The notes under the pieces: model-generated
Database searches by the model: none
The model's input: the letters and a program-made list of their open reading frames with translations, nothing else
What the model was told of the DNA's origin: nothing
In this document: one piece after another, positions 1 to 64,000 of the stretch
Layout: each line of letters starts with the position of its first letter
Numbering within the stretch: position 1 is the first letter of the stretch
From: Cellulophaga fucicola
GTDB lineage: Bacteria; Bacteroidota; Bacteroidia; Flavobacteriales; Flavobacteriaceae
Assembly: GCF_900119145.1 (NCBI RefSeq)
Contig: NZ_FPIY01000002.1
Location: forward strand, 689,579-753,578
Reading direction: 5' to 3'
Length of the DNA stretch: 64,000 nt
Position numbers and translations under genes: made by a program

Positions 1-373
1 CGTCTTCAAAAAAAGATTGCACACCTATACTTAACCTATTCACCTTAGATGCCGCTAATTGGTTTATTTTTAAGATTGATAAGTCGTCAGGATTTGCCTC
101 TAGGGTAATCTCTGGGTCTTTAGTTACAGCATAATGTGCATAAACTGTTTCTATAAGCTGATTAATTTCTTCAGTATCCAAAACAGATGGTGTTCCACCT
201 CCAAAATAGATCGTTTCTACGTTGGTATTTGCAAACTCACTTTTACGTAAAACTAGCTCCATAGAAATAGCCTGAAGCATTTCTTCTTTTTTCCCCATTG
301 TGGTAGAAAAATGAAAATCGCAATAATGACACGCTTGCTTACAAAACGGAATATGAATATAAATACCTGCCAT
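1..373 (-). CDS. hemW: HemW-like radical SAM heme chaperone (3' end cut by window)
   Basis: This is the N-terminal 124 codons of a radical SAM protein of the HemW (oxygen-independent coproporphyrinogen oxidase-like) family, which handles heme rather than oxidising coproporphyrinogen. The start codon is ATG at 373-371, giving MAGIYIHIPFCKQACHYC; CKQACHYC is the CxxxCxxC motif that binds the SAM-coordinating 4Fe-4S cluster. Further on come FGGGTPS (the GGGTP motif), LEANPDD and IGVQSF, all typical of the family. The frame is open to the window edge, so the C-terminal HemN domain lies outside. The start is only 7 bp from the ruvC stop, so the two genes are probably co-transcribed. The HemW/HemN distinction rests on the N-terminal motif and length of the leader. 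Confidence 0.9.
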   Translation of the reverse strand, partial: MAGIYIHIPFCKQACHYCDFHFSTTMGKKEEMLQAISMELVLRKSEFANTNVETIYFGGGTPSVLDTEEINQLIETVYAHYAVTKDPEITLEANPDDLSILKINQLAASKVNRLSIGVQSFFED

Positions 374-380
374 TATATTT

Positions 381-935
381 TTATTTTTTTACTCTGCTTT
401 GGTTTTGCTTTACAAAAGAATCCCAACCAGAATAACTTTTACCCGTTTCTATTTTATTGCTATTATAATAATGACAAACTGCAGCTGCCAACCCATCTGT
501 AGCATCTAAGTTTTTAGGCAATTCTTTTAAACCCAAAAGGTTTTGCAACATACCAGCCACCTGTTCCTTACTTGCATTACCACTACCCGTTATTGCCATT
601 TTAATCTTCTTTGGCATATACTCAGTTACCGGTATTTCTCTTGATAAACCTGCAGCCATAGCCACACCTTGCGCACGCCCCAACTTTAACATAGACTGTA
701 CGTTTTTACCAAAAAAAGGAGCTTCTAACGCCATTTCATCAGGATGATATGTATCTATAAGTTCTATGGTACGCTCAAAAATTAATTTTAGCTTAGTGTA
801 TGGGTCTTTGTATTTCTGCAACAACAACTCGTTCATTTGCAAAAATTCCATCTTTTTACCTACAATTTTTATAAGTCCAAAACCCATAATTGTAGTTCCA
901 GGATCTACCCCTAAAATTATTCTTTCTTTAGACAC
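381..935 (-). CDS. ruvC: RuvC crossover junction endodeoxyribonuclease
   Basis: RuvC is the Holliday-junction resolvase that cuts the junction held by RuvAB in homologous recombination. The 184-aa length is normal for the family. The four acidic residues of the RNase H-like active site are visible: D11 in GVDPGT, E71 in LEAPFFG, and D144 and D147 in LDATDG. The motif KLGRAQG, typical of RuvC, is at about residues 84-90. ATG at 935 places the first strand motif at the expected distance from the N-terminus. The gene lies between a small lipoprotein gene (upstream, 6 bp gap) and hemW (downstream, 7 bp gap), all on the minus strand, so this is a compact operon. Confidence 0.95.
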   Translation of the reverse strand: MSKERIILGVDPGTTIMGFGLIKIVGKKMEFLQMNELLLQKYKDPYTKLKLIFERTIELIDTYHPDEMALEAPFFGKNVQSMLKLGRAQGVAMAAGLSREIPVTEYMPKKIKMAITGSGNASKEQVAGMLQNLLGLKELPKNLDATDGLAAAVCHYYNSNKIETGKSYSGWDSFVKQNQSRVKK

Positions 936-941
936 TAAATG

Positions 942-1418
942 TTATTTGGTATTTATGATTAACGGAATTCTAAATTTTGCCCTTACAGGTATTCCCCTTT
1001 TTAATGCAGGTCTCACTTTTGGCAAACTTCTAATGCCACGAGAAATAATACCATTAAATCCTGGTATCTGATTTGTAATTATAGAATCTTGCTCTATATC
1101 TAGGATAGATATTACACCTTTATCATTTATTAAGAAATCTATACGTATTGTATCTTTTATACTTCTATCTAATACAAATTCAAAATCTCCTAATATCTCT
1201 GAATAATGCAATAATAGCATTTCTTCAAAACACTTTTTTTGTTCTTCTTTTGACGCCAACTCATCGCACCCCTCAAACAACGGAAATTGATCTACGGCAT
1301 TCCAATCTATACCTTTCATCTCTTGCTCTATTAACTTCTGAGTTCTAACAGCCCTAGAATCGAAAAAATCACAAGAAACACAAAGAAATATCATAAGAAA
1401 TAAAGCTGCTCTTTGCAT
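942..1418 (-). CDS. small lipoprotein with TonB-C-like tail
   Basis: This 158-aa protein starts with a lipoprotein signal (MQRAALFLMIFLCVSC), with the lipobox Cys at residue 16. A segment with 'FPLFEGCDELASKEEQKKCF' follows, a Cys-pair pattern often seen in Bacteroidota proteins annotated as TonB-like. The C-terminal half ('IRIDFLINDKGVISILDI', then KVRPALKRGIPVRAKFRIP) looks like the beta-strand region of the TonB C-terminal domain (established pattern: 'P...G.....V..PI.F'). It is anchored to a membrane by lipid rather than by a TonB transmembrane helix, so it is unlikely to be a classical energy transducer. It is the first gene of the operon with ruvC and hemW. The specific role is unknown. 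Confidence 0.7.
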   Translation of the reverse strand: MQRAALFLMIFLCVSCDFFDSRAVRTQKLIEQEMKGIDWNAVDQFPLFEGCDELASKEEQKKCFEEMLLLHYSEILGDFEFVLDRSIKDTIRIDFLINDKGVISILDIEQDSIITNQIPGFNGIISRGIRSLPKVRPALKRGIPVRAKFRIPLIINTK

Positions 1419-1678
1419 AAAAATTGAATTCTAGGCGAAATTTACAATTTTTTAACCAAGTGAACAGCATAGACGCAAAATTACCGTAAGAACTAAGGCT
1501 TTTAATTAAAGCTAAAAAATACTCTTTAAAAGGGCTGTGTGTTAATTTTGACTTACACAGTAGCACTATTTTATCTAAAAAAGTCAATCTGTATACATTT
1601 AAGGTTAATTTTTCTATATTTATAACCCGACTAAAAGGAAAAAGCCTATAATTTTTTATATTAAAAAACTAAGGAGCT

Positions 1679-2563
1679 ATGAAACTAACATACAAACAAA
1701 CAGAAAAAAGACCTGAAAATTCTTTTCTTGCGCGCCAAGACAGAATGCCTTGTATAGAACAAAATTGGCATTTTCATAAAGAGTTAGAACTTATATACTT
1801 TATAAAAAGCACAGGTACACGTTATGTTGGTAACTCCATAGGTAATTTTGCTCCTGGAGAACTTTATTTAATAGGCAGTAACGTTCCGCATTTATTCAAG
1901 AATCATAAAGAATACTATGCCGACAAGCTAGAGGATGAAGCTGTTGACCTAGTTGTAATTAAGTTTGAACACAATTTTTTAGGTGAAAACTTCCTGGATT
2001 TAGCCGAAGCAAAACGTTTGCAAACTCTTTTTCAGAAAGCAAACATGGGACTTCAATTTTCTAAAGCAGCAACCTATTTGGCTCACAACCACATACTAGG
2101 ATTAGTAGGGAACCAAGGGCTTTCTAGAATAATTGGCTTATTAAAAATATTAGATATCTTATCTGTAAGTGAAAACTACAAACCTTTATGTTCTGAAGTT
2201 ATAACAAACACTTATAACAAGAATGAAAAAGACCGTATGGCTAGGGTAATTTTATTCCTTACTGAAAATTTTGACAAAAAAATAGAATTAGAAGAAGTTG
2301 CATCTATTGCTTTTATGACTCCAAACGCATTTTGCAGATACTTTAAAAAAAGAACACATAAATCTTTTACGCAGTACCTAAACGAAATAAGATTAAGACA
2401 TGCATGTAAACTATTAATAGAAGGCGAAATGCAAATTTCTACAGTTTGTTACCAATCCGGGTTTAACACATTAACCAACTTTAATAGACAATTTAAAACC
2501 TTAATGAAGGTAACTCCGTCTGAGTATATGGAAAAGTACAATCAAAAAATAGCAGCTATTTAA
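1679..2563 (+). CDS. AraC-family transcriptional regulator of the PUL
   Basis: This 294-aa cytoplasmic regulator has an N-terminal cupin-type sugar-sensing domain (about residues 15-110; 'NWHFHKELELIYFI' and 'YLIGSNVPHLF' are the two cupin strands) and a C-terminal double helix-turn-helix domain (about residues 185-285) with the AraC signatures 'EEVASIAFMTPNAFCRYFKK' and 'SGFNTLTNFNRQFK' followed by 'TPSEY'. It heads the polysaccharide utilization locus, reads in the same direction, and is the only DNA-binding protein in the locus. AraC proteins often bind direct repeats about 21 bp apart, which is the arrangement found at five promoters in this locus, so it is the natural candidate activator (inference). 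No copy of that operator is seen before this gene itself. Confidence 0.9.
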   Translation: MKLTYKQTEKRPENSFLARQDRMPCIEQNWHFHKELELIYFIKSTGTRYVGNSIGNFAPGELYLIGSNVPHLFKNHKEYYADKLEDEAVDLVVIKFEHNFLGENFLDLAEAKRLQTLFQKANMGLQFSKAATYLAHNHILGLVGNQGLSRIIGLLKILDILSVSENYKPLCSEVITNTYNKNEKDRMARVILFLTENFDKKIELEEVASIAFMTPNAFCRYFKKRTHKSFTQYLNEIRLRHACKLLIEGEMQISTVCYQSGFNTLTNFNRQFKTLMKVTPSEYMEKYNQKIAAI

Positions 2564-2588
2564 TATAAAAAATATTTAATTAGAAGAT

Positions 2589-2653
2589 GGTATAATAATG
2601 CTAACATGGGATAAAAACACTAGTACCAAAATTTAGTTTAAAAATTACATTTG
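2589..2653 (+). promoter_or_regulatory. PUL operator-promoter 1 (before GntP permease)
   Basis: Half-site 1 is GGTATAATAATG at 2589-2600 and half-site 2 is GATAAAAA at 2610-2617, starting 21 bp after the first. A perfect Bacteroidota -7 box, TACATTTG, is at 2646-2653, starting 36 bp after half-site 2. The same two spacings recur at four other places in the locus. No TTG -33 box is obvious, which fits an activator-dependent promoter. Confidence 0.75.
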
Positions 2654-2686
2654 ATTAATTAAAACAAATAACAACCATACCACCTT

Positions 2687-3991
2687 ATGCATGCCTTAAT
2701 TATTTTAGTAATCTGTATTGTTTTATTAATTGTAACAGTTACTGTTTTTAAAGTACACCCAATACCTGCGCTGCTTATATTTGGCCTAATTTTAGGTCTA
2801 GCCTCTGGAGGCTCGGTTACAACAGTAACAGAAAGCTTACTAAACGGCTTTGGCAACACATTAAAATGGATTGGTTTAATTATACTTTTTGGCGCTTTAT
2901 TAGGCGAGATACTATCTAATACTGGAGGATCAGACGTAATTGCAGATAGCATAATTACCCTTTTTGGCACTAAATACCTTCCATTAAGTATGGCCCTAAT
3001 AGGCTTTTTAATTGGTATTCCTGTATTTATGGATGTTGCATACCTAACACTACTCCCTACTTTACATGTATTATCTAAAAAATCTGGGCACTCAATTTTA
3101 GTCCTTGGATTATCTTTAGCAATGAGTTTAACTGTTGCACACGCTTTAATACCACCCACACCTGGTCCATTAGCTGTAGCATCAACATTTAATATTAATG
3201 CAGGCGAAATTATACCTCTAAACGTTGCTGTTGCAATTGCAGCTATAATTGGAGGATTAGCGTGGTTAAAATTCAATAAAAAAAACCTACAAACTACTAA
3301 CGAAATAGATAGCAGCAAAATAAATAAAACAGAACATAAAAAATTATCTGGCTACAAAAAGATATTACCATTTGCCGCTTTATTAGTTCCGCTTATTTTA
3401 ATGTCTACAGGTGCAATTGTTAAAGGAGAAAGTGCTTTTATAGCATTTATTAAAAACCCTATATGGTCCTTGTTAATAGGAATTCTTTTTGCTTTACCAC
3501 TCCTTGGCAAACAGAACTTCTCCACAAAATTAAATTCGCATTTTAATAACGCAGGTTCTAAAACAGCCATTGTTATTTTAATTACAGGAACAGGTGGTGC
3601 TTTTGGGCAAGTAATAAAAGACACTGGTATTGTTAGCTCTTTATTCTCTAATTCGGAGTCAATTTCTTCTATGGGTATAATTGTACCATTTCTACTTAGT
3701 ATGCTATTTACAACTGTTACAGGCTCTATTACTGTTTCACTAATAACCACGGCCTCAATTGTTGCACCACTAATTAGTAACGGCACGCTAGACCCAACGT
3801 TTACAACAGCTGCAATTTGTGCCGGATCATTAGGAATTATTCACGTAAATAGTAGCTTCTTTTGGCTATTTAAAGAAATACACAATGTATCCGTACCAAA
3901 ACTGCTAAAATCTTTTAGCTTACTTACCGCTGTAGTTTCTTTATCAGGCGGATTAATGGTTTTAATTGCCCACATACTCCTAAGCGACTAA
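2687..3991 (+). CDS. GntP-family sugar-acid/H+ symporter
   Basis: This 434-aa integral membrane protein is hydrophobic throughout, with about 12 predicted membrane segments. The family pattern is visible in 'GIPVFMDVAYLTLLPTLHVL' and 'HALIPPTPGPLAVAST', the latter being the proline-rich segment typical of GntP gluconate permeases. GntP proteins import aldonates or related sugar acids with protons. In this locus a plausible cargo is galactonate, 3,6-anhydrogalactonate or a 2-keto-3-deoxy acid (inference from the pathway genes downstream). It follows its own copy of the PUL operator and is followed by another, so it is probably a single-gene transcription unit. ATG at 2687 gives a normal N-terminus with a first helix directly after the start. 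Confidence 0.88.
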   Translation: MHALIILVICIVLLIVTVTVFKVHPIPALLIFGLILGLASGGSVTTVTESLLNGFGNTLKWIGLIILFGALLGEILSNTGGSDVIADSIITLFGTKYLPLSMALIGFLIGIPVFMDVAYLTLLPTLHVLSKKSGHSILVLGLSLAMSLTVAHALIPPTPGPLAVASTFNINAGEIIPLNVAVAIAAIIGGLAWLKFNKKNLQTTNEIDSSKINKTEHKKLSGYKKILPFAALLVPLILMSTGAIVKGESAFIAFIKNPIWSLLIGILFALPLLGKQNFSTKLNSHFNNAGSKTAIVILITGTGGAFGQVIKDTGIVSSLFSNSESISSMGIIVPFLLSMLFTTVTGSITVSLITTASIVAPLISNGTLDPTFTTAAICAGSLGIIHVNSSFFWLFKEIHNVSVPKLLKSFSLLTAVVSLSGGLMVLIAHILLSD

Positions 3992-4017
3992 TACAATAGT
4001 CAATTTTGTGCTTATAG

Positions 4018-4082
4018 GGTAAAATAATGCTGATCTAAGGTAAAATTCTTCAATATGCACATTTAATATTAAGGTTTCTTTG
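4018..4082 (+). promoter_or_regulatory. PUL operator-promoter 2 (before RhaT-like symporter and dau genes)
   Basis: Half-site 1 is GGTAAAATAATG at 4018-4029 and half-site 2 is GGTAAAAT at 4039-4046, a perfect 8-bp direct repeat 21 bp apart. The -7-like box TTTCTTTG starts at 4075, exactly 36 bp after half-site 2. This is the best-conserved copy of the five and probably drives the transporter and the anhydrogalactose pathway genes. Confidence 0.8.
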
Positions 4083-4154
4083 TGATATAAGGATGACTAG
4101 CTAATTACGCACACGCTCGCCATACCAACAACTAACACAAAAAACCACATTAAA

Positions 4155-5165
4155 ATGGATGCATACTCACTAGCAATTATACTCGTTGTATTTGCAAGTT
4201 TTTTTCAAGGAACTTTTGGACTAGGAATGAAATATATGGCTCCACTTAAATGGGAAGCTTGGTGGCTTGTACAGGCTTTTGTTGCTATGATTCTTATTCC
4301 TGTTATATGGGCATTAATTGTTATTCCAGATTTATTTAATATTATAGCCAGCACAGATTCTAGCACTTTTTGGACAGCCGCTTTATATGGCTTTTTATGG
4401 GGAATAGGAGGTATTCTTTTTGGTGTTAGCGTAGAAAAAACCGGAATATCTATTACTTACGGTATTGTTATGGGACTAGCAGCTTCAATGGGGTGTATTA
4501 TTCCTTTATTTCAAATAGAAGGTGCTTTTTCTCAGCCATCATTTCCAATAATACTAGCAGGTGTTCTATTACTTCTAATTGGCGTAGGCATCACCGCAAT
4601 TGCAGGTGTTAAAAGAGATAAACTCAAAAACAAAAACGAAGATTCTAATAACAAATCTATAAAAACAGGTGTATTAATCGCTGTTGCCTCTGGTGTATTG
4701 TCTGCCTTTTTAAATGTAGGCTTCTCTAATGCTGCTCCTGTAGCAAAAATAGCTGTAGACAATTATGGAACAAGTGCACAAAATGCAAGTTTAGCATCTT
4801 GGGTTGTTGTTTTAATTGGAGCATTTGCAATGAACGGCGGTTATGCTATTTACAGGTTAGCAAAAAATAACACATGGAGTTCTTTTAAAGTAAAAAATAG
4901 CAAAAAGGCATATCTATGGGCAATAGCTACTGGTGTTTTCTGGTTTGCAGCACTTGGCGTATACGGACAAGGAGCAGCTTTAATGGGAGATTTAGGACCT
5001 GTTATTGGGTGGCCAATTCTATTAGGCTTAGCACTAATAATAAGTAACATATGGGCATATAGAGCAGGAGAATGGAAAAACGCAAATGGTCCTTTTAAAA
5101 TACTTATTGGCGGACTAGCAGTACTTATTACTGCAATATGTATTCTAGGCTATGCCAACTATTAA
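4155..5165 (+). CDS. RhaT-like sugar/proton symporter
   Basis: This 336-aa membrane protein has about ten predicted transmembrane segments and a charged central loop (about residues 152-172, KRDKLKNKNEDSNN). The N-terminal 'QGTFGLGMKYMAPLKWEAWW' and the later 'GVLIAVASGVLSAFLNVGFS' are typical of the L-rhamnose-proton symporter (RhaT) family in the drug/metabolite transporter superfamily. No rhamnose genes are nearby. It is followed after 86 bp by the anhydrogalactose pathway, so the likely cargo is galactose or 3,6-anhydro-D-galactose released in the periplasm (inference). It is preceded by a PUL operator. Family assignment is firm; the substrate is not. Confidence 0.87.
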   Translation: MDAYSLAIILVVFASFFQGTFGLGMKYMAPLKWEAWWLVQAFVAMILIPVIWALIVIPDLFNIIASTDSSTFWTAALYGFLWGIGGILFGVSVEKTGISITYGIVMGLAASMGCIIPLFQIEGAFSQPSFPIILAGVLLLLIGVGITAIAGVKRDKLKNKNEDSNNKSIKTGVLIAVASGVLSAFLNVGFSNAAPVAKIAVDNYGTSAQNASLASWVVVLIGAFAMNGGYAIYRLAKNNTWSSFKVKNSKKAYLWAIATGVFWFAALGVYGQGAALMGDLGPVIGWPILLGLALIISNIWAYRAGEWKNANGPFKILIGGLAVLITAICILGYANY

Positions 5166-5251
5166 ATAATAACACACAATAACCATAATTATAAAAATAC
5201 AATCCTAATCGCTTATAAAACTTTTTAGGATCAAAAAAAATCCACTTTGGT

Positions 5252-6418
5252 ATGAAGATAAAAAACATAGAGCCTTACGTAATTAGCCATGAGTTGGATA
5301 CTCCCTTTTATTTTTCGCAATGGCAGTATAACACTAGAAAAATATGTCTTGTAAAAATTACACTAGAAGACGGCACATATGGCTGGGGAGAAGGCTATGG
5401 CCCAGCAGGTGTAATTAAAGCAGGTATAGAGTTTTTTAGACCCTTTTTAATAGGCAAAAAAGCAATTGAGAACGAGGTCTTATGGCAAGAAATGTACAGA
5501 AGATCTATGGATTATGCCAGAAGCGGAAGCTTACAAGCTGCCCTAAGCGCTATTGATGTTGCATTATGGGATCTTAAAGGAAAAATACTAAATATGTCCG
5601 TTGCTGTTCTTTTAGGCGGATTAAAAAACCCAACTATACAACCTTACGCTACCGGATTATATTTTACCCGCGTAGACGATTTAGAAAAAGTCCTAATAGA
5701 AGAAGCAAAGCTTTACAAATCACAAGGTTTTAAAGCCATAAAAATGAAAGTAGGCTTAAGCATTGAAGAAGATGTAAAGTATGTGGCTGCCATACGCAAA
5801 GCCATTGGAGATGATATTAGATTAATGATTGATGCCAACCACGCTTACAGCTACCAAGAGGCAATAGAACTTTGCAGAAAAGTAGAAAAATATAGTATTT
5901 CTTGGTTTGAAGAACCCGTATCTCCAGAAGATTATGAAGGTTACAGAAGATTAAGAGAAAACACAACAATACCAATTGCTGGTGGCGAGTGCGAGTATCT
6001 AAAATTCGGTTTTAAAAGATTATTAGAAAACGAGTGCGTAGACATAGCACAACCAGACATCTGTGCCTCTGGAGGTTTAACAGAGGCCAAAAGAATTGCG
6101 ACACTTGCCCAAGCATTTAACAAAGATATTGTTCCGCATTCTTGGGGTACTTGGATTGCTATTAGCGCAGCCGCACATTTTGTTGGCAACCTAGATAAAA
6201 ATCCAGGTAGAATGTATAATGACTTACCAACAATGGAATTAGACAGGTCTGAAAATGCGCTAAGAGACATTGTTACAAAATGCGATCTTACTATTAATAA
6301 CGGACTATTATGCGTTCCTAATACTCCTGGTTTAGGTGTAGATGTAAATATGGACGAATTAGAAAAATACCTTGATAAAGAAACCCATTATAATGAAAAA
6401 AGATTTGAAATTCGGTAA
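5252..6418 (+). CDS. dauB: 3,6-anhydrogalactonate cycloisomerase (enolase superfamily)
   Basis: This 388-aa member of the mandelate racemase/enolase superfamily most likely opens 3,6-anhydro-D-galactonate to 2-keto-3-deoxy-galactonate. Visible catalytic features are the K-x-K motif (K164 and K166 in AIKMKVG), metal ligands D194 (IDANHAY), E220 (WFEEP) and E246 (AGGECEY), and H296 in VPHSWGT as the opposing acid/base. The N-terminal capping domain spans about residues 1-125. The position directly beside an aldehyde dehydrogenase, a KDGal kinase and a KDPGal aldolase matches the anhydrogalactose route described for agar and carrageenan degraders. A galactonate dehydratase is the main alternative; it would leave the same product but start from galactonate. 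Its last 26 bp overlap the next gene. Confidence 0.82.
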   Translation: MKIKNIEPYVISHELDTPFYFSQWQYNTRKICLVKITLEDGTYGWGEGYGPAGVIKAGIEFFRPFLIGKKAIENEVLWQEMYRRSMDYARSGSLQAALSAIDVALWDLKGKILNMSVAVLLGGLKNPTIQPYATGLYFTRVDDLEKVLIEEAKLYKSQGFKAIKMKVGLSIEEDVKYVAAIRKAIGDDIRLMIDANHAYSYQEAIELCRKVEKYSISWFEEPVSPEDYEGYRRLRENTTIPIAGGECEYLKFGFKRLLENECVDIAQPDICASGGLTEAKRIATLAQAFNKDIVPHSWGTWIAISAAAHFVGNLDKNPGRMYNDLPTMELDRSENALRDIVTKCDLTINNGLLCVPNTPGLGVDVNMDELEKYLDKETHYNEKRFEIR

Positions 6419-7841
6419 TAAAAAACTATATATAAATGGCGAATTAAAGGATGCTTCTAACGGGGCATCTTTTGATGTAATATGTCCTGCTGATGAAAAA
6501 GCTGTCGCAAACATAGCGTGGGCTAGTAAAGAAGATACTGAGCACGCTTTAAAAACGGCGAAAGAAGGCTTTAAATACTGGTCTAACCTACCCATAAAAG
6601 AACGCCTAAATTGGATAGATAAGCTTAGAAATAAAATAATAGAAAAGAGCGATTTGCTACGAAGTAGTATTATGCACGAAATGGGTAAAACTTGGGAAGG
6701 AAGCGAAGAAGACCTTACAAGCATTACAAATTCTCTAAAATACTATTCTGAAGAAATTGTAAAACGTACCAATATAGAAATAGAAGACAAGGAAGGTACA
6801 CACCAACACCATATAGTCTCACAACCTTTAGGCGTTGCTGTCGCATTTTTGGCTTATAATTTTCCGCTTCTAAACTTAGGATTTAAGCTTGGTCCAGCGC
6901 TAGCAGCAGGCTGCAGCATTATTCTAAAACCGTCAGAGTTCTCACCCTTATCAGCATATATCATAGGAGAAATTTGTCATGAGATAAACTTTCCTAAAGG
7001 CGTGGTTACTGTTATTTGTGGCGATGTGTCTAACGTAGGTATTCCGTTATGCGAAAGTAAAATACCTAGACTAATTACAATGATTGGTTCTACAGAAACA
7101 GCTCAAAAATTAATAGAGCAAAGCAGTAAAACATCTATAAAAAGATATAGTATGGAATGTGGCGGCAATGCTCCTTTTATTGTTTTTGATGATGCAGATT
7201 TAGAGTTAGCTATAAACATAGGCGCAGCATTAAAGGTTGGTAATACCGGTCAAATTTGTGTTGCCCCAAATAGGTTTTACATTCACACTTCTGTACTTAA
7301 AGAATTTACAGAAGGTATGGTCCAAAAATTTAAAAACACAACCATTGGTTTTGGAAAAGATAACAAACCAGAAATGGGACCATTAACAAATAAACAATCT
7401 GTAGCAAAAGTACAACGCATATTAAAACAAGCTGTTTCGGAAGGCGGAAAAATAGAATTTGGTGGAAATACTTTAGAGCAACCTGGGTTTTATTTTGAAC
7501 CTACAGTAATAAGCATTAACAATCCTGAAGCTCCAGTTTTACAAGAAGAAATTTTTGGACCAGTAGCTACTATTGTTCCTTTTTCTGCTAAAGAAGAAGT
7601 AATAGAATACGCAAACAATACAGATGCAGGTTTAGCCTCTTATGTGTTTTCTAAAAACGATGAAACCTTGCAATACTTTTCAGATAAACTAGAGTTTGGA
7701 GAAGTACAATTAAACGGAGTAAAATATGATATTTACTTACCTCATGGTGGTGTTAAAAATAGTGGTATTGGCGTAGACTGCTCTACTTATGCGTTAGATG
7801 ATTACTTAATTAAAAAAAGAGTCACAAAAGCACTAAACTAA
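6393..7841 (+). CDS. dauA: 3,6-anhydrogalactose dehydrogenase (aldehyde dehydrogenase family)
   Basis: This NAD(P)-dependent aldehyde dehydrogenase probably oxidises 3,6-anhydro-D-galactose to its aldonate. I chose ATG at 6393 (482 aa, starting MKKDLKFGNKKLYINGEL) over an in-frame TTG at 6372, because the extra seven residues do not look like the family and the overlap with dauB is smaller. The catalytic pair is clear: general base E255 in SMECGGNAPF and nucleophile C289 in GQICVAPNRF. 'QEEIFGPVATIVPF' near the C-terminus is also typical. By sequence alone it resembles succinate-semialdehyde dehydrogenases; the substrate is inferred from the neighbours. Overlap upstream and immediate juxtaposition downstream suggest translational coupling. 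Confidence 0.85.
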   Translation: MKKDLKFGNKKLYINGELKDASNGASFDVICPADEKAVANIAWASKEDTEHALKTAKEGFKYWSNLPIKERLNWIDKLRNKIIEKSDLLRSSIMHEMGKTWEGSEEDLTSITNSLKYYSEEIVKRTNIEIEDKEGTHQHHIVSQPLGVAVAFLAYNFPLLNLGFKLGPALAAGCSIILKPSEFSPLSAYIIGEICHEINFPKGVVTVICGDVSNVGIPLCESKIPRLITMIGSTETAQKLIEQSSKTSIKRYSMECGGNAPFIVFDDADLELAINIGAALKVGNTGQICVAPNRFYIHTSVLKEFTEGMVQKFKNTTIGFGKDNKPEMGPLTNKQSVAKVQRILKQAVSEGGKIEFGGNTLEQPGFYFEPTVISINNPEAPVLQEEIFGPVATIVPFSAKEEVIEYANNTDAGLASYVFSKNDETLQYFSDKLEFGEVQLNGVKYDIYLPHGGVKNSGIGVDCSTYALDDYLIKKRVTKALN

Positions 7842-8801
7842 ATGGCACTACCAAACTACTTTATTAGCTGCGATTGGGGAACTTCTAATTTTAGATTACG
7901 AGTTGTAGAAACAACTACATTAACAATTTTAGCAGAACACAAAACTGACTGTGGCATAAAATTGCTTTATGAAAAATTTTTAAAGCAAAGAGAAAAAGAA
8001 CAAACTCAATTTTTTGCAGACTACTTAAAAAAACAGATGTCTAGTTTGCCTAAAGAGCACCAAAAACATATAATTGTTGCTGCAGGTATGGCATCTGCCA
8101 ATATTGGTTTGTTTGAGCTTAGTTATGCCGATTTCCCTTTAAACGCATCAGGAAATAATTTAATTTGGAAACATTTAATTTTTAACAATAACCTTGAGGT
8201 ACTTTTAGTTTCTGGCGCAAAAACTAGTTCTGGAATGATGCGCGGCGAAGAAATACAAGCCATTGGGCTAGCACAAGAATTAAAAGAATACAAAAAAGGG
8301 ATTCTTTTACTACCCGGAACACACAGTAAACACATTACATACAACAAAGAGATTTATACTGAATTAAAGAACTTTATGACAGGTGAATTATTTGAGGTAC
8401 TTTCTAAAAAAAGCATTTTAGTTAATTCGGTTAGCACTACCTCATCAACTGTTTTAGAAAAACCTTTTTTAGAGGGCGTTCAACTTGGGTTAGAAAGACA
8501 ATTAAGTGTTAGTTTATTTTCAATTAGAGCTAAAGATTTACTTCAAACTAGAACAAAAGAACAAAACTATTACTTTTTAAGCGGACTTTTAATTGGAGAT
8601 GAAATTAGCTACTTAGAACATACTACAGAAAACATATTTTTAGTTGCCCCAGATCCTGTTTTTAGCCTCTATAAAATCGCTTTAAAACAAATAATTAATC
8701 CAAAACAATTAATTCTCTTAGATGATAAAGTATTAGAGAATGCATTGTTATTAGGGCAAAAGAAAATTTTATTACAATATGAAAACGAACAACCCCTTTA
8801 A
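7842..8801 (+). CDS. dauC: 2-keto-3-deoxy-galactonate kinase (DgoK family)
   Basis: This 319-aa kinase of the DgoK family phosphorylates 2-keto-3-deoxy-galactonate at C6 with ATP. The N-terminal 'FISCDWGTSNFRLR' is the nucleotide-binding phosphate-1 motif of the family. Other family stretches are 'AAGMASANIGLFE', 'SSGMMRGEEIQAIG' and 'LLPGTHSKHI'. The ATG follows the stop codon of the dehydrogenase with no gap, and the last 23 bp overlap the start of the aldolase, so expression of the three is probably coupled. Length matches DgoK proteins. Specificity for the galacto over the gluco epimer is inferred from the family and context. Confidence 0.9.
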   Translation: MALPNYFISCDWGTSNFRLRVVETTTLTILAEHKTDCGIKLLYEKFLKQREKEQTQFFADYLKKQMSSLPKEHQKHIIVAAGMASANIGLFELSYADFPLNASGNNLIWKHLIFNNNLEVLLVSGAKTSSGMMRGEEIQAIGLAQELKEYKKGILLLPGTHSKHITYNKEIYTELKNFMTGELFEVLSKKSILVNSVSTTSSTVLEKPFLEGVQLGLERQLSVSLFSIRAKDLLQTRTKEQNYYFLSGLLIGDEISYLEHTTENIFLVAPDPVFSLYKIALKQIINPKQLILLDDKVLENALLLGQKKILLQYENEQPL

Positions 8802-9423
8802 CTGGAAACTACATAACAATGCACCAATTGTAGGTATTGTTAGAAACTTACCTTTAGAAACAATTATTGGTATTGCAAATGCCTACGTTACGGCAGGTTT
8901 ATCTACTATAGAAATAACAATGAATACTGTTGACGCAGCAAAAATTATAACAGAAATACAATCTAAATTCCCAAATTTAAATGTTGGTGCTGGTACTGTT
9001 TGCTCAATGGAGGATTACAACGAAGCTATTTCTGCGGGGTCACAGTTTATTGTAACACCAATTATAAACGAAGATGTTATTAAAAAAGCGGTTGCAGGCG
9101 GAATTACTATTTTTCCTGGTGCTTTTACTCCTACAGAAGCTTACAAAGCTTGGTCTTTAGGCGCTTCTGCTGTTAAAATATTTCCTGCTACACAACTAGG
9201 TCCTACTTACATAAAAGATGTATTGGCACCACTTAACAAAATAAAGCTACTACCAACAGGCGGGGTAACAAAAGACAATATAGAATCTTTTTTTGCCGCT
9301 GGAGCTACTGGGGTTGGTATGGGTAGTTCTCTACTAGACAAACAGCTTATTAAAAATAACGATTTTAATGGTTTAGCAGATCATTTTAAAAGCATTAAAG
9401 ACGAAATTAAAGCATATTTATGA
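8779..9423 (+). CDS. dauD: 2-keto-3-deoxy-6-phosphogalactonate aldolase (KDPG/KDPGal family)
   Basis: This 214-aa class I aldolase cleaves 2-keto-3-deoxy-6-phospho-sugar acids to pyruvate and glyceraldehyde 3-phosphate. The Schiff-base lysine is K133 in AVKIFPA and the general acid/base is E45 in STIEITMNT; both fall at the positions known from E. coli Eda. 'NVGAGTV' and 'LLPTGGV' are the phosphate- and substrate-binding turns. It is the last enzyme of the four-gene pathway. The start ATG at 8779 lies inside the end of the kinase gene, in another frame. The next gene begins 165 bp downstream, and that gap shows no clear terminator, so GH2 may be read through from here. Confidence 0.93.
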   Translation: MKTNNPFNWKLHNNAPIVGIVRNLPLETIIGIANAYVTAGLSTIEITMNTVDAAKIITEIQSKFPNLNVGAGTVCSMEDYNEAISAGSQFIVTPIINEDVIKKAVAGGITIFPGAFTPTEAYKAWSLGASAVKIFPATQLGPTYIKDVLAPLNKIKLLPTGGVTKDNIESFFAAGATGVGMGSSLLDKQLIKNNDFNGLADHFKSIKDEIKAYL

Positions 9424-9582
9424 TCTTTATTTAGCAAAGAATGAAGATATAGATTAGCTACCAGAATTTATATATTTAGGTATCTACTGTGGATATTTTT
9501 ACTATTTAAATAGGCTAAGTGTGGTTTTTACATAATTGGAGAAAACGGAGAAATTAACAAAGGAAGCTTAGCACAACAATAA

Positions 9583-12816
<3,234 letters not shown>

Positions 12817-12833
12817 AATTTAAACTTAAAATT

Positions 12834-13163
12834 ATGGATTACAAATTTAGTCACATAGGTATACCAACTACAGAAGAAAAGAATTGGGATGGTTTTTACG
12901 AACCTGGAAAAATTCATTATACCGAATTTGACAAAGACCAATATAATATTGAGTGGTTAAAGTTTGATGCCGATAGTCCAATGCCAGAGTTAATGCGCAC
13001 CATACCACACGTAGCTTATTTTGTAGACAATATGGAAGATGCCTTACAAGGCAAAGATATTTTAGTTGATACTTTTTCTCCTGGCGAAGGCGTGCGTGTA
13101 GCTTTTATAGAACACAACGGAGCTCCTGTAGAGTTTATGGAGATAAAACCACAACATACTTAG
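12834..13163 (+). CDS. VOC-superfamily (glyoxalase-like) small protein
   Basis: This 109-aa cytoplasmic protein has a vicinal-oxygen-chelate layout: module 1 begins 'FSHIGIPTTEEKNW' (H7) and module 2 begins 'TIPHVAYFVDNMEDAL' (H59), ending in 'APVEFMEIKP'. Candidate metal ligands are H7, E40, H59 and E100 or E103. It starts 17 bp after the GH2 stop, and the next PUL operator lies just downstream, so it belongs to the GH2 transcription unit. VOC proteins include glyoxalases, epimerases, isomerases and dioxygenases. No specific reaction can be read from sequence. A role on a reactive sugar or aldehyde such as 3,6-anhydrogalactose is possible but only suggested by context. Confidence 0.7.
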   Translation: MDYKFSHIGIPTTEEKNWDGFYEPGKIHYTEFDKDQYNIEWLKFDADSPMPELMRTIPHVAYFVDNMEDALQGKDILVDTFSPGEGVRVAFIEHNGAPVEFMEIKPQHT

Positions 13164-13203
13164 TTAAAATAACTCTATTTTAAACACTTTACCACATTTT
13201 AGA

Positions 13204-13268
13204 GTTAAAATAATGCTACATCTAGGTAATTTGCATTAATCATTTCACCTTATTTTTCTTTTAATTTG
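13204..13268 (+). promoter_or_regulatory. PUL operator-promoter 3 (before sulfatase/GH127)
   Basis: Half-site 1 is GTTAAAATAATG at 13204-13215, and half-site 2 is GGTAATTT at 13225-13232, starting 21 bp later. The -7-like box TTAATTTG begins at 13261, exactly 36 bp after half-site 2. Spacing and sequence match the other four copies in the locus. Confidence 0.75.
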
Positions 13269-13306
13269 TTGTAATTCACTCATTTTTAACAGTGATATAC
13301 AAAGAG

Positions 13307-14761
13307 ATGAAAAGAAATTTAATTTTTATTTTACTACTAACAGTAGCAATCAACCTTAAAGCACAAGAAAAACCCAATATTATTTTTTTGTTTTCTGATG
13401 ATGCTGGCTATGCAGATTTTGGTTTTCAAGGCAGTGAAGAAATGAAAACCCCTAACTTAGATAAACTGGCTAAATCTGGAGTAAAGTTTACACAGGGTTA
13501 TGTAACAGATGCAACTTGCGGGCCATCTAGAGCTGGCTTAATTACTGGTAAATACCAACAACGTTTTGGGTACGAAGAAATAAATGTTCCTGGTTATATG
13601 AGTGCCAATTCTAAATTTTTAGCAGATGATATGGGCTTACCGTTAGACCAATTAACTATTGCAGATTATTTAAAAAAACTAGGGTACAAAACTGCTATGT
13701 ACGGCAAATGGCATTTGGGTGATGCAGACCGCTACCACCCAACCAAGAGAGGTTTTGATGAATTTTATGGCTTTAGAGGTGGTGCTCGTAATTACTTTGG
13801 CTATGAAGATGTTTCTAAAGCAAACTTAGACAACAGAATGGAAAGAGGGTTTGGCGACTACAAAGAACCTACAGAATATGTTACAGATGCATTAGCAAAA
13901 GAAGCAGTTTCATTTATCGAAAAAAATAAAGACAATCCGTTTTTTATCTATTTAGCTTTTAATGCGGTACACACACCAATGCAAGCTAAAAAAGAGGACT
14001 TAGATAAATTTCCTAATTTAACCGGTAAACGAAAAGAACTAGCAGCAATGACTTTAGCTTTAGATAGAGCTTGTGGTAGCGTTTTAGAAAAATTAAAAGA
14101 ACTAGGACTAGACAAAAATACAATTGTTGTTTTCTCTAATGACAATGGCGGACCAACAGATAAAAATGCATCGTTAAACTTACCATTAAGCGGTACAAAA
14201 TCTAACCATTTAGAAGGCGGAATAAGAGTTCCTTTTTTAATAAGTTGGCCAAAACAAATAAAATCTAAATCTGAATATAATTTTCCGGTGAGTACACTAG
14301 ATTTACTCCCTACTTTTTACGCTGCAGGTGGCGGAAATGTTGCAGATTTAAAAGATATAGATGGTGTTGACTTACTGCCGTATATTAACGGACAAAACAA
14401 CAACAGACCACACAATACCTTATTCTGGAAAAAAGAAGTACGCTTAGCTTATAGAGAAGGCGACTATAAATTAATAAGATTTGCAGACAGACCTGCAGAA
14501 TTATATGATTTATCTACAGACACTGCAGAACAAAACAATATTGCAGCAAACCACCCAGACAGAGTAAAGTCTATGTTTAAAAAAATGTTTGAATGGGAAT
14601 CTACCCTTCAACGCCCATTATGGATGTTAAAAAGAAGTTTTGAAAACTATGACATAGACCGTATGGATCGCTACAGAACTCCAGAAATGGTAAAAAAAGA
14701 AATGGAACAATATACTACCCCTTTAAAAGAGAGCAACGGGTATAAAGAAATAGCAAACTAA
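13307..14761 (+). CDS. secreted S1-family sulfatase
   Basis: This is a type I (formylglycine-dependent) sulfatase of 484 aa from ATG at 13307. An in-frame GTG at 13292 would add five residues before the signal peptide and is less likely. A signal peptide ([20 protein letters not shown]) is followed by '[18 protein letters not shown]', which carries the metal-binding Asp pair. The sulfatase signature CGPSR has C71 as the residue converted to formylglycine, and 'YGKWHLG' and 'SNDNGGP' complete the active site. The closing '[14 protein letters not shown]' is typical. It probably acts in the periplasm on sulfated galactose units. The position of the sulfate removed cannot be read from sequence. 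GH127 follows 19 bp downstream in the same unit. Confidence 0.93.
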
Positions 14762-14780
14762 CAATAACTCAACTTAATAT

Positions 14781-16886
14781 ATGAAACACATAACAATTCT
14801 GGCATTTAGCGCACTTGTACTTGCCTCGTGCGGCCAAAAAGAAAAAACAAACGATACGTTTGTTACTGCAAATACAGAAAGTAAAGACTTAGCTTTAAAC
14901 CTAGATCCAAACGCTGGCATTATAAATAATGCTAATAGTCCGCATGTTGCTTTTAAAAGTATAGATATGGGCGACTGTCAGTGGACAGAAGGTTTCTGGG
15001 CTGATAAGTTTAAAATTGCCGAAACAAAAATGGTTCCTTACATGCGTAGTTTATTAACCGGTGATACTGGTCACGCACTAAATAACTTTAAAATTGCAGC
15101 TGGCTTAAAAGAAGGCGAGCACAAAGGAATGCATTGGCATGATGGCGACTTTTATAAATTTATGGAAGCTACAATGTATGTCTACGCACAAAACAAAGAC
15201 AAAGCATTATTAAAAGAGATAGATAGTTATATAGATATTATTGGAAAAGCACAAGAAAAAGATGGTTACCTACAAACGCAGATACAATTAAACAAAGATC
15301 GCTCTAGGTATGAAAACAGAAAGTTTCATGAAATGTACAATTCTGGTCACTTACTAACCAGTGCTTGCATTCACTACAGAATTACTGGTCAGACTAATTT
15401 TTTAGACATTGCTGTTAAACACGCAGACTTATTACACTCGTTATTTATGACAGATGATGAGCGCTATGGCCGTTTTGGATTTAACCAAACGCAAATTATG
15501 GGCTTGGTAGAGTTATACAGAACAACAAATGACAAACGCTATTTAGAGCTTGCTGAAAAGTTTATAAACAATAGAGGCGCTTACAAAGTTGCAGAAACTC
15601 CAGAAACTAAAGGATATCCTATTGGAGATATGGTACAAGAACGCACACCATTACGTAAGTCCGATGAAGCAGTTGGCCACGCCGTTTTAGCATTGTATTA
15701 CTACGCAGGCGCAGCAGATGTATACGCAGAAACAGGAGAACAAGCTTTAATTGATGCCTTAGACAAACTATGGATGAATGTTGCCCTTAAAAAAATGTAT
15801 GTAACTGGAGCAGTTGGCCAAACACACTACGGAGCATCTACCAATAGAGATAAGATAGAAGAAGGCTTTATAGACGAGTATATGATGCCTAATATGACAG
15901 CGTACAATGAAACTTGCGCTAATGTATGCAACTCTATGTTTAGCTATCGTATGTTAGGCGTACACGGAGAATCTAAATATGCAGACATTATGGAAACCGT
16001 ATTGTACAACAGTGCTTTATCTGGCATTAATTTAGAAGGAGATAGATATTACTACGCTAACCCACTTAGAGTAATTCATGGCTCTAGAGATTACGACAAA
16101 ATGAATACAGAGTTCCCAACAAGACAAGCTTATTTAGACTGTTTTTGCTGCCCTCCTAACCTTGTACGTACTATTGCAAAAGTATCTGGCTGGGCATATA
16201 GCAAATCTAAAAATGGTATTGCAGTTAATTTATACGGAGGCAACACTTTAAACACAACACTTACAGATGGTTCTAAAATAAAATTGAAGCAAGAAACTGC
16301 TTACCCTTGGAATGGAGATGTTAAAATAACAATGCAAGAATGTAAAAACACATCTTTTGATATGCTTGTTAGAATTCCTGATTGGGCAGAAGGCACAAAA
16401 GTTTCTGTAAACGGAAAAGATGCTGATGTTACTGTAAAAGCAGGTGAATTTGCAAAAATTAATCGTGAGTGGAAAAAAGATGATGTTATACGTATTGCAA
16501 TGCCATTAAACATAAATTTTGTTGAAGGCCACGAACGTATTGAAGAAGTACGTAACCAAGTAGCAATAAAAAGAGGTCCGCTTGTATACTGTGTGGAGTC
16601 GGCAGATTTACCAAAAGACACTAGTATTTTAGATGTCTTTATTAAGGGGGATGCATCGCAACTTACATCTGAATACAGACCTGACTTTTTAGGCGGTGTT
16701 TCTGCTATTACAGGTAATGTTTTATTACGTAAGGACGCTACAAAAACAGATAAAATGTACCACAAAGTAGACAAGCCAGAGTGGGAAACGTACAACACTA
16801 CATTTGTACCATACTATGCTTGGTCTAACAGAAATAATAAAAAAGAAAGTGAAATGACAGTATTTTTACCTGTTGTTTGGGAATAA
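14781..16886 (+). CDS. GH127-family glycosidase (DUF1680), lipoprotein
   Basis: This 701-aa protein has a lipobox (LVLASC, Cys at 17), so it is anchored by lipid. It belongs to the GH127 family, an (alpha/alpha)6-barrel with a C-terminal beta-sandwich. The cysteine/zinc site known from the beta-L-arabinofuranosidase HypBA1 is recognisable: E377 and C379 in YNETCAN, and C456-C457 in FCCPPN. GH127 members in marine carrageenan loci release 3,6-anhydro-D-galactose, and the pathway genes beside it make that the preferred role. Beta-L-arabinofuranosidase is the alternative but would not explain the neighbours. It is the second gene of the unit started by operator 3 and ends at a strong bidirectional hairpin. 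Confidence 0.85.
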   Translation: MKHITILAFSALVLASCGQKEKTNDTFVTANTESKDLALNLDPNAGIINNANSPHVAFKSIDMGDCQWTEGFWADKFKIAETKMVPYMRSLLTGDTGHALNNFKIAAGLKEGEHKGMHWHDGDFYKFMEATMYVYAQNKDKALLKEIDSYIDIIGKAQEKDGYLQTQIQLNKDRSRYENRKFHEMYNSGHLLTSACIHYRITGQTNFLDIAVKHADLLHSLFMTDDERYGRFGFNQTQIMGLVELYRTTNDKRYLELAEKFINNRGAYKVAETPETKGYPIGDMVQERTPLRKSDEAVGHAVLALYYYAGAADVYAETGEQALIDALDKLWMNVALKKMYVTGAVGQTHYGASTNRDKIEEGFIDEYMMPNMTAYNETCANVCNSMFSYRMLGVHGESKYADIMETVLYNSALSGINLEGDRYYYANPLRVIHGSRDYDKMNTEFPTRQAYLDCFCCPPNLVRTIAKVSGWAYSKSKNGIAVNLYGGNTLNTTLTDGSKIKLKQETAYPWNGDVKITMQECKNTSFDMLVRIPDWAEGTKVSVNGKDADVTVKAGEFAKINREWKKDDVIRIAMPLNINFVEGHERIEEVRNQVAIKRGPLVYCVESADLPKDTSILDVFIKGDASQLTSEYRPDFLGGVSAITGNVLLRKDATKTDKMYHKVDKPEWETYNTTFVPYYAWSNRNNKKESEMTVFLPVVWE

Positions 16887-16907
16887 GATAGTTAATTAGT
16901 TTTTATG

Positions 16908-16945
16908 AAAAAAGGGGATAAGTTTTACAACTTATCCCCTTTTTA
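16908..16945. terminator. bidirectional terminator between GH127 and the molybdenum hydroxylase
   Basis: A stem AAAAAGGGGATAAGTT pairs with AACTTATCCCCTTTTT around a short loop at about 16925-16928. The A-run on one side and T-run on the other let it end transcription from both the GH127 gene (+) and the converging oxidoreductase genes (-). Confidence 0.85.
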
Positions 16946-16966
16946 ATTTTTGTTAACTATAGTGTC

Positions 16967-19147
16967 TTAAACTAACTTATGATCTTTAAGCGGTAATGTT
17001 CTGTATCTATTGCCCGTTGCTTTAAAAATTGCATTTACAATTGCGGGTGCTATAACTGGTACACCTGGCTCACCAACACCGGTTGGTTTTTCGTTATTTT
17101 CTACAATCTCTACGTATATTTTTGGTGCTTGCGGCATACGTAACATTTGATAATCACCAAAGTTAGTTTGCTCTATAGCTCCATTTTTTGCTGTAATTTT
17201 TCCGTAAAAAGCTAGAGACATACCAAAAATAGCAGCGCCTTCCATTTGTGCCGTAATAGTATTTTTATTTACGGCCAAGCCACAATCTATAACAGAATGT
17301 ATGTTGTGTACTTTTACTTTATTATTTATAACAGATACCTCAACCACAGATGCAACATAAGATAAAAAACTATAATGTACTGCAAGACCCATTGCATGTC
17401 CTTCTGGTAATTTTTTACCCCAATCTGCATTTTTAGCAGCTTGCTTTAGTACGTGTTTTAAACGAGCAGTATCATATTTGTATTCGTTTTTTGTTTCTTC
17501 AATACGGTCGCTACCAATAAGGTTTAGTCTAAACTCTAACGGGTCTACTCCTGCTTCATTCGCTAATTCATCAGCAAAAACATTTATAGCAAATCCATGT
17601 GGAATATTAATTACAGAACGCAACCAACCTATTCTAACATGTGCCGGCGCTTCTCCTGTTTCTACCTGCATATTAGGAATCTCAAAAGGGACGTTTGTAG
17701 CACTAGCAGATTCAAAAGGAGCAGGGTCTACAGTTCCAGGCGCAAAAGTAGATGCTATAGAAGGCAATGCAAAACGATGCAACCAACCAGTTACTTTTCC
17801 GTCTTTATCTAAACCGCCTTTCATATACTGCGCAGCTACCGTATGGTAATAACCATGTTGTATATCATCTTCTCTTGTCCAAACTACTTGCACAGGAGCT
17901 TTAATTGCTTTAGAAACTGCTGCTGCTTCTACAATATAATCTGGCTTAGATTTTCTTCCAAATCCACCACCTAAAAAGGTAACATTAACTGTTACATTTT
18001 CTTCCCCGGTTTCTAAAAAGGCGCTAACTTCTGTTCTTGTTCGTTGTGGTTCTTGCGTTGGTGCCCAAACTTCGCAAGTATTACCTTGCACCCATACAAC
18101 TGCATTTGGAACTTCCATTGGCGCATGTACTAAATGTGGCAATTGGTATGTACTTTCTATAGTTTTAGATGCTTTTTTAAATGCTCCTTCTACATCACCA
18201 ACAGTTTTTGCAACCTTTCCTTTTTTGTGTACGTTAGCTGTTAATTGCTTCATGTACTCTTCAGAATCATAGGCGTTATTATCGCCTAAATCCCACTCTA
18301 CTTTTAATGCCTCTTTACCTTTAAAAGCAGCCCAAGTATTTGTTGCCACAACAGCAACACCACCTAAAGGGCCAAAAGGCTTACGCAACATAGGAATTTC
18401 TACAACATCTATAACACCTTTTACTTTTAAGGCCGCTGTTTTATCATAAGATTTTACAGTTCCAAAAGCAACAGGACAACGTTTTATTGCTGCAAATTTC
18501 ATATTATCTACTCGCTTGTCTAAACCAAAAACAGCACTTCCGTTAGATAAATTTGCAACATCTTTACTTGGTAAATACTTACCTATATATTTAAAATCTT
18601 TAGGATCTTTTAACTGTACATCTTTAGGTACTTCTAATGTTTTGGCAATTTCTACTAAATCTCCAAATCCTATTTTTTTACCATTATTATCTATAACAAA
18701 ATGGTTTTCTGCTCTTAATTCTGATGCAGGTACCTCCCATTTTTTAGCTGCAGCAGTAATTAATACTGCCTTTGTAGCTGCTCCTATTTTACGCATTTCT
18801 TCAAACAGAAGACGTACACTTTTAGAACCATCTGTGTTTTGATCACCATACTTAGCATCACCCACAGCTTGTTTTATACTTACTCTATCCCAATCTGCTT
18901 CCATCTCATCTGCAATAACAGACGTTAAAGAGGTACGCACACCTTGTCCCATTTCTGATCTTGACGCAACCAAAATTAGATTTCCATCAGAATTAAGCTG
19001 AACAAATAAATTAGGATTAAACTCTACTATATCTTTTGGTTCGCAAGCAACAAAAAGTGTTGTTCCTGAAGCAATTATTAATCCTCCTGAAGCCAAACCT
19101 AAACCTTTTAAAAAGCTTCTACGACTTACATTTTTTACATCTTTCAT
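16967..19147 (-). CDS. molybdopterin-binding large subunit, IorB-like aldehyde/isoquinoline oxidoreductase
   Basis: This 726-aa protein is the large subunit of a xanthine-oxidase-family molybdenum hydroxylase, closest in architecture to isoquinoline 1-oxidoreductase beta subunits. The N-terminus 'SRRSFLKGLGLASGGL' is a twin-arginine signal, so the folded enzyme would be exported. Domain Ald_Xan_dh_C-like stretches include 'SRSEMGQGVRTSLTSVIADE' and 'FLGGGFGRKSKPDYIVEAA'. The near-C-terminal 'VGEPGVPVIAPAIVNAI' contains the conserved Glu-Pro (E in GVGEPGVP) beside the molybdenum site. It sits on the opposite strand inside the PUL, directly after the small subunit gene. The substrate is unknown; an aldehyde or N-heterocycle is expected from the family. 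Confidence 0.88.
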   Translation of the reverse strand: MKDVKNVSRRSFLKGLGLASGGLIIASGTTLFVACEPKDIVEFNPNLFVQLNSDGNLILVASRSEMGQGVRTSLTSVIADEMEADWDRVSIKQAVGDAKYGDQNTDGSKSVRLLFEEMRKIGAATKAVLITAAAKKWEVPASELRAENHFVIDNNGKKIGFGDLVEIAKTLEVPKDVQLKDPKDFKYIGKYLPSKDVANLSNGSAVFGLDKRVDNMKFAAIKRCPVAFGTVKSYDKTAALKVKGVIDVVEIPMLRKPFGPLGGVAVVATNTWAAFKGKEALKVEWDLGDNNAYDSEEYMKQLTANVHKKGKVAKTVGDVEGAFKKASKTIESTYQLPHLVHAPMEVPNAVVWVQGNTCEVWAPTQEPQRTRTEVSAFLETGEENVTVNVTFLGGGFGRKSKPDYIVEAAAVSKAIKAPVQVVWTREDDIQHGYYHTVAAQYMKGGLDKDGKVTGWLHRFALPSIASTFAPGTVDPAPFESASATNVPFEIPNMQVETGEAPAHVRIGWLRSVINIPHGFAINVFADELANEAGVDPLEFRLNLIGSDRIEETKNEYKYDTARLKHVLKQAAKNADWGKKLPEGHAMGLAVHYSFLSYVASVVEVSVINNKVKVHNIHSVIDCGLAVNKNTITAQMEGAAIFGMSLAFYGKITAKNGAIEQTNFGDYQMLRMPQAPKIYVEIVENNEKPTGVGEPGVPVIAPAIVNAIFKATGNRYRTLPLKDHKLV

Positions 19148-19148
19148 A

Positions 19149-19607
19149 CTAGCCTTTGTTTTTTAATTCTACAGAATGGTTAATAGCCTTTTTTATACGA
19201 GGGTATGTACCACAACGGCAAATATTACGCACCATAGCATTATTAATATCTTCTTCTGACGGATTGCTATTACCGTTTAACAAAGCTGTTGCCGTTATTA
19301 ATTGTCCCGACTGACAAAATCCACATTGTGGAACATTGTGCTCTTCCCAAGATTTTTGCAATAACTGAAGATTTTCTGTTTGTCCTTCTACTGTAATTAG
19401 TTCATTTTCTCCCACAGAAGAAACAGGAAGCTGACAAGAGTTTACAGCCTTGCCATCCATTAAAACCATACAAGCACCACAAAAACCTTTACCGCAACCA
19501 AATTTAGTTCCAGTAAAACCTATAATATCTCTTATTGCCCATAACAAAGGCATATCCGGATCTACATCTATAGTGTGTATTTCTCCATTAATTTTTAGTT
19601 TGGTCAT
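19149..19607 (-). CDS. two-cluster 2Fe-2S small subunit, IorA-like
   Basis: This 152-aa iron-sulfur subunit pairs with the molybdopterin subunit whose start lies 1 bp after its stop. The N-terminal plant-ferredoxin-type cluster motif is 'CGKGFCGACMVLMDGKAVNS' plus the next Cys. The C-terminal helical cluster domain has 'CGFCQSGQ' and 'RNICRCGTYPRI'. It passes electrons from the molybdenum site to an outside acceptor; no FAD subunit or dedicated cytochrome gene is present next to it. It has no export signal of its own, so it would travel with the twin-arginine subunit. It is divergent from the second sulfatase unit across 293 bp that contain PUL operator 4. Confidence 0.9.
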   Translation of the reverse strand: MTKLKINGEIHTIDVDPDMPLLWAIRDIIGFTGTKFGCGKGFCGACMVLMDGKAVNSCQLPVSSVGENELITVEGQTENLQLLQKSWEEHNVPQCGFCQSGQLITATALLNGNSNPSEEDINNAMVRNICRCGTYPRIKKAINHSVELKNKG

Positions 19608-19801
19608 AAATCTTATATTTAGTTTTATAAAGATGTCTAAGTTTTAAATTTACACAAAAATAAGAACAACAAACCGCTATATTTAACCTATTAACACTTT
19701 ATTTTATCTAAAACACATTATACAAACTAGTTTTAAAAGAGCTTTTATTCGTTCTAAAACCAATTATTAAACTCTAAAATAGCTACCGAGTTTACAAATA
19801 A

Positions 19802-19866
19802 GGTAAAATAGTGTATGGTATGGATAAACTAAAAGAATGTTTAGTTGTTCATTTTAGGTTATTTTG
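19802..19866 (+). promoter_or_regulatory. PUL operator-promoter 4 (before sulfatases 2 and 3)
   Basis: Half-site 1 is GGTAAAATAGTG at 19802-19813, and half-site 2 is GATAAACT at 19823-19830, 21 bp after the first. The -7-like box TTATTTTG starts at 19859, again 36 bp after half-site 2. It lies in the 293-bp divergent region shared with the molybdenum hydroxylase genes; no copy of the motif was seen facing those genes. Confidence 0.7.
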
Positions 19867-19900
19867 ATAGTAATTAATATTAACTTTTTTGAAATAGATA

Positions 19901-21553
19901 ATGAGATACGCGCAATTAATAGTACTACTTTTCTTTATAAGTAGTTGCCAATCACAAAAAGAGAAAAAAAAGGAAACTAAACAAAAGCCAAATATTTTAT
20001 TTATTGCTGTTGATGATTTACGTCCAGAGCTCGGCACTTATGGTTCTGAGATTGCCATTACACCAAATATAGATGCCTTAGCTAGTAATGGTTTACAATT
20101 TAATAATGCTTATTGCCAAGAAGCAATATGTAGTCCGTCTAGAGCTAGTTTAATGACAGGTGCAAGACCAGAAAGCATTAAGGTAATTGAAAACTTTACA
20201 TACTTTAGAGAAGCCAATCCAAATATTGTAACCTTGCCACAGAACCTATGGGCCAATGGATATGAAACCGTACATACTGGCAAAATTTACCACGGAAAAT
20301 ACAACGATTTAGAATTGTCTTGGAGTAGAAAACCTGTACCACATAGTGCTATGAGCAGTTCTAAAAAACCATCTTTTGGTTTTAAGCTTCCTGAAAACAT
20401 TAAAATGCAAAAAGAGAATAGCGCTGCTATGATAAAAAAATATGGCAAAAACGCTTTACGTAATGGCTTAGGAAAAGGACCTGCGTATGAGTTTGCAGAT
20501 TATCCGGATAACGAATATGAAGATGGCTATAATACAGATTTAGCTATTGCTACCTTAAAAGATATGCTACGTAAAAATCCTGATAAACCATTTTTTTTAG
20601 GTTTAGGAATGAAAAAACCTCATCTAGACTGGCAAGCACCCAAAAAATACTGGGATATGTATAATGAGGACGATATAAAACTTGCTAGTCAACAAAAAGG
20701 TCCAAAAAATGGGGCTGCAATGGGGCTACACGCTTCTTTTGAACTAAGAGCCAGAGCAGATATTCCTAAAAAAGGAGATATAAGCAATGAGCAAGCTATA
20801 AAATTAAAACACGCGTATTTAGCTTGCGTAAGTTATATAGATGCACAAATAGGACGTATGCTAAAAGCATTAGATGAATCTGGACAAAGAGACAACACTA
20901 TAGTTATATTATGGAGTGACCACGGTTGGCACTTAGGCGATATGGGTATTTGGGGTAAAGCAACAAATTACGAAATTGCAACTAGAGTACCTTTAATAAT
21001 TACCTCTCCAGGTATGGCTAAAGAAATTAGAGGTAAAAAAACAGATGCCCTTGTAGAGTTGGTAGATATGTACCCAACATTATGCGACTTGGTTAATGTT
21101 AGTGTTCCCAACACAGCAGAAGGACAAAGCTTTAAACCGCTGTTAAGCAATCCTGATTTAGATTGGAAAAATGCAGTTTTTAGTCAGTTCCCAACACCAG
21201 CGTTAAGAGAATGGGCTGCAAACCCTTTATCTAAAGGAATGAAAGAAACTTCCTTTGGCCCCTTAATTGAAGAGGTTGAAGAAAAAATAAAACAACAACA
21301 AGGAGATAAATGGAACAGAGATTTGTTCGAGAACAAGTTAATGGGGTATTCTATGCGAACTAAAGAATATAGATTTATTGTTTGGAAAGATTACACAGAT
21401 AAAAATGCTGACCCTATATTTATTGAACTTTACGACCATAAAAACGACCCTACTGAAACCGTTAATATCGCAAAAGAAAATCCAGAGATTGTAGCAAAAC
21501 TGCTAACGCAATTTAACAAGGGTTGGAAAGGTAATTTAGCGCAACTTAACTAG
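19901..21553 (+). CDS. S1-family sulfatase, iduronate-2-sulfatase-like lipoprotein
   Basis: This 550-aa formylglycine sulfatase carries a lipoprotein signal (MRYAQLIVLLFFISSC). 'ILFIAVDDLRPELGTYG' is the N-terminal strand typical of iduronate-2-sulfatase-like enzymes (S1_7-type grouping, by resemblance). The signature is CSPSR with C77 as the formylglycine precursor. 'GLGMKKPHLDWQAPKKYW' and 'WSDHGWHLGD' are further family hallmarks, and the C-terminal 'ELYDHKNDPTETVNIAKE' is normal. This subclass differs from the other two sulfatases here, so it probably removes a sulfate at another position of the polysaccharide (inference). It is co-transcribed with the next sulfatase (12 bp gap) from PUL operator 4. 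Confidence 0.92.
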   Translation: MRYAQLIVLLFFISSCQSQKEKKKETKQKPNILFIAVDDLRPELGTYGSEIAITPNIDALASNGLQFNNAYCQEAICSPSRASLMTGARPESIKVIENFTYFREANPNIVTLPQNLWANGYETVHTGKIYHGKYNDLELSWSRKPVPHSAMSSSKKPSFGFKLPENIKMQKENSAAMIKKYGKNALRNGLGKGPAYEFADYPDNEYEDGYNTDLAIATLKDMLRKNPDKPFFLGLGMKKPHLDWQAPKKYWDMYNEDDIKLASQQKGPKNGAAMGLHASFELRARADIPKKGDISNEQAIKLKHAYLACVSYIDAQIGRMLKALDESGQRDNTIVILWSDHGWHLGDMGIWGKATNYEIATRVPLIITSPGMAKEIRGKKTDALVELVDMYPTLCDLVNVSVPNTAEGQSFKPLLSNPDLDWKNAVFSQFPTPALREWAANPLSKGMKETSFGPLIEEVEEKIKQQQGDKWNRDLFENKLMGYSMRTKEYRFIVWKDYTDKNADPIFIELYDHKNDPTETVNIAKENPEIVAKLLTQFNKGWKGNLAQLN

Positions 21554-21565
21554 GTATTAAAACAT

Positions 21566-23050
21566 ATGATTTTATATAAAAACACCAGAGCTATTTTTTT
21601 TGCAGTATCATTATTAATATTAAGCTGTACTAACAAACCTAAAAAAGTAGCACAGACAACACCAGAAATTACAACAGAAACAAAGCAACCTAATATTTTA
21701 CTTGTTCTTTGTGATGATTTAGGGTATTCTGATGTTGGCTTTAATGGAAGTAAAGATATTAAAACACCAGAACTAGACAGACTAGCAAGTGCAGGTACAA
21801 TGTTTACATCTGCCTATGTTGCGCATCCGTTTTGCGGACCAAGTAGAGCTGCATTATTAACCGGTAGATATCCGCATACCATAGGATCGCAATTTAACTT
21901 ACCCGCCAATGGCGAGTCTCAAGGTAAAGGAATTTCTATTAACGAGCAATTTATTGCTAAAACACTACAAGAATCGGGTTATTACACTGGTGCAATTGGC
22001 AAGTGGCATTTAGGAGCCACACACAAATACCACCCTAATGAAAGAGGTTTTACAGATTTCTACGGTTTTTTAGCTGGTGGTCATAATTATTTTCCAGAGC
22101 AATACCAAGCACAATACGAACGCCAAAAGATAGCTAAGAAAAAGATAATTAGAGATTACATACTTCCGCTAGAACACAATGGTAAAGAAGTTAAAGAGAC
22201 AGAATATTTAACCGATGCCTTTTCTAGAGAAGCATCTCGTTTTGTAAAAGAAGCAGCAACCAAAGACAAACCATTTTTTTTATACTTGGCATACAATGCT
22301 CCGCACGTACCTTTAGAAGCTAAGCAAGAAGATTTAGAAAAATTTTCAGATATAAAAGATAAAGACAGAAGAACTTATGCCGCTATGGTTTATGCTGTAG
22401 ACAGAGGTGTAAAACAAATAGTACATACATTAAAAGAAACAAATCAATTAGAAAATACATTAATTATCTTTTTAAGTGATAATGGCGGAAACACAGATCA
22501 CGGTGCAACTAACTATCCTTTAAACGGTAGAAAAGGAGATACCTGGGAAGGTGGTTACCGTGTTCCTATGTTTATGTACTGGCCAAAAAATATTGCGCAA
22601 GGGCAAAAAAATAATTTCCCTATTACAAGTTTAGACATTTACCCTACTCTAACACATATAGGACAAGCAAAGCTTCCTGATAACAAAATTTTAAATGGTA
22701 AAAACGTATGGAAATCTATTTTGGCAAATGAAGATCCACACGCAAAAGAAACATTATTTGCTATGCGCCACAGAGAAGGTTACACAGATGTATCTGCTAG
22801 AAAAGACGACTGGAAAGCATTAAAAGTTAGCAGACAACCTTGGAAACTTTTTAAAATTACAGAAGATATTAGTGAAGAAAATGACCTAAGCTCTACGCAC
22901 CCAGAGATATTAAAACAACTTGTAGATACTGCAAAGCAATGGAGTAATAGCCACACAGAACCACTTTGGTTTGACCCTACCTATTTAGAGAGAATGTGGA
23001 AAGACAGCACAATGGCCACTTTTAATAATACTTTTGCATTACCTAAATAA
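21566..23050 (+). CDS. S1-family sulfatase, lipoprotein
   Basis: This 494-aa formylglycine sulfatase has a lipobox (SLLILSC) and a short linker. 'NILLVLCDDLGYSDVGFNGS' supplies the metal-binding Asp pair; the signature is CGPSR with C90 as the formylglycine precursor. 'AIGKWHLGATHKYHP' and 'LSDNGGNTDHG' complete the active site. It resembles the first sulfatase of the locus more than the second one, including the 'ERGF.DFYGF..G..NYF' region, so these two may be paralogs with different regiospecificity. A clear hairpin terminator follows the stop codon, closing the two-sulfatase unit. Confidence 0.92.
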   Translation: MILYKNTRAIFFAVSLLILSCTNKPKKVAQTTPEITTETKQPNILLVLCDDLGYSDVGFNGSKDIKTPELDRLASAGTMFTSAYVAHPFCGPSRAALLTGRYPHTIGSQFNLPANGESQGKGISINEQFIAKTLQESGYYTGAIGKWHLGATHKYHPNERGFTDFYGFLAGGHNYFPEQYQAQYERQKIAKKKIIRDYILPLEHNGKEVKETEYLTDAFSREASRFVKEAATKDKPFFLYLAYNAPHVPLEAKQEDLEKFSDIKDKDRRTYAAMVYAVDRGVKQIVHTLKETNQLENTLIIFLSDNGGNTDHGATNYPLNGRKGDTWEGGYRVPMFMYWPKNIAQGQKNNFPITSLDIYPTLTHIGQAKLPDNKILNGKNVWKSILANEDPHAKETLFAMRHREGYTDVSARKDDWKALKVSRQPWKLFKITEDISEENDLSSTHPEILKQLVDTAKQWSNSHTEPLWFDPTYLERMWKDSTMATFNNTFALPK

Positions 23051-23071
23051 ATACAAACATATATTTTAATA

Positions 23072-23103
23072 CAAACTCCTTATACTACCAAGGAGTTTTT
23101 TTG
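23072..23103 (+). terminator. terminator after the sulfatase pair
   Basis: Stem AAACTCCTT pairs with AAGGAGTTT around the loop ATACTACC and runs into seven or more T residues. It lies 22 bp after the stop of the third sulfatase. Confidence 0.85.
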
Positions 23104-23220
23104 TGCTCTTCTTTAAGTGCTAGAGACAAAGCTTTTAAGGTTAAAAAAAACTACTTGTAAAGGCCACCTACCCCAAATTACACCTCATTACCTAGAATAC
23201 GAGTCATTTTAACTAAAAAG

Positions 23221-23285
23221 GTTAAAATAATGTTATCGAAAGGTAAAATTGATAAATAGACACCCTGTTTTTTACACTTCTTTTG
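23221..23285 (+). promoter_or_regulatory. PUL operator-promoter 5 (before SusC/SusD)
   Basis: Half-site 1 is GTTAAAATAATG at 23221-23232 and half-site 2 is GGTAAAAT at 23242-23249, 21 bp later. The -7-like box TTCTTTTG starts at 23278, 36 bp after half-site 2. The rest of the 401-bp gap before susC holds the upstream terminator and a leader of about 160 bp (23290-23451) in which nothing specific was recognised. Confidence 0.78.
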
Positions 23286-23451
23286 ATATATGAAACTAAT
23301 TTTTATGATATATACATTTTCTTCGTTACTATTTTTCTTAAAAACTAGATAAATGCTACGTATCTAAAATAACTAAAAATATTTAAGAATTAGAAGCTTA
23401 GCATAAAAACAATATGTCACTAAAAAACTCCTAACGTAACAACTCAGAATT

Positions 23452-26400
23452 ATGAAAAAACCAAAAAGTAAAAAAAATGGGAATTATTTTTCCCTATTTA
23501 ATAAGTTGCTCTTAATACAACTTATACTATGTAACCTATTGGCTATAACTTTACACGCAAGTGCAAAAGAGAACACTCCTCCTATAAATACACAACAAAG
23601 AACTATTACAGGGTCTGTTTCTGATGAAATGGGGCCAATGCTAGGTGTTAGTATTGTTGTAAAAGGAACAACTACGGGTACAACCACAGATTTTGATGGT
23701 AATTACAGTATTACCGTAGATAATGATGCCACTGTTTTAGTATTTACCTATATAGGCTATAAAGCACAAGAAATAACTGTTGGTAGCAAGTCTACTATTA
23801 ATATAACATTAGAAACAGATGCAGAAAACCTTGAAGAGGTTGTAGTTTTAGGATATACAACTAGAAAAAAGGGAGAAGTTACAGGATCTGTTAGTTCTAT
23901 TAAAAGTGAAGACATAGAAAAAACATCTAATAAAGATTTGGCAAAGTCTTTAGCTGGTAAAGTTTCTGGTTTAATTGTGAACGATAGAGGTGGTTATCCT
24001 GGATCTACAGGAGACGTATCTTTATTAATTAGAGGTAAATCTACCTTAAACAACAACTCGCCTTTAATATTAATAGATGGTGTAGTTTCTGGATCTTTTT
24101 CTCAACTATCTCCACAAGATGTAGCATCTATAACAATACTAAAAGATGGTGCAGCTGCAATTTATGGAGCTAGAGCAGCAAACGGTGTAATTTTAGTTAC
24201 AACAAAAAGAGGTAAATCTGGGAAACCAAAAATTAACATCTCTTCATCATACAACTTATCTTCTTTTTCTGTTAAGCCAAGCCTTATGTCATCTGAGCAG
24301 TATGCTATTTATGAGAATGAGATCACTGACAGATTAGGACAGGCTCCACGTTTTACACAAGAGCAAATAGACAAATATGCATCAGGTACAGATCCGCTTA
24401 ATTTTCCAAGTACAGATTGGAGCGATTTAACTTTTGCTAGAACATCTCCAGAATCTAGAAATACAATTTCTATTTCTGGTGGTAACGAAGATGTAAAATA
24501 CTTTGTTAGTGGCGATTTTATTAAACAAGTAGGTTTGTTTAAATCTGGAGATTTAAAATTTAAACAAAACCAAGTACGTTCTAACTTAGATATTAAACTT
24601 ACAGAAGACATTAAAATAGGTGTAGATATTTCTGGAAGATTTGGAAACACACAAGAACCAGGTGTAGACGCTGGTTTTATATACAAACATATTTACACCA
24701 ATGAGCCAACGCAAGCCGGCATTTACCCTAACGGATTACCGGGATGGGGTGGAGAAAACGGAGCTAACCCTTACGTTATGTCTAGTAACCAATCTGGTTT
24801 TCTAAAAAGAATAGACAACACATTACGTGGTCGTTTTTCTTTTGATTGGGACTTAAATAAAATAACACCAGGTTTATCTTTCAAATCTTTTGTTGGTATA
24901 CGCAGACAAAATAACGATCAGAAATCTTGGTACACACCATGGACGGTTTATACATATCAGCAAGATACTGGCGAGTATGTGCCTTCTACAGGTAAATCTC
25001 AAAGAGGTGGCGAAAGAATTCTTAGAGAAGGCTTTTGGAAGTTTGATGAAATACAGGCTAACGCTACATTATACTACAGCAAAAAACTAGGCGAAAATCA
25101 TTCTATTAGCACTTTTGTTGGGTACGAGCAAGCACAATCAGAACAAAGACAGTTTTGGGCACAACGTCAAGGTTTTCCAACAAAAGAACATACAGAGTTA
25201 TTTGCTGGTAGTGACGAAGGTCAACAATCATTTGGCACATCTCAAGAATGGGGAAGAGTTAACTACTTTGGATCTTTTTCTTACGATTACAAAAAGAAGT
25301 ATTTTGTAGACGTTACTGTGCGACATGATGGCTCTAGTAACTTTGGTCCTGGAAAAAGATACGGTACCTTCCCAGGTATTGCTGCTTCATGGGCAATTAA
25401 CAAAGAATCTTTCTTAGACAATGCAGATTGGTTAACAGATTTACGTTTAAGAGGGTCTTGGGCCAAAATGGGTAACGATCGTATTGGAGCTTTTCAATAC
25501 CTAACTCGTTTTGATTATGGCGGAGCAACAGATGTTGCAAACCCAAATTACTATGTTTTTGGTTCTCCTGGTGTTAGTTACAATGGATATACACCAGATA
25601 ACGTCCCTAACCCTAATATTACTTGGGAAACGGCCTATATGAAAAATATTGGTTTAGCTTTTTCTATGTTCGATAGTAAATTAACAGGAGATTTTAATTA
25701 CTTCTATCAAAACAGAGAAGATATTCTTGTTACAAGAGCTGCTGCAATACCAGATGCTGCTGGTTTAACATTACCAGCAGAAAACATTGGTAAAGTAGAC
25801 AACTTTGGTTGGGAATTAGAATTAGGTTGGAGCAAACAAGTAAATGATAATTTTAGCTATAACTTAGGTGGTAACATTACCAAGGCTAGAAATGAGGTAG
25901 TATTTTTAGCAGAAGCTGATGATGTTCCTGAATGGAGAAAAAGAGAGGGTTATTCTATAGATTCTTACATTACCTACCCAACTTCGGGTATTTTTAGAGA
26001 CCAAGCACAAGTAGATGCTACACCCGTAAAACTAGCTGGTACTGTAGAAGGAGAACCAATTTATGTAGATACAGATGGTAACGGAAAAATAGATTCTAAT
26101 GATAGAGTTCGTGACTTTGGCTCTAATATACCACAAATACAATTTGGCCTTTTTGGAGGGTTTAAATACAAGAATTTTGATATGAGTTTCTTGTTTCAAG
26201 GACAAGCTGAAGCAGAAATGCTAGTATTTTTTGATCAGTCAGGAGCTAAACCAGAATATGTATTCAACCAAAGGTGGACACCAACAAACAGAGACGCTAG
26301 TTACCCAAGAGCTTTTGCTCAAGATGATAAATATAGCGGTAACCAAAGTGGAGACCCTGCCAACTTTCAAGGAGCAGATTTATGGCTGCATGACGCATCA

Positions 26401-26622
26401 TTCTTAAGATTAAAAGAACTAGAGATTGGTTATACCATACCTAAAGAAAAAATTAAGGCTTGCGATATTAAAGTATTTGCAAGAGGCTTAAACTTATTTA
26501 CTATGTTTTCTGATGTATACAAGTTAGGTCTAGATCCAGAAGCTTCTGGCTACAATAACTTTAGAGATAGTACATACCCATCATTAAGAACATATACGCT
26601 AGGTGTAAACTTTAGTTTCTAA
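23452..26622 (+). CDS. SusC-like TonB-dependent oligosaccharide transporter
   Basis: This 1056-aa outer-membrane beta-barrel imports oligosaccharides with its SusD partner, using energy from TonB. In order there are a long N-terminal signal region (about 1-38), a carboxypeptidase-D regulatory-like domain (about 50-125, 'ITGSVSDEMGPMLGVSIVVK' onwards), the TonB box and SusC hinge ('EEVVVLGYTTRKKGEVTGSV'), the plug domain with 'PLILIDGV' and 'KDGAAAIYGARAANGVILVT', and the barrel to the final 'TYTLGVNFSF'. The length and terminal Phe are normal for SusC/RagA proteins. It follows PUL operator 5 and is followed after 17 bp by SusD, so it is the import system of this locus. Confidence 0.96.
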   Translation: MKKPKSKKNGNYFSLFNKLLLIQLILCNLLAITLHASAKENTPPINTQQRTITGSVSDEMGPMLGVSIVVKGTTTGTTTDFDGNYSITVDNDATVLVFTYIGYKAQEITVGSKSTINITLETDAENLEEVVVLGYTTRKKGEVTGSVSSIKSEDIEKTSNKDLAKSLAGKVSGLIVNDRGGYPGSTGDVSLLIRGKSTLNNNSPLILIDGVVSGSFSQLSPQDVASITILKDGAAAIYGARAANGVILVTTKRGKSGKPKINISSSYNLSSFSVKPSLMSSEQYAIYENEITDRLGQAPRFTQEQIDKYASGTDPLNFPSTDWSDLTFARTSPESRNTISISGGNEDVKYFVSGDFIKQVGLFKSGDLKFKQNQVRSNLDIKLTEDIKIGVDISGRFGNTQEPGVDAGFIYKHIYTNEPTQAGIYPNGLPGWGGENGANPYVMSSNQSGFLKRIDNTLRGRFSFDWDLNKITPGLSFKSFVGIRRQNNDQKSWYTPWTVYTYQQDTGEYVPSTGKSQRGGERILREGFWKFDEIQANATLYYSKKLGENHSISTFVGYEQAQSEQRQFWAQRQGFPTKEHTELFAGSDEGQQSFGTSQEWGRVNYFGSFSYDYKKKYFVDVTVRHDGSSNFGPGKRYGTFPGIAASWAINKESFLDNADWLTDLRLRGSWAKMGNDRIGAFQYLTRFDYGGATDVANPNYYVFGSPGVSYNGYTPDNVPNPNITWETAYMKNIGLAFSMFDSKLTGDFNYFYQNREDILVTRAAAIPDAAGLTLPAENIGKVDNFGWELELGWSKQVNDNFSYNLGGNITKARNEVVFLAEADDVPEWRKREGYSIDSYITYPTSGIFRDQAQVDATPVKLAGTVEGEPIYVDTDGNGKIDSNDRVRDFGSNIPQIQFGLFGGFKYKNFDMSFLFQGQAEAEMLVFFDQSGAKPEYVFNQRWTPTNRDASYPRAFAQDDKYSGNQSGDPANFQGADLWLHDASFLRLKELEIGYTIPKEKIKACDIKVFARGLNLFTMFSDVYKLGLDPEASGYNNFRDSTYPSLRTYTLGVNFSF

Positions 26623-26639
26623 TTTAAAAAAAAACAGAT

Positions 26640-28376
26640 ATGAAAAATATAAAATTAATATATGCACTTATAGCAATTGCCGTGTTTGGTTTTTCAAGCT
26701 GCAATGACGTGCTAGATGTACAAGCTACAGATGCCTTTGCAGAAGACCTTATTTACAATGAGACAGAACAATTAGAGAGACTGGTATATACCGTATATAA
26801 TAGTACAGAAAGTTGGGGCGCAAACAAAAGACAATGGTGGGCGCGTAGATTTAATATGGAAGTTGGTTCTTATGAAGCTATTTTTAACTTTAAATTACTA
26901 GATCAATTTAGACTTAGAGCCGGAATGACTCCTGGTACTGTTGGTATGTTAAACGGAAAATGGGATAACTACTGGGATTATGTTAGACTTGCTAATGAGT
27001 TTTTAGACAAGGTAGACGATAGTCCTGCTATGGAAAAAGATCCTGAAAATGTTAAAATTTTAAAAGCAGAAATGCGTTTCTTGCGTGCTAATTTATATGC
27101 AAAATTAATACGTTTTTATGGTGGTGTACCAATATTAGAAAATGCATTAGGTTTAGATGACGATTTTGCTTTAGTTCGTAATAGTTATGAAGAGTGTGTA
27201 GATTTTATTGTAAAAGAATTAGATGCTGTTGCTGCCGTTTTACCAGAAACTAGACCTGGTAGCGAGTTTGGTAGAGCTACAAAATTAGCTGCTTTAGCTG
27301 TAAAATCTAGAACATTATTATATGCTGCTAGTCAATTACATGATCCTGCTTTTGCACCAAGTAACGATCCATTATATACGTATAGCAAACCAACAAAATG
27401 GCAAGACGCAGCAGATGCTGCTAAAGCTATAATAGATTTAGTTGGCGCTCGTGATTTAATTGCTGTTGCAGATGCTAAAGAATATCAAAACCTATTTTTA
27501 TCTCCTAATGATGATATTCTTTTTGCTAGACCATACAGTAGTCTTTATTACGATTTTGGTACAGATGCAAATTCTTTACCAGACCAAACAATGTCTCCAA
27601 GCGGATACAGTGGTTGGGCTTTAGCTGCTCCTACACATAACTTTACATTACAGTTTAATATGGCAGATGGTACAACAACTAATGATGCTAGTTTTGATCC
27701 TGCAAATCCTAATGCGAATAGAGAAATGAGATATTATGCAGATCTTAACTACAACGGAGCTGAATTTAGAGGTCGTAAAGTTGAGTATTTTTTATCTGAT
27801 GATACAAGTGTTAATCCTCACGGTTTAGATTCTGAACAAGGTTTAGGAAACCAACAACACTCGTCTAAAACAGGATACAACATTAGAAAATTCCAAGATG
27901 AAGGTATTGGAACTTTAAATGCAGAAGGTTTGGTAGATGGTTTAACAGGGATTTCACCAGAACGTCCATACATATTATATAGACTTGCTGAGGTTTACTT
28001 AAACTATGCAGAAGCACAATATCATTTAAATGACGAAGGTACTGCAAGAACATTTTTAAATAAAGTATCTAGTAGAGCCTTACAACCAGCAATAACTGCT
28101 TCTGGAACAGATTTATTAGAAGCAATTAAAAGAGAAAGACGTATAGAACTTTGTTTTGAAGGTCATAACTTTTTTGATGAGAGAAGATGGATGAACGAAA
28201 GTCATTTAGGTTTTGATGTAAAAGGACTTAGATGGACAAAAGCTTTAGATGGTACAGAAACAAGTGAAGAAGTATCTGTTGTAGAAAGACCTTGGATGAC
28301 ACAACATTACTATTTACCAATACCTGCTTCCGAAGTAGAAAAAGCGCCAACTATGTTACAAAACTTTGGATATTAA
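26640..28376 (+). CDS. SusD/RagB-like glycan-binding lipoprotein
   Basis: This 578-aa surface lipoprotein (signal MKNIKLIYALIAIAVFGFSSC, lipobox Cys at 21) has the SusD/RagB fold of TPR-like helices. Family features are 'AEMRFLRANLYAKLIRFYGG' near residue 140-160, 'RPYILYRLAEVYLNYAEAQY' near residue 445-465, and 'IKRERRIELCFEGHNFFDER' close to the C-terminus. It forms the lid on SusC and captures the glycan at the cell surface. It is the last gene of the PUL; a terminator hairpin follows about 70 bp after the stop. The bound glycan cannot be read from the sequence, but the locus points to a sulfated galactan. Confidence 0.95.
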   Translation: MKNIKLIYALIAIAVFGFSSCNDVLDVQATDAFAEDLIYNETEQLERLVYTVYNSTESWGANKRQWWARRFNMEVGSYEAIFNFKLLDQFRLRAGMTPGTVGMLNGKWDNYWDYVRLANEFLDKVDDSPAMEKDPENVKILKAEMRFLRANLYAKLIRFYGGVPILENALGLDDDFALVRNSYEECVDFIVKELDAVAAVLPETRPGSEFGRATKLAALAVKSRTLLYAASQLHDPAFAPSNDPLYTYSKPTKWQDAADAAKAIIDLVGARDLIAVADAKEYQNLFLSPNDDILFARPYSSLYYDFGTDANSLPDQTMSPSGYSGWALAAPTHNFTLQFNMADGTTTNDASFDPANPNANREMRYYADLNYNGAEFRGRKVEYFLSDDTSVNPHGLDSEQGLGNQQHSSKTGYNIRKFQDEGIGTLNAEGLVDGLTGISPERPYILYRLAEVYLNYAEAQYHLNDEGTARTFLNKVSSRALQPAITASGTDLLEAIKRERRIELCFEGHNFFDERRWMNESHLGFDVKGLRWTKALDGTETSEEVSVVERPWMTQHYYLPIPASEVEKAPTMLQNFGY

Positions 28377-28444
28377 TAAAACAAGTTAGTTTAGTTTACA
28401 ATTGTTTTTAGTTGCAATTGTTTGAGTTAGTTTATTTCTATAAG

Positions 28445-28485
28445 CTAAAAAAGGGCCTTACATAAAGTAAGGCTCTTTTATTTTT
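28445..28485 (+). terminator. terminator closing the PUL
   Basis: A 13-bp stem, AAAAGGGCCTTAC with GTAAGGCTCTTTT (one G-T pair), is closed by an ATAAA loop and followed by a T-rich run. It ends the SusC/SusD unit before the Crp/Fnr gene. Confidence 0.87.
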
Positions 28486-28518
28486 TTATTTAGTATCTTA
28501 GTTACACAAAAGCCCTTA

Positions 28519-29100
28519 ATGTCTCTAGATCTTTTAAAACAAAATATAACCAATAACTGCAAGCTCTCTGCAAAAGAGCTAGACCATTTTAGTGCTTCAT
28601 TTTACTCCAAATCAATTGCTAAAAAAGAGTATTTATTACAACAAGGAGAAATATGTAAGTTTGAAGGCTATGTTACAAAAGGCTGTTTTAGAGTATTTAC
28701 CATAGACCAGCAAGGCAAAGAACACGTCTTATATTTTGCAGTAAAAGATTGGTGGATTACAGATATAGATAGCTTTACCAACCAAAACACCTCTTTTTTA
28801 TCTATACAAGCGTTAGAAGACAGTAAAGTATTACTTATAAACCATACAGATAAAGAACGTGTTTACAAAGAAATACCTGCCGTAGAAAAACTCTTTAGAA
28901 TAATGACCCAAAAAACGTTGGTCTCTTTACAACGAAGAATGATACGCAACTTAAGCGAAACCGCAGATGAGCGTTACTTAAACTTTATAGACACCTATCC
29001 AGAAATAGCACAAAAACTTACCAACCTACAATTAGCTTCATACCTAGGTATATCGCATGAGTTTTTAAGTAAAATTAGAAACAAGATTGTTTTAAAATAA
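28519..29100 (+). CDS. Crp/Fnr-family transcriptional regulator
   Basis: This 193-aa protein has an N-terminal cyclic-nucleotide-binding-like beta-roll (about residues 15-120; 'KKEYLLQQGEICKFEGYVTK', 'GCFRVFTIDQQGKEHVLYF') and a C-terminal winged helix (about 150-190) with 'TNLQLASYLGISHEFLSKIR' as recognition helix region. No FNR-type cysteine cluster is seen, and the cAMP-binding Arg/Ser pair of CRP is not evident, so the ligand is unknown. The usual partner arrangement is a regulator followed by a target operon. A perfect TTGA-N6-TCAA palindrome lies 20 bp after its stop and before the MBL-fold gene. Confidence 0.9.
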   Translation: MSLDLLKQNITNNCKLSAKELDHFSASFYSKSIAKKEYLLQQGEICKFEGYVTKGCFRVFTIDQQGKEHVLYFAVKDWWITDIDSFTNQNTSFLSIQALEDSKVLLINHTDKERVYKEIPAVEKLFRIMTQKTLVSLQRRMIRNLSETADERYLNFIDTYPEIAQKLTNLQLASYLGISHEFLSKIRNKIVLK

Positions 29101-29118
29101 TACTACACTTTTTCATTT

Positions 29119-29134
29119 ATTGAACTTGTTCAAT
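29119..29134. promoter_or_regulatory. TTGA-N6-TCAA palindrome, candidate Crp/Fnr operator
   Basis: ATTGAAC, a TT centre and GTTCAAT form a perfect 16-bp palindrome that contains TTGA-N6-TCAA, the classic half-site pair of Crp/Fnr regulators. It is placed just after a Crp/Fnr gene and 58 bp before the ATG of the next operon. Regulation of that operon by its neighbour is inference. Confidence 0.6.
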
Positions 29135-29191
29135 GTTTTTAAATATAGATGTACGCAACTTTGTATCATCAAATTAAAACAAAAACAGAAA

Positions 29192-30076
29192 ATGAAAAAT
29201 CTTATTTACACAATAGTAGTATCAACATTAATTTTATTTAAAATGGAAGCACAAAACACACAAACAGTAACAACAAGTAATTTTAAATTACAGGTATATA
29301 ATGCATCAGAAAATAGCTTTGGCGTTGCCTCTGTAATAGTTTCTGGTAAAGAAGATGCCATTTTAATAGATGCACAGTTTACCTTAGAAGATGCAGAAAA
29401 AGTAGCATCAGAAATTAAAGCTAGTGGTAAAAACTTAAAAACCATATTTGTATCGCACGGAGATCCTGACTTTTACTTTGGATTACAAGTGTTTAAAAAC
29501 CATTTTCCAGACGTTACGGTATATGCAGCACCAGCAACAGTAGAACACATAAAAGTAACCGCACAAAAAAAGTTAGATGTCTGGGGTGGTAAGTTAGGAG
29601 ACTTAATTACTAGTAATGTAGTTTTACCACAAGTATTAAAAGGAAGCTCTTTAGAATTAGAAGGTGAAAAACTAGAAATTATTGGTTTAGAAGATTTTGC
29701 GACTAAGACATTTGTTTACATACCGTCTAGCAAAGCAGTAATTGGTGGTATTAATGTATTTTCAGATAGTTTTCATCCTTGGATGGCAGATGCACAAACT
29801 ACAGAAGCACGTACTAATTGGATAAAAGTATTAGACAAGATTACAAGCTTACAACCAAGTGTAGTTATACCTGCGCACGGCAACGCTAGCACGCAGCTTA
29901 ACTTAACATCTGTACAACACACCAAAGACTATATAAAGTTCTATGAGAATGCTTTAAAAGCTAAACCTAAGTCTGTAGAATTAATAAAAATATTAAAAAA
30001 ACAATACCCTACTGCTACGTTTGAAACTGCTTTGCAAATTGGTGCAAAAGTAAATACAGGAGAAATGAAATGGTAA
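29192..30076 (+). CDS. periplasmic MBL-fold hydrolase-like protein with altered metal motif
   Basis: I chose ATG at 29192 (294 aa), because it starts a clean signal peptide (MKNLIYTIVVSTLILFKMEAQ); the TTG at 29120 lies inside the palindromic operator. The fold is metallo-beta-lactamase-like: 'SVIVSGKEDAILIDAQFT', 'TIFVSHGDPDFYFGLQVF', 'YIPSSKAVIGGINVFS' and 'VVIPAHGN'. The canonical HxHxDH motif reads H89-G-D91-P-D93-F, so two metal-ligand histidines are replaced. The protein may bind one metal or act on something unusual. It overlaps the SnoaL-like gene by 7 bp. The family is clear, the reaction unknown. Confidence 0.8.
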   Translation: MKNLIYTIVVSTLILFKMEAQNTQTVTTSNFKLQVYNASENSFGVASVIVSGKEDAILIDAQFTLEDAEKVASEIKASGKNLKTIFVSHGDPDFYFGLQVFKNHFPDVTVYAAPATVEHIKVTAQKKLDVWGGKLGDLITSNVVLPQVLKGSSLELEGEKLEIIGLEDFATKTFVYIPSSKAVIGGINVFSDSFHPWMADAQTTEARTNWIKVLDKITSLQPSVVIPAHGNASTQLNLTSVQHTKDYIKFYENALKAKPKSVELIKILKKQYPTATFETALQIGAKVNTGEMKW

Positions 30077-30534
30077 ATATTACTAAAGTCGGCTGCTTAA
30101 CACTACTCTTAGTGTTAAGTAGTTGTTTTAATACTTATGATATGACAAATTTAGAAATTGTTAAAAGCACTTATGAAGGTAAAACCTCTGAAGAAAACGG
30201 AGCTAATCTTGCCAAATATGTTGCTAAAGATATAAAATGGACAGAGGCTAAAGGTTTTCCTTACGCTGGCACTTACATTGGTCTAGAAGAAATTGCAAAA
30301 AATGTTTTTTACAGATTAGGATCTGAGTGGATAAACTACACATTTACTCCCGATACTTATGTTGCAGATGGCAATATAGTTGTTGCCATTGGCACATATA
30401 CAGGAACTTACAAAAAAACCAACAAGGCTTTTAGTGCTCGTGTAGCACATTTTTGGACACTAGAAAAGAGAAAAATAGTCAGTTTTGAGCAAATAGTAGA
30501 TAGTAAAACAGTAGCAGAAGCGCTAAATAACTAG
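30070..30534 (+). CDS. SnoaL/NTF2-like lipoprotein
   Basis: This 154-aa protein has a lipobox (LLLVLSSC) and a cone-shaped NTF2-like fold pattern. The early helix 'NLEIVKSTYEGKTSEENGAN' is followed by 'LAKYVAKDIKWTEAKGFPYA' and then 'TYTGTYKKTNKAFSARVAHF'. SnoaL-like proteins of this kind are common in Bacteroidota and may be enzymes or ligand-binding proteins; no catalytic residues can be assigned. Its start lies inside the end of the MBL-fold gene, so the two are translated together. A strong terminator follows. Confidence 0.75.
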   Translation: MVNITKVGCLTLLLVLSSCFNTYDMTNLEIVKSTYEGKTSEENGANLAKYVAKDIKWTEAKGFPYAGTYIGLEEIAKNVFYRLGSEWINYTFTPDTYVADGNIVVAIGTYTGTYKKTNKAFSARVAHFWTLEKRKIVSFEQIVDSKTVAEALNN

Positions 30535-30552
30535 AAATTAACTGGTTTATGT

Positions 30553-30598
30553 TAAAAATGCATTGTACTTTAGATAAAGTATGATGCATTTTTTTTAG
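30553..30598 (+). terminator. terminator after the MBL/SnoaL operon
   Basis: A long interrupted stem (AAAATGCAT, a bulge, TACTTT with AAAGTA, a bulge, ATGCATTTT) is followed by a T-run. It closes the two-gene unit. Confidence 0.8.
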
Positions 30599-30697
30599 TT
30601 TTTATTGTTATTTATTACAAAAAAACAAATAATTAGGAGTAATATGTTAAAACAACAAAACCTAACACCCTGTATCTTATTTAATTAGAAAGAATTC

Positions 30698-30726
30698 TTG
30701 GATTTGAAAGAATTACCTTATTTTTG
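30698..30726 (+). promoter_or_regulatory. Bacteroidota-type promoter with long leader
   Basis: A -33 TTG at 30698-30700 and a -7 box TATTTTTG at 30719-30726 are 18 bp apart, a full match to the flavobacterial promoter. The expected start site is near 30733, leaving an untranslated leader of about 175 bp before the TPR lipoprotein. In that leader I see only the mini-ORF ATGAAATAA at 30787. The 373-bp gap from 30535 holds nothing else apart from the terminator. Confidence 0.65.
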
Positions 30727-30907
30727 CACTCTAAATAACTTACAGTTAACCTTTTAAATTTAACAACCATTAAAATAAAAGACTAAATGAAATAAAAAAA
30801 TAAAGTTTCTTTTTAAAAGTATACGTCTTTACCCCAAGATGATATAACTGAACACTATATAGTACTTAAAAAGAAATTATTGAAATACAAACCTAAGAAC
30901 ATAACCT

Positions 30908-31543
30908 ATGAAAATGAACAACTTACTAAAGGCTTCCGTCTTTGTATTTCTGTTAACTTGTTGTACCCCATCTAACGAGTCTAAAGCAGATACTTACAAA
31001 AAAAACGGAGACACAGAAAAAGCTATTGCACACTACAAACTAGCAATAGAAGAAGGCAGCGTAAAATCTATGAACAAATTGGCTTTACTATATGTAAACA
31101 ATCATAAATTAGACGAAGCCAAAAAGTACTACCAAATGAGTTTTGAAAAAGGCAATGAATCTGCGGCTCAGATTTTAGCCTCTTTATGTGCCAGTAACAA
31201 AGATTACCAAGGCACAATTAAGTATGGCAAAAAACTAGCAGATAATGGTAATTTAGCCGTGATCTACAATTTAGGAAACGCCTATTTAAGTCTAGGAGAG
31301 TACGACCTGGCTATAAAGTACCTTAAAAAAGACGCCACTTCCATTTTTACAAAAAATTTGTTGGGTGAAGCGTACTACAAAAAAGGAGATTTAAAGAACG
31401 CAGAAAAAGTTTGGAAATCGGCCGTTGACAAGAACCACATTGCCTCTAAAGGATCTTTACAAAAATTATTGCGACTGTATTTAAAACAAGGCAGAACAGA
31501 CGAGTACCAAGAGTACAAAAACAACTACTCATCTAACAGTTAA
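30908..31543 (+). CDS. TPR/Sel1-type repeat lipoprotein
   Basis: This 211-aa lipoprotein (MKMNNLLKASVFVFLLTCC, lipobox Cys at 18 or 19) is built of tetratricopeptide-like helical pairs. Repeats begin near residues 28 ('ADTYKKNGDTEKAIAHYKLA'), 60, 95 and 128 ('YNLGNAYLSLGEYDLAIKYL'), with a last one at about 158 ('LGEAYYKKGDLKNAEKVW'). Such proteins are protein-protein scaffolds on a membrane. It is monocistronic, with its own promoter. No partner can be named from sequence; the histidine kinase 165 bp downstream has no membrane segment. Confidence 0.85.
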   Translation: MKMNNLLKASVFVFLLTCCTPSNESKADTYKKNGDTEKAIAHYKLAIEEGSVKSMNKLALLYVNNHKLDEAKKYYQMSFEKGNESAAQILASLCASNKDYQGTIKYGKKLADNGNLAVIYNLGNAYLSLGEYDLAIKYLKKDATSIFTKNLLGEAYYKKGDLKNAEKVWKSAVDKNHIASKGSLQKLLRLYLKQGRTDEYQEYKNNYSSNS

Positions 31544-31708
31544 CACAAAGAAAACCAAAAACAAAACAACTGTTTATCACCTAAAAAATAAGTGGTCCTT
31601 ATGTGCAATTTATTTTAAATTCTGTCGTTAAAGTGTAAGTAAAATTCCGTGAAATACACAAATCTAATCTTTATTCTATTTTTAATAGAGTAATAAAAGC
31701 GTCTTATT

Positions 31709-32911
31709 ATGATAGCACCTAAGGAACATATAAACGAAAAAGAACGTCTAGAATCTTTAAATTCTTTTTCTGTTTTAGATTCGCTACCAGAGTCGGACTA
31801 TGATGATATTACCGCAATTGCTGCAGAAATATGCAATATGCCTATTGCTATGATTAGCTTAATAGATAAAGACAGACAATGGTTTAAATCTTCTATAGGT
31901 GTAGATGTTTCTGAGACCGAAAGGGCAGTCTCTTTCTGTGGCCACGCCATAAACAACAAAGACAAACCCTTTATGGTTAATGATACGCGTTTAGATGAAC
32001 GTTTTTATGACAATCCTTTGGTTACAGGAGAAAGCAACATTGTATTTTATGCAGGTGTGCCTTTTGTTACAGAAGATGGTTTTCCGTTAGGTACTTTATG
32101 CGTTGCAGACCAAAAACCAAACACACTTACAGACCACCAAATTAAATCTTTAACAGCTTTGTCTAACCAAGTAATGAACTTGCTTAACCTTAGAAAAAGC
32201 AAAAAAAGACTTAAAGAAGAATTAGCTAAACAAGAAGATAAAAATTTAGACCTAGAGCGCTTTGCTTTTATAGCTGCACACGATTTAAAATCTCCCCTAA
32301 ATAACGTATCTAGTTTAACATCTCTCTTTTTAGAAATGTACGATTCTAAAATAGATGAAGAAGGCAAACAAATACTAAAGATGATAGTAGACTCGTCTGA
32401 CAAGTTAAAGGGGCTAATTGAAGGCTTATTAGACTACAGTAGAAGCGATACTATTTTAAGCAAAAGCAAAGTAGATATTAAGGTAGCAGATGTAAAAAAT
32501 ACCATCTCTAGTATGTTCTCTTTTGAAAAAAATATAGATTTTACTCTAAAAAGCACACTAACAGACTTAACTGTAAACCAAACAGCCTTAGACCAAATAT
32601 TAATAAACCTTGTAACCAATGCCATTAAATACAGTGACAAGGAACAAATTAAAATAGAATTAGGTGTATCTAGTACAGATACGCATTACCAGTTCTACGT
32701 CTTAGACAATGGCCCAGGAATACCTTTAGAGAAACAAGACCAAATATTTAAAATTTTTGAAGTAAATGCCAACCAAGACAAATACGGTGTTCGTGGTAAT
32801 GGCATAGGCTTAGCAACAGTAAAAAAGATTGTAGAAAAATCTGGTGGCACCATAAAAGTAACATCCGAAGTTCATGAAGGAGCTAAGTTTAGTTTTAGCC
32901 TTAAAAAATAA
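31709..32911 (+). CDS. GAF-domain sensor histidine kinase (cytoplasmic)
   Basis: This 400-aa kinase has no signal peptide or membrane helix. The N-terminal GAF domain (about 20-165) has the family pattern 'DDITAIAAEICNMPIAMISL', 'FCGHAINNKDKPFMVNDTRL' and 'FYAGVPFVTEDGFPLGTLCV'. A short coiled coil (about 165-185) leads to the HisKA domain with H191 in 'FAFIAAHDLKSPLNN'. The ATPase domain (about 285-400) has the N box 'NLVTNAIKYSD', G1 'DNGPGIP', F box 'IFKIFE' and G2 'GNGIGLATVKKIVEKSGG'. The output is unknown, since no response regulator gene adjoins. Light or redox sensing via GAF is possible, but no bilin cysteine was identified. Confidence 0.92.
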   Translation: MIAPKEHINEKERLESLNSFSVLDSLPESDYDDITAIAAEICNMPIAMISLIDKDRQWFKSSIGVDVSETERAVSFCGHAINNKDKPFMVNDTRLDERFYDNPLVTGESNIVFYAGVPFVTEDGFPLGTLCVADQKPNTLTDHQIKSLTALSNQVMNLLNLRKSKKRLKEELAKQEDKNLDLERFAFIAAHDLKSPLNNVSSLTSLFLEMYDSKIDEEGKQILKMIVDSSDKLKGLIEGLLDYSRSDTILSKSKVDIKVADVKNTISSMFSFEKNIDFTLKSTLTDLTVNQTALDQILINLVTNAIKYSDKEQIKIELGVSSTDTHYQFYVLDNGPGIPLEKQDQIFKIFEVNANQDKYGVRGNGIGLATVKKIVEKSGGTIKVTSEVHEGAKFSFSLKK

Positions 32912-32960
32912 AAAAGAATGCTTGGTTTGGCCAAGCACTATTGTAGCCATACAACAAAAG

Positions 32961-32992
32961 AAGCCTTGACGTAAAACTCAGGGCTTTTTTAG
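32961..32992 (+). terminator. terminator after the histidine kinase gene
   Basis: AAGCCTTGA pairs with TCAGGGCTT (one T-G pair) around CGTAAAAC and is followed by six T residues. A smaller hairpin (TGCTTGG with CCAAGCA, about 32919-32938) lies just before it. Confidence 0.85.
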
Positions 32993-33146
32993 TTTTAAAA
33001 AACAACCACACAGTTTTTTATACCAACGGTATAGAATTTAGGTACAATTACACAAATACGTAATTATAGTATAAAAATTAGTATTAAATTGTAAGAAAAT
33101 TAAGCGACAAAAATAGAAATGTGCGTTTATTACACCTATATGGGTG

Positions 33147-33172
33147 AGTAAACGCAATAAATTGCGTTTACT
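33147..33172. repeat. perfect 26-bp palindrome in a gene-free stretch
   Basis: AGTAAACGCAAT and ATTGCGTTTACT are perfect 12-bp inverted arms around a 2-bp AA centre. It lies between the kinase terminator and the first cassette-like element. It has no T-run, so it is not a terminator. A protein-binding or recombination site is possible but untested. Confidence 0.6.
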
Positions 33173-33356
33173 AACTAGTTATCTATCACGAAAGTATTTT
33201 TGTAGGTTTCAGTTCAAAAATTACGGCGCATTAGTCCTAATGGTAGTCGGTGCTGGATCGCAGCTTTTAAAACTTGATGAATGACGGCAAATTCATAGTT
33301 TTTTGGATTGTTGATTTTAATTCCAATTTAGTTTTCTTTTTTTGAAGTTCTGGTTT
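33173..33356. other. gene-free stretch before the cassette-like array
   Basis: No convincing gene is present on either strand in this stretch. The base composition looks less A-rich and more G-rich than the neighbouring intergenic DNA (for example ATTACGGCGCATTAGTC near 33221). It may be the decayed remains of an older unit of the array that begins next to it (inference). Confidence 0.35.
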
Positions 33357-33638
33357 GTTGTGTATAACGGCGCGGTTTGGGTGTGTTTGCTGGTGGCGAA
33401 TAGTACAGTACTCTTCAATGGTTTGGGCTACTCGGATCGCGATAGATAACATTATGTATAAAAACATTTGTTTTCAGTTATTTGGGTAAAGCTCGAAGGG
33501 TGGGGTATAAAAACAGGCCTTTCTAAAGCCAATCGAAACTTTTATCTTAGCTTTATATTTAATACGGCCTTTGGGTTTGGGACTTGCCAAATGGTTTGGG
33601 GACTCACAAACGTTTTATACACACGGGCGTTAGGCAAC
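33357..33638 (+). repeat. attC-like element 0, left edge of cassette-like array
   Basis: It begins GTTGTGTATAAC (33357-33368) and ends TTATACACACGGGCGTTAGGCAAC (to 33638). The terminal box GTTAGGCAAC (33629-33638) is the exact reverse complement of GTTGCCTAAC at the end of the next gene. The interior is G-rich on the plus strand and differs from the other elements, and at about 282 bp it is the longest. It may be a composite of two elements or an old leader. Confidence 0.55.
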
Positions 33639-33654
33639 ATAAAGAGAAACGACA

Positions 33655-34443
33655 TTGACAGAAAGAAAAACCAACTTCAAAACCATTTGGCAAAGAGCTA
33701 AAATCAGACCAATATTACTACTTTTTGCATTTCAAGGAATTGCATTTGCATTACTTCTTTTTCTTCCAATGGGCTTAATGATGAATTCATTAGGGAATAG
33801 TTTTCCTTTTATTGAAAACGCCGAAAAAATTCAATCTGATGGAATTACAGCTAATGCTACCCTAACTGGAATCAAAGGAATTGATAACATAACTGTCAAT
33901 GGAAATAATCCACAAATTTTGACTTATGAATTTGACAACAACGGTCAGAAAACGGAATCAAAGTTTAGTGTGTTTGAACCAGAAAAAACTGATAATTTAA
34001 AAATTGGAGATATAATTCCAATTAAACATTTGAACGGAGAATCAATGCCAACCGAATTTGAACAATATTCGTTTAGTATGGATTTTATGTATTACATAGC
34101 TGGAGCCATTCTTTTGATTGGACTAATTCTTTCCTATCTACTATACTCACGAATAAATAAAGAAATTTCATTGTATAAAACAGGCAGAATTATGGACGGA
34201 AAAATAATTTCAATAAGCCATAATAAAGGGTTCACATTTTCGAAATTTGGTTCGTCAATGGATGTACATTATGAATACGGTAATAATGTCGCGAAATCAA
34301 GGACTAATAATTTTGCTTTGACAAATAACAAATCAATTAGAGATTCAATTAAAATTTTGGTTTCAAAAGACGGAAATTCATCTTGTCTATATCCTGAATT
34401 GATTGCTAAAACTAATGGTTGGAAAGAAAATTACGTTGCCTAA
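33655..34443 (+). CDS. two-helix membrane protein resembling DUF3592 (cassette 1)
   Basis: This 262-aa protein is the only gene between two complementary boxes. The start is TTG at 33655 (MTERKTNFKTIW after initiation); no upstream in-frame ATG exists, and the next ATG would remove the first helix. It has one membrane segment near residues 18-42 and another near 142-163, with an extracytoplasmic domain between and a beta-rich C-terminal domain. Both soluble parts show the pattern of DUF3592-like proteins ('GITANATLTGIKGI' and 'GRIMDGKIISISHNKG'). The stop codon lies inside the terminal box GTTGCCTAAC, so coding sequence fills the unit. The function is unknown. Confidence 0.7.
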   Translation: MTERKTNFKTIWQRAKIRPILLLFAFQGIAFALLLFLPMGLMMNSLGNSFPFIENAEKIQSDGITANATLTGIKGIDNITVNGNNPQILTYEFDNNGQKTESKFSVFEPEKTDNLKIGDIIPIKHLNGESMPTEFEQYSFSMDFMYYIAGAILLIGLILSYLLYSRINKEISLYKTGRIMDGKIISISHNKGFTFSKFGSSMDVHYEYGNNVAKSRTNNFALTNNKSIRDSIKILVSKDGNSSCLYPELIAKTNGWKENYVA

Positions 34444-34575
34444 CACCGTGTATAATTAATTGCTTGGTTCTTGCCTACTTGCGAAAATTCCTGCGGAATT
34501 TTCACGGGTTCGTAAAAGTTAGCTAAATTAGTTGCTGAACCACGCAACTAATCATACACAAACACGTTAGCAAAC
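34435..34575 (+). repeat. attC-like element A
   Basis: This 141-bp imperfect palindrome starts GTTGCCTAACACCGTGTAT and ends ATACACAAACACGTTAGCAAAC. The outer arms pair over about 25 bp (GTGTATAATTAATTGC against GCAACTAATCATACAC), then TTGCTTGGTTC pairs with GAACCACGCAA. A separate inner hairpin, GAAAATTCC-TGC-GGAATTTTC, lies at 34483-34503. The first box matches the start of the unit before, and the last box (GTTAGCAAAC) matches the end of the unit after. Confidence 0.75.
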
Positions 34576-34624
34576 ATTAGAATCAACATTATTCATTCCT
34601 AGAATTCTATTCATAATTACGTAA

Positions 34625-35755
34625 ATGGAAATTAACTATAACATTGTCAGTTTAATCGATATACTCGGGTTAGTTCAAGGTGTGTTTTTAGGCTTGGTAT
34701 TAATAATCGAAGGCAGACGCATAAAACCCAAGCTTTTTTTAGGCTTATTTTTAATTGCGTATTGCGCAGAACTCTTAAACTCAATCCTTCACGATTTAAA
34801 CATTCTTGAATCTGAACCTTGGTTGCTGTTTTTACCATTTAACTTTTTTTATTTAATACTTCCTTTATTCTATATATATGTTAAAGAAATTTCTAATATT
34901 AATTTAACTAAAAAGAAAATTGTACTCATCCTTTTGCCTGGAATACTAGAATTTATAAGTTATACAGTATTTTTTATGCTAAGTGTGGGTACAAAAGCAA
35001 AATTGCATAATTCAGAAAGTTTTTCTAATGTATTGTCTCTGATTGAAATATTATCATTTGCTTATTCAATATATTATATCTTTCTAACTATTAAATTCAT
35101 TAATAAGCAAAAAACAAAAGTTGAAGAATTTTACTCAAATACAGAAGGAAAATTACTCACTTGGGCAAAGGGTGTTCTTATGTTTCTGTTTACCTTTCTG
35201 ATTATTATATTGTCTTCACTTTTTTTAGAAGGAATATTTTATGATGATTACATCTATCCAGCCATTTCAATAATTAATGTCGTTTTTATTTTCTGGATAG
35301 GGATTTCCGGTATAAAGCAGTCTAAGCTTTTTGTTACTAAAATCGCTAGTATTAAAAAGATAGACCATCAACAAAGTGATGTTAATGAAACCAATAATAG
35401 ATTAAAAACTAATAATAAAGATCATTATGAAAAGTTAATTGCATTAATGGATGATGAAAAATTATTTTTAGAGCCCAATTTATCTTTAGCAGATGTGTCT
35501 TTAAAACTTAAAATAACGCAACGGAATTTATCGGAACTCATACGAGACGAGTCTGACAAAAACTTTAATCAATTTGTAAATCATTATCGAGTAGAAGAAG
35601 CAAAAAAGTTATTATTAGATACTTCAAACAATCATTTAAATATGTTAGGAATAGCTTTTGACTCAGGATTTAGCTCAAAAGCAACATTTTATAGTGTTTT
35701 TAAAAAACACACTTCCCTTACACCTACATTGTTTAAAAACAACACATTATCATAA
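34625..35755 (+). CDS. membrane-bound AraC-family regulator (cassette 2)
   Basis: This 376-aa protein has an N-terminal membrane domain of about six or seven helices (residues 10-230) and a C-terminal AraC helix-turn-helix domain (about 270-370), with 'LSLADVSLKLKITQRNLSEL' and 'GIAFDSGFSSKATFYSVFKK' followed by 'TPTLFK'. This 7TM-AraC architecture is frequent in flavobacteria and suggests a sensor that regulates DNA from the membrane. It begins 50 bp after the start box of a unit that also holds a small membrane protein and a lipoprotein. A perfect hairpin after its stop separates it from them. The signal and targets are unknown. Confidence 0.88.
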   Translation: MEINYNIVSLIDILGLVQGVFLGLVLIIEGRRIKPKLFLGLFLIAYCAELLNSILHDLNILESEPWLLFLPFNFFYLILPLFYIYVKEISNINLTKKKIVLILLPGILEFISYTVFFMLSVGTKAKLHNSESFSNVLSLIEILSFAYSIYYIFLTIKFINKQKTKVEEFYSNTEGKLLTWAKGVLMFLFTFLIIILSSLFLEGIFYDDYIYPAISIINVVFIFWIGISGIKQSKLFVTKIASIKKIDHQQSDVNETNNRLKTNNKDHYEKLIALMDDEKLFLEPNLSLADVSLKLKITQRNLSELIRDESDKNFNQFVNHYRVEEAKKLLLDTSNNHLNMLGIAFDSGFSSKATFYSVFKKHTSLTPTLFKNNTLS

Positions 35756-35782
35756 AACTACACGAGTCTATAATTATGTAAT

Positions 35783-35809
35783 AAGTCTAGAAAACGGTTT
35801 TCTAGACTC
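35783..35809 (+). terminator. hairpin after the membrane AraC gene
   Basis: AAGTCTAGAAAAC and GTTTTCTAGACT form a nearly perfect stem with a minimal loop. The T-run follows only after about 9 bp (CCTTTTTT), so it is a probable but not ideal terminator. Confidence 0.6.
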
Positions 35810-35849
35810 AACAAGCCTTTTTTAAGACTTAAAAAATAGTCCTTGGCCG

Positions 35850-35857
35850 TATCTTTG
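35850..35857 (+). promoter_or_regulatory. -7 box before the small membrane protein
   Basis: TATCTTTG followed by CACC is a perfect flavobacterial -7 box, 26 bp before the ATG at 35883. The -33 element is weak. It gives the last two genes of cassette 2 their own promoter. Confidence 0.6.
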
Positions 35858-35882
35858 CACCAGCAAATCAAGAATTAGAATT

Positions 35883-36086
35883 ATGAAGACTAATAAACTG
35901 ACTTTGATGGTAATAATCTTTATCTGGATTCTTTTCATTTCTTGGGAATTACTTATAACAGAATGGAGTCTTATAAAAAACAAAGATGCATTTAGGGTAG
36001 ACCTACTTATTATTTTTCCACTACTTCAGTTTATTACAATTTATACATTAATTAAAGTATTTAGTAAAACCAAAATAACAAAATAA
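35883..36086 (+). CDS. small two-helix membrane protein (cassette 2)
   Basis: This 67-aa protein has two hydrophobic segments (about residues 8-25 and 40-58) joined by a short polar turn ('TEWSLIKNKDAFRVD'). It is basic at the C-terminus (KTKITK). No family is recognised. It follows a perfect -7 box and lies 35 bp before a lipoprotein gene, so the two probably form an operon within the same cassette-like unit. Confidence 0.6.
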   Translation: MKTNKLTLMVIIFIWILFISWELLITEWSLIKNKDAFRVDLLIIFPLLQFITIYTLIKVFSKTKITK

Positions 36087-36121
36087 ATAATTGCGCAAAA
36101 GTGCGCTAAAAATTAAAAAAA

Positions 36122-36886
36122 ATGAAAATTAAAAATTTATTTAAAACAGTAATTTGCTTATTAACTTTAAGCTTAACATTTAGTTGTTCTAGCGATGATG
36201 ATTCTATGAATCCACCAACAGATAATAGTAGCTTTACAACTAATTCCAACACAGATTTTTTTATAAATTTTGATGGGACTGTAAATCTAATAGTTTCGGG
36301 AACTTTTCAAGAAGATAGTGGTTTTGGGACAGTAACAGACAGAGGTTTTGTTTATGGTACTTCATCTAACCCTGAAGTTGGTGCTAATAATACTTCAGGT
36401 ATATCTGGTAGTAATTCTGATGCAACAGGTTATATAGAAAATTTAACAAGTGGTCAAACTTATTTTATAAGAGGTTATTTTGAATACAGTGATGGCACTC
36501 ATTTCTATGGAAACGAGATACAAGCAAGTACTGATGTTGATGCGAGTACTAGTAGAAATGTTACTTTAGATATAGAATCAGACGCGTTTTTAATTCAGAC
36601 AGACTTTATCACAGTAACATTAAATATTAATAATGTTGTTAAAGAAATGCCTATAGAATTTGGTGTTGAATATAGTGTAAATAGCGATTTCACTAGCAGT
36701 AGTATAAATGCAATTGAGAATTTTGATGGTATACATAACGAAGGTACTATTGTAATTACTAGTTATTCTGCTGTAGCAGAACCTCTAATGTCAGGAACTC
36801 AATACTATTTTAGGCCATACGTAAAATATGCTGACAATACAGTAACAAATGGCGGAACTAGTATAGCTAATTTCGCTACAAACTAA
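36122..36886 (+). CDS. lipoprotein with two repeated beta domains (cassette 2)
   Basis: This 254-aa surface-type lipoprotein has the signal MKIKNLFKTVICLLTLSLTFSC followed by SSDDD, an acidic stretch typical of surface-exported Bacteroidota lipoproteins. Two tandem beta-rich domains each end in a 'TSGQTYFIRGYFEYSDGTHF' or 'MSGTQYYFRPYVKYADNTV' segment, a pattern seen in Fn3-like cell-surface proteins of this phylum. No enzyme motif is present. It is the last gene of unit 2; the terminal box GTTTGCTAAC begins 12 bp after its stop. Confidence 0.75.
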   Translation: MKIKNLFKTVICLLTLSLTFSCSSDDDSMNPPTDNSSFTTNSNTDFFINFDGTVNLIVSGTFQEDSGFGTVTDRGFVYGTSSNPEVGANNTSGISGSNSDATGYIENLTSGQTYFIRGYFEYSDGTHFYGNEIQASTDVDASTSRNVTLDIESDAFLIQTDFITVTLNINNVVKEMPIEFGVEYSVNSDFTSSSINAIENFDGIHNEGTIVITSYSAVAEPLMSGTQYYFRPYVKYADNTVTNGGTSIANFATN

Positions 36887-36898
36887 ATAGAATAAAAC

Positions 36899-37034
36899 GT
36901 TTGCTAACAACGTATATAAAAAATAGCTAATTAAGCGCAAATCATAATGGTTTGCGCTTTTTTAATATCTTTAGGCAAAGAGAAAAGTATTGAATACCTA
37001 AACGCTACTTTTCATATACAAGACCGTTATGCAC
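36899..37034 (+). repeat. attC-like element B
   Basis: It begins GTTTGCTAAC, the exact reverse complement of the box that starts the unit (GTTAGCAAAC at 34566), and ends GACCGTTATGCAC. The outer arms AACGTATATAAAAAATAGC and GCTACTTTTCATATACAAG pair imperfectly. The centre carries a terminator-like hairpin, AAGCGCAAA with TTTGCGCTT and a T-run (36933-36963). Confidence 0.75.
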
Positions 37035-37646
37035 AACCAAAAAAACATCGTGACTAAAATAAAAGACATCTATTTGAATAAAGATTTACGAGTTGGTGGA
37101 TTTTACGAATTGACTATTCAAGTTTGTCGGAGCTCGAATATGGAACCAATAAAAAAATACACAGAATATATTAAATCGCTTAAAAATGTTGATGGACCAT
37201 TTGAAAGAAACTTTGAGTTAACAAATATAGAAATTGAGACTTTTGAACACGAATGGGTTTTAAATTTAGAGAACGTATCAATTCCGTTTAAAACATTTAA
37301 TATACACGAAGACGAACCAATTGAAACTGGATTTAATTGGTTTGATATATGCTTTTATACAGAGACAATCGAACAACTATTCGGAGAAGAATATAAAACT
37401 TGGGATGAAAACCCTAAATGTCCGCCCGCATTAAATGATTTTTTTAATCAAACAATAATGAATTTGAATAACATCCATAAATTTCAATTAGCAATGATAG
37501 ACTTTGAAATTTCAGGTCAATATTATTTAGCAGATATGGGTAAAGATTTTAATAATTGGACTAACTCGAATTTCTTTGTGAATGAAAAAGATGCTCATCT
37601 GATTTCGGAACGAAATAAAACAGTTGTGGAAATAATAAGTGGATAA
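37029..37646 (+). CDS. hypothetical soluble protein (cassette 3)
   Basis: This 205-aa protein fills its unit: the ATG lies inside the start box GTTATGCAC, and the stop is 5 bp from the end box GTGCATAAC. No signal peptide or membrane helix is seen. It is acidic and rich in Asn, Phe and Trp, with 'FNWFDICFYTETIEQLFGEE' in the middle and 'FEISGQYYLADMGKDFNNWT' near the end. I do not recognise the family. A small soluble protein that occupies an entire cassette resembles stand-alone immunity or accessory proteins, but nothing in the sequence shows that role. Confidence 0.65.
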   Translation: MHNQKNIVTKIKDIYLNKDLRVGGFYELTIQVCRSSNMEPIKKYTEYIKSLKNVDGPFERNFELTNIEIETFEHEWVLNLENVSIPFKTFNIHEDEPIETGFNWFDICFYTETIEQLFGEEYKTWDENPKCPPALNDFFNQTIMNLNNIHKFQLAMIDFEISGQYYLADMGKDFNNWTNSNFFVNEKDAHLISERNKTVVEIISG

Positions 37647-37651
37647 AGGCA

Positions 37652-37852
37652 GTGCATAACACTATATATAGCAAATTGGGCGATTAGTACTTAACCAAAA
37701 GTTTAGTGCCATTTACAAACACCGCCAAATTTTTAATTTGGCTTTTAAAAAAGAGAAAAATTAAAAGCAAAACATAAAAATTAGGCTCTGTGTTAATCCG
37801 AAAATCTAGTGTCTTTTTTCACGCTACGTTTCATACACTAACCGTTAGGCAC
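37652..37852 (+). repeat. attC-like element C
   Basis: It begins GTGCATAAC (exact complement of GTTATGCAC at 37026) and ends CATACACTAACCGTTAGGCAC. The outer arms share TATATAGC / CGCTACGTTTCATACA pairing. An inner hairpin GCCAAATT-TTT-AATTTGGC lies near 37728-37745. At about 201 bp it is longer than A and B. The gene-free gap of 313 bp before the next gene is this element plus about 107 bp of ordinary leader. Confidence 0.65.
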
Positions 37853-37959
37853 AAGCACTCACTAAACCTTAAAAATAGACATACATAAAAAAATGTTTGA
37901 AAAAGTGTAATAAAATTACCTTTTGCTAATCTAAAGAGTAAATCGTAAAAACATTTACA

Positions 37960-38835
37960 ATGAAAAAATTAGCAATTCTATTAGTCATCTTTTTTTATCA
38001 AACAGCAACTTACTCTCAATCTGAAAAATATTCTTTCAATATTGAAATTAAAGGGAAAGGAAAACCAATAATTCTAATTCCTGGGTTAGCATCTTCTGGT
38101 AAAGTATGGAAAGAAACAACAGATACATTAGAGAAGAATTTTGAATGTCATATTTTGACTTTAGCAGGATTTGCTAATCAAAGTACAATTTCACTAGAAA
38201 AAGGTTACTTACCTATTATTGAAAACGAAATTATAAAGTATGTACAGGATGAACTTAATGAAAAACCAATATTAATTGGACATAGTTTGGGTGGTTTTTT
38301 ATCACTTTCTATAGCAAGTTCTAAACCTAAATTACTAGAAAAGATAATAATTGTAGACTCATATCCTTTTATGTCTTTGGCTTACAACCCAAATGCAACA
38401 GTAGAAAATATTCTTCCACAAGCAAAAATGATGAAAGAAATGATGCTAAAAACTTCTGATAGTCTATTTATTCAACAACAAAAAATGACGATGCCAACTA
38501 TGATAGCTGATTCCACAAATATTCAGTTAGCGACTAAATGGTCTATACAATCAGACAGAAGTACAATGGCACAAGCAATTTATGAACTTATGACAACGGA
38601 CTTAAGAAATGATATTGAAAAAGCAAAAATACCTATCCTTGTATTTGGAAGTTGGTATGGAGCAAAAGATTACGGAATAACAAAAGAAACAGTTCTAGCA
38701 AACTATAAAAATCAATTTTTGAAAGCAGATAATTGCGAAATAAAAGTTGCAGAAACAGCAAAGCACTTTATAATGTGGGACGAACCTAAATGGTTTATTA
38801 ATTTAGTTGAGGCATTTATAAATTATGAAGAATAA
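37960..38835 (+). CDS. secreted alpha/beta hydrolase (cassette 4)
   Basis: This 291-aa alpha/beta-hydrolase-fold protein has a signal peptide (MKKLAILLVIFFYQTATYSQ). 'KPIILIPGLASSGKVWKETT' is the oxyanion-hole loop region, and GHSLGGF holds the nucleophile Ser in the G-x-S-x-G elbow. The late His is in 'VAETAKHFIMWDEP', and the acid is probably the Asp or Glu before it. It overlaps the next gene, an ECF sigma factor, by 11 bp, which is an unusual partner. The substrate is unknown; an esterase or lactonase is likely from the fold. Confidence 0.85.
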   Translation: MKKLAILLVIFFYQTATYSQSEKYSFNIEIKGKGKPIILIPGLASSGKVWKETTDTLEKNFECHILTLAGFANQSTISLEKGYLPIIENEIIKYVQDELNEKPILIGHSLGGFLSLSIASSKPKLLEKIIIVDSYPFMSLAYNPNATVENILPQAKMMKEMMLKTSDSLFIQQQKMTMPTMIADSTNIQLATKWSIQSDRSTMAQAIYELMTTDLRNDIEKAKIPILVFGSWYGAKDYGITKETVLANYKNQFLKADNCEIKVAETAKHFIMWDEPKWFINLVEAFINYEE

Positions 38836-39319
38836 AGAACAAAAATTTAAAAAAGTCTATGAGCAATCAAAGGATAAAGTCTATCGACTTTGTTTGGGAT
38901 TTATGGGAAATAAAATTGATGCTGATGATTTATTTCAAGAAGTTCTTATAAAAGTTTGGAATAATTTAGACACGTTTAGAAATGAGAGTAATATAGATAC
39001 TTGGATTTACCGAATCACAACAAACACAGCACTCTTAACTCTAAATAGAAAAACCAAATTAAAGAAAAAAGAGATAGATTATCAACCCAATATTCCTCAT
39101 TACGAAAGTGATAATTTAAACTCAACGGATAAAGAACAAGAAGTAAAAAAACTCTATAAAGCCATTTCATCACTCAAAGAAATAGATAGAATAATTATAG
39201 GATTATTATTAGAGAATTGTAGTTATGACGACATTTCTAATATAACTGGATTAAAAACTTCGAATGTTGGAGTTAGGATAAATAGAATTAAAAAAACATT
39301 GAGTAAAAAACTCAAATAA
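38825..39319 (+). CDS. ECF-type RNA polymerase sigma factor (cassette 4)
   Basis: This 164-aa group 4 sigma factor has region 2 (about residues 8-80) with 'VYRLCLGFMGNKIDADDLFQ', 'EVLIKVWNNLDTFR' and 'IDTWIYRITTNTALLTLNRK', and region 4 (about 105-160) with 'LKEIDRIIIGLLLENCSYDD' and 'ITGLKTSNVGVRINRIKKTL'. Its ATG overlaps the hydrolase stop, and the next gene starts 2 bp after it. No classical zinc-binding anti-sigma is present; the 192-aa membrane protein downstream is the candidate partner. A sigma factor inside a cassette-like unit is notable because it could act on genes elsewhere. Confidence 0.92.
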   Translation: MKNKEQKFKKVYEQSKDKVYRLCLGFMGNKIDADDLFQEVLIKVWNNLDTFRNESNIDTWIYRITTNTALLTLNRKTKLKKKEIDYQPNIPHYESDNLNSTDKEQEVKKLYKAISSLKEIDRIIIGLLLENCSYDDISNITGLKTSNVGVRINRIKKTLSKKLK

Positions 39320-39321
39320 TT

Positions 39322-39900
39322 ATGGAGAAAGATATTACAAACTGGCAAAACCTTTGGAAAGAAGAAAAGTCTACACCTTTAGACTTAAGTAAGTTGATTA
39401 CCCATTTAAACAAAGTAGAAAAGAAAGGAAAATTAGAAAGAATTATTTTACTCGTTGCTGTTCCAGTTACGATAATAATTTTAGCAACGTTACTCCCTAT
39501 ACTCTCAAATATATATTATTTAATAGCTATAGTCATAATTAGTTTTGGTATGATAATGATACTAATACAATCTTATAAAAGTAAGTATAGCTTAATAAGC
39601 AATGATGCTGAATTAAATAATCATAAGTATATAAAAAACCTTATTCATAAACTAAAACAACGAATGTTAACTACATCAAAATATATGTGGTTCTATACAT
39701 TTCTATTAGTTTTAGGAATAAATATAGGCTACATAGATGTTTTACAAAAATTCAATGTATCAATAACTGCAAGGATAATTATTCACGTTGTTTTCACAGT
39801 TTTAATGATTTGCGTGATGTATTTTTCAATAGAAAAAAGAAAAAAAGAAAATAACAAAGGAATTTTACCCTTAATTGACTTTTTAGAAAATTTGAACTGA
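39322..39900 (+). CDS. four-helix membrane protein, candidate anti-sigma partner (cassette 4)
   Basis: This 192-aa protein has a short cytoplasmic N-terminal part ('NWQNLWKEEKSTPLDLSKLI', then a charged helix to about residue 40) and four predicted membrane segments (about 42-60, 65-84, 122-140 and 148-166). Similar proteins are commonly seen right after ECF sigma genes in Bacteroidota. The N-terminal helix could sequester the sigma factor, but it has no recognised anti-sigma domain (no HxxxCxxC zinc motif). The 2-bp gap to the sigma gene indicates coupling. The role is inference. Confidence 0.6.
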   Translation: MEKDITNWQNLWKEEKSTPLDLSKLITHLNKVEKKGKLERIILLVAVPVTIIILATLLPILSNIYYLIAIVIISFGMIMILIQSYKSKYSLISNDAELNNHKYIKNLIHKLKQRMLTTSKYMWFYTFLLVLGINIGYIDVLQKFNVSITARIIIHVVFTVLMICVMYFSIEKRKKENNKGILPLIDFLENLN

Positions 39901-39910
39901 AAAATTGCCA

Positions 39911-40045
39911 GTGACTAAAAATGCATATAATCCATTGCTAGTACTAGCCTATTTATAAAAATCCTTACAGACTTTATATCTGTGACTTATTTACTAACTT
40001 TAGTGGTTAACAACGCAACTAATCTTATACAAAACCGTTAGCAAC
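39911..40045 (+). repeat. attC-like element D
   Basis: It starts GTGACTAAA, which matches the expected complement of the unit's start box (GTGCCTAAC) at 7 of 9 positions, and ends CTTATACAAAACCGTTAGCAAC. The arms TGCATATAATCCATTGC and GCAACTAATCTTATACAA pair imperfectly. An inner hairpin, ACAGA-TATAAAG region, is weak. Confidence 0.6.
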
Positions 40046-40067
40046 ATCCTAAAAAATAACTCTGAAT

Positions 40068-40724
40068 ATGAATTGGAAAATAATATTTATAATGCTAATT
40101 GGGTTAACTGCTTGTAAAAACAAAACCGAAAAGAGTCCAATTAAAGAAGTTGAGAAAATAATTAGTCTAGATAGTTTATACTCTGAAGTCAACAATAAAC
40201 CAGTTTTGAATACAGAATCAACTACAAAAATCACGGACTGTAATTTTGATAAATTTATTTCTGATAATAGAATTTCAAAAATTGCTAAAGATATATACTT
40301 AGATAATAATTGGAAACTAGACAATGCTATGGGATTACTAGATAGCTTGACAACTAAAAATAAATATTCAAGACCATTCTATTTTAAAGTGGTAACTCTG
40401 ACCTATCAAAAATCTGATGGAGCTTTTTCCGAAGGACTCGGATATGAAGGAAAAAAATATGTTAAAAATAATACTAAGGAATTTGTTTCATATTTTAATT
40501 CTGAAAAATGCTTTACAGAAGATGATTTAACGATTTGGGTAAATATTATTATGTTAGAATTTAGTTTAATTGCCAACAATGAATTTGACAAAAATCTTAT
40601 TGAAAACTACATTGAAATCTTAAATAAGAATTGTTTAGACTGTACTGAAAATCAAAAAAAAACTCTGAAGAAATTCAATTCAATTTTAAGAGTTAAATGG
40701 AATGAATTGTTGAAACATATTTGA
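40068..40724 (+). CDS. hypothetical lipoprotein (cassette 5)
   Basis: This 218-aa lipoprotein (MNWKIIFIMLIGLTAC, Cys at 16) is followed by a Lys/Glu-rich linker. The mature part is largely helical, with two Cys pairs: 'KITDCNFDKF' and 'SEKCFTEDD', then 'NKNCLDCTENQKK'. No family is recognised. It is alone between elements D and E. A helical repeat of TPR type is possible in the C-terminal half but the pattern is weak. Confidence 0.6.
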   Translation: MNWKIIFIMLIGLTACKNKTEKSPIKEVEKIISLDSLYSEVNNKPVLNTESTTKITDCNFDKFISDNRISKIAKDIYLDNNWKLDNAMGLLDSLTTKNKYSRPFYFKVVTLTYQKSDGAFSEGLGYEGKKYVKNNTKEFVSYFNSEKCFTEDDLTIWVNIIMLEFSLIANNEFDKNLIENYIEILNKNCLDCTENQKKTLKKFNSILRVKWNELLKHI

Positions 40725-40737
40725 TTTTAGAAAAAAG

Positions 40738-40838
40738 CCGAACCCCTATCCATATATAATTTATTGCAGGCTTCTTGCCTATTTACAAAATTAAGTACTT
40801 AAACCACGCAACAAACCATATTCAAGACGTTGTATACA
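40738..40838 (+). repeat. attC-like element E
   Basis: It starts GCCGAACCCCTATCCATATATAA and ends GCAACAAACCATATTCAAGACGTTGTATAC. CATATATAATTTATTGC pairs with GCAACAAACCATATTC, and TGCAGGCTT pairs with AAACCACGCA. The inner part ATTAAGTACTTAA is a short palindrome. The boundary boxes are degenerate and do not complement those of the adjacent units. Confidence 0.5.
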
Positions 40839-40843
40839 ATTTA

Positions 40844-41404
40844 ATGAAAAATATAAAACAAAAATATAAATTGATTCTAGCTATATTATTAATATGGTTT
40901 TTGGGACATATAATTTATACCACTATTGACGGGTTAACCAAGAATGAAAACAAGGCAGATGTTGCTGTAATACTTGGGAATAAGGTAAATGAAGATGGCA
41001 CTCTTTCGGAACGGCTTGAAAAACGTTTAGAATGCGGTCTAAAATTGTATCAAAACGGACAAGTAAAAAAAATAATTGTAAGTGGAGGTCTGGACAAAGA
41101 AGGTTTTTACGAAGGAGATAAAATGAAAGAGTATTTAATTAAAAATAATGTTCCTAGTTCTGCAGTTATTATTGACAATTTTGGAAACAATACCCTCGCA
41201 ACCGTTAAAAACACCATAGCACTACAAGAAACCTTAAGTTTTAAAAGTATAATTGTTGTATCACAATACTTTCATTTAACAAGAATAAAAATGCTGTTTA
41301 AAAAGCAAGGCTTTAAAAATGTTAGTAGTGCAAGTCCTATGTATTTTGAGGTTAGAGATTTTTATTCTTTGTTTAGGGAATTTGTAGCTTACTACATTGG
41401 GTAA
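40844..41404 (+). CDS. YdcF/SanA-like DUF218 membrane protein (cassette 6)
   Basis: ATG at 40844 gives a 186-aa protein; a longer frame from 40775 would run through element E and is rejected. One N-terminal membrane helix (about residues 9-27) is followed by a DUF218 domain: 'ADVAVILGNKVNEDGTLSER', 'RLECGLKLYQNGQVKKIIVS', 'GDKMKEYLIKNNVPSSAVII', 'NTLATVKNTIALQE' and 'IIVVSQYFHLTRIKMLFKKQ'. Members (SanA, ElyC, YdcF) are linked to envelope integrity and vancomycin permeability. It is the sole gene of its unit. Confidence 0.88.
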   Translation: MKNIKQKYKLILAILLIWFLGHIIYTTIDGLTKNENKADVAVILGNKVNEDGTLSERLEKRLECGLKLYQNGQVKKIIVSGGLDKEGFYEGDKMKEYLIKNNVPSSAVIIDNFGNNTLATVKNTIALQETLSFKSIIVVSQYFHLTRIKMLFKKQGFKNVSSASPMYFEVRDFYSLFREFVAYYIG

Positions 41405-41411
41405 AAGCTGA

Positions 41412-41600
41412 GCATAACAATAGCTATAAGCAATAAAGGTTTTGGGCTAAACTAAAAGGTCTTGTATATTTAAAGTGTAGTTAAATCTGTTAGATTTAGC
41501 TTTAGAATAAAAAAGGAAATATTCCGTGACCACCTGCCCTATATCTCTTACATACAAGATTAACACGAATATGATGCAACATTTAAAAATTTAATGAGTC
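41412..41600 (+). repeat. attC-like element F (left arm only)
   Basis: GCATAACAATAGCTATAAGC at 41412-41431 matches the left arms of the other elements (a TAAC box, then a TATA-rich step and GCAAT). A good right arm is missing: near 41572-41584 only ATGATGCAACATT recalls it. The element seems decayed or truncated. Confidence 0.35.
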
Positions 41601-41621
41601 TTTATAAGAAATGAGAAATCG

Positions 41622-42659
41622 ATGAAATCAATACTGTCTGTGTTACTGTTTTTAATGTTTTGCTATCAAAGTTTTAGTCAAAAAAAATATTTTGAAGATA
41701 AGTTTGAACACTTTACAATAATAAAAAATAATGATACAATACAATTTCATACATACTTAAATGGAGAATTAACTTCTAAAAAGGGCGCTCTATTATATCT
41801 TCAAGGCTCTGGGAATGATCCTTTTTACAAATTAATTAGACACACTGACACCATTAAATCTTCAAAAACTGAGAAACCAGAAATTAAGAAATATCTTGAG
41901 GTTCATAAAACCCTACCTTTTAATTTAAAAGAATTTACTCAAGACTATTTGTTAGTTGCAATTTCTAAAAAAAGCATTCCTTTTGAAATATTTGGTAATG
42001 ATTTTAAAACTCCAAAATCATTTTATGAAAATGACAACTTAAATTATAGAGTATGGCAGGCTAATGAAGTTGTAAATTACCTGTTAGAAAACATTTTAGA
42101 AAAGAAAAGTAAAATTATTGCTCTTGGCCACTCAGAAGGTACAGAGGTAGTAGCAAAGCTTGGAACAATTAATCATAAAATTTCAGCTATTGGTTATTTT
42201 TCTGGAGGCGGAAATGCACAATACTACGATTTTATACTAGATATTAGAAAATATGTGCAAAGAGGAGAAATGACTGAGGAAGAATCTATTATAGAAACTG
42301 AAAAAATTTTTAACGAAATAAAAGACATATACAAACACCCTAACAGTTTAACAAAAAAATGGTTAGGGCATTCTTATAGAAAATGGAGTTCGTCTATAGA
42401 ACCATCTATAGATAATTTATTAAAAATTAATATTCCAATATATGTTGCACACGGAGCAAAAGACAAAGCCGTTCCTATAGAGTCGGCATACTTAATACCT
42501 ATTGAATTTATTAGAAATAAAAAAACTAATTTAACTTTTAAGGTGTATCCAAAATTAGATCATTCGTTTGCTATAATACCACAATCTGATAACGAAGAAT
42601 ATGTAGATAAATGGGATGAAGTGCTTAAAGATTTTTTAAACTGGTGCGAAATAAATTAA
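41622..42659 (+). CDS. secreted alpha/beta hydrolase-like protein (cassette 7)
   Basis: This 345-aa protein has a signal peptide (MKSILSVLLFLMFCYQSFSQ). The alpha/beta-hydrolase core shows 'KKGALLYLQGSGNDP' as oxyanion region, GHSEGTE as the nucleophile elbow (G-x-S-x-G), 'PIYVAHGAKDKAVPIESAYL' with the acid Asp, and 'PKLDHSFAI' with the catalytic His. All three catalytic residues are thus present. The fold is that of prolyl-oligopeptidase-like or dienelactone-hydrolase-like enzymes. It is a different subfamily from the hydrolase in cassette 4. The substrate is unknown. Confidence 0.8.
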   Translation: MKSILSVLLFLMFCYQSFSQKKYFEDKFEHFTIIKNNDTIQFHTYLNGELTSKKGALLYLQGSGNDPFYKLIRHTDTIKSSKTEKPEIKKYLEVHKTLPFNLKEFTQDYLLVAISKKSIPFEIFGNDFKTPKSFYENDNLNYRVWQANEVVNYLLENILEKKSKIIALGHSEGTEVVAKLGTINHKISAIGYFSGGGNAQYYDFILDIRKYVQRGEMTEEESIIETEKIFNEIKDIYKHPNSLTKKWLGHSYRKWSSSIEPSIDNLLKINIPIYVAHGAKDKAVPIESAYLIPIEFIRNKKTNLTFKVYPKLDHSFAIIPQSDNEEYVDKWDEVLKDFLNWCEIN

Positions 42660-42759
42660 AAAAGCAATTTGTTAATACTATAAACATCACTAAACACATA
42701 TTACGTACAAATACGCTACCTATGGTTTATTTGCTAAATTAGTTACATAACAACGTTGC

Positions 42760-43611
42760 GTGTTATCAAAAAAAAACGAGTTGAATAAAACAATAAAAGT
42801 AACCAACGGTACATCTTTCTTAGAGTTAAAACTAAACACACTAGGGAGTTACTTAAAATTTAAAAAACCACTAGCCATAAATTGGTCAGATTGTCAAGGA
42901 TCAATTGCGCAGTTCTATGCCATATTCTCGTATTTACAAGAGTATAAAGAGTCTATACAAGAATCTTTAAGAGTAAAATTAAATGACGGAAGTTTTGACT
43001 TAAATTCTGAGATAGATGAAGTATCTAAACTTCTTTCTCTTTTTGAAAATGGCACATACAACATATCTTTTGAACCAGAGTACCAATATAAAATATCGGA
43101 CAATTGGAATTGGAACTTAGCCAAAAACAACAAACTTTTTTCGTCTAATGCAGTAATTAGAGAAGAAACCCAAACGTTGTACTCTGATGAAAATAAGAAC
43201 TTAGACTATCTAACAGAATCATATTATAACGGGTATAGTGAGTATTTTATATTTACGCAACCATCAGAAGTATTAAATAAAGAGAGAATTAAATTCTATC
43301 AAGAAAAAATAATACAAGGAGAAAAACCCACCGCTATAATTTATAACGGCTATTCTGAAACCAAAGGAACATATAAAGATGGCTCTAATTGGATTAGAAC
43401 TTATTTAAGTGGAGATTTTATTATTGATGGTCACCATAAACTAATGGCTTATAAAAAATTAAATTGCGCACCTTCTTTATTAAGAATTTCAAAAATTTAT
43501 AATTCAGATGATAAATTAAATTTTTCTATGAAAGATTTTAAGAGTGATCTAGCTAGTAGATTATTAAAATGTCAGTCTAAACATTTTACAGAAAACTATA
43601 AAGAAAAATAA
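42760..43611 (+). CDS. hypothetical protein with ParB-like DGHH motif (last array gene)
   Basis: This 283-aa soluble protein starts at GTG 42760 inside the GTTGCGTGTTATC box; the coding sequence again begins at the boundary. No signal peptide or membrane helix is seen. The C-terminal third holds 'FIIDGHHKLMAYKKLNCAPS', preceded by 'GEKPTAIIYNGYSETKGTY'. The 'DGHHKL.AY' segment resembles the 'DGHHRL.A' motif of ParB/sulfiredoxin-fold proteins, which bind and hydrolyse nucleotides. This is a short-motif similarity and no more. The N-terminal two thirds match nothing I know. Confidence 0.6.
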   Translation: MLSKKNELNKTIKVTNGTSFLELKLNTLGSYLKFKKPLAINWSDCQGSIAQFYAIFSYLQEYKESIQESLRVKLNDGSFDLNSEIDEVSKLLSLFENGTYNISFEPEYQYKISDNWNWNLAKNNKLFSSNAVIREETQTLYSDENKNLDYLTESYYNGYSEYFIFTQPSEVLNKERIKFYQEKIIQGEKPTAIIYNGYSETKGTYKDGSNWIRTYLSGDFIIDGHHKLMAYKKLNCAPSLLRISKIYNSDDKLNFSMKDFKSDLASRLLKCQSKHFTENYKEK

Positions 43612-43661
43612 CTGTTCTAGTTAACAATTACACACTACATAAGAGTCTAATAAAAAAAAAA

Positions 43662-43690
43662 ACGAAAACTTTTTAGTTTTCGTCTTTTTC
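43662..43690. terminator. bidirectional hairpin between converging genes
   Basis: ACGAAAACT pairs with AGTTTTCGT, flanked by an A-run before and CTTTTTC after. The stem overlaps the stop codon of the minus-strand lipoprotein gene (43673-43675). It can end transcription from both sides. Confidence 0.65.
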
Positions 43691-44164
43691 AGGTTTATTA
43701 AACTCGGCCTTATATTTTTCTAAAAACTTCTTCTGTCTTGCAATCATTTGTTGCCTTATTTTATCAATATCCATAAAGTCATTTCCAAAATTACTTCCAA
43801 AAAAATCATCATTAAAAAAGTGTTTGATAAAAAGTGAATCTTCAGAAAAAACATCATGAAATCCATTATTCTCAAAACGTGAAAAACCTGTAAAGAATCT
43901 TGATTTAAAAGATTGCAACAAACTGTCTTTTTCTAACGCAGATAGGTTATCTACTTTACTACTAGATGACCAAGAATAGATACTATCGTATCTAATTAAG
44001 TTTCCATTATCATCAAACTCCTTATCAACTTTCCAAGAACCTTTAGGTTGTTTGGCTACGCTTGTTTTATTTTGTTTTTTTTCTGTATTTTTTATGTCAT
44101 TCTTTTGACCATTGCAACTAACACATAGCAAGCTAACCATAGCTAATAAAATATATTTTTTCAT
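43673..44164 (-). CDS. hypothetical lipoprotein
   Basis: This 163-aa lipoprotein (MKKYILLAMVSLLCVSC, Cys at 17) continues with a Lys/Asn-rich linker, then 'PKGSWKVDKEFDDNGNLIRY' and 'DSIYSWSSSS', which resembles the start of other flavobacterial hypothetical proteins, and a charged helical C-terminus ending KDEN. A Phe/Gly/Asn-rich patch lies in between. The function is unknown. It is followed upstream in the same direction by a YodC-like gene and Hsp20, so it may be part of a stress-linked cluster. Confidence 0.65.
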   Translation of the reverse strand: MKKYILLAMVSLLCVSCNGQKNDIKNTEKKQNKTSVAKQPKGSWKVDKEFDDNGNLIRYDSIYSWSSSSKVDNLSALEKDSLLQSFKSRFFTGFSRFENNGFHDVFSEDSLFIKHFFNDDFFGSNFGNDFMDIDKIRQQMIARQKKFLEKYKAEFNKPEKDEN

Positions 44165-44175
44165 TGCTCTAAATT

Positions 44176-44436
44176 TTAAGACAACCGCAATTTAGGACTT
44201 GTTAAAAATGTTTTGAACAAGCCACCAGTTTCTATTGTTTTAATTAATTTATTTTGGTGATACACTTCAGATTTTCGTTCACCATTTTTATACCAAACAC
44301 ATTCCAAATAACTGTTACCATCTACCAAACCAAGTATTGAATCTTTTTTTGAAACATATTTAAGAACTTGCATTTTTGGGGCACTAAGTTTACCTCTAAC
44401 TTTTACCCAATCTCCAGATTTAAACTTCCTTGGCAT
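44176..44436 (-). CDS. YodC-like (DUF2158) small protein
   Basis: This 86-aa cytoplasmic protein has the YodC pattern: 'FKSGDWVKVRGKLSAPKMQV' at the N-terminus, then 'YLECVWYKNGERKSEVYHQN' with 'KLIKTIE'. The family normally has about 60 residues; the extra C-terminal tail here ('GGLFKTFLTSPKLRLS') is unusual. YodC-like proteins are small beta-barrels of unknown role. It lies 11 bp upstream of the lipoprotein gene on the same strand and may share a transcript with it. Confidence 0.75.
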   Translation of the reverse strand: MPRKFKSGDWVKVRGKLSAPKMQVLKYVSKKDSILGLVDGNSYLECVWYKNGERKSEVYHQNKLIKTIETGGLFKTFLTSPKLRLS

Positions 44437-44542
44437 AACATTAAAATTTTAAAGATTAAACATTTTAGCAGCATAGAGGAGACCAATTTCTTGGCCCCCT
44501 ACTATATACTTCATTCTTCAATCAAAAAAATTAGTGATCTAA

Positions 44543-45019
44543 TTAAGAGATCTCAATGTTTCTTGCTGGTTTTTGTTTTGCTTCTTCTTTTTTAGGTAAT
44601 AGAATACTTAAAATACCTTCGTTATAGCTTGCATTAATTTTTTCGTCATTAACACTTTCTGGCAACGTAAAGGTTCTTTTAAAAGAAGAATAACCAAACT
44701 CTCTACGTGTATAGTTTTCTTCTTTTTGCTCACTTTCTTCTTTTGTTTCTGTAAAAATAGATAACAATAAATTATCTATCTCTATATGAAAATCTGATTT
44801 ATTAAGGCCTGGAACTGCCATTTCTACCATAAAAGAATCTGCTGTCTCTTTTATGTTCACTTTTGGCAACGTAATTCCTGTATTAAAGTTTGATGTAAAT
44901 ACAGACGGTAAGTCTCGGTTAAAAATATCATCAAACCAATTTGACAACGTTGGGAAGTTTTGATTTAAATTGCTGTTCACTAAATTTCCGTTTTTAGGAA
45001 CACTAACTAAATTGCTCAT
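44543..45019 (-). CDS. Hsp20-family small heat-shock protein
   Basis: This 158-aa ATP-independent chaperone has the alpha-crystallin domain at about residues 45-150: 'VNIKETADSFMVEMAVPGLN', 'KSDFHIEIDNLLLSIFTE', 'REFGYSSFKRTFTLPESV', and the near-C-terminal 'ASYNEGILSILLPKKEEAK'. The tail 'ARNIEIS' contains the I-x-I motif that links dimers into oligomers. The N-terminal 40 residues are Asn/Phe-rich as usual. The start ATG at 45019 gives the usual MSNLV-type N-terminus. The region upstream contains a cluster of TGACA/TGTCA boxes that could be stress control sites. Confidence 0.93.
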   Translation of the reverse strand: MSNLVSVPKNGNLVNSNLNQNFPTLSNWFDDIFNRDLPSVFTSNFNTGITLPKVNIKETADSFMVEMAVPGLNKSDFHIEIDNLLLSIFTETKEESEQKEENYTRREFGYSSFKRTFTLPESVNDEKINASYNEGILSILLPKKEEAKQKPARNIEIS

Positions 45020-45154
45020 AATTACAAAATTTTAAATTAAACATTATTTTAAATTCGAAATCTAAATCGACCTCAATTCTAATAGACCAAAAAAAATACC
45101 AAAGTGCATAAATTCTATTTTCTTACAATTAGCATTGTACAACTATGTCTTTTG

Positions 45155-45214
45155 TTGACATTTTTTCAGAATTATTGTCAAATTTTCACTTAAATAAATG
45201 TCAGTTTGACATTT
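45155..45214. promoter_or_regulatory. cluster of TGACA/TGTCA boxes upstream of hsp20
   Basis: TTGACA (45155-45160) faces TGTCAA (45176-45181), and 15 bp further AAATGTCA-GTT-TGACATTT (45196-45214) is a perfect 8-bp inverted repeat with a 3-bp spacer. The sites lie 136 to 195 bp before the hsp20 ATG and about 260 bp before the plus-strand gene. A repressor or activator operator is likely; which gene it serves is unclear. The 453-bp gap (45020-45472) also holds repeat copy 1. Confidence 0.5.
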
Positions 45215-45263
45215 TGAATTTATCAAAATACACTATTTATTTTCCTAAAAACTCTATCTCTTG

Positions 45264-45327
45264 TTTACACAAATCTTCTACGCTTAACGAATATATGTTT
45301 TACTGCTACACTTATACGTTTTGCATT
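45264..45327 (+). repeat. dispersed repeat family 2, copy 1
   Basis: It starts TTTACACAAATCTTCTACGC; the core begins TTAACGAATATATG (45284) and ends TTATACGTTTTGCATT. Three further copies lie within the next 6.6 kb, each in the same orientation and each in the gap before a new group of genes. The core ends can pair (AACGAATA with TATACGTT, 7 of 8). Confidence 0.75.
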
Positions 45328-45472
45328 CTATTTTAAGAGCAATTAAAATACTTTTAACACACTAAACAAAAACAAGACACAATTAGCTCTTAATTAGCTT
45401 TAAAGCGCAATAGAACGTCTTAATTACATAGTTATTAATTGGCGTAGAGCTTTAAGTAAAAGCAATAATAAA

Positions 45473-45985
45473 ATGACCACGAAAGAATATAATTTAAAAA
45501 ACTGGCGCACTAACATTGCGGGTACAACCTTAATTTTCATAGGAGTTGTAATGGTTCTTATAGGGTATAGTAGTGGTTTAACCATCTGGGGAAACTTTCA
45601 GAGTATGTTTGTTAGTTTTAAAAGTATTCATTTTTTCATTGGCACATTACTTATGTTCTTAATTAAATTCGGTTTTATATTTCTAGGATATTATTTATTA
45701 AAAAACAATGATAAAATAACAAGGGCAAAAACGGATAATAAAGGCCTTTACTTTAAAGAAATGAGTAAATCTAGCAGTTTTACAAGAGGAGCTTTTGACC
45801 TTAAACCCTTTACTTTTTTACCCTACGCAAAAATTAAAAATATATACCTTATTAAAAGTATTTGGTTGGGTTATACCTTAGAGGTTGAAACAGAAAACGA
45901 ACGTATTAAACTAGTTACCACGAATGCATTATCAGACGTAGATAAAAAAGAAATATACAGTATTGTTAAAACAAGAATAACATAA
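45473..45985 (+). CDS. two-helix membrane protein with PH-like tail
   Basis: This 170-aa protein has two membrane helices (about residues 15-36 and 50-76) followed by a cytoplasmic beta-rich domain ('NKGLYFKEMSKSSSFTRGAF', 'LEVETENERIKLVTTNALSD'), the layout of bacterial PH-domain (bPH) membrane proteins. No exact family can be named. It is the first gene after repeat copy 1. A similar layout is seen in two proteins at 50585-51567, suggesting relatives kept in the same neighbourhood. Confidence 0.65.
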   Translation: MTTKEYNLKNWRTNIAGTTLIFIGVVMVLIGYSSGLTIWGNFQSMFVSFKSIHFFIGTLLMFLIKFGFIFLGYYLLKNNDKITRAKTDNKGLYFKEMSKSSSFTRGAFDLKPFTFLPYAKIKNIYLIKSIWLGYTLEVETENERIKLVTTNALSDVDKKEIYSIVKTRIT

Positions 45986-46034
45986 AATTTTAATTCACCA
46001 CTAACAGGTACTCATTATAAAACATCACCCTAAA

Positions 46035-46562
46035 ATGAAAAAATATATAATGCTTTTAATTATTATCTCTTTATGTAGCTGCAATAATAAAGAGAAGATT
46101 AACAAACCTAAGAGGTCTTTGCCTAAATTAGTAGTAGATTCTATTTCTAAGCAAAAAACATATAATGTTGATTTACAAAACAAAGAACGTTATGTATCTA
46201 TGTATAACAACAACTATTTATTAAAAGTAATTCCTGATTCTACCACTTCTAAAGAAAATATGAACTACACTATATTAATGACATTAAAATCTGATACAAT
46301 TATAAACTACACAATTAATATAGACTCAATTTCTAAAAATTATTACAAGTACAATAAAAGTGAACTAGAAAATGAAAAGCTAAATTTTAAACAAAATTAT
46401 TACATAAGCGGCGTAAATATTGAACAAAGTTGGGCCAGAGCAGAGAACTTATACCTAAGCGCTAAAATAAACTCTAAAAGAGATACAACTGTGATGGGTA
46501 TACCTTTAAAATTTAAATATATAGGAAAAAAAATGGGTGAAACATATTTAAATGTATTGTAA
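46035..46562 (+). CDS. hypothetical lipoprotein
   Basis: This 175-aa lipoprotein (MKKYIMLLIIISLCSC, Cys at 16) has a Lys/Asn-rich linker and a mature domain that is mainly beta by pattern ('YVSMYNNNYLLKVIPD', 'MNYTILMTLKSDTIINYTIN', 'MGIPLKFKYIGKKMGETYLN'). No family is recognised. It follows the PH-like membrane protein by 49 bp in the same direction. Confidence 0.6.
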   Translation: MKKYIMLLIIISLCSCNNKEKINKPKRSLPKLVVDSISKQKTYNVDLQNKERYVSMYNNNYLLKVIPDSTTSKENMNYTILMTLKSDTIINYTINIDSISKNYYKYNKSELENEKLNFKQNYYISGVNIEQSWARAENLYLSAKINSKRDTTVMGIPLKFKYIGKKMGETYLNVL

Positions 46563-46638
46563 AAAATATTTACTCTAAAGAAAACTACAATTATCTTTAC
46601 TAGAACAAAAATCTTAACTAAAGCTAAAACACAAGTCT

Positions 46639-47058
46639 ATGAAGTATTCTAGCAAAGCAAAATCTTTTTCAAAAAATAATGCTTCAATAACAATTAAGAA
46701 AACAGATATTATTTTTGGCACCACTAAAGAATCTGCAGATGATTTACCAAACCCTGCCGAATTATTTTTAGGTTCGGTATCTGCTTGTATTCTTAAAAAT
46801 GTTGAACGCTTTTCTACTCTAATGAATTTTAAATATTCTAATGCAGAAATAACAATAAAAGCTACGCGTCTAGAAAAGCCTCCAAGGATGGACGAAATAA
46901 ATTACGACTTAAAAATTTATAGTCAGGATCCCAATTTAAATATTGATTTGCTTAAAAAAAATATTGAAAAGTTTGGAACAATATACAATACCGTTAAAAC
47001 CTCTTGCTCTATTACAGGTGAAATTACTAAAATACCTTTAGAACTAAAAAAAGCTTAA
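46639..47058 (+). CDS. OsmC-family protein
   Basis: This 139-aa protein has the OsmC/Ohr fold pattern. 'PNPAELFLGSVSACILKNVE' contains the first catalytic Cys, and 'TVKTSCSITGEI' the second. The family reduces organic hydroperoxides with a Cys pair, but many OsmC members have other roles. The start of an Ohr-type 'GG.GTNPEQLF' region is replaced here by 'ADDLPNPAELF', which favours an OsmC/YhfA-like branch over true Ohr. It is probably a cytoplasmic homodimer. Confidence 0.85.
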   Translation: MKYSSKAKSFSKNNASITIKKTDIIFGTTKESADDLPNPAELFLGSVSACILKNVERFSTLMNFKYSNAEITIKATRLEKPPRMDEINYDLKIYSQDPNLNIDLLKKNIEKFGTIYNTVKTSCSITGEITKIPLELKKA

Positions 47059-47148
47059 AACTAACACCTATTACAATTAATCTCTATTTAAATAATTATC
47101 ATCCTTTATCTAATCTGTATCAATATACTATAAACTTAAACAAGCATA

Positions 47149-47820
47149 ATGTTCGGAATTTTTAAGAGAAAAAAGAATCAGGAAAAAATAAAAAATGATT
47201 TCACAGAAAAGCATACTGAATTTTACAAGAAAAAGTTCCCTAAACTGCCAGATACTACTATCCAAAAAATGGCATCAAGAAAAGCAGAATGGGAAATGGA
47301 TACGGAAAGATTAAAAAAAGAAGATGTCTTGTCTTTACTAAAGAAAATAAAATCACCCACAATAATTAATGACTTGTTTGTAGAAAATGAGAAATCTAAA
47401 AAATTAGAATTAGATGATTTTTACAGGTGTCCTTCTGAATATTTTTTAATGACAAAAGATGAGCAAGATCATTATAATGTTGATGCTATAATTCCTTTTT
47501 TATCTGACCCAAGTTTTTATAAAATTTACGCTTACGACACTACAAGAAATGGCTTTTTAACTTTTGATATTGAGTCACCTGATGAAATTGAAAAAACAGA
47601 ACGATTTACTTGGGACGGAATTTTTGTATCAGACATTCTTTTTTGGTGGGAGTGCGATGTTGAAAAAAACCGAATTTTAGAATATGGAAAAGCTTTAAAC
47701 TTAAAATGGGTTGAGGAGATTTTAAATAGTATAGAAAACGACTTGGATAATAGCACCACAGCAAGTTGTACAGATTGGAAAAACGCTATATACACAAAGT
47801 ACAATATGATAATTAAATAA
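47149..47820 (+). CDS. hypothetical soluble protein
   Basis: This 223-aa protein has a basic N-terminus (FKRKKNQEKIKND), a helical first half, and a second half with 'FYKIYAYDTTRNGFLTFDIE' and 'RFTWDGIFVSDILFWWECDV'. The aromatic beta pattern in the second half loosely recalls SUKH (SMI1/KNR4) immunity-type folds, but the SUKH signature is absent, so I leave it unassigned. No signal or membrane segment. It ends the group between repeat copies 1 and 2. Confidence 0.55.
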   Translation: MFGIFKRKKNQEKIKNDFTEKHTEFYKKKFPKLPDTTIQKMASRKAEWEMDTERLKKEDVLSLLKKIKSPTIINDLFVENEKSKKLELDDFYRCPSEYFLMTKDEQDHYNVDAIIPFLSDPSFYKIYAYDTTRNGFLTFDIESPDEIEKTERFTWDGIFVSDILFWWECDVEKNRILEYGKALNLKWVEEILNSIENDLDNSTTASCTDWKNAIYTKYNMIIK

Positions 47821-47891
47821 CCTTTAAAACTCTTACAAGTAAAGCCCTAAGCACTACTCTTTTGGTTTTTTGTCTTAAATTTTTTATTCAA

Positions 47892-47955
47892 TTTACACAA
47901 GTCTACAAGTTCTAACGAATATAGATTTAACCACTACAGTTATAGGTTTAGTATT
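47892..47955 (+). repeat. dispersed repeat family 2, copy 2
   Basis: TTTACACAAGTCTACAAG at the start, then the core CTAACGAATATAGATTT (47912) ending ACAGTTATAGGTTTAGTATT. It is the most diverged copy and lies 75 bp before the next gene, 48030. Confidence 0.7.
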
Positions 47956-48029
47956 CTAAACTAGAATCAATTATTATAATTTTACCAGGTACAAAGACCA
48001 AGGAACATCTTTGTATTGATTGAAAAATT

Positions 48030-48818
48030 ATGATTGAAAAAGAAGACGACACCAAAGACTTAAGATTTTATTCTCAAAAATCTATAGCAACTGCAACCTT
48101 TATTGGCGGACCATTAGCCGCAGGATATTTAATTAGAGAAAATTACCTAAGCCTAAATAAACCTGATGAAGGAAAAAAATCTCTATTAATAGGGTTTGTA
48201 GCTACTGTTCTTTTGTTTACAGGAATTTTTATGATTCCTGAGGCGATAATTGAAAAAGTACCAAGCTATGTTATACCTGCAATTTATACTGCAATAATAT
48301 ATTTAATTGTTGAAAAAATACACGGAAAAATATTAAATAAGCATAAAGAAAATGAGAACAATTTTTACTCTGGATGGAGAGCAGCAGGAGTTGGTTTTGT
48401 ATCTCTAATTGTACTATTAATTGGAATCTTTGGATATGCATATCTTTCGGTAGGCGGAGATGAATTTGAAAAATATGATGCTGAAATTGCTAAGTTTTCT
48501 AAAAACGAAACTGAATCTTTAATCTTTTTTGAACACTATGATACAGAAACAGACAATTCGCTTCTTCAAGAATTAGAAAACAGTACAATTCCTAAATGGG
48601 AAGAAAATATTGAAATAATAAAAAATTCTAATACTATAGAAAACTTACCTTCTGAGTTATTAGAGCAAAATAAGATCTTACTTAAATACTCAGAATTAAG
48701 ACTTAAAGCTTTTGAATTATATAAAAAAGCAATTAAAGAAGATACAACAATTTACGAGCAACAACTAGAGCAAATACATCTAAAAATTAATGAGCAAATT
48801 GAAAAATTAAACTCATGA
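48030..48818 (+). CDS. membrane protein with long C-terminal helical domain
   Basis: This 262-aa protein has an N-terminal cytoplasmic stretch, four predicted membrane segments (about residues 17-36, 50-68, 76-95 and 112-132), and then a charged helical domain of about 125 residues rich in Glu and Lys ('EFEKYDAEIAKFSKNETESL', 'YEQQLEQIHLKINEQIEKLN'). No family is recognised. Its last four bases overlap the start of the next gene (ATGA), so the two are co-translated. Confidence 0.6.
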   Translation: MIEKEDDTKDLRFYSQKSIATATFIGGPLAAGYLIRENYLSLNKPDEGKKSLLIGFVATVLLFTGIFMIPEAIIEKVPSYVIPAIYTAIIYLIVEKIHGKILNKHKENENNFYSGWRAAGVGFVSLIVLLIGIFGYAYLSVGGDEFEKYDAEIAKFSKNETESLIFFEHYDTETDNSLLQELENSTIPKWEENIEIIKNSNTIENLPSELLEQNKILLKYSELRLKAFELYKKAIKEDTTIYEQQLEQIHLKINEQIEKLNS

Positions 48819-49393
48819 ATAAAAAAACAGCACTAATTATACTGTTTAGCTTATGTACCTTTTTATGCAAAGCACAAAAACTAGATGCTAAAATCGAGGC
48901 AGAAATACATACGTTTATAAAAAAGGAAGCTAAATCTTTACGCCAGCTTAAGCTCCAAAAATATTATGGAAGATTTTATAATGTAGATGAATTTGTAAAT
49001 ATGTTTGAAGATGAAAAAATTAACAGAAGTAGAAGGGTGTCTAGACGTTCTATGAGGTTAAGAAAAAAAGCCCTAAAATTAAAAAAAGAGGAAGACTATT
49101 TTAGTTTTGAACGAGTAATGGCTACTCCATTTAAACAATTTTACAAAGATTTTAACCTACTTATTTTTACTAAAGAAGATATTGAAAAAGGGTACAACAA
49201 AACCAATAATCATAAAAAAATGAGACAGGCTGTTATTGAAAAATGGAACCCAAAAATAGAATTAACTGAGAATAGATATTTTGTCTGTTTCATTCCAAAA
49301 GAAGACTCCCCTCGTAAATACGGAGATTTTATTATACTTCATATTCTTGAGAAAAAAGGAAATAAATGGGGCGTTTATTCTGCTTGGAACTAA
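48815..49393 (+). CDS. secreted basic protein of unknown function
   Basis: This 192-aa protein has a signal peptide (MNKKTALIILFSLCTFLCKAQ) and an unusually basic middle ('RSRRVSRRSMRLRKKALKLK'). The C-terminal half has 'WNPKIELTENRYFVCFIPKE' and 'DFIILHILEKKGNKWGVYSA', a beta pattern. The ATGA overlap with the preceding membrane protein suggests a two-protein system. I do not recognise the family. Confidence 0.6.
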   Translation: MNKKTALIILFSLCTFLCKAQKLDAKIEAEIHTFIKKEAKSLRQLKLQKYYGRFYNVDEFVNMFEDEKINRSRRVSRRSMRLRKKALKLKKEEDYFSFERVMATPFKQFYKDFNLLIFTKEDIEKGYNKTNNHKKMRQAVIEKWNPKIELTENRYFVCFIPKEDSPRKYGDFIILHILEKKGNKWGVYSAWN

Positions 49394-49454
49394 AAAGCAC
49401 ACCCGCAAATAAAACAAAGACACTTTGCCTCTACTATATTAAATCTTATTTTTT

Positions 49455-49500
49455 TTGACGAATATATATTTTACTGCTACAGTTATACGTTCAGCATATT
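49455..49500 (+). repeat. dispersed repeat family 2, copy 3
   Basis: Core only: TTGACGAATATATATTTTAC (49455) ending CAGTTATACGTTCAGCATATT. The upstream TTTACACAAG part of copies 1, 2 and 4 is missing. It lies about 150 bp before the next gene. Confidence 0.65.
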
Positions 49501-49652
49501 AGGACGGTCTCAATTGCTATACTTTTATCGCACACAAAGAGCTAAAACAAAAGAAAGGTTTTAGATGAATACAAAGCACTTTAAGAATTGAAAAGACAAT
49601 AGTGCATCTTTTCAGAAATGTAAATCTTAATTAAATAACATAGTACGAGATT

Positions 49653-50282
49653 ATGAATATCATTGAAAAATTAAAATACCATGAAGATAACCAACTAGAC
49701 AATTGGTTAGATACCGATAATAAAACGACTCGTAAATTCCGAAGAGATATAGCAAGTTATGCTAAAAATAATTTTGATGAAATAAAACAATATTGTCTAC
49801 ATATACACCCTACAGATTTTTCAAGCTTAAGCATTGTATATGAGGCATTATCTGAGTTCTCCTTAGACCACAATGAGTTTTTATATGAGGAAATACAGAG
49901 AATAACTAACCTTGCCATAAATAACAAAATTGATTCTGAAAATTTAAATATACTTACAGATATTGATATGCAGGGTATCTATTTAAAATCTCTAGATATT
50001 TATATAAAAATAATGAATTTTTTAACTAAAAATCTTTCGTCTAACACAGACAGTAATTACAAAATTGAACTTTTATCTGTTATAGATTATTATTTAATAG
50101 AAGTACATAAAGATGATGACATTCTAGAGTTTAACAACTGGATTAATCCAATAAAAGACCTAGCTTCTAATGACGAGTTAAGTGTAAAGTCAGAGGCAAC
50201 TAAAATTCTTAAAGATTTAGGTGTTTCAGATCTATCTGGATCAACTTCTTTTGTAGAAAAAGTACTAGGGATATTTGATTAA
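49653..50282 (+). CDS. all-helical hypothetical protein
   Basis: This 209-aa soluble protein is predicted to be fully helical, with a layout like HEAT-type helix pairs ('YEALSEFSLDHNEFLYEEIQ', 'DIMQ...YLKSLDIYIKIMNF', 'ASNDELSVKSEATKILKDLG'). No signal peptide. Proteins of this look are often small accessory or immunity proteins in flavobacterial accessory regions, but nothing specific is seen. It is followed by the remains of another gene. Confidence 0.55.
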   Translation: MNIIEKLKYHEDNQLDNWLDTDNKTTRKFRRDIASYAKNNFDEIKQYCLHIHPTDFSSLSIVYEALSEFSLDHNEFLYEEIQRITNLAINNKIDSENLNILTDIDMQGIYLKSLDIYIKIMNFLTKNLSSNTDSNYKIELLSVIDYYLIEVHKDDDILEFNNWINPIKDLASNDELSVKSEATKILKDLGVSDLSGSTSFVEKVLGIFD

Positions 50283-50306
50283 ATTTAAACTCTTCTAAAA
50301 AATTCA

Positions 50307-50573
50307 ATGTTCGCAAAAGCCACCTTAGGTGATTATAAATCCAACAGAAGATTTAATGCAGATCTATTTTTAGAATCAACTAATGATTGGGTGGTTAGAA
50401 AACAGTAGCCAATCGAAATATTTGGTTGTGGATAAAAGACGGTATCATTTAGTTAAAAAAATACGTTGGCAATTGTAAATGGCTCGCCTTATCTACAATT
50501 GAATATGACTGAAGATGTACACAAAGGGTTTATGTTTGCTACTATTGCAAAAACATCTAAGAACAAAGAATAG
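50307..50573 (+). pseudogene. probable decayed small gene
   Basis: In one frame the gap codes MFAKATLGDYKSNRRF and on to a stop at 50406, then two more stops, then an open stretch from about 50460 containing 'VNGSPYLQLNMTEDVHKGFM' that ends at TAG 50571-50573. The middle reads better in another frame ('SKYLVVDKRRYHLVKKI'). This looks like a gene broken by frameshifts. The 302-bp gap (50283-50584) holds nothing else. The original family is unknown. Confidence 0.35.
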
Positions 50574-50584
50574 TCAAAATTATA

Positions 50585-51088
50585 ATGATTAAAATAAAGA
50601 AGAATAGATTTTTAATCGAAAATAAAAAAATAACAATAGAAACAGGTTTGCAAATTAGAATACTAGTACTACTCTCATTTTCATTCCTCTTTTTATCTTT
50701 TTTTTTGTTTCCTACACTTTCTATTACTCTATTAGATGGGCTTATTCTGTTTAAAGTATACTTTATTTCTTTATTAATTTGTTTTATTCCGTGTTGGTTT
50801 CTAAGTGATATAAAAATAACTTTTAACGCTAATTCTAAAACTATTATTAAAAGAAGCTGGTTCATTAAATTATATACCATCGATTTTAAATCAATAGAGC
50901 GTGTACAACTTGTTTCCCTTAATAATCTAACCTATTTTGAAATGGTTTTAAAAAAAGACCCATTAGGAAAACATAAAATAATATCTCCTAAATATTCTAA
51001 AACTAGCTTTAATCAAAAACAATTAGAAGAGTTTAATCAAAAAATTTTAATTAGACTTAAAAGCTACATCAATACTAAAACAATATAG
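50585..51088 (+). CDS. two-helix membrane protein with PH-like tail
   Basis: This 167-aa protein has two hydrophobic segments (about residues 27-47 and 55-75) and a cytoplasmic beta-rich C-terminal domain ('ITFNANSKTIIKRSWFIKLY', 'IDFKSIERVQLVSLNNLTYF') that resembles bacterial PH domains. It is followed 5 bp later by a protein of related layout. The function is unknown. Confidence 0.6.
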   Translation: MIKIKKNRFLIENKKITIETGLQIRILVLLSFSFLFLSFFLFPTLSITLLDGLILFKVYFISLLICFIPCWFLSDIKITFNANSKTIIKRSWFIKLYTIDFKSIERVQLVSLNNLTYFEMVLKKDPLGKHKIISPKYSKTSFNQKQLEEFNQKILIRLKSYINTKTI

Positions 51089-51093
51089 GATTT

Positions 51094-51567
51094 ATGAAAA
51101 ACCTCACCTATTTTAAAGCTACAGAAACTGGTTTTATATATTTCTCCTTGAAACAAAAAATACTTTCTGTGTTCTGTATTCTCCTTATGCTATTTGGCTC
51201 TGTGTTTAACTTTTATTACAATAATAATGCTTTAGGACAATATGCCATTATCTATAGAATAATGTCTATTGTAGTTCCTTTATTTTGGCTTTACGGTGCA
51301 AGCACTAAAATTGAAATTAATATAAAAAACAACCATTTAATTACATCTCACTATATGGGATTGCTTAAAAAAAAATTCAATTTAGATGTTTTTAAAGGTT
51401 TTTACGTTCTAAGACAAAGTTCATATTTTATATACACGAGCACGCAATTATCTATGGCTTTTAAAGTTAATGACAAATTAAATAATATACCAGTAGAAAA
51501 TATGAGAAATACCGTTAAACTTAATAGCCTTAAATTAGAAATTACCGCTATACTAAACAACGGCTAA
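51094..51567 (+). CDS. two-helix membrane protein, paired with the previous gene
   Basis: This 157-aa protein has two membrane segments (about residues 21-41 and 53-72) after a short N-terminus, then 'KIEINIKNNHLITSHYMGLL' and 'KKKFNLDVFKGFYVLRQSSY', the same type of beta-rich cytoplasmic tail as its neighbour. The 5-bp gap indicates translation from one message. The two may form a heteromeric membrane complex (inference). The family is not recognised. Confidence 0.6.
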   Translation: MKNLTYFKATETGFIYFSLKQKILSVFCILLMLFGSVFNFYYNNNALGQYAIIYRIMSIVVPLFWLYGASTKIEINIKNNHLITSHYMGLLKKKFNLDVFKGFYVLRQSSYFIYTSTQLSMAFKVNDKLNNIPVENMRNTVKLNSLKLEITAILNNG

Positions 51568-51794
51568 CTGTAATGAAAAAAAAATCTACTTTAATTAAGT
51601 AGTACTACTTGTTACAAAATTTGGATTTTATTAATCTATAGAATAAAATTTAATTAGGCATTAAATTTCTATTCCTCGAAAACGGAAAACTAAAATCGTT
51701 TAGATATTAATCTCCTTGCTAAAGCAAACAGCAGCCTACAACAATCTATAATTAACTCCTTATTTAGATTCTTTATCTAAAACATTATTCGCTA

Positions 51795-51860
51795 TTTACA
51801 CAAGTCTTCAAATTTTTAACGAATATATATTTTACAGCTACACTTATACGTTTGGTAATT
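51795..51860 (+). repeat. dispersed repeat family 2, copy 4
   Basis: TTTACACAAGTCTTCAAATTT at the start, then the core TTAACGAATATATATTTTAC (51816) ending CACTTATACGTTTGGTAATT. In this copy the end contains TACGTTTG, a perfect TAnnTTTG -7 box, 79 bp before the next gene. The 371-bp gap (51568-51938) holds nothing else that I recognise. Confidence 0.75.
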
Positions 51861-51938
51861 TACTTAAAGACTAACTTATTTACTTTTAACACAAATAAAA
51901 CTAAAGAATGGTTTTATATCAACTTAAAAAAATAGAAG

Positions 51939-52169
51939 ATGTTAGAGAGATTATTATTAAAACATTTAACAAAAAAAGGTAAAATAGCCTATTTCGTTGG
52001 CTTAGTAGCATCAATTGCTTTAGTTGCTTTTATTATATTAGGCGTTGCAGATTACTCCTTAGACTCGGGAAGAGATGTTTTCTTTGTTTCAATAGTAGCC
52101 GTTAACCTAATATGGGCTGGCGTATGTTATTTTGTTTGGAGAAAAAAAGAAGAAGAGAACCAAGAATAA
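51939..52169 (+). CDS. small two-helix membrane protein
   Basis: This 76-aa protein has a basic N-terminus (LLLKHLTKKGK), two membrane helices (about residues 16-36 and 47-66) and a charged tail (WRKKEEENQE). No family is recognised. It lies alone, 78 bp after repeat copy 4 and 465 bp before the DUF3137 gene. Confidence 0.6.
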   Translation: MLERLLLKHLTKKGKIAYFVGLVASIALVAFIILGVADYSLDSGRDVFFVSIVAVNLIWAGVCYFVWRKKEEENQE

Positions 52170-52634
52170 ATTTATAAAGATTTTTAATCGCTGTATCTAT
52201 AAAAATAGAATTAAACTCACATAAAGTAGTTATGTATAGTCGAAATTATTTTCATGCACCTAGTTTCATGCACAGGATTACAGCACAATTAAATCAAGAA
52301 TTAATTTATTAGAAACTAAGGCTATTTTTAAATTTAGATATTACAGGAATTTCAAAAATACAACTACCTACTTATTATTGTGGTTATTTTTCTAATCTAA
52401 CTGAGGTAATCATCACTCATAGATCTGAATTAAGAAAGACTGGCTTTTTGTATTGTGTGAGGAGAGTAAAACTTATTCCGTTCTTGGCTAGGTAAAAAAA
52501 TAACTTTAAAATACCCTACAGTAAAACCACGTACACAGAATACGTATTTACGTACAAGTTCGTTAATAATATATATTACAAAAAAAATAGAGCAACATAC
52601 ACCAACTATTAATTAAAAACTATCTATTAGACTA
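52170..52634. other. gene-free stretch
   Basis: Neither strand has a convincing gene. The only structure I see is a direct repeat TTTCATGCAC at 52250-52259 and 52264-52273, and a stretch with CGTACACAGAATACGTATTTACG near 52531 that is partly palindromic. Confidence 0.5.
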
Positions 52635-54287
52635 ATGACAACAGCCGAACTAAAACAGCAATTGCTGAGTGCACACCAAAGAGATAAAAAGCTTTCCATA
52701 CTAGGTTTTATTTTAATTATAATTTTTATAGCCATTGTATCAACTTTAATTTACGTTTATGCTTTTGAAGCTGTATCTAATTACATTAAAAATGCTTTTA
52801 GTGGAATTACCGGAATGTTAAACAGTGAAGAAACTCCTTTTTACTATAAGTTAATTTTTCCTGCAGTACTACTTTCAATGCTCTCAGTTCCGCTTCTAAA
52901 AATTATTAAATTAACAAAAAGACCAAAGTTAATAGACGAACTTATTTTAAAGATTGATAAAGGGTCTATAGCGTCTTCTATTGACCAAAGAACTGTATAT
53001 AAAATTATTATTCCGCTTTTAAAAATTAACATAAGGTTAGCTCCTGTAGAATATGTTACTATAGTTTTAGATGAAGATACCAAATACAAACCGTATGACT
53101 TACCAATTGAGGCTTATGTAATTCCAGATCTAAAAAGAGTGTTAAGTGGCGCTAATACAGAACAGGTAAACAAAGCTTGGGATGAGCTATATAGTAGTTC
53201 TGATAGTAAAACCCAAGAAAAAGAGTACCCGTTAAAACCTAAAGAAGAGTTCAAGAAATTTATAGACACTACACTATTTAACGACATTAATAAGTTAGAC
53301 CAAGAGAGAAGTGTTGGTAAAACCCAATATGTAAAATATCTTATATTTTCGGTATTAGTTATTCTTCTTTTTGTAGGCGGTTATTTATACTTACAATTCT
53401 CTGATATTGCGTTTAAATCAGAATATCTGATTTATGTTGTGTTTGGAGGTTTTGGACTTTTTTATACCCTTTTCTTTGCTTTTGGCAAGCATAAGGGGCA
53501 ACCAGGAATTACAATGAACTCTGGAAATAGTTTTAAAACCAAAATTTTAAAACCTATGATTGCTTTTATAAATCCTAATTTTCATTTTGTACTTCACGGA
53601 CACCTTAGTTTACCAGAAGTATTAGAAACTGGTTTATTAGAAAACAAACAATATATTATAACTGGTAATGACCAAATAATGGGGTCACACAAAGGAGTTC
53701 CTTTTCAAATGAGTGATCTAGACATAGAATATAAAAGAAATTTCTCTAGTGAAAAAGAGGGCCCAGATCAAGTATTTTTTGGACAAGCCTTTGTTGCTAA
53801 ATTTAATAAAAGTTTTAGCTCTGAGTTATATTTAGTTCCTAAGAAAACTACCAAAAAGAAGGTAATGGATTCTGTATCCGAAACCCTAACTCTTGGGTTA
53901 GCTGGTACAAGAACCACAGACATAGATATGTATACAAGTAATGACTTTGGCCCTAAAGTAACACTAGAAGATCCTGAATTTTCTAAATTATTTAATGTGT
54001 ATTGTTACGATCAAGTTGAAGCTAGGTATATTTTAACTCCAGCTTTAATGGAAAGAATAAAAACACTAGCAACAAGAACAAAAGGAGATTTATTTATGTC
54101 TTTTAAAAACAATAGAATTTCTATTTTAAACAATAGTGGTATTAACAATTTTGAACCAGGTTACTTTAACTCTATAACAAAAAACGACAATCAATTATTA
54201 TTAGAGTTCTATACAGATTTACACAATCAATTATCAATTATAGATGATTTAAAATTAAACATTAACATCTGGAATAAAAATAACTAA
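52635..54287 (+). CDS. DUF3137 membrane protein (LemA partner)
   Basis: This 550-aa protein has two N-terminal membrane helices (about residues 20-43 and 73-93), a cytoplasmic stretch, two more helices (about 232-252 and 262-284), and a C-terminal DUF3137 domain (about 310-545) with 'KTKILKPMIAFINPNFHFVL', 'FGQAFVAKFNKSFSSELYLV' and 'LEDPEFSKLFNVYCYDQVEA' ('FE..F.V...D..EA' is typical). DUF3137 proteins commonly sit beside LemA, as here with only 1 bp between the genes. They are thought to form a membrane complex; the function is not known. Confidence 0.85.
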   Translation: MTTAELKQQLLSAHQRDKKLSILGFILIIIFIAIVSTLIYVYAFEAVSNYIKNAFSGITGMLNSEETPFYYKLIFPAVLLSMLSVPLLKIIKLTKRPKLIDELILKIDKGSIASSIDQRTVYKIIIPLLKINIRLAPVEYVTIVLDEDTKYKPYDLPIEAYVIPDLKRVLSGANTEQVNKAWDELYSSSDSKTQEKEYPLKPKEEFKKFIDTTLFNDINKLDQERSVGKTQYVKYLIFSVLVILLFVGGYLYLQFSDIAFKSEYLIYVVFGGFGLFYTLFFAFGKHKGQPGITMNSGNSFKTKILKPMIAFINPNFHFVLHGHLSLPEVLETGLLENKQYIITGNDQIMGSHKGVPFQMSDLDIEYKRNFSSEKEGPDQVFFGQAFVAKFNKSFSSELYLVPKKTTKKKVMDSVSETLTLGLAGTRTTDIDMYTSNDFGPKVTLEDPEFSKLFNVYCYDQVEARYILTPALMERIKTLATRTKGDLFMSFKNNRISILNNSGINNFEPGYFNSITKNDNQLLLEFYTDLHNQLSIIDDLKLNINIWNKNN

Positions 54288-54288
54288 A

Positions 54289-54840
54289 ATGGGAACAGGA
54301 ACAATAGTAACAATAGGAGTAGTTGTAGTTTTTATAATTTTATTTATTACAATTTTTAATAAAATGACAAGGGCTAAAAATCAAATTGAAAATTCAATTT
54401 CTTCATTAGATGCCTTATACATTAAACGTAGTGATCTTATACCTAATTTGGTTGCTACAGTAAAACAATACATGACGTATGAAGAAAGCACTCTTGAAAA
54501 AATAACAGCGCTAAGAACTTCTAAATCTAACTCTGACCCAGCAATGGAAAAAGAAGGTAGTCAGGCATTAAAAAATTTAATGATCCAGGTAGAAAATTAC
54601 CCTGAACTTAAAGCTAATACCCAGTTTACGAACTTACAGTATAGTTGGAACGAGTCTGAAGAACAAATTGCAGCTGGCAGAAGGTATATTAGCTCTTCTA
54701 TCACAAATTACAACAATTCTATTAGTACATTCCCTGCAAATACCGTAGCTAAGCTATTTGGATTTAAAAGCTACCAATGGCAATATGCAACAAAAGAACA
54801 GCAAGAGAATGTAAATGCTAATGAGTTGTTTAAATCTTAA
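54289..54840 (+). CDS. lemA: LemA-family protein
   Basis: This 183-aa protein has an N-terminal membrane helix (about residues 6-24) followed by a long alpha-helical coiled domain with the LemA hallmarks 'NQIENSISSLDALYIKRSDL', 'IPNLVATVKQYMTYEES' and 'YNNSISTFPANTVAKLFGFK'. LemA proteins are exposed outside the cytoplasm. It is the downstream partner of the DUF3137 gene. The final residues lack the usual long tail, which is normal for the Bacteroidota type. Confidence 0.93.
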   Translation: MGTGTIVTIGVVVVFIILFITIFNKMTRAKNQIENSISSLDALYIKRSDLIPNLVATVKQYMTYEESTLEKITALRTSKSNSDPAMEKEGSQALKNLMIQVENYPELKANTQFTNLQYSWNESEEQIAAGRRYISSSITNYNNSISTFPANTVAKLFGFKSYQWQYATKEQQENVNANELFKS

Positions 54841-54889
54841 TTTTAGGTTTTAAAAGTAGTAATAATATTTTACCTTAATGGTTAAAATA

Positions 54890-54915
54890 AAAAAGCAGGG
54901 CAAATGCCCTGCTTC
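54890..54915. terminator. terminator between LemA and DUF2383 genes
   Basis: AAGCAGGGC-AAAT-GCCCTGCTT is a perfect 9-bp stem with an A-run on its left side, so on the minus strand the hairpin is followed by a T-run. It probably ends the minus-strand DUF2383 transcript, and may also serve the lemA side. Confidence 0.8.
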
Positions 54916-54944
54916 CTCAACAATTAACCAAACATACAAGATAA

Positions 54945-55415
54945 TTATGAAACCATTTCCTGATACACCTTAGCGGTATTTAGTGACGACTGTACACTAT
55001 TACGTTGTGCTATTAACAGGTTTTCTGTAGATGGCGCAAGCACCATATCTTTATCTTTTAAAATTTCGTCATACTCCTCCACAAAAGACTTTTCTCCACG
55101 TTCTACCTCATTTAATATAGTTTCATCTTCATTAGAAGATAAAGTAGCCGTTAGGTTCATCCAAGTTCTATGCAGATCTCCTTTTAAACTACCACCCTTT
55201 TCTGGTAATTCTCCGTACGCTAAAATTTCGGATTTAAGTTGGTGTCCAAAATTATAACGTTGTTCTATTTTATTTTCTAAAAACCTTTTTATCGAAGGAT
55301 TCTCTACTTTTTCTGCTCCAAGTTTATATCCTTTTTCGGCATCGTACGTTTTCTCTAATAAATTGTTTAATCTGTTTGAAATTTTTTCTGAATACTTCAT
55401 AATATCTCTTATCAT
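54945..55415 (-). CDS. DUF2383 / PA2169-type four-helix-bundle protein
   Basis: This protein of 151 or 156 aa is ferritin-like in fold. It can start at ATG 55415 (MIRDI) or ATG 55400 (MKYSEKI); the shorter form fits the family better, where the first helix begins at once. The pattern 'KISNRLNNLLEKTYDAEKGY', 'FGHQLKSEILAYGELPEKGG' and 'RGEKSFVEEYDEILKD' is typical. Members are induced by stress in many bacteria; whether they bind metal is unclear. The gene is alone on the minus strand, ended by a terminator. Confidence 0.85.
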   Translation of the reverse strand: MIRDIMKYSEKISNRLNNLLEKTYDAEKGYKLGAEKVENPSIKRFLENKIEQRYNFGHQLKSEILAYGELPEKGGSLKGDLHRTWMNLTATLSSNEDETILNEVERGEKSFVEEYDEILKDKDMVLAPSTENLLIAQRNSVQSSLNTAKVYQEMVS

Positions 55416-55572
55416 TTAAATTAAGTAACGTTGCTGATTATCAACAATCTTGTTCCTCTAAATTATCAAGATAAAGAGGCAATAACAAGAAAATACATCG
55501 GTTTAGCCTAAGTTTAACGTCAACTCTTAATAAATGTTAAGACAAAAGAGTTAATTTTACTCTATAAAAGTA

Positions 55573-55601
55573 TTGTCAATTAAACAGAAATTGTATATTT
55601 G
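55573..55601 (+). promoter_or_regulatory. promoter of rpsP-rimM
   Basis: A -33 TTG (55573-55575) and a -7 TATATTTG (55594-55601) with 18 bp between them are a full match to the flavobacterial consensus, followed by CACCC. The expected start is near 55608, about 67 bp before rpsP. Confidence 0.8.
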
Positions 55602-55674
55602 CACCCGCTTTTAAGCCAAAAGCAAACGAAAGAATTAATAATAAGGGTCGGGCACCCTACAAATTTAATGTGAT

Positions 55675-56190
55675 ATGCCAGTTAAAATTAGATTACAAAG
55701 ACACGGAAAAAAAGGAAAACCTTTCTATTGGGTAGTAGCAGCAGATTCTCGTGCTAAAAGAGATGGTAAATTCTTAGAAAAATTAGGAACTTACAATCCA
55801 AACACAAACCCAGCAACAATTACTTTAAACATTGATAATTCTGTAAAGTGGTTATCTAATGGTGCACAACCATCTGATACAGCTAAAAGAATTTTATCTT
55901 ACAAAGGTGTTTTATTAAAGCATCATTTACAAGGTGGTGTACGTAAAGGTGCATTAACTGAAGAGCAAGCTGAAGAAAAATTCAATGCTTGGGTTGCTGA
56001 TAAAGAAAAGAGTGTTGCAGGTAAAGTTGAAGGTTTAGATAAAGCTAAAGCTGATGAAGCAGCTAAGATTTTTGAAGCTGAAAAAGCAATTAACGAAAAA
56101 CGTTCTGCAGATGCAGCAGCGGCAGCAGCTCCAGTAGCTGAAGAAGCTCCAGCAGTATCTGAAGAAGCAGCAGCTTCTGAAGAAGAATAA
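55675..56190 (+). CDS. rpsP: ribosomal protein S16 with C-terminal extension
   Basis: Small-subunit ribosomal protein S16, 171 aa. The core (about residues 1-80) begins 'PVKIRLQRHGKKGKPFYWVV' and contains 'SRAKRDGKFLEKLGTYNPNT'. The remaining 90 residues are an acidic, Ala/Glu/Lys-rich extension ending 'EEAAASEEE', which is common in Bacteroidota S16 and absent from the roughly 80-aa E. coli protein. It is followed by rimM at 18 bp, the usual ribosome-maturation pair. Confidence 0.96.
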   Translation: MPVKIRLQRHGKKGKPFYWVVAADSRAKRDGKFLEKLGTYNPNTNPATITLNIDNSVKWLSNGAQPSDTAKRILSYKGVLLKHHLQGGVRKGALTEEQAEEKFNAWVADKEKSVAGKVEGLDKAKADEAAKIFEAEKAINEKRSADAAAAAAPVAEEAPAVSEEAAASEEE

Positions 56191-56208
56191 ATTTATATAA
56201 AGAACGAT

Positions 56209-56736
56209 ATGCAAAAGGAAGATTGTTTCTACTTAGGTAAAATCGTTTCTAAATATAGCTTTAAGGGCGAAGTATTAATTAAAGTTGATGCTGACGAACC
56301 TGAAGTTTACGAAAATATGGAATCAGTGTTTATTTCTTTAGGAAATAACCTGGTTCCATTTTTTATTGATAAATGTAGATTACACAAGTCTAGTTTATTA
56401 CGTATTAGGTTTGAAGATGTTTTAGACGAGTCTGATGCAGACCGCATAATGGGATCTAAACTCTACTTACCACTTACAATGTTACCTAAGTTATCTGGTA
56501 ACAAATTTTACTTCCACGAAGTTATAGGCTTTACATTACAAGATGATGTACACGGAGATATTGGGCAAATTACCAGTGTTAACGATACCACATCACAAGC
56601 ACTCTTTGAAGTTGAAAAAGGAGACAAGCAACTACTTATACCTATTAACGACGAAATTATTACAAAAGTAGATCGTGAAAACAAAACTATTTTTGTAACC
56701 ACTCCAATAGGCTTAGTAGACTTATACTTAAGTTAA
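56209..56736 (+). CDS. rimM: 16S rRNA processing protein RimM
   Basis: RimM, 175 aa, assists maturation of the 30S head and interacts with S19. The N-terminal RimM domain begins 'DCFYLGKIVSKYSFKGEVLI' (about residues 4-85), and the C-terminal PRC-barrel-type domain (about 95-170) includes 'FYFHEVIGFTLQDDVHGDIG' and 'LIPINDEIITKVDRENKTIF'. Downstream of rpsP in the expected order. The SMR gene starts 3 bp after its stop and may be read through. Confidence 0.95.
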   Translation: MQKEDCFYLGKIVSKYSFKGEVLIKVDADEPEVYENMESVFISLGNNLVPFFIDKCRLHKSSLLRIRFEDVLDESDADRIMGSKLYLPLTMLPKLSGNKFYFHEVIGFTLQDDVHGDIGQITSVNDTTSQALFEVEKGDKQLLIPINDEIITKVDRENKTIFVTTPIGLVDLYLS

Positions 56737-56739
56737 TTA

Positions 56740-57069
56740 ATGAAATATTTATTTTTAGCACTAGCAATTGTATTTGAAATTGTTGGATCTAGCTTTATGC
56801 AAACCTCCAACGGGTTTACAAAAACAATACCTACTATTGTAACAATAGTATCTTACGTTATTTCTTTTTTCTTTTTTTCACAGGCATTAAAATATATTCC
56901 GCTAGGAGTTGCATATGCAATTTGGGGAGGCTTAGGCATTGTTGTTACAGCAATAATTTCGGTTGTCTTTTTTAAGCAAACTTTAGATTTTCCTGCTATT
57001 TTAGGGATAAGCTTAATTGTAGCTGGTGTTATTATAATGAACTTTTTTTCAAATAGCACCGCACATTAA
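56740..57069 (+). CDS. SMR-family multidrug transporter (EmrE/Qac-like)
   Basis: This 109-aa four-helix transporter has the SMR pattern. The essential membrane Glu is E13 in 'IVFEIVGSSFMQTSNGFT', helix 3 has 'YIPLGVAYAIWGGLGIVVTA', and helix 4 'FPAILGISLIVAGVIIMNFF'. It exports hydrophobic cations or guanidinium in exchange for protons as a dimer. Lone SMR genes may be either QacE/EmrE-type or Gdx/SugE-type; the 'SFMQTSNGFTKTIPT' stretch is closer to the Qac type. It follows rimM closely. Confidence 0.92.
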   Translation: MKYLFLALAIVFEIVGSSFMQTSNGFTKTIPTIVTIVSYVISFFFFSQALKYIPLGVAYAIWGGLGIVVTAIISVVFFKQTLDFPAILGISLIVAGVIIMNFFSNSTAH

Positions 57070-57130
57070 TATCAACTCATTTTTAGACAAAGTATTCTTT
57101 ATTTTTTTCTCACATAATAAAACCTGTATT

Positions 57131-57151
57131 TTTGCGTATATACTACACATA
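57131..57151. promoter_or_regulatory. candidate NrtR operator 1 (nrtR promoter)
   Basis: TTTGCGTATATACTACACATA overlaps the -7 box TATTTTTG (57127-57134) and ends 3 bp before the nrtR start codon. It shares TTTGCGTA and a TACACA half with the two sites at 57838 and 57890, the right arm being less perfect. This would give autoregulation. Confidence 0.55.
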
Positions 57152-57153
57152 TT

Positions 57154-57846
57154 ATGCAGAACAATCAGAACATAAAAATAGCTGTAGATGCTGTTGTTTT
57201 TGGCTATCAAGATAACGCACTTTATATTTTATTGATACAACAAAAATATGGTCCTTATAAAGACCAATGGGTTTTACCTGGCGGCTTAGTACAAAATGGC
57301 GAAACGTTAACCACTGCTGTACATAGAGAACTACAAGAAGAAGCAGGTATTAAAGTAAACTACTTAGAGCAACTCTATACCTTTGGAGACGATATTAATC
57401 GCGACCAAAGAAACCAAGTAATATCCGTATCTTATTTTGCACTTGTTAATCCAGAGAACTTTAAATTAAGTGCCGCTACAGATGCACAAGATGTAAAGTG
57501 GCAAAACATAAGTAATACACCCACTTTACCGTTCGATCATAATTTAATTATAGACACCGCTTTTAAAAGACTAAAGGCGAAACTACACTACCAACCTATT
57601 GGTTTTGATTTGCTTCCAAAAAAGTTTCCGTTTTCAGATTTAGAACATTTATACACTACTATTTTGGAACAAGAAATTGATCGCAGAAACTTTAGAAAAA
57701 AGATATTAAGCTTCGATTTTATTAAAAAATCCAATGAAAAACAAAAGACAGGAAGTGGCAGACCTGCACAATTATTCACTTTTGACACTAACAAATACAA
57801 AGCTCTAGAGAAGAATGGAATTCATTTTGAAATTAAGTTTGCGTAA
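57154..57846 (+). CDS. nrtR: NrtR-type Nudix transcriptional regulator of NAD metabolism
   Basis: This 230-aa protein joins an N-terminal Nudix domain (about residues 5-140) and a C-terminal winged helix (about 155-230, 'RNFRKKILSFDFIKKSNEKQ', 'GRPAQLFTFD'). The Nudix box is complete (GGLVQNGETL, then RELQEEAGI), so hydrolase activity is not excluded. In NrtR the Nudix domain senses ADP-ribose and the winged helix represses NAD genes. Here it is followed by a PRPP synthetase and a nicotinamide phosphoribosyltransferase, the expected targets. Three 21-bp palindromes at its own promoter and the prs promoter are the probable operators. Confidence 0.9.
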   Translation: MQNNQNIKIAVDAVVFGYQDNALYILLIQQKYGPYKDQWVLPGGLVQNGETLTTAVHRELQEEAGIKVNYLEQLYTFGDDINRDQRNQVISVSYFALVNPENFKLSAATDAQDVKWQNISNTPTLPFDHNLIIDTAFKRLKAKLHYQPIGFDLLPKKFPFSDLEHLYTTILEQEIDRRNFRKKILSFDFIKKSNEKQKTGSGRPAQLFTFDTNKYKALEKNGIHFEIKFA

Positions 57847-57858
57847 TTTTAACACAAA
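57838..57858. promoter_or_regulatory. candidate NrtR operator 2
   Basis: TTTGCGTAATTTTAACACAAA is an imperfect 21-bp palindrome that overlaps the nrtR stop codon. Its start lies 52 bp (about five helical turns) from that of the next site, and the half-sites are the same. Confidence 0.65.
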
Positions 57859-57889
57859 TAACTTTTCTAATTCCACTTGTTCGTTTAAC

Positions 57890-57910
57890 TTTGTGTAAAA
57901 ATAACGCAAA
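57890..57910. promoter_or_regulatory. candidate NrtR operator 3 (prs-nadV promoter)
   Basis: TTTGTGTAAAAATAACGCAAA is a near-perfect palindrome (TTTGYGTWA, 3-bp centre, TWACRCAAA). It overlaps the -7 box TAACTTTG (57886-57893) and the first base of the prs start codon, an ideal position for repression. Confidence 0.7.
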
Positions 57911-58752
57911 TGATACTAAATTTAGATCCACAGTTTAATCCGTTTCCAAATCAGAAAAGCATCGAATATAAGTCGTTTTTATTTTCTGGAGGAGAACCAC
58001 ATATTAAAATAGATAACAATTTTAATACTGACGATACCATTACTGTTACACACAGACTTCAATCTTTTAATGATGTTGGACTTCTTTTACTTACAGTAGA
58101 TGCATTACAACGTATGGGAGTTAAAAAAATTAAGGCATTTATTCCTTATTTTCCAGCTGCTAGACAAGACAGATTAATGGTTGCTGGAGAATCGTTATCT
58201 GTAAAAGTATATGCAGACCTTGTAAACACATTACAACTAGACCAAGTTTTAGTATACGATCCGCACTCAGAGGTTACTCCTGCTCTATTAAACAACTGCA
58301 CTACCATTACAAATTATACGTTTATAGAAAAAGTAATATCAACCTTAAATAACAATGTGCTTTTAATATCACCAGATGGTGGAGCATTAAAAAAAATATA
58401 TAAAGTATCAGAATTTCTAGGAGGTAAAGAAGTTGTAGAATGCTCAAAATCTAGAGACGTAAAGACAGGTAAACTATCTGGATTTAAAGTCTATGCAGAC
58501 GATCTTGAAGGAAGAGATTGTTTGGTTGTAGATGATATTTGCGATGGTGGCGGAACTTTTAATGGTTTAGCGCAAGAGTTAAAAAACAAGAACGCAGGCA
58601 ATTTATACCTCGCTGTTAGCCACGGTATTTTTAGTAAAGGATTAGAGAGTTTAAGCAGCTATTACAACGGCATTTTTACAACCGATTCTTTTAACACAAT
58701 TACAAAACAACCTAAGGTTACACAAATACCACTTGCAACCTTGTTAGCTTAA
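57910..58752 (+). CDS. prs: ribose-phosphate pyrophosphokinase (short form, NAD salvage)
   Basis: This 280-aa PRPP synthetase makes phosphoribosyl pyrophosphate from ribose 5-phosphate and ATP. 'AFIPYFPAARQDRLMVAGES' is the flexible-loop region, 'VYDPHSEVTPALLNNC' a family motif, and 'CLVVDDICDGGGTFNGLAQE' the PRPP-binding loop. It is about 30 residues shorter than the housekeeping Prs. Position between nrtR and nadV, behind the NrtR-type operators, says that it supplies PRPP for nicotinamide salvage, not general metabolism. Confidence 0.9.
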   Translation: MILNLDPQFNPFPNQKSIEYKSFLFSGGEPHIKIDNNFNTDDTITVTHRLQSFNDVGLLLLTVDALQRMGVKKIKAFIPYFPAARQDRLMVAGESLSVKVYADLVNTLQLDQVLVYDPHSEVTPALLNNCTTITNYTFIEKVISTLNNNVLLISPDGGALKKIYKVSEFLGGKEVVECSKSRDVKTGKLSGFKVYADDLEGRDCLVVDDICDGGGTFNGLAQELKNKNAGNLYLAVSHGIFSKGLESLSSYYNGIFTTDSFNTITKQPKVTQIPLATLLA

Positions 58753-58778
58753 GATAATAATTACAAAATATAGATATT

Positions 58779-60227
58779 ATGAATCCACTACTATATACAG
58801 ACGGTTACAAAGTAGACCACAGAAGACAATATCCAGAAGGTACAACCTTAGTATACTCTAACTGGACACCAAGAAAAAGTAGAATAAACGCTATAGATGA
58901 AGTTGTATTTTTTGGACTTCAATATTTTATAAAAAAATACATTATTGAAGAATTTAACACCAACTTTTTTAACAAACCTAAAAAGGAAATTGCAGAAAAG
59001 TACAGCAGAAGAATTAATAATTATTTAGGACCAAATGCTGTTGGTATTAAACACATAGAAGATTTACACGACCTTGGTTATTTACCAATGGTAATAAAAG
59101 CATTACCTGAAGGATCTAGTGTGCCTATACGTGTACCAATGATGACAATGTACAATACATTACCAGAATTTTTTTGGCTAACAAATTATTTTGAAACCAT
59201 ATTAAGTACTACTATTTGGATGCCTTGCACCTCTGCTACCATTGCTAAACAGTACAGGAAAATATTAGATAAGTATGCAGAAGAGACATCTACAGCTCTT
59301 GAATTTGTAGATTGGCAAGGGCACGATTTCTCTATGCGTGGTATTGCTGGTATGGAAGCAGCAGTAATGAGTGCTTCTGCACACTTACTTAGTTTTTCTG
59401 GTACAGATACAATTCCTGCTATAGACTTTTTAGAGGAGTATTACAACGCAAACTCCGACAAGGAATTAGTTGGTGGCTCTGTAGCAGCTACAGAACACTC
59501 TGTAATGTGTATGGGAACAAATACTGGAGAGCAAGAAACTTTTAAAAGACTAATTACAGAAGTTTACCCTAACGGTATTGTTTCTATTGTTTCTGACACT
59601 TGGGATTTATGGAAAGTACTTACCGAATACTTACCTAACTTAAAAGAAGATGTATTGGCAAGAGATGGTAAAGTTGTAATTAGACCAGATAGTGGAGATC
59701 CTGCAGATATTATTTGTGGTAATCCTAACGGAAAAACTGAAGATGAGAAAAAAGGTGTTATAGAATTGCTATGGGAAATATTTGGCGGACAAACTAACAG
59801 CAAAGGCTACAAAGAATTAGACCCACACATTGGTGCTATTTATGGCGATAGTATTACTACAGAACGCGCTACAGATATTTGTGAACGATTAAAACAAAAA
59901 GGGTTTGCGTCTACAAACGTAGTTTTAGGTATTGGCTCTTTTACCTATCAATACAATACTAGAGATACTTTTGGTTTTGCAATGAAAGCTACATATGGCG
60001 AAGTAAACGGTGAGGGAAGAGAAATTTTTAAAGATCCTATTACAGACGATGGAACTAAAAAGTCTGCCAAGGGTTTACTTAAAATTGAAAAAGAAAACGG
60101 TACTTATAAACTTGTAGACCAAGTAAATTGGGAGCAAGAAAAAACAGGAGAATTAAAAGAGGTATTTAAAGATGGTAAATTACTTGTTGATGATTCTTTA
60201 CAAAATATTAGAAACAGAGTAAGATAA
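58779..60227 (+). CDS. nadV: nicotinamide phosphoribosyltransferase
   Basis: This 482-aa enzyme joins nicotinamide and PRPP to nicotinamide mononucleotide. It starts 'LLYTDGYKVDHRRQYPEGTT' as in NAMPT/NadV. 'DWQGHDFSMRGIAGMEAAVM' and 'GGSVAATEHSVMCMG' are conserved active-site stretches, and 'VVIRPDSGDPADIICG' holds the region that binds the nucleotide ribose and phosphate. Length is normal for the family. It follows prs by 26 bp, and a strong terminator follows it. The two enzymes work in sequence and are both probably repressed by NrtR. Confidence 0.96.
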   Translation: MNPLLYTDGYKVDHRRQYPEGTTLVYSNWTPRKSRINAIDEVVFFGLQYFIKKYIIEEFNTNFFNKPKKEIAEKYSRRINNYLGPNAVGIKHIEDLHDLGYLPMVIKALPEGSSVPIRVPMMTMYNTLPEFFWLTNYFETILSTTIWMPCTSATIAKQYRKILDKYAEETSTALEFVDWQGHDFSMRGIAGMEAAVMSASAHLLSFSGTDTIPAIDFLEEYYNANSDKELVGGSVAATEHSVMCMGTNTGEQETFKRLITEVYPNGIVSIVSDTWDLWKVLTEYLPNLKEDVLARDGKVVIRPDSGDPADIICGNPNGKTEDEKKGVIELLWEIFGGQTNSKGYKELDPHIGAIYGDSITTERATDICERLKQKGFASTNVVLGIGSFTYQYNTRDTFGFAMKATYGEVNGEGREIFKDPITDDGTKKSAKGLLKIEKENGTYKLVDQVNWEQEKTGELKEVFKDGKLLVDDSLQNIRNRVR

Positions 60228-60248
60228 ACTCCTTAATTTTGCAAACGT

Positions 60249-60287
60249 AAGAGGCAAGCTTTTTTACAAGCCTGCCTCTTATTTTTT
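60249..60287 (+). terminator. terminator after nadV
   Basis: AAGAGGCAAGCTT pairs with AAGCCTGCCTCTT (one mismatch) around a TTTTAC loop and is followed by a T-run. It closes the NAD-salvage unit. Confidence 0.9.
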
Positions 60288-60298
60288 AAATCTATACA

Positions 60299-61036
60299 AT
60301 GAGTAAACCTTTTACATTTAAACAATTTACTATTGCCCAAGATCGTTGTGCTATGAAAATAGGCACAGATGGTGTTTTATTGGGCGCCTGGGCATCTGTA
60401 GACCACAACCCCTACTCTATTTTAGATATTGGTAGTGGCACTGGCATTATTTCTTTAATGTTAGCCCAACGTAGTATTGCAGACAACATAGAAGCTATTG
60501 AGTTAGATGATGCTGCTTATGAGCAATGCACAGAAAATTTTGAAGCATCTACCTGGGCAGATCGTTTGTTCTGTTTTCACGCTGGTTTTGATGAGTTTGT
60601 AGATGAATATGCTACAGACGAAACTGATGAAGATGAATTGTATGATTTAATTGTATCTAATCCTCCTTTTTACGCAGAAGATGTTACTAGTGGTAATGAA
60701 GCTAGAGATAATGCACGCCAAAACACATCTTTGCCATTTAATGAGCTACTTAGTGGAGCATCAAAATTACTATCAAAAAACGGCATATTTTCAACTATAA
60801 TTCCGTTTAAAGAAGAAGAAGAGTTTGTTAAACTTGCTGCTACTTTTCAATTATTTACAAAACGAATTACAAGAGTTAAAGGTAACGCTAACGCCGAAGT
60901 AAAAAGAAGTCTGTTGGAGTTCACAAAAAAGCCTTCATCAAACTTAAAAACAGAAGAACTTGTTATAGAGAAAGGTAGGCACATATATACCGAAGATTAC
61001 ATCAACCTAACAAAAGATTTTTATTTAAAAATGTAA
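60299..61036 (+). CDS. trmN6: tRNA1(Val) (adenine(37)-N6)-methyltransferase TrmN6
   Basis: This 245-aa SAM-dependent methyltransferase modifies A37 of tRNA1(Val). 'SILDIGSGTGIISLMLAQRS' is the SAM-binding motif I, and 'YDLIVSNPPFYAEDV' holds the NPPF/Y catalytic motif of amino-group DNA/RNA methyltransferases. The N-terminal 'FKQFTIAQDRCAMKIGTDGV' is typical of the YfiC/TrmN6 group. Length matches. It is a single-gene unit between two terminators or promoters. Confidence 0.92.
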   Translation: MSKPFTFKQFTIAQDRCAMKIGTDGVLLGAWASVDHNPYSILDIGSGTGIISLMLAQRSIADNIEAIELDDAAYEQCTENFEASTWADRLFCFHAGFDEFVDEYATDETDEDELYDLIVSNPPFYAEDVTSGNEARDNARQNTSLPFNELLSGASKLLSKNGIFSTIIPFKEEEEFVKLAATFQLFTKRITRVKGNANAEVKRSLLEFTKKPSSNLKTEELVIEKGRHIYTEDYINLTKDFYLKM

Positions 61037-61046
61037 CATTTACTCT

Positions 61047-61077
61047 TTGTATTGTTATATTTCTTTACCTATCTTTG
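61047..61077 (+). promoter_or_regulatory. promoter of gcdH
   Basis: A TTG at 61047-61049 and the -7 box TATCTTTG at 61070-61077 have 20 bp between them. The box ends 23 bp before the ATG. Confidence 0.6.
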
Positions 61078-61100
61078 GTTACATATCCTAATACATAGCT

Positions 61101-62279
61101 ATGAAACCAGACTTATTTGAAGCACCCGATTATTACAATATAGACGACTTATTGTCTGAAGAACATAAATTGGTAAGAGATGCCGCCCGTCAATGGGTAA
61201 AAAGAGATGTGTCTCCAATAATTGAAGAATACGCTCAAAAAGCTGAGTTTCCTAAGCAAATAATTAGCGGATTAGCAGAAATAGGTGCTTTTGGCCCTTA
61301 CATTCCTGAAGAATACGGTGGTGCAGGCTTAGATCAAATTAGTTATGGTTTAATTATGCAAGAGATAGAACGTGGCGATAGTGGTGTACGCTCTACCGCA
61401 TCTGTACAATCTTCTTTAGTAATGTACCCAATATATACTTACGGTACAGAAGAACAACGTAAAAAATACCTACCTAAACTTGCTAGCGGCGAGTTTATGG
61501 GCAGTTTTGGTTTAACAGAACCAAACCACGGCTCTAACCCTGGCGGTATGGAAACCAAGTATAAAGATATGGGCGACCATTACCTTTTAAATGGTGCAAA
61601 ATTATGGATCTCTAATTCTCCTTTTTGCGATGTAGCTGTTGTTTGGGCTAAGAATGAAGAAGGTAGAATTAACGGCCTTATTGTAGAACGTGGTATGGAA
61701 GGTTTTTCTACTCCAGAAACTCACAACAAATGGTCTTTAAGAGCATCTGCAACAGGTGAACTTATTTTTGATAATGTAAAGATTCCTAAAGAAAACTTAT
61801 TACCAAATAAAAATGGACTAGGCGCTCCATTAGGATGTTTAGATTCGGCTCGTTACGGTATTGCTTGGGGAGCAATTGGCGCAGCTATGGATTGTTATGA
61901 TACCGCTTTACGTTATGCAAAAGAGCGCATACAGTTTGGTAAGCCAATTGGCGCATACCAATTACAACAAAAGAAATTAGCAGAAATGATTACCGAAATT
62001 ACAAAAGCACAGTTACTAGCGCTACGCTTAGGACAGCTTAAGAATGAAGGCAAAGCGACAACTGCACAAATATCTATGGCCAAACGTAATAATGTAGATA
62101 TGGCTTTAAACATTGCCAGAGAAGCAAGACAGGTTTTAGGCGCTATGGGTATCACTGGCGAGTACAGTATTATGCGACATATGATGAATTTAGAAAGTGT
62201 TATTACGTATGAAGGTACGCATGATATACACTTACTTATTACAGGAATGGACATTACAGGTCTTAATGCCTTTAAATAA
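61101..62279 (+). CDS. gcdH: glutaryl-CoA dehydrogenase-like acyl-CoA dehydrogenase
   Basis: This 392-aa flavoprotein belongs to the acyl-CoA dehydrogenases; the GcdH branch oxidises and decarboxylates glutaryl-CoA in lysine and tryptophan breakdown. The catalytic base is E371 in 'ITYEGTHDIHLLITG', a motif typical of GcdH. 'FGLTEPNHGSNPGGMETKYK' and 'WISNSPFCDVAVVWAKNEEG' line the FAD and acyl pocket, and 'RIQFGKPIGAYQLQQKKLAE' is a family hallmark. The N-terminal 'DLLSEEHKLVRDAARQWVKR' helix is normal. Another short-chain acyl-CoA dehydrogenase is possible but less likely. Confidence 0.92.
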   Translation: MKPDLFEAPDYYNIDDLLSEEHKLVRDAARQWVKRDVSPIIEEYAQKAEFPKQIISGLAEIGAFGPYIPEEYGGAGLDQISYGLIMQEIERGDSGVRSTASVQSSLVMYPIYTYGTEEQRKKYLPKLASGEFMGSFGLTEPNHGSNPGGMETKYKDMGDHYLLNGAKLWISNSPFCDVAVVWAKNEEGRINGLIVERGMEGFSTPETHNKWSLRASATGELIFDNVKIPKENLLPNKNGLGAPLGCLDSARYGIAWGAIGAAMDCYDTALRYAKERIQFGKPIGAYQLQQKKLAEMITEITKAQLLALRLGQLKNEGKATTAQISMAKRNNVDMALNIAREARQVLGAMGITGEYSIMRHMMNLESVITYEGTHDIHLLITGMDITGLNAFK

Positions 62280-62354
62280 TAATTAATTCTTTATCTTTAC
62301 ATAGTCTAAATAAGGGTTGTTTTAAAAGCGACCCTCTATAAAACTATTAAGATT

Positions 62355-62501
62355 ATGGAAACGTTACAACACATCCTAGTATTTATTACTGCTGCCGTAG
62401 CATTTGGTTATGTAGCTAAGAAATTTTTTCTTCCTAAATCTCTTTTTGCAAATAACAAAAACAAGAAATCTTGCGGATCAGACGACTGTGGTTGCAGCTA
62501 G
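62355..62501 (+). CDS. 48-aa membrane protein with Cys-rich tail
   Basis: An ORF of 48 codons, ATG at 62355 to TAG at 62499, codes METLQHILVFITAAVAFGYV, then a basic stretch and the tail 'KKSCGSDDCGCS'. The single N-terminal helix and the CxxxxCxC end resemble the FeoB-associated Cys-rich membrane protein family, which may bind iron or metal. No feoB gene is in the window. Length and pattern speak for a real gene. Confidence 0.7.
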   Translation: METLQHILVFITAAVAFGYVAKKFFLPKSLFANNKNKKSCGSDDCGCS

Positions 62502-62775
62502 TTTACCCTCATAATTATACCCAGACTATCTTAAAGTATTCACAATTTCGTTAAAGAAATAAGAATACTATACTAAAGTTATCCAAAAAACCTTCTTTGT
62601 AGTCCTTAGATTACTTTAATTAGCCAACAGCTAAAAAGTAATCCAAAATAAACAATACGCAAAAACTTAATAATCAAAGTTTTACGTTTTATTTTTATTT
62701 TTTTTAGCATCAACAGGCAACAACAACCAAATTTATGTTGTCTATACTAATAAGAAACAAAAACCAAAAACTAAT

Positions 62776-64000
62776 TATGCGTAAAACGACTCAGCTTGTA
62801 ATTTTAATAATTACTTTAATTGCAAGTAATACAACCACAGCACAAGAACTTAATGCAAGTATAAAAGATGCTGCCAGCAAAGAAGCAATTCCCTATGTTT
62901 CTGTAGTACTTTCTAATAAGAAAGGAGTAATTACAAATGGTGAAGGTAAATTTTCATTAAGCACTACAAACACAACTGTAATAGATTCAATATTTATTTC
63001 TTGTATTGGCTACGAAACAATTGCACAACCTGTAACAACTTTTAAGGATAGTATTATTTATATGCAACCAAAGACCATAGAACTTAATGAGGTTTTGGTT
63101 TCTAACAAAAATTACACCGGAGAAGAGATTATAGATATGGTTAAAGATAGTTTAGACAAAAACTACAGCAAAGACCTAACTAAGAAAAAAATATTCCTTA
63201 GAGAATCTAATTATCAAGGATTAGATAAAACAAACTATACATTTATGAAATCTACTATAAAGGAACTAAACAAACCTTTTTTAGATAGCGTTATAACTGC
63301 TTTACCAAAAAGAGACAATAGTTATTCGGAGGTTTTATGTGATATCTATGGAAATTACGATAAAGAAACATTAAAAATAGATCCTATAAAAGGGTGTAGA
63401 TTATATGATAAAAACTCTGAGTTAGATATTACTAAGCTTGAAGAAAAATTTAACGAGATTATTAAAAAGAATGTAAAACCAGATTCGTACTTCAAAATAA
63501 AATCGGGTCTTCTTGGCGTTAAAGTTGATGGCGCATTGGACAACCCTAATGACGTAAAAAAAGACAGCATAGCACTAAAAAAAGAACTAGAGGAAAAGAA
63601 AAAATTAGAAGAAGCACGCAGAGCTAGTTACGCAACGTATAAAAAAACTACCATAGGTAATCAATTTAGCAACTTGTTTTATATGGATGATGCCAAACTA
63701 AACGTGATAACAAAATCTGGACGTTACAACTTTACTATAAAAGACTACACGTACTGGGGAAACATACCTGTATACATATTAAATTTTGAACCTAAGAGAG
63801 GCGCAGATTATGAGGGTACCATATATGTAAACGCAGATGATTTTGCTGTAATACGTATAGATTATGACAATGTAAAAACACTAAAAAGTATTAAGCTATT
63901 CGGAATTTCTTACCAAGAACATTTATCTAGAGGTAAAATGATTTTTGCTAAAAATGAAAATAACACCTATGACCTACAATATTTAGAACGAGAAGCGGGA
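62776..64000 (+). CDS. carboxypeptidase-regulatory-like-domain protein (3' end cut by window)
   Basis: ATG at 62776 opens a frame to the window end (408 codons). A signal peptide (MRKTTQLVILIITLIASNTTTAQ) is followed by a CarboxypepD_reg-like domain ('LNASIKDAASKEAIPYVSVV', 'LSNKKGVITNGEGKFSLSTT', 'IFISCIGYETI'), as in the N-terminal part of TonB-dependent proteins. Then comes a large, mostly beta part ('YTYWGNIPVYILNFEPKRGA', 'DYEGTIYVNADDFAVIRIDY') with a Lys/Glu-rich coiled stretch near residues 260-280. No TonB plug is seen so far. It resembles flavobacterial surface or periplasmic proteins of unknown role. Confidence 0.75.

Follow-up and report, generated by a model that had tools for sequence, protein, structure and literature searches.

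Integron-like gene-cassette arrays in Cellulophaga fucicola and other Bacteroidia, with a candidate tyrosine recombinase that lacks the IntI additional domain

The marine bacterium Cellulophaga fucicola carries an integron-like platform that is very probably served by a dedicated tyrosine recombinase, one without the additional domain of the integron integrases (IntI), which would move cassettes provided with hairpin sites. In the window (the whole stretch of DNA that was analysed, 64,000 nucleotides in length), an attI-like site and the gene cassettes that follow it extend from 33041 to approximately 41430 (Table 1). These data support a preliminary description of the region as an integron-like cassette array. 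The boxes that it listed stand, but the array starts earlier than it had proposed, with the attI-like site and one additional unit.

Results

Table 1. The attI-like site, cassette units and neighbouring reading frames of the window array
Feature	Position	Strand	Content
attI-like platform site	33041-33180	+	inverted repeat TAAACGCAATAAATTGCGTTTA, then CTAACTA followed by GTT; insertion point at GTT 33178-33180
Cassette unit 1	33178-33628	+	boxes GTTATCTATC (33178) and GATAGATAAC (33441); 181-bp hairpin element; without a clear gene
Cassette unit 2	33629-34565	+	ORF 33655-34443 (262 aa, no Pfam match); boxes GTTAGGCAAC (33629) and GTTGCCTAAC (34435); element 34442-34568
Cassette unit 3	34566-37025	+	AraC-type regulator 34625-35755; ORFs 35883-36086 and 36122-36886; boxes GTTAGCAAAC (34566) and GTTTGCTAAC (36899); element 36906-37028
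Cassette unit 4	37026-37843	+	ORF 37029-37646 (no Pfam match); boxes GTTATGCAC (37026) and GTGCATAAC (~37651-37652), 9/10; long element ~37658-37843
Cassette unit 5	37844-40036	+	alpha/beta hydrolase 37960-38835; sigma-70-family protein 38825-39319; ORF 39322-39900; element 39917-40039; decayed end box, 7/10
Cassette unit 6	40037-40828	+	ORF 40068-40724 (no Pfam match); element remnant 40752-40831; end box unrecognisable, 5/10
Possible unit 7, degenerate	40829-41430	+	DUF218 protein 40847-41404; end box 6/10
Two more ORFs	41622-43611	+	hydrolase-like 41622-42659; 42760-43611; array membership unproven

The six boxes that had been reported as reverse-complementary in pairs were all found at their positions. 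Complementarity between the two ends of one cassette is an integron criterion, and here it extends over 10/10 bases in units 2 and 3 and over 9 nt in unit 4, where the tenth base differs. Unit 1, which precedes these three, likewise has a 10/10 pair. The later units had been called degenerate, and decay of the elements indeed sets in past unit 4, as seen from the end boxes of units 5 to 7. The covariance model missed the long element of unit 4 and detected no element at the two more ORFs. An Rfam search of 30-46 kb yielded nothing beyond one element's similarity to Thr_leader, below threshold at 28.9 of 55 bits, which we took as a chance match on a hairpin.

The window alone gives a modest signal: it contains six exact 10-mer GTT..AAC pairs spaced 250-3000 bp apart, three of which are not cassette boxes, compared with an average of 2.0 per sequence over 300 dinucleotide shuffles, 5 of which reached six. 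The complementarity becomes decisive once the rest of the genome and its relatives are added. We compared the five bases that follow GTT in 77 adjacent element pairs, taken from 90 loci and the window: they matched completely in 51 of the own pairs, as opposed to 1.6% of swapped pairs. A control with shuffled boxes indicates that chance could account for 16-28 of the 144 cassettes with matched boxes. Contig C15 (11.2 kb) carries 13 complete units in a row, with boxes matching, by eye, at 8-10 of 10 bases. The integron core boxes GTTRRRY and RYYYAAC are not generally followed; GTT and AAC are common to the boxes and the subsequent bases are free (e.g. GTTACCACAC, GTTATGCACA, GTTGCCAGTA and GTTATATGCA), while some boxes, such as GTTAGGC, do conform to GTTRRRY. 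A consensus pattern allowing three mismatches gave 102 hits in the C. fucicola genome and 87 with the reversed-pattern control. Single weak hits are therefore uninformative, and clusters alone were followed.

When four top-strand elements of the window were folded as single strands and compared with shuffles, the z values were -3.5, -2.9, -2.4 and -0.8, and only the first of the four closed end to end as one hairpin. When 143 sites were rebuilt in silico, 122 had the greater stability on the bottom strand (p 3e-19). Stem mismatches were A.C or C.A on the top strand, corresponding to G.T on the bottom strand, in 232 cases versus 42 for G.T or T.G on top. Covariation was seen in 14/15 stem pairs, and one stem wobble is nearly invariant, being G.U (G.T in DNA) in 48/49. 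In an unbiased test of 45 box-defined sites, from which five too weak and two at contig ends were left out, no bulge was needed in 23 of the 38 scored (14 outright, nine ties) and a 1-nt bulge was better in 15, so that a general absence of an extrahelical base was not upheld for all sites. Canonical IntI loci yielded five sites in 2/14 loci, all with a 1-nt bulge.

Comparison with related genomes had been set beforehand as the test that could refute the cassette interpretation. Orthologous platforms differ in their cassettes, and the breakpoints lie at the GTT box. The sequence ...GCGTTTACTAAC(T/A)A is common to five Cellulophaga genomes at the recombinase platform, and each of them has a different cassette after it. 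Four genomes show the same pattern at the window platform, where they agree as far as the GTT box and differ in the cassettes beyond it. The same cassette also occurs in two contexts in six pairs, five within a genome and one between an Algoriphagus MAG and Flavobacterium denitrificans. Identity in these pairs is 0.95-1.0 over body and element, a stretch that opens with GTT and ends one base short of the following GTT; beyond that second GTT it falls to 0.28-0.57, which is the random level (random 40-mers: median 0.25, 95th percentile 0.575). The upstream 40 bp are still similar in two of the six pairs (0.62 and 0.82) and unrelated in two others (0.05 and 0.10). Judged from these alignments, cassettes appear to move as units bounded by GTT. 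Loci L043 and L118 have a common cassette body (81%) with a different element (59%), and hence cassette boundaries are not always kept.

One could argue instead that the palindromes are passive repeats, such as terminators or REP- or MITE-like sequences, and that the arrays change by homologous recombination between them. The elements are palindromic and repeated, and contig breaks are frequent in or near them. However, the breakpoints fall at GTT rather than being spread through the element, the shared-cassette pairs end at GTT, and the junctions include the two pairs with unrelated upstream sequence; unit-specific complementary boxes would have no role in such a process. We consider this explanation extremely improbable.

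The preliminary description had found no integrase in the window, and the four Phage_integrase matches of the genome all lie outside it. The likely enzyme is a 297-aa tyrosine recombinase encoded at C12:980091-980981, approximately 257 kb from the window array. Its gene is followed by its own attI copy and cassettes, so that attI lies next to the recombinase gene as in an integron. Integron integrases are defined by an additional domain of about 40 residues (the patch) before the HxLRHS box. The distance from the KDR motif to HxLRHS is 69-70 residues in the four bacterial enzymes measured and 63-70 in all 53 viral-contig enzymes measured (of 80 loci), compared with 111 in three IntI controls and with 75 and 77 in the two Xer proteins of the genome itself. 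The same gap is seen when 12 bacterial enzymes are aligned; the array-adjacent enzymes measured thus lack the additional domain. The proposal that a different recombination system might be involved is favoured by a recombinase of this kind encoded outside the window.

An ordinary integron, or an attC cluster of the CALIN type, would require that a classical IntI, located elsewhere or since lost, made the arrays. The plan is the same (attI, hairpin sites, and cassettes whose two boxes are complementary), the organisation of attI is similar to that of the Shewanella attI quoted in PMC9892861, and Bacteroidota appear among the phyla listed with integrons. Apart from the short KDR-HxLRHS distance, what speaks against it is that the boxes break GTTRRRY (as do the first two examples given above) and that no protein of the genome matches TIGR02249 over the cut-off; the recombinase itself scores 206 bits, below the 265 needed. 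That cut-off was passed by 85 of 296 genomes sampled across GTDB phyla, with one from the same class, a count given without the number drawn, and none from the same family or genus. On balance, a classical IntI origin is very unlikely.

The best NCBIfam match of the recombinase is NF040815 (XerA / 'site-specific tyrosine recombinase/integron integrase'), at 209.8 bits against a cut-off of 220. XerA is a chromosome-resolution enzyme. It might be asked whether the cassettes are moved by the housekeeping pair XerC/XerD instead of the recombinase beside the array, as happens with Xer-exploiting elements. Xer-type recombinases are present in the genome and attI contains an inverted repeat, but a distinct recombinase clade is found directly before attI in many genomes and stands apart in the tree from the genome's own two Xer proteins, which makes the alternative very improbable. 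A sister relationship of the clade to IntI is not claimed, as the trees were quick ones rooted on two long-branched Xer rows, and one of them carries a long-branch warning.

In many Bacteroidia, arrays of this kind are preceded by a relative of the recombinase. Past the recombinase gene, 45/80 loci have a GTTR start box and, further on, its reverse complement, versus 15/127 in the upstream control; the box pair begins 38-455 bp (median 96) after the recombinase match. When hairpin arms are not required, some of the 45 could be chance; when they are, the counts are 32/80 and 0/127. No junction was counted in 35 loci (33 had none and two were dropped for GTTT boxes). Fewer than 700 bp follow the gene in 20 loci, none of which has a junction, and 15 of the 60 longer loci are without one. 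All 111 matches of covariance model R1, in 37/80 loci, are downstream of the recombinase and in its orientation, and 11 of these 37 loci had contributed no training element. In an independent set, elements were found in 51 of 80 viral loci, none of which was used in training. On large phage contigs, the relatives of the recombinase are mostly divergent from the arrays. In one genome of the class (G377), recombinase and elements on one contig are apparently divergent as well; orientation towards the array is not universal.

Copies of the attI-like site are dispersed in the C. fucicola genome, where 12 platforms were found, the window array being one of them. The last 32 bp of the window site are also present after the recombinase gene. 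An end box for the first cassette was located by script at no more than one mismatch in 11 of the 12 platforms; in the twelfth it is exact, across two adjoining loci. Under the strict arm criterion, the one that the control covers, 7/12 platforms qualified versus 1/395 random sites. The site is confined to 5 of the 18 genus genomes, its own included, and these are the ones with this type of recombinase. In congeners G302 and G303, stop codons occur throughout the reading frame of the recombinase, yet the elements persist, which speaks against the proposed role of the enzyme.

Elements are present in 148 of the 197 Bacteroidia genomes sampled. With a recombinase threshold of E<=1e-45, both recombinase and elements occur in 102, the recombinase only in six, elements only in 46 and neither in 43 (Fisher p 2e-12 for co-occurrence). 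The 46 genomes with elements and no recombinase at this threshold are evidence against the proposed system.

Discussion

We propose that a cassette comprises one gene, or a few, together with a hairpin site, and that the dedicated recombinase excises and inserts it. Free cassettes would be circular. In the circle, the start box GTTRNNNNNN would meet the complementary end box, and the two would make up the R stem of a hairpin formed by the single-stranded bottom strand. The folded site would then recombine at GTT with double-stranded attI or with the site of another cassette. The enzyme encoded at C12:980091-980981 probably serves its own array and may act in trans on the 11 other attI platforms, including that of the window.

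This arrangement resembles a sedentary chromosomal integron in having a tyrosine recombinase adjoining attI, small cassettes in one orientation, a GTT boundary, complementary boxes within the unit and a hairpin site favoured on the bottom strand. It differs in that the recombinase has no additional domain and groups apart, and is oriented towards the array at the 37 loci with R1 matches; that the R stem, of some 10 bp (14 if a conserved mismatch is included), is unconstrained in sequence, rather than GTTRRRY; that the long stem has a nearly invariant G.T wobble; and that there are a dozen dispersed attI copies. Like a CALIN, which is an attC cluster without an integrase, the window array has no adjoining integrase; unlike one, it begins at its own attI copy, and its likely recombinase is encoded elsewhere in the same genome.

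A broader interpretation, towards which we lean, is that the system is a separate major integron lineage. Its recombinase would never have had the IntI domain or would have lost it; its site would be a hairpin of the bottom strand, paired almost throughout apart from a short bulge and containing one near-invariant G.T wobble. Such a lineage would act in trans on a dozen dispersed attI sites and be general in Bacteroidia, and large phages would have taken it up in the classical divergent arrangement. Surveys that pick out integrases by the patch would have overlooked it. The integron survey of Nemergut 2008 discarded integrases that lacked the additional domain or patch. What the accessible part of the IntegronFinder 2.0 report names for Bacteroidetes is limited to In0 elements reported earlier and a single complete integron, in Salinibacter. 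A literature search whose scope excluded bioRxiv and most subscription journals, and which covered its sources in part, recognised no description of this system, which does not establish its absence from print.

The system appears to work in an integron-like manner, with a probable enzyme of a kind that can be left out of integrase surveys. If our interpretation is true, a gene-capture system with elements in 148/197 sampled Bacteroidia genomes would have been missed so far, and a domain held necessary for integron recombination would be dispensable in a related system. The two would offer a natural comparison of how a recombinase chooses one strand in folded DNA, and Bacteroidia and large phages would hold a new pool of mobile genes.

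Complementary boxes in the window and elsewhere in the genome

The three consecutive units for which the preliminary description had noted exactly complementary start and end boxes were found where it placed them, and a further box pair lies upstream of them, at unit 1 (see the table). Its remark that later units are degenerate also holds: the boxes of units 5 and 6 have decayed, though a covariance model still detects the element or its remnant. The window alone contains 6 exact box pairs against a shuffle mean of 2.0 (six or more in 5 of 300 shuffles), three of the 6 not being cassette boxes. This excess is modest, and the case rests on the organism's own genome (3.92 Mb in 21 contigs; the window is C12:689579-753578) and on its relatives. 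The unit 3 element (36897-36966) gave a sub-threshold match to the Rfam family Thr_leader (28.9 versus 55 bits), which is probably a hairpin artefact.

A genome scan with a consensus pattern revealed element clusters outside the window. Contig C15 (11.2 kb) is array throughout and, read by eye, holds 13 complete consecutive units, the two boxes of each being reverse-complementary at 8 to 10 of 10 bases. Since the box sequences vary widely (GTTACCACAC, GTTGCCAGTA, GTTAGCCACA and GTTATATGCA among others), a shared consensus does not account for the agreement inside a unit. Among 77 adjacent element pairs from the window and 90 loci, all five bases after GTT agree in 51 own pairs, as compared with 1.6% of swapped pairs, which bears out the claimed complementarity; among the other 26 are missed elements, false elements and true mismatches. 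Position by position, the boxes match at 0.60-0.82 over offsets 3-9 and at 0.69-0.77 over offsets 11-13, with a drop to 0.01 at offset 10. The mismatch at offset 10 is mostly C (end) and A (start) on the top strand, which corresponds to G.T on the bottom strand and occurs in 104 of 143 sites.

Coordinates of the array features, repeated cassettes, recombinase and viral loci
Feature	Location	Remark
Additional first box pair	33178 / 33441	GTTATCTATC / GATAGATAAC
Unit 5 element	39917-40039	covariance-model match
Unit 6 element or remnant	40752-40831	covariance-model match
Tyrosine recombinase, 297 aa	L049 16786-17679; C12:980091-980981 without stop	near C12 end
Within-genome cassette pairs, L208	1146/12521; 1849/10242; 2593/11583	
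Within-genome cassette pair, L209	1090/5429	
Within-genome cassette pair, L108	12620/14728	
Viral loci with recombinase without IntI domain	L234-L313 (IMG/VR contigs)	e.g. L256, L260, L286, L300

The hairpin

When 49 elements (drawn from 55 listed of 80 candidates, six being omitted, one as an opposite-strand duplicate and the others to thin the set) were aligned on the bottom strand, a 15-bp stem emerged, with compensatory change in 14 pairs. One stem pair is G.U in 48 of the 49 elements; another is G.U in 32, G-C in 10 and A-U in 4. Of 143 sites reconstructed as they would be in the circle, 122 had the more stable fold on the bottom strand (mean -30.3 versus -27.2 kcal/mol), and for that strand the circular form was more stable than the array form in 137. 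As judged by a shuffled-box control, 16-28 of the 144 matched cassettes may be fortuitous. The bottom strand is the one used by integrons, and the fold thus favours the integron-type strand. In an unbiased count, a stem bulge was not needed in 23 of 38 sites and gave a better fit in 15, as compared with a bulge in 5 of 5 canonical IntI sites (two loci).

A recombinase without the IntI additional domain

A tyrosine recombinase, which the preliminary description proposed to seek, is present about 257 kb from the window array. It lacks the additional domain of IntI: 69 residues separate KDR from HxLRHS, versus 111 in three IntI controls, and 75 and 77 in the genome's two Xer proteins. It carries GLRISE, KDR, HTLRHSF, LLGH and IYTH, which we take to be motifs of catalytic meaning, and scores under every NCBIfam cut-off (NF040815, 209.8 versus 220; TIGR02249, 206 versus 265). 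The closest named relative, from Cellulophaga sp. 20_2_10, has 96% protein identity, which points to a Cellulophaga as the source organism. Two quick, weakly rooted trees were made. The first, with 111 rows, separates 28 IntI controls (SH-aLRT 100) from 81 recombinases (92), namely our own and the 80 of the genome scan; the second (75 rows, 23 of them viral-contig enzymes) supports the group without the domain at 90.

After the recombinase, on the same strand, AAACGCAATAAACTGCGTTTACTAACTA abuts GTTATATACC. Downstream lie a Crp/Fnr-like gene and an epimerase-like gene (both by eye) and an element with end box GGTATATAAC; a second unit follows, and a third begins before the contig ends.

Platforms and breakpoints

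The attI-like unit at which the window array starts (33041-33180, with GTT as its end) has 12 copies in the genome, in array orientation and with GTT intact, some conserving only the last part of the unit; they were counted on stretches fetched after a whole-genome search, reverse matches of the palindrome being discarded. In a scripted search, the first start box recurs as its reverse complement, with no more than one mismatch, 270-3202 bp downstream of 11 of the 12; for the twelfth (L044 19461) an exact end box stands in the first element of L045, the locus next to it. By a strict arm criterion 7 of the 12 pass, versus 1 of 395 random GTTR sites, a control that applies to the strict criterion only. 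Partial matches ending short of GTT at C16:510838-510920, C12:227402-227472 and C8:978578-978645 are possibly decayed platforms.

Within the genus, 18 genomes were compared, our own among them, and the attI-like unit was found only in the five with the recombinase type described here. A recombinase match at E<=1e-40 exists in each of the 18, although stops interrupt it in three (many in G302 and in G303, one in G304), and all contain elements (3-91 per genome). In the single-contig congener genome G302, the recombinase at the attI platform (C1:728853-729736) is broken by stops and arrays persist.

Comparison of related strains, also proposed in the preliminary description, showed that cassettes differ beyond the GTT box at two platforms. 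The sequence of the recombinase platform is shared by five congeners, our own included, up to ...GCGTTTACTAAC(T/A)A, and their first cassettes start with GTTATATACC, GTTGGCAATA, GTTATATTTA, GTTGTAACCA and GTTAGCAGCA. Flank and site of the window platform are common to four genomes (own included) and are followed by GTTATCTATC, GTTGCCAAAC, GTTGGCGGTA and GTTAGCATTA. In the congener G300, similarity around the histidine-kinase gene ends with the gene itself, and a site about 1 kb further has GTACC in place of GTT. G298, a congener without the window platform, has two 33-bp matches starting exactly at the GTT of our first cassette (query 943-975).

The same cassette in two contexts

The two copies in each of five within-genome pairs are identical at 0.97-1.0 in the body and 0.98-1.0 in the element, and at 0.30-0.57 over the 40 bp past the next GTT. 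Over the 40 bp preceding the start, identities are 0.05, 0.28, 0.57, 0.62 and 0.82, against a random 40-mer baseline with a median of 0.25 and a 95th percentile of 0.575; the last two exceed the random range, the neighbours in the 0.82 pair both being hairpin sites that resemble each other. Two of the pairs have one copy at attI and the second one following a hairpin site. Between an Algoriphagus MAG and Flavobacterium denitrificans there is a sixth pair, with an identity of 0.95 over body and element, 0.10 before and 0.28 after. The loci L043 and L118 have the body in common (0.81) but not the element (0.59); in the contig-end pair L049/L042, checkable at the start only, the first 40 bp are identical, with 0.62 before. 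The listing of pairs has 20 rows, and those left uncounted are duplicate ids of a single contig, repeats internal to L123, paralogues and non-array matches.

Distribution

The recombinase query gave at least 554 relatives, of which 80 were kept. In 45 of these 80 loci a GTTR box pair lies downstream of the recombinase, and in 32 it comes with hairpin arms; the 45 are among 60 loci with at least 700 bp left, and none is among the other 20. The same test upstream, as a control, gave 15 of 127, and 0 of 127 with hairpin arms. The covariance model detected 111 elements in 37 loci, 11 of which contributed no training element, and every element was downstream of the recombinase and in its orientation. 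In 197 Bacteroidia genomes, elements (E<=1e-4) were found in 148, a lower bound given the strict filters, and the recombinase (E<=1e-45) in 108: both in 102, recombinase only in 6, elements only in 46 and neither in 43.

Recombinases of the same clade also occur on contigs labelled as Rickettsiales, Fermentibacterota, Rhodobacteraceae and Armatimonadetes MAGs (L053, L076, L096 and L129), by cross-phylum transfer or because the contigs are mis-binned. Two Chryseobacterium plasmids, L314 9001-18789 (NZ_CP041688.1) and L315 (NZ_CP094530.1), have a 75%-identical recombinase, followed on one plasmid by small genes (Crp/Fnr, RidA, metallophosphoesterase and others). Crp/Fnr-type regulators close behind recombinases of the clade recur on two unrelated replicons, at L049 17751-18320 (by eye) in the organism's own genome and at L314 10107-10667 and 17645-18217 on the plasmid.

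In 80 viral-contig loci, none used in training, 233 elements were detected in 51 loci, on a single strand throughout. Arm-detected elements in 53 viral loci are opposite to the recombinase in 175 cases versus 34 on its strand; they lie mostly upstream of it, with short cassettes. On these large contigs the recombinase is thus mostly divergent from the array, which is the classical integron layout, here on phages. In the viral arrays 73 of 128 adjacent pairs, counted as own pairs only, have at most one mismatch in 9 box bases (8 or 9 matching). The viral assignment is based on IMG/VR origin and on PHROG matches for 6 of 10 flanking proteins on five contigs (including RNA ligase, helicase, deformylase, protease ATPase and transposase), several contigs being near-copies.

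Relation to integrons and possible mechanism

The system differs from the integron family in two defining features tested here: the recombinase lacks the additional domain and the boxes are not GTTRRRY. Bacteroidetes are not represented among the eleven taxon-specific attC models of 2021. The enzyme family has already been named, as the NCBI label 'site-specific tyrosine recombinase/integron integrase' is present on a plasmid relative; for the cassette system itself, no description was found in the literature searched.

The analyses establish the unit boundaries, their complementarity, the covariation, the attI copies and the insertion point. The array-adjacent recombinase would excise cassettes as circles, which would be inserted at attI or other sites via recombination at the GTT of a folded bottom strand; the enzyme may also act in trans on distant platforms. 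Because GTT is common to all sites, the crossover position inside it cannot be fixed; by analogy with integrons, it would be at G^TT. The cassette system works like an integron.
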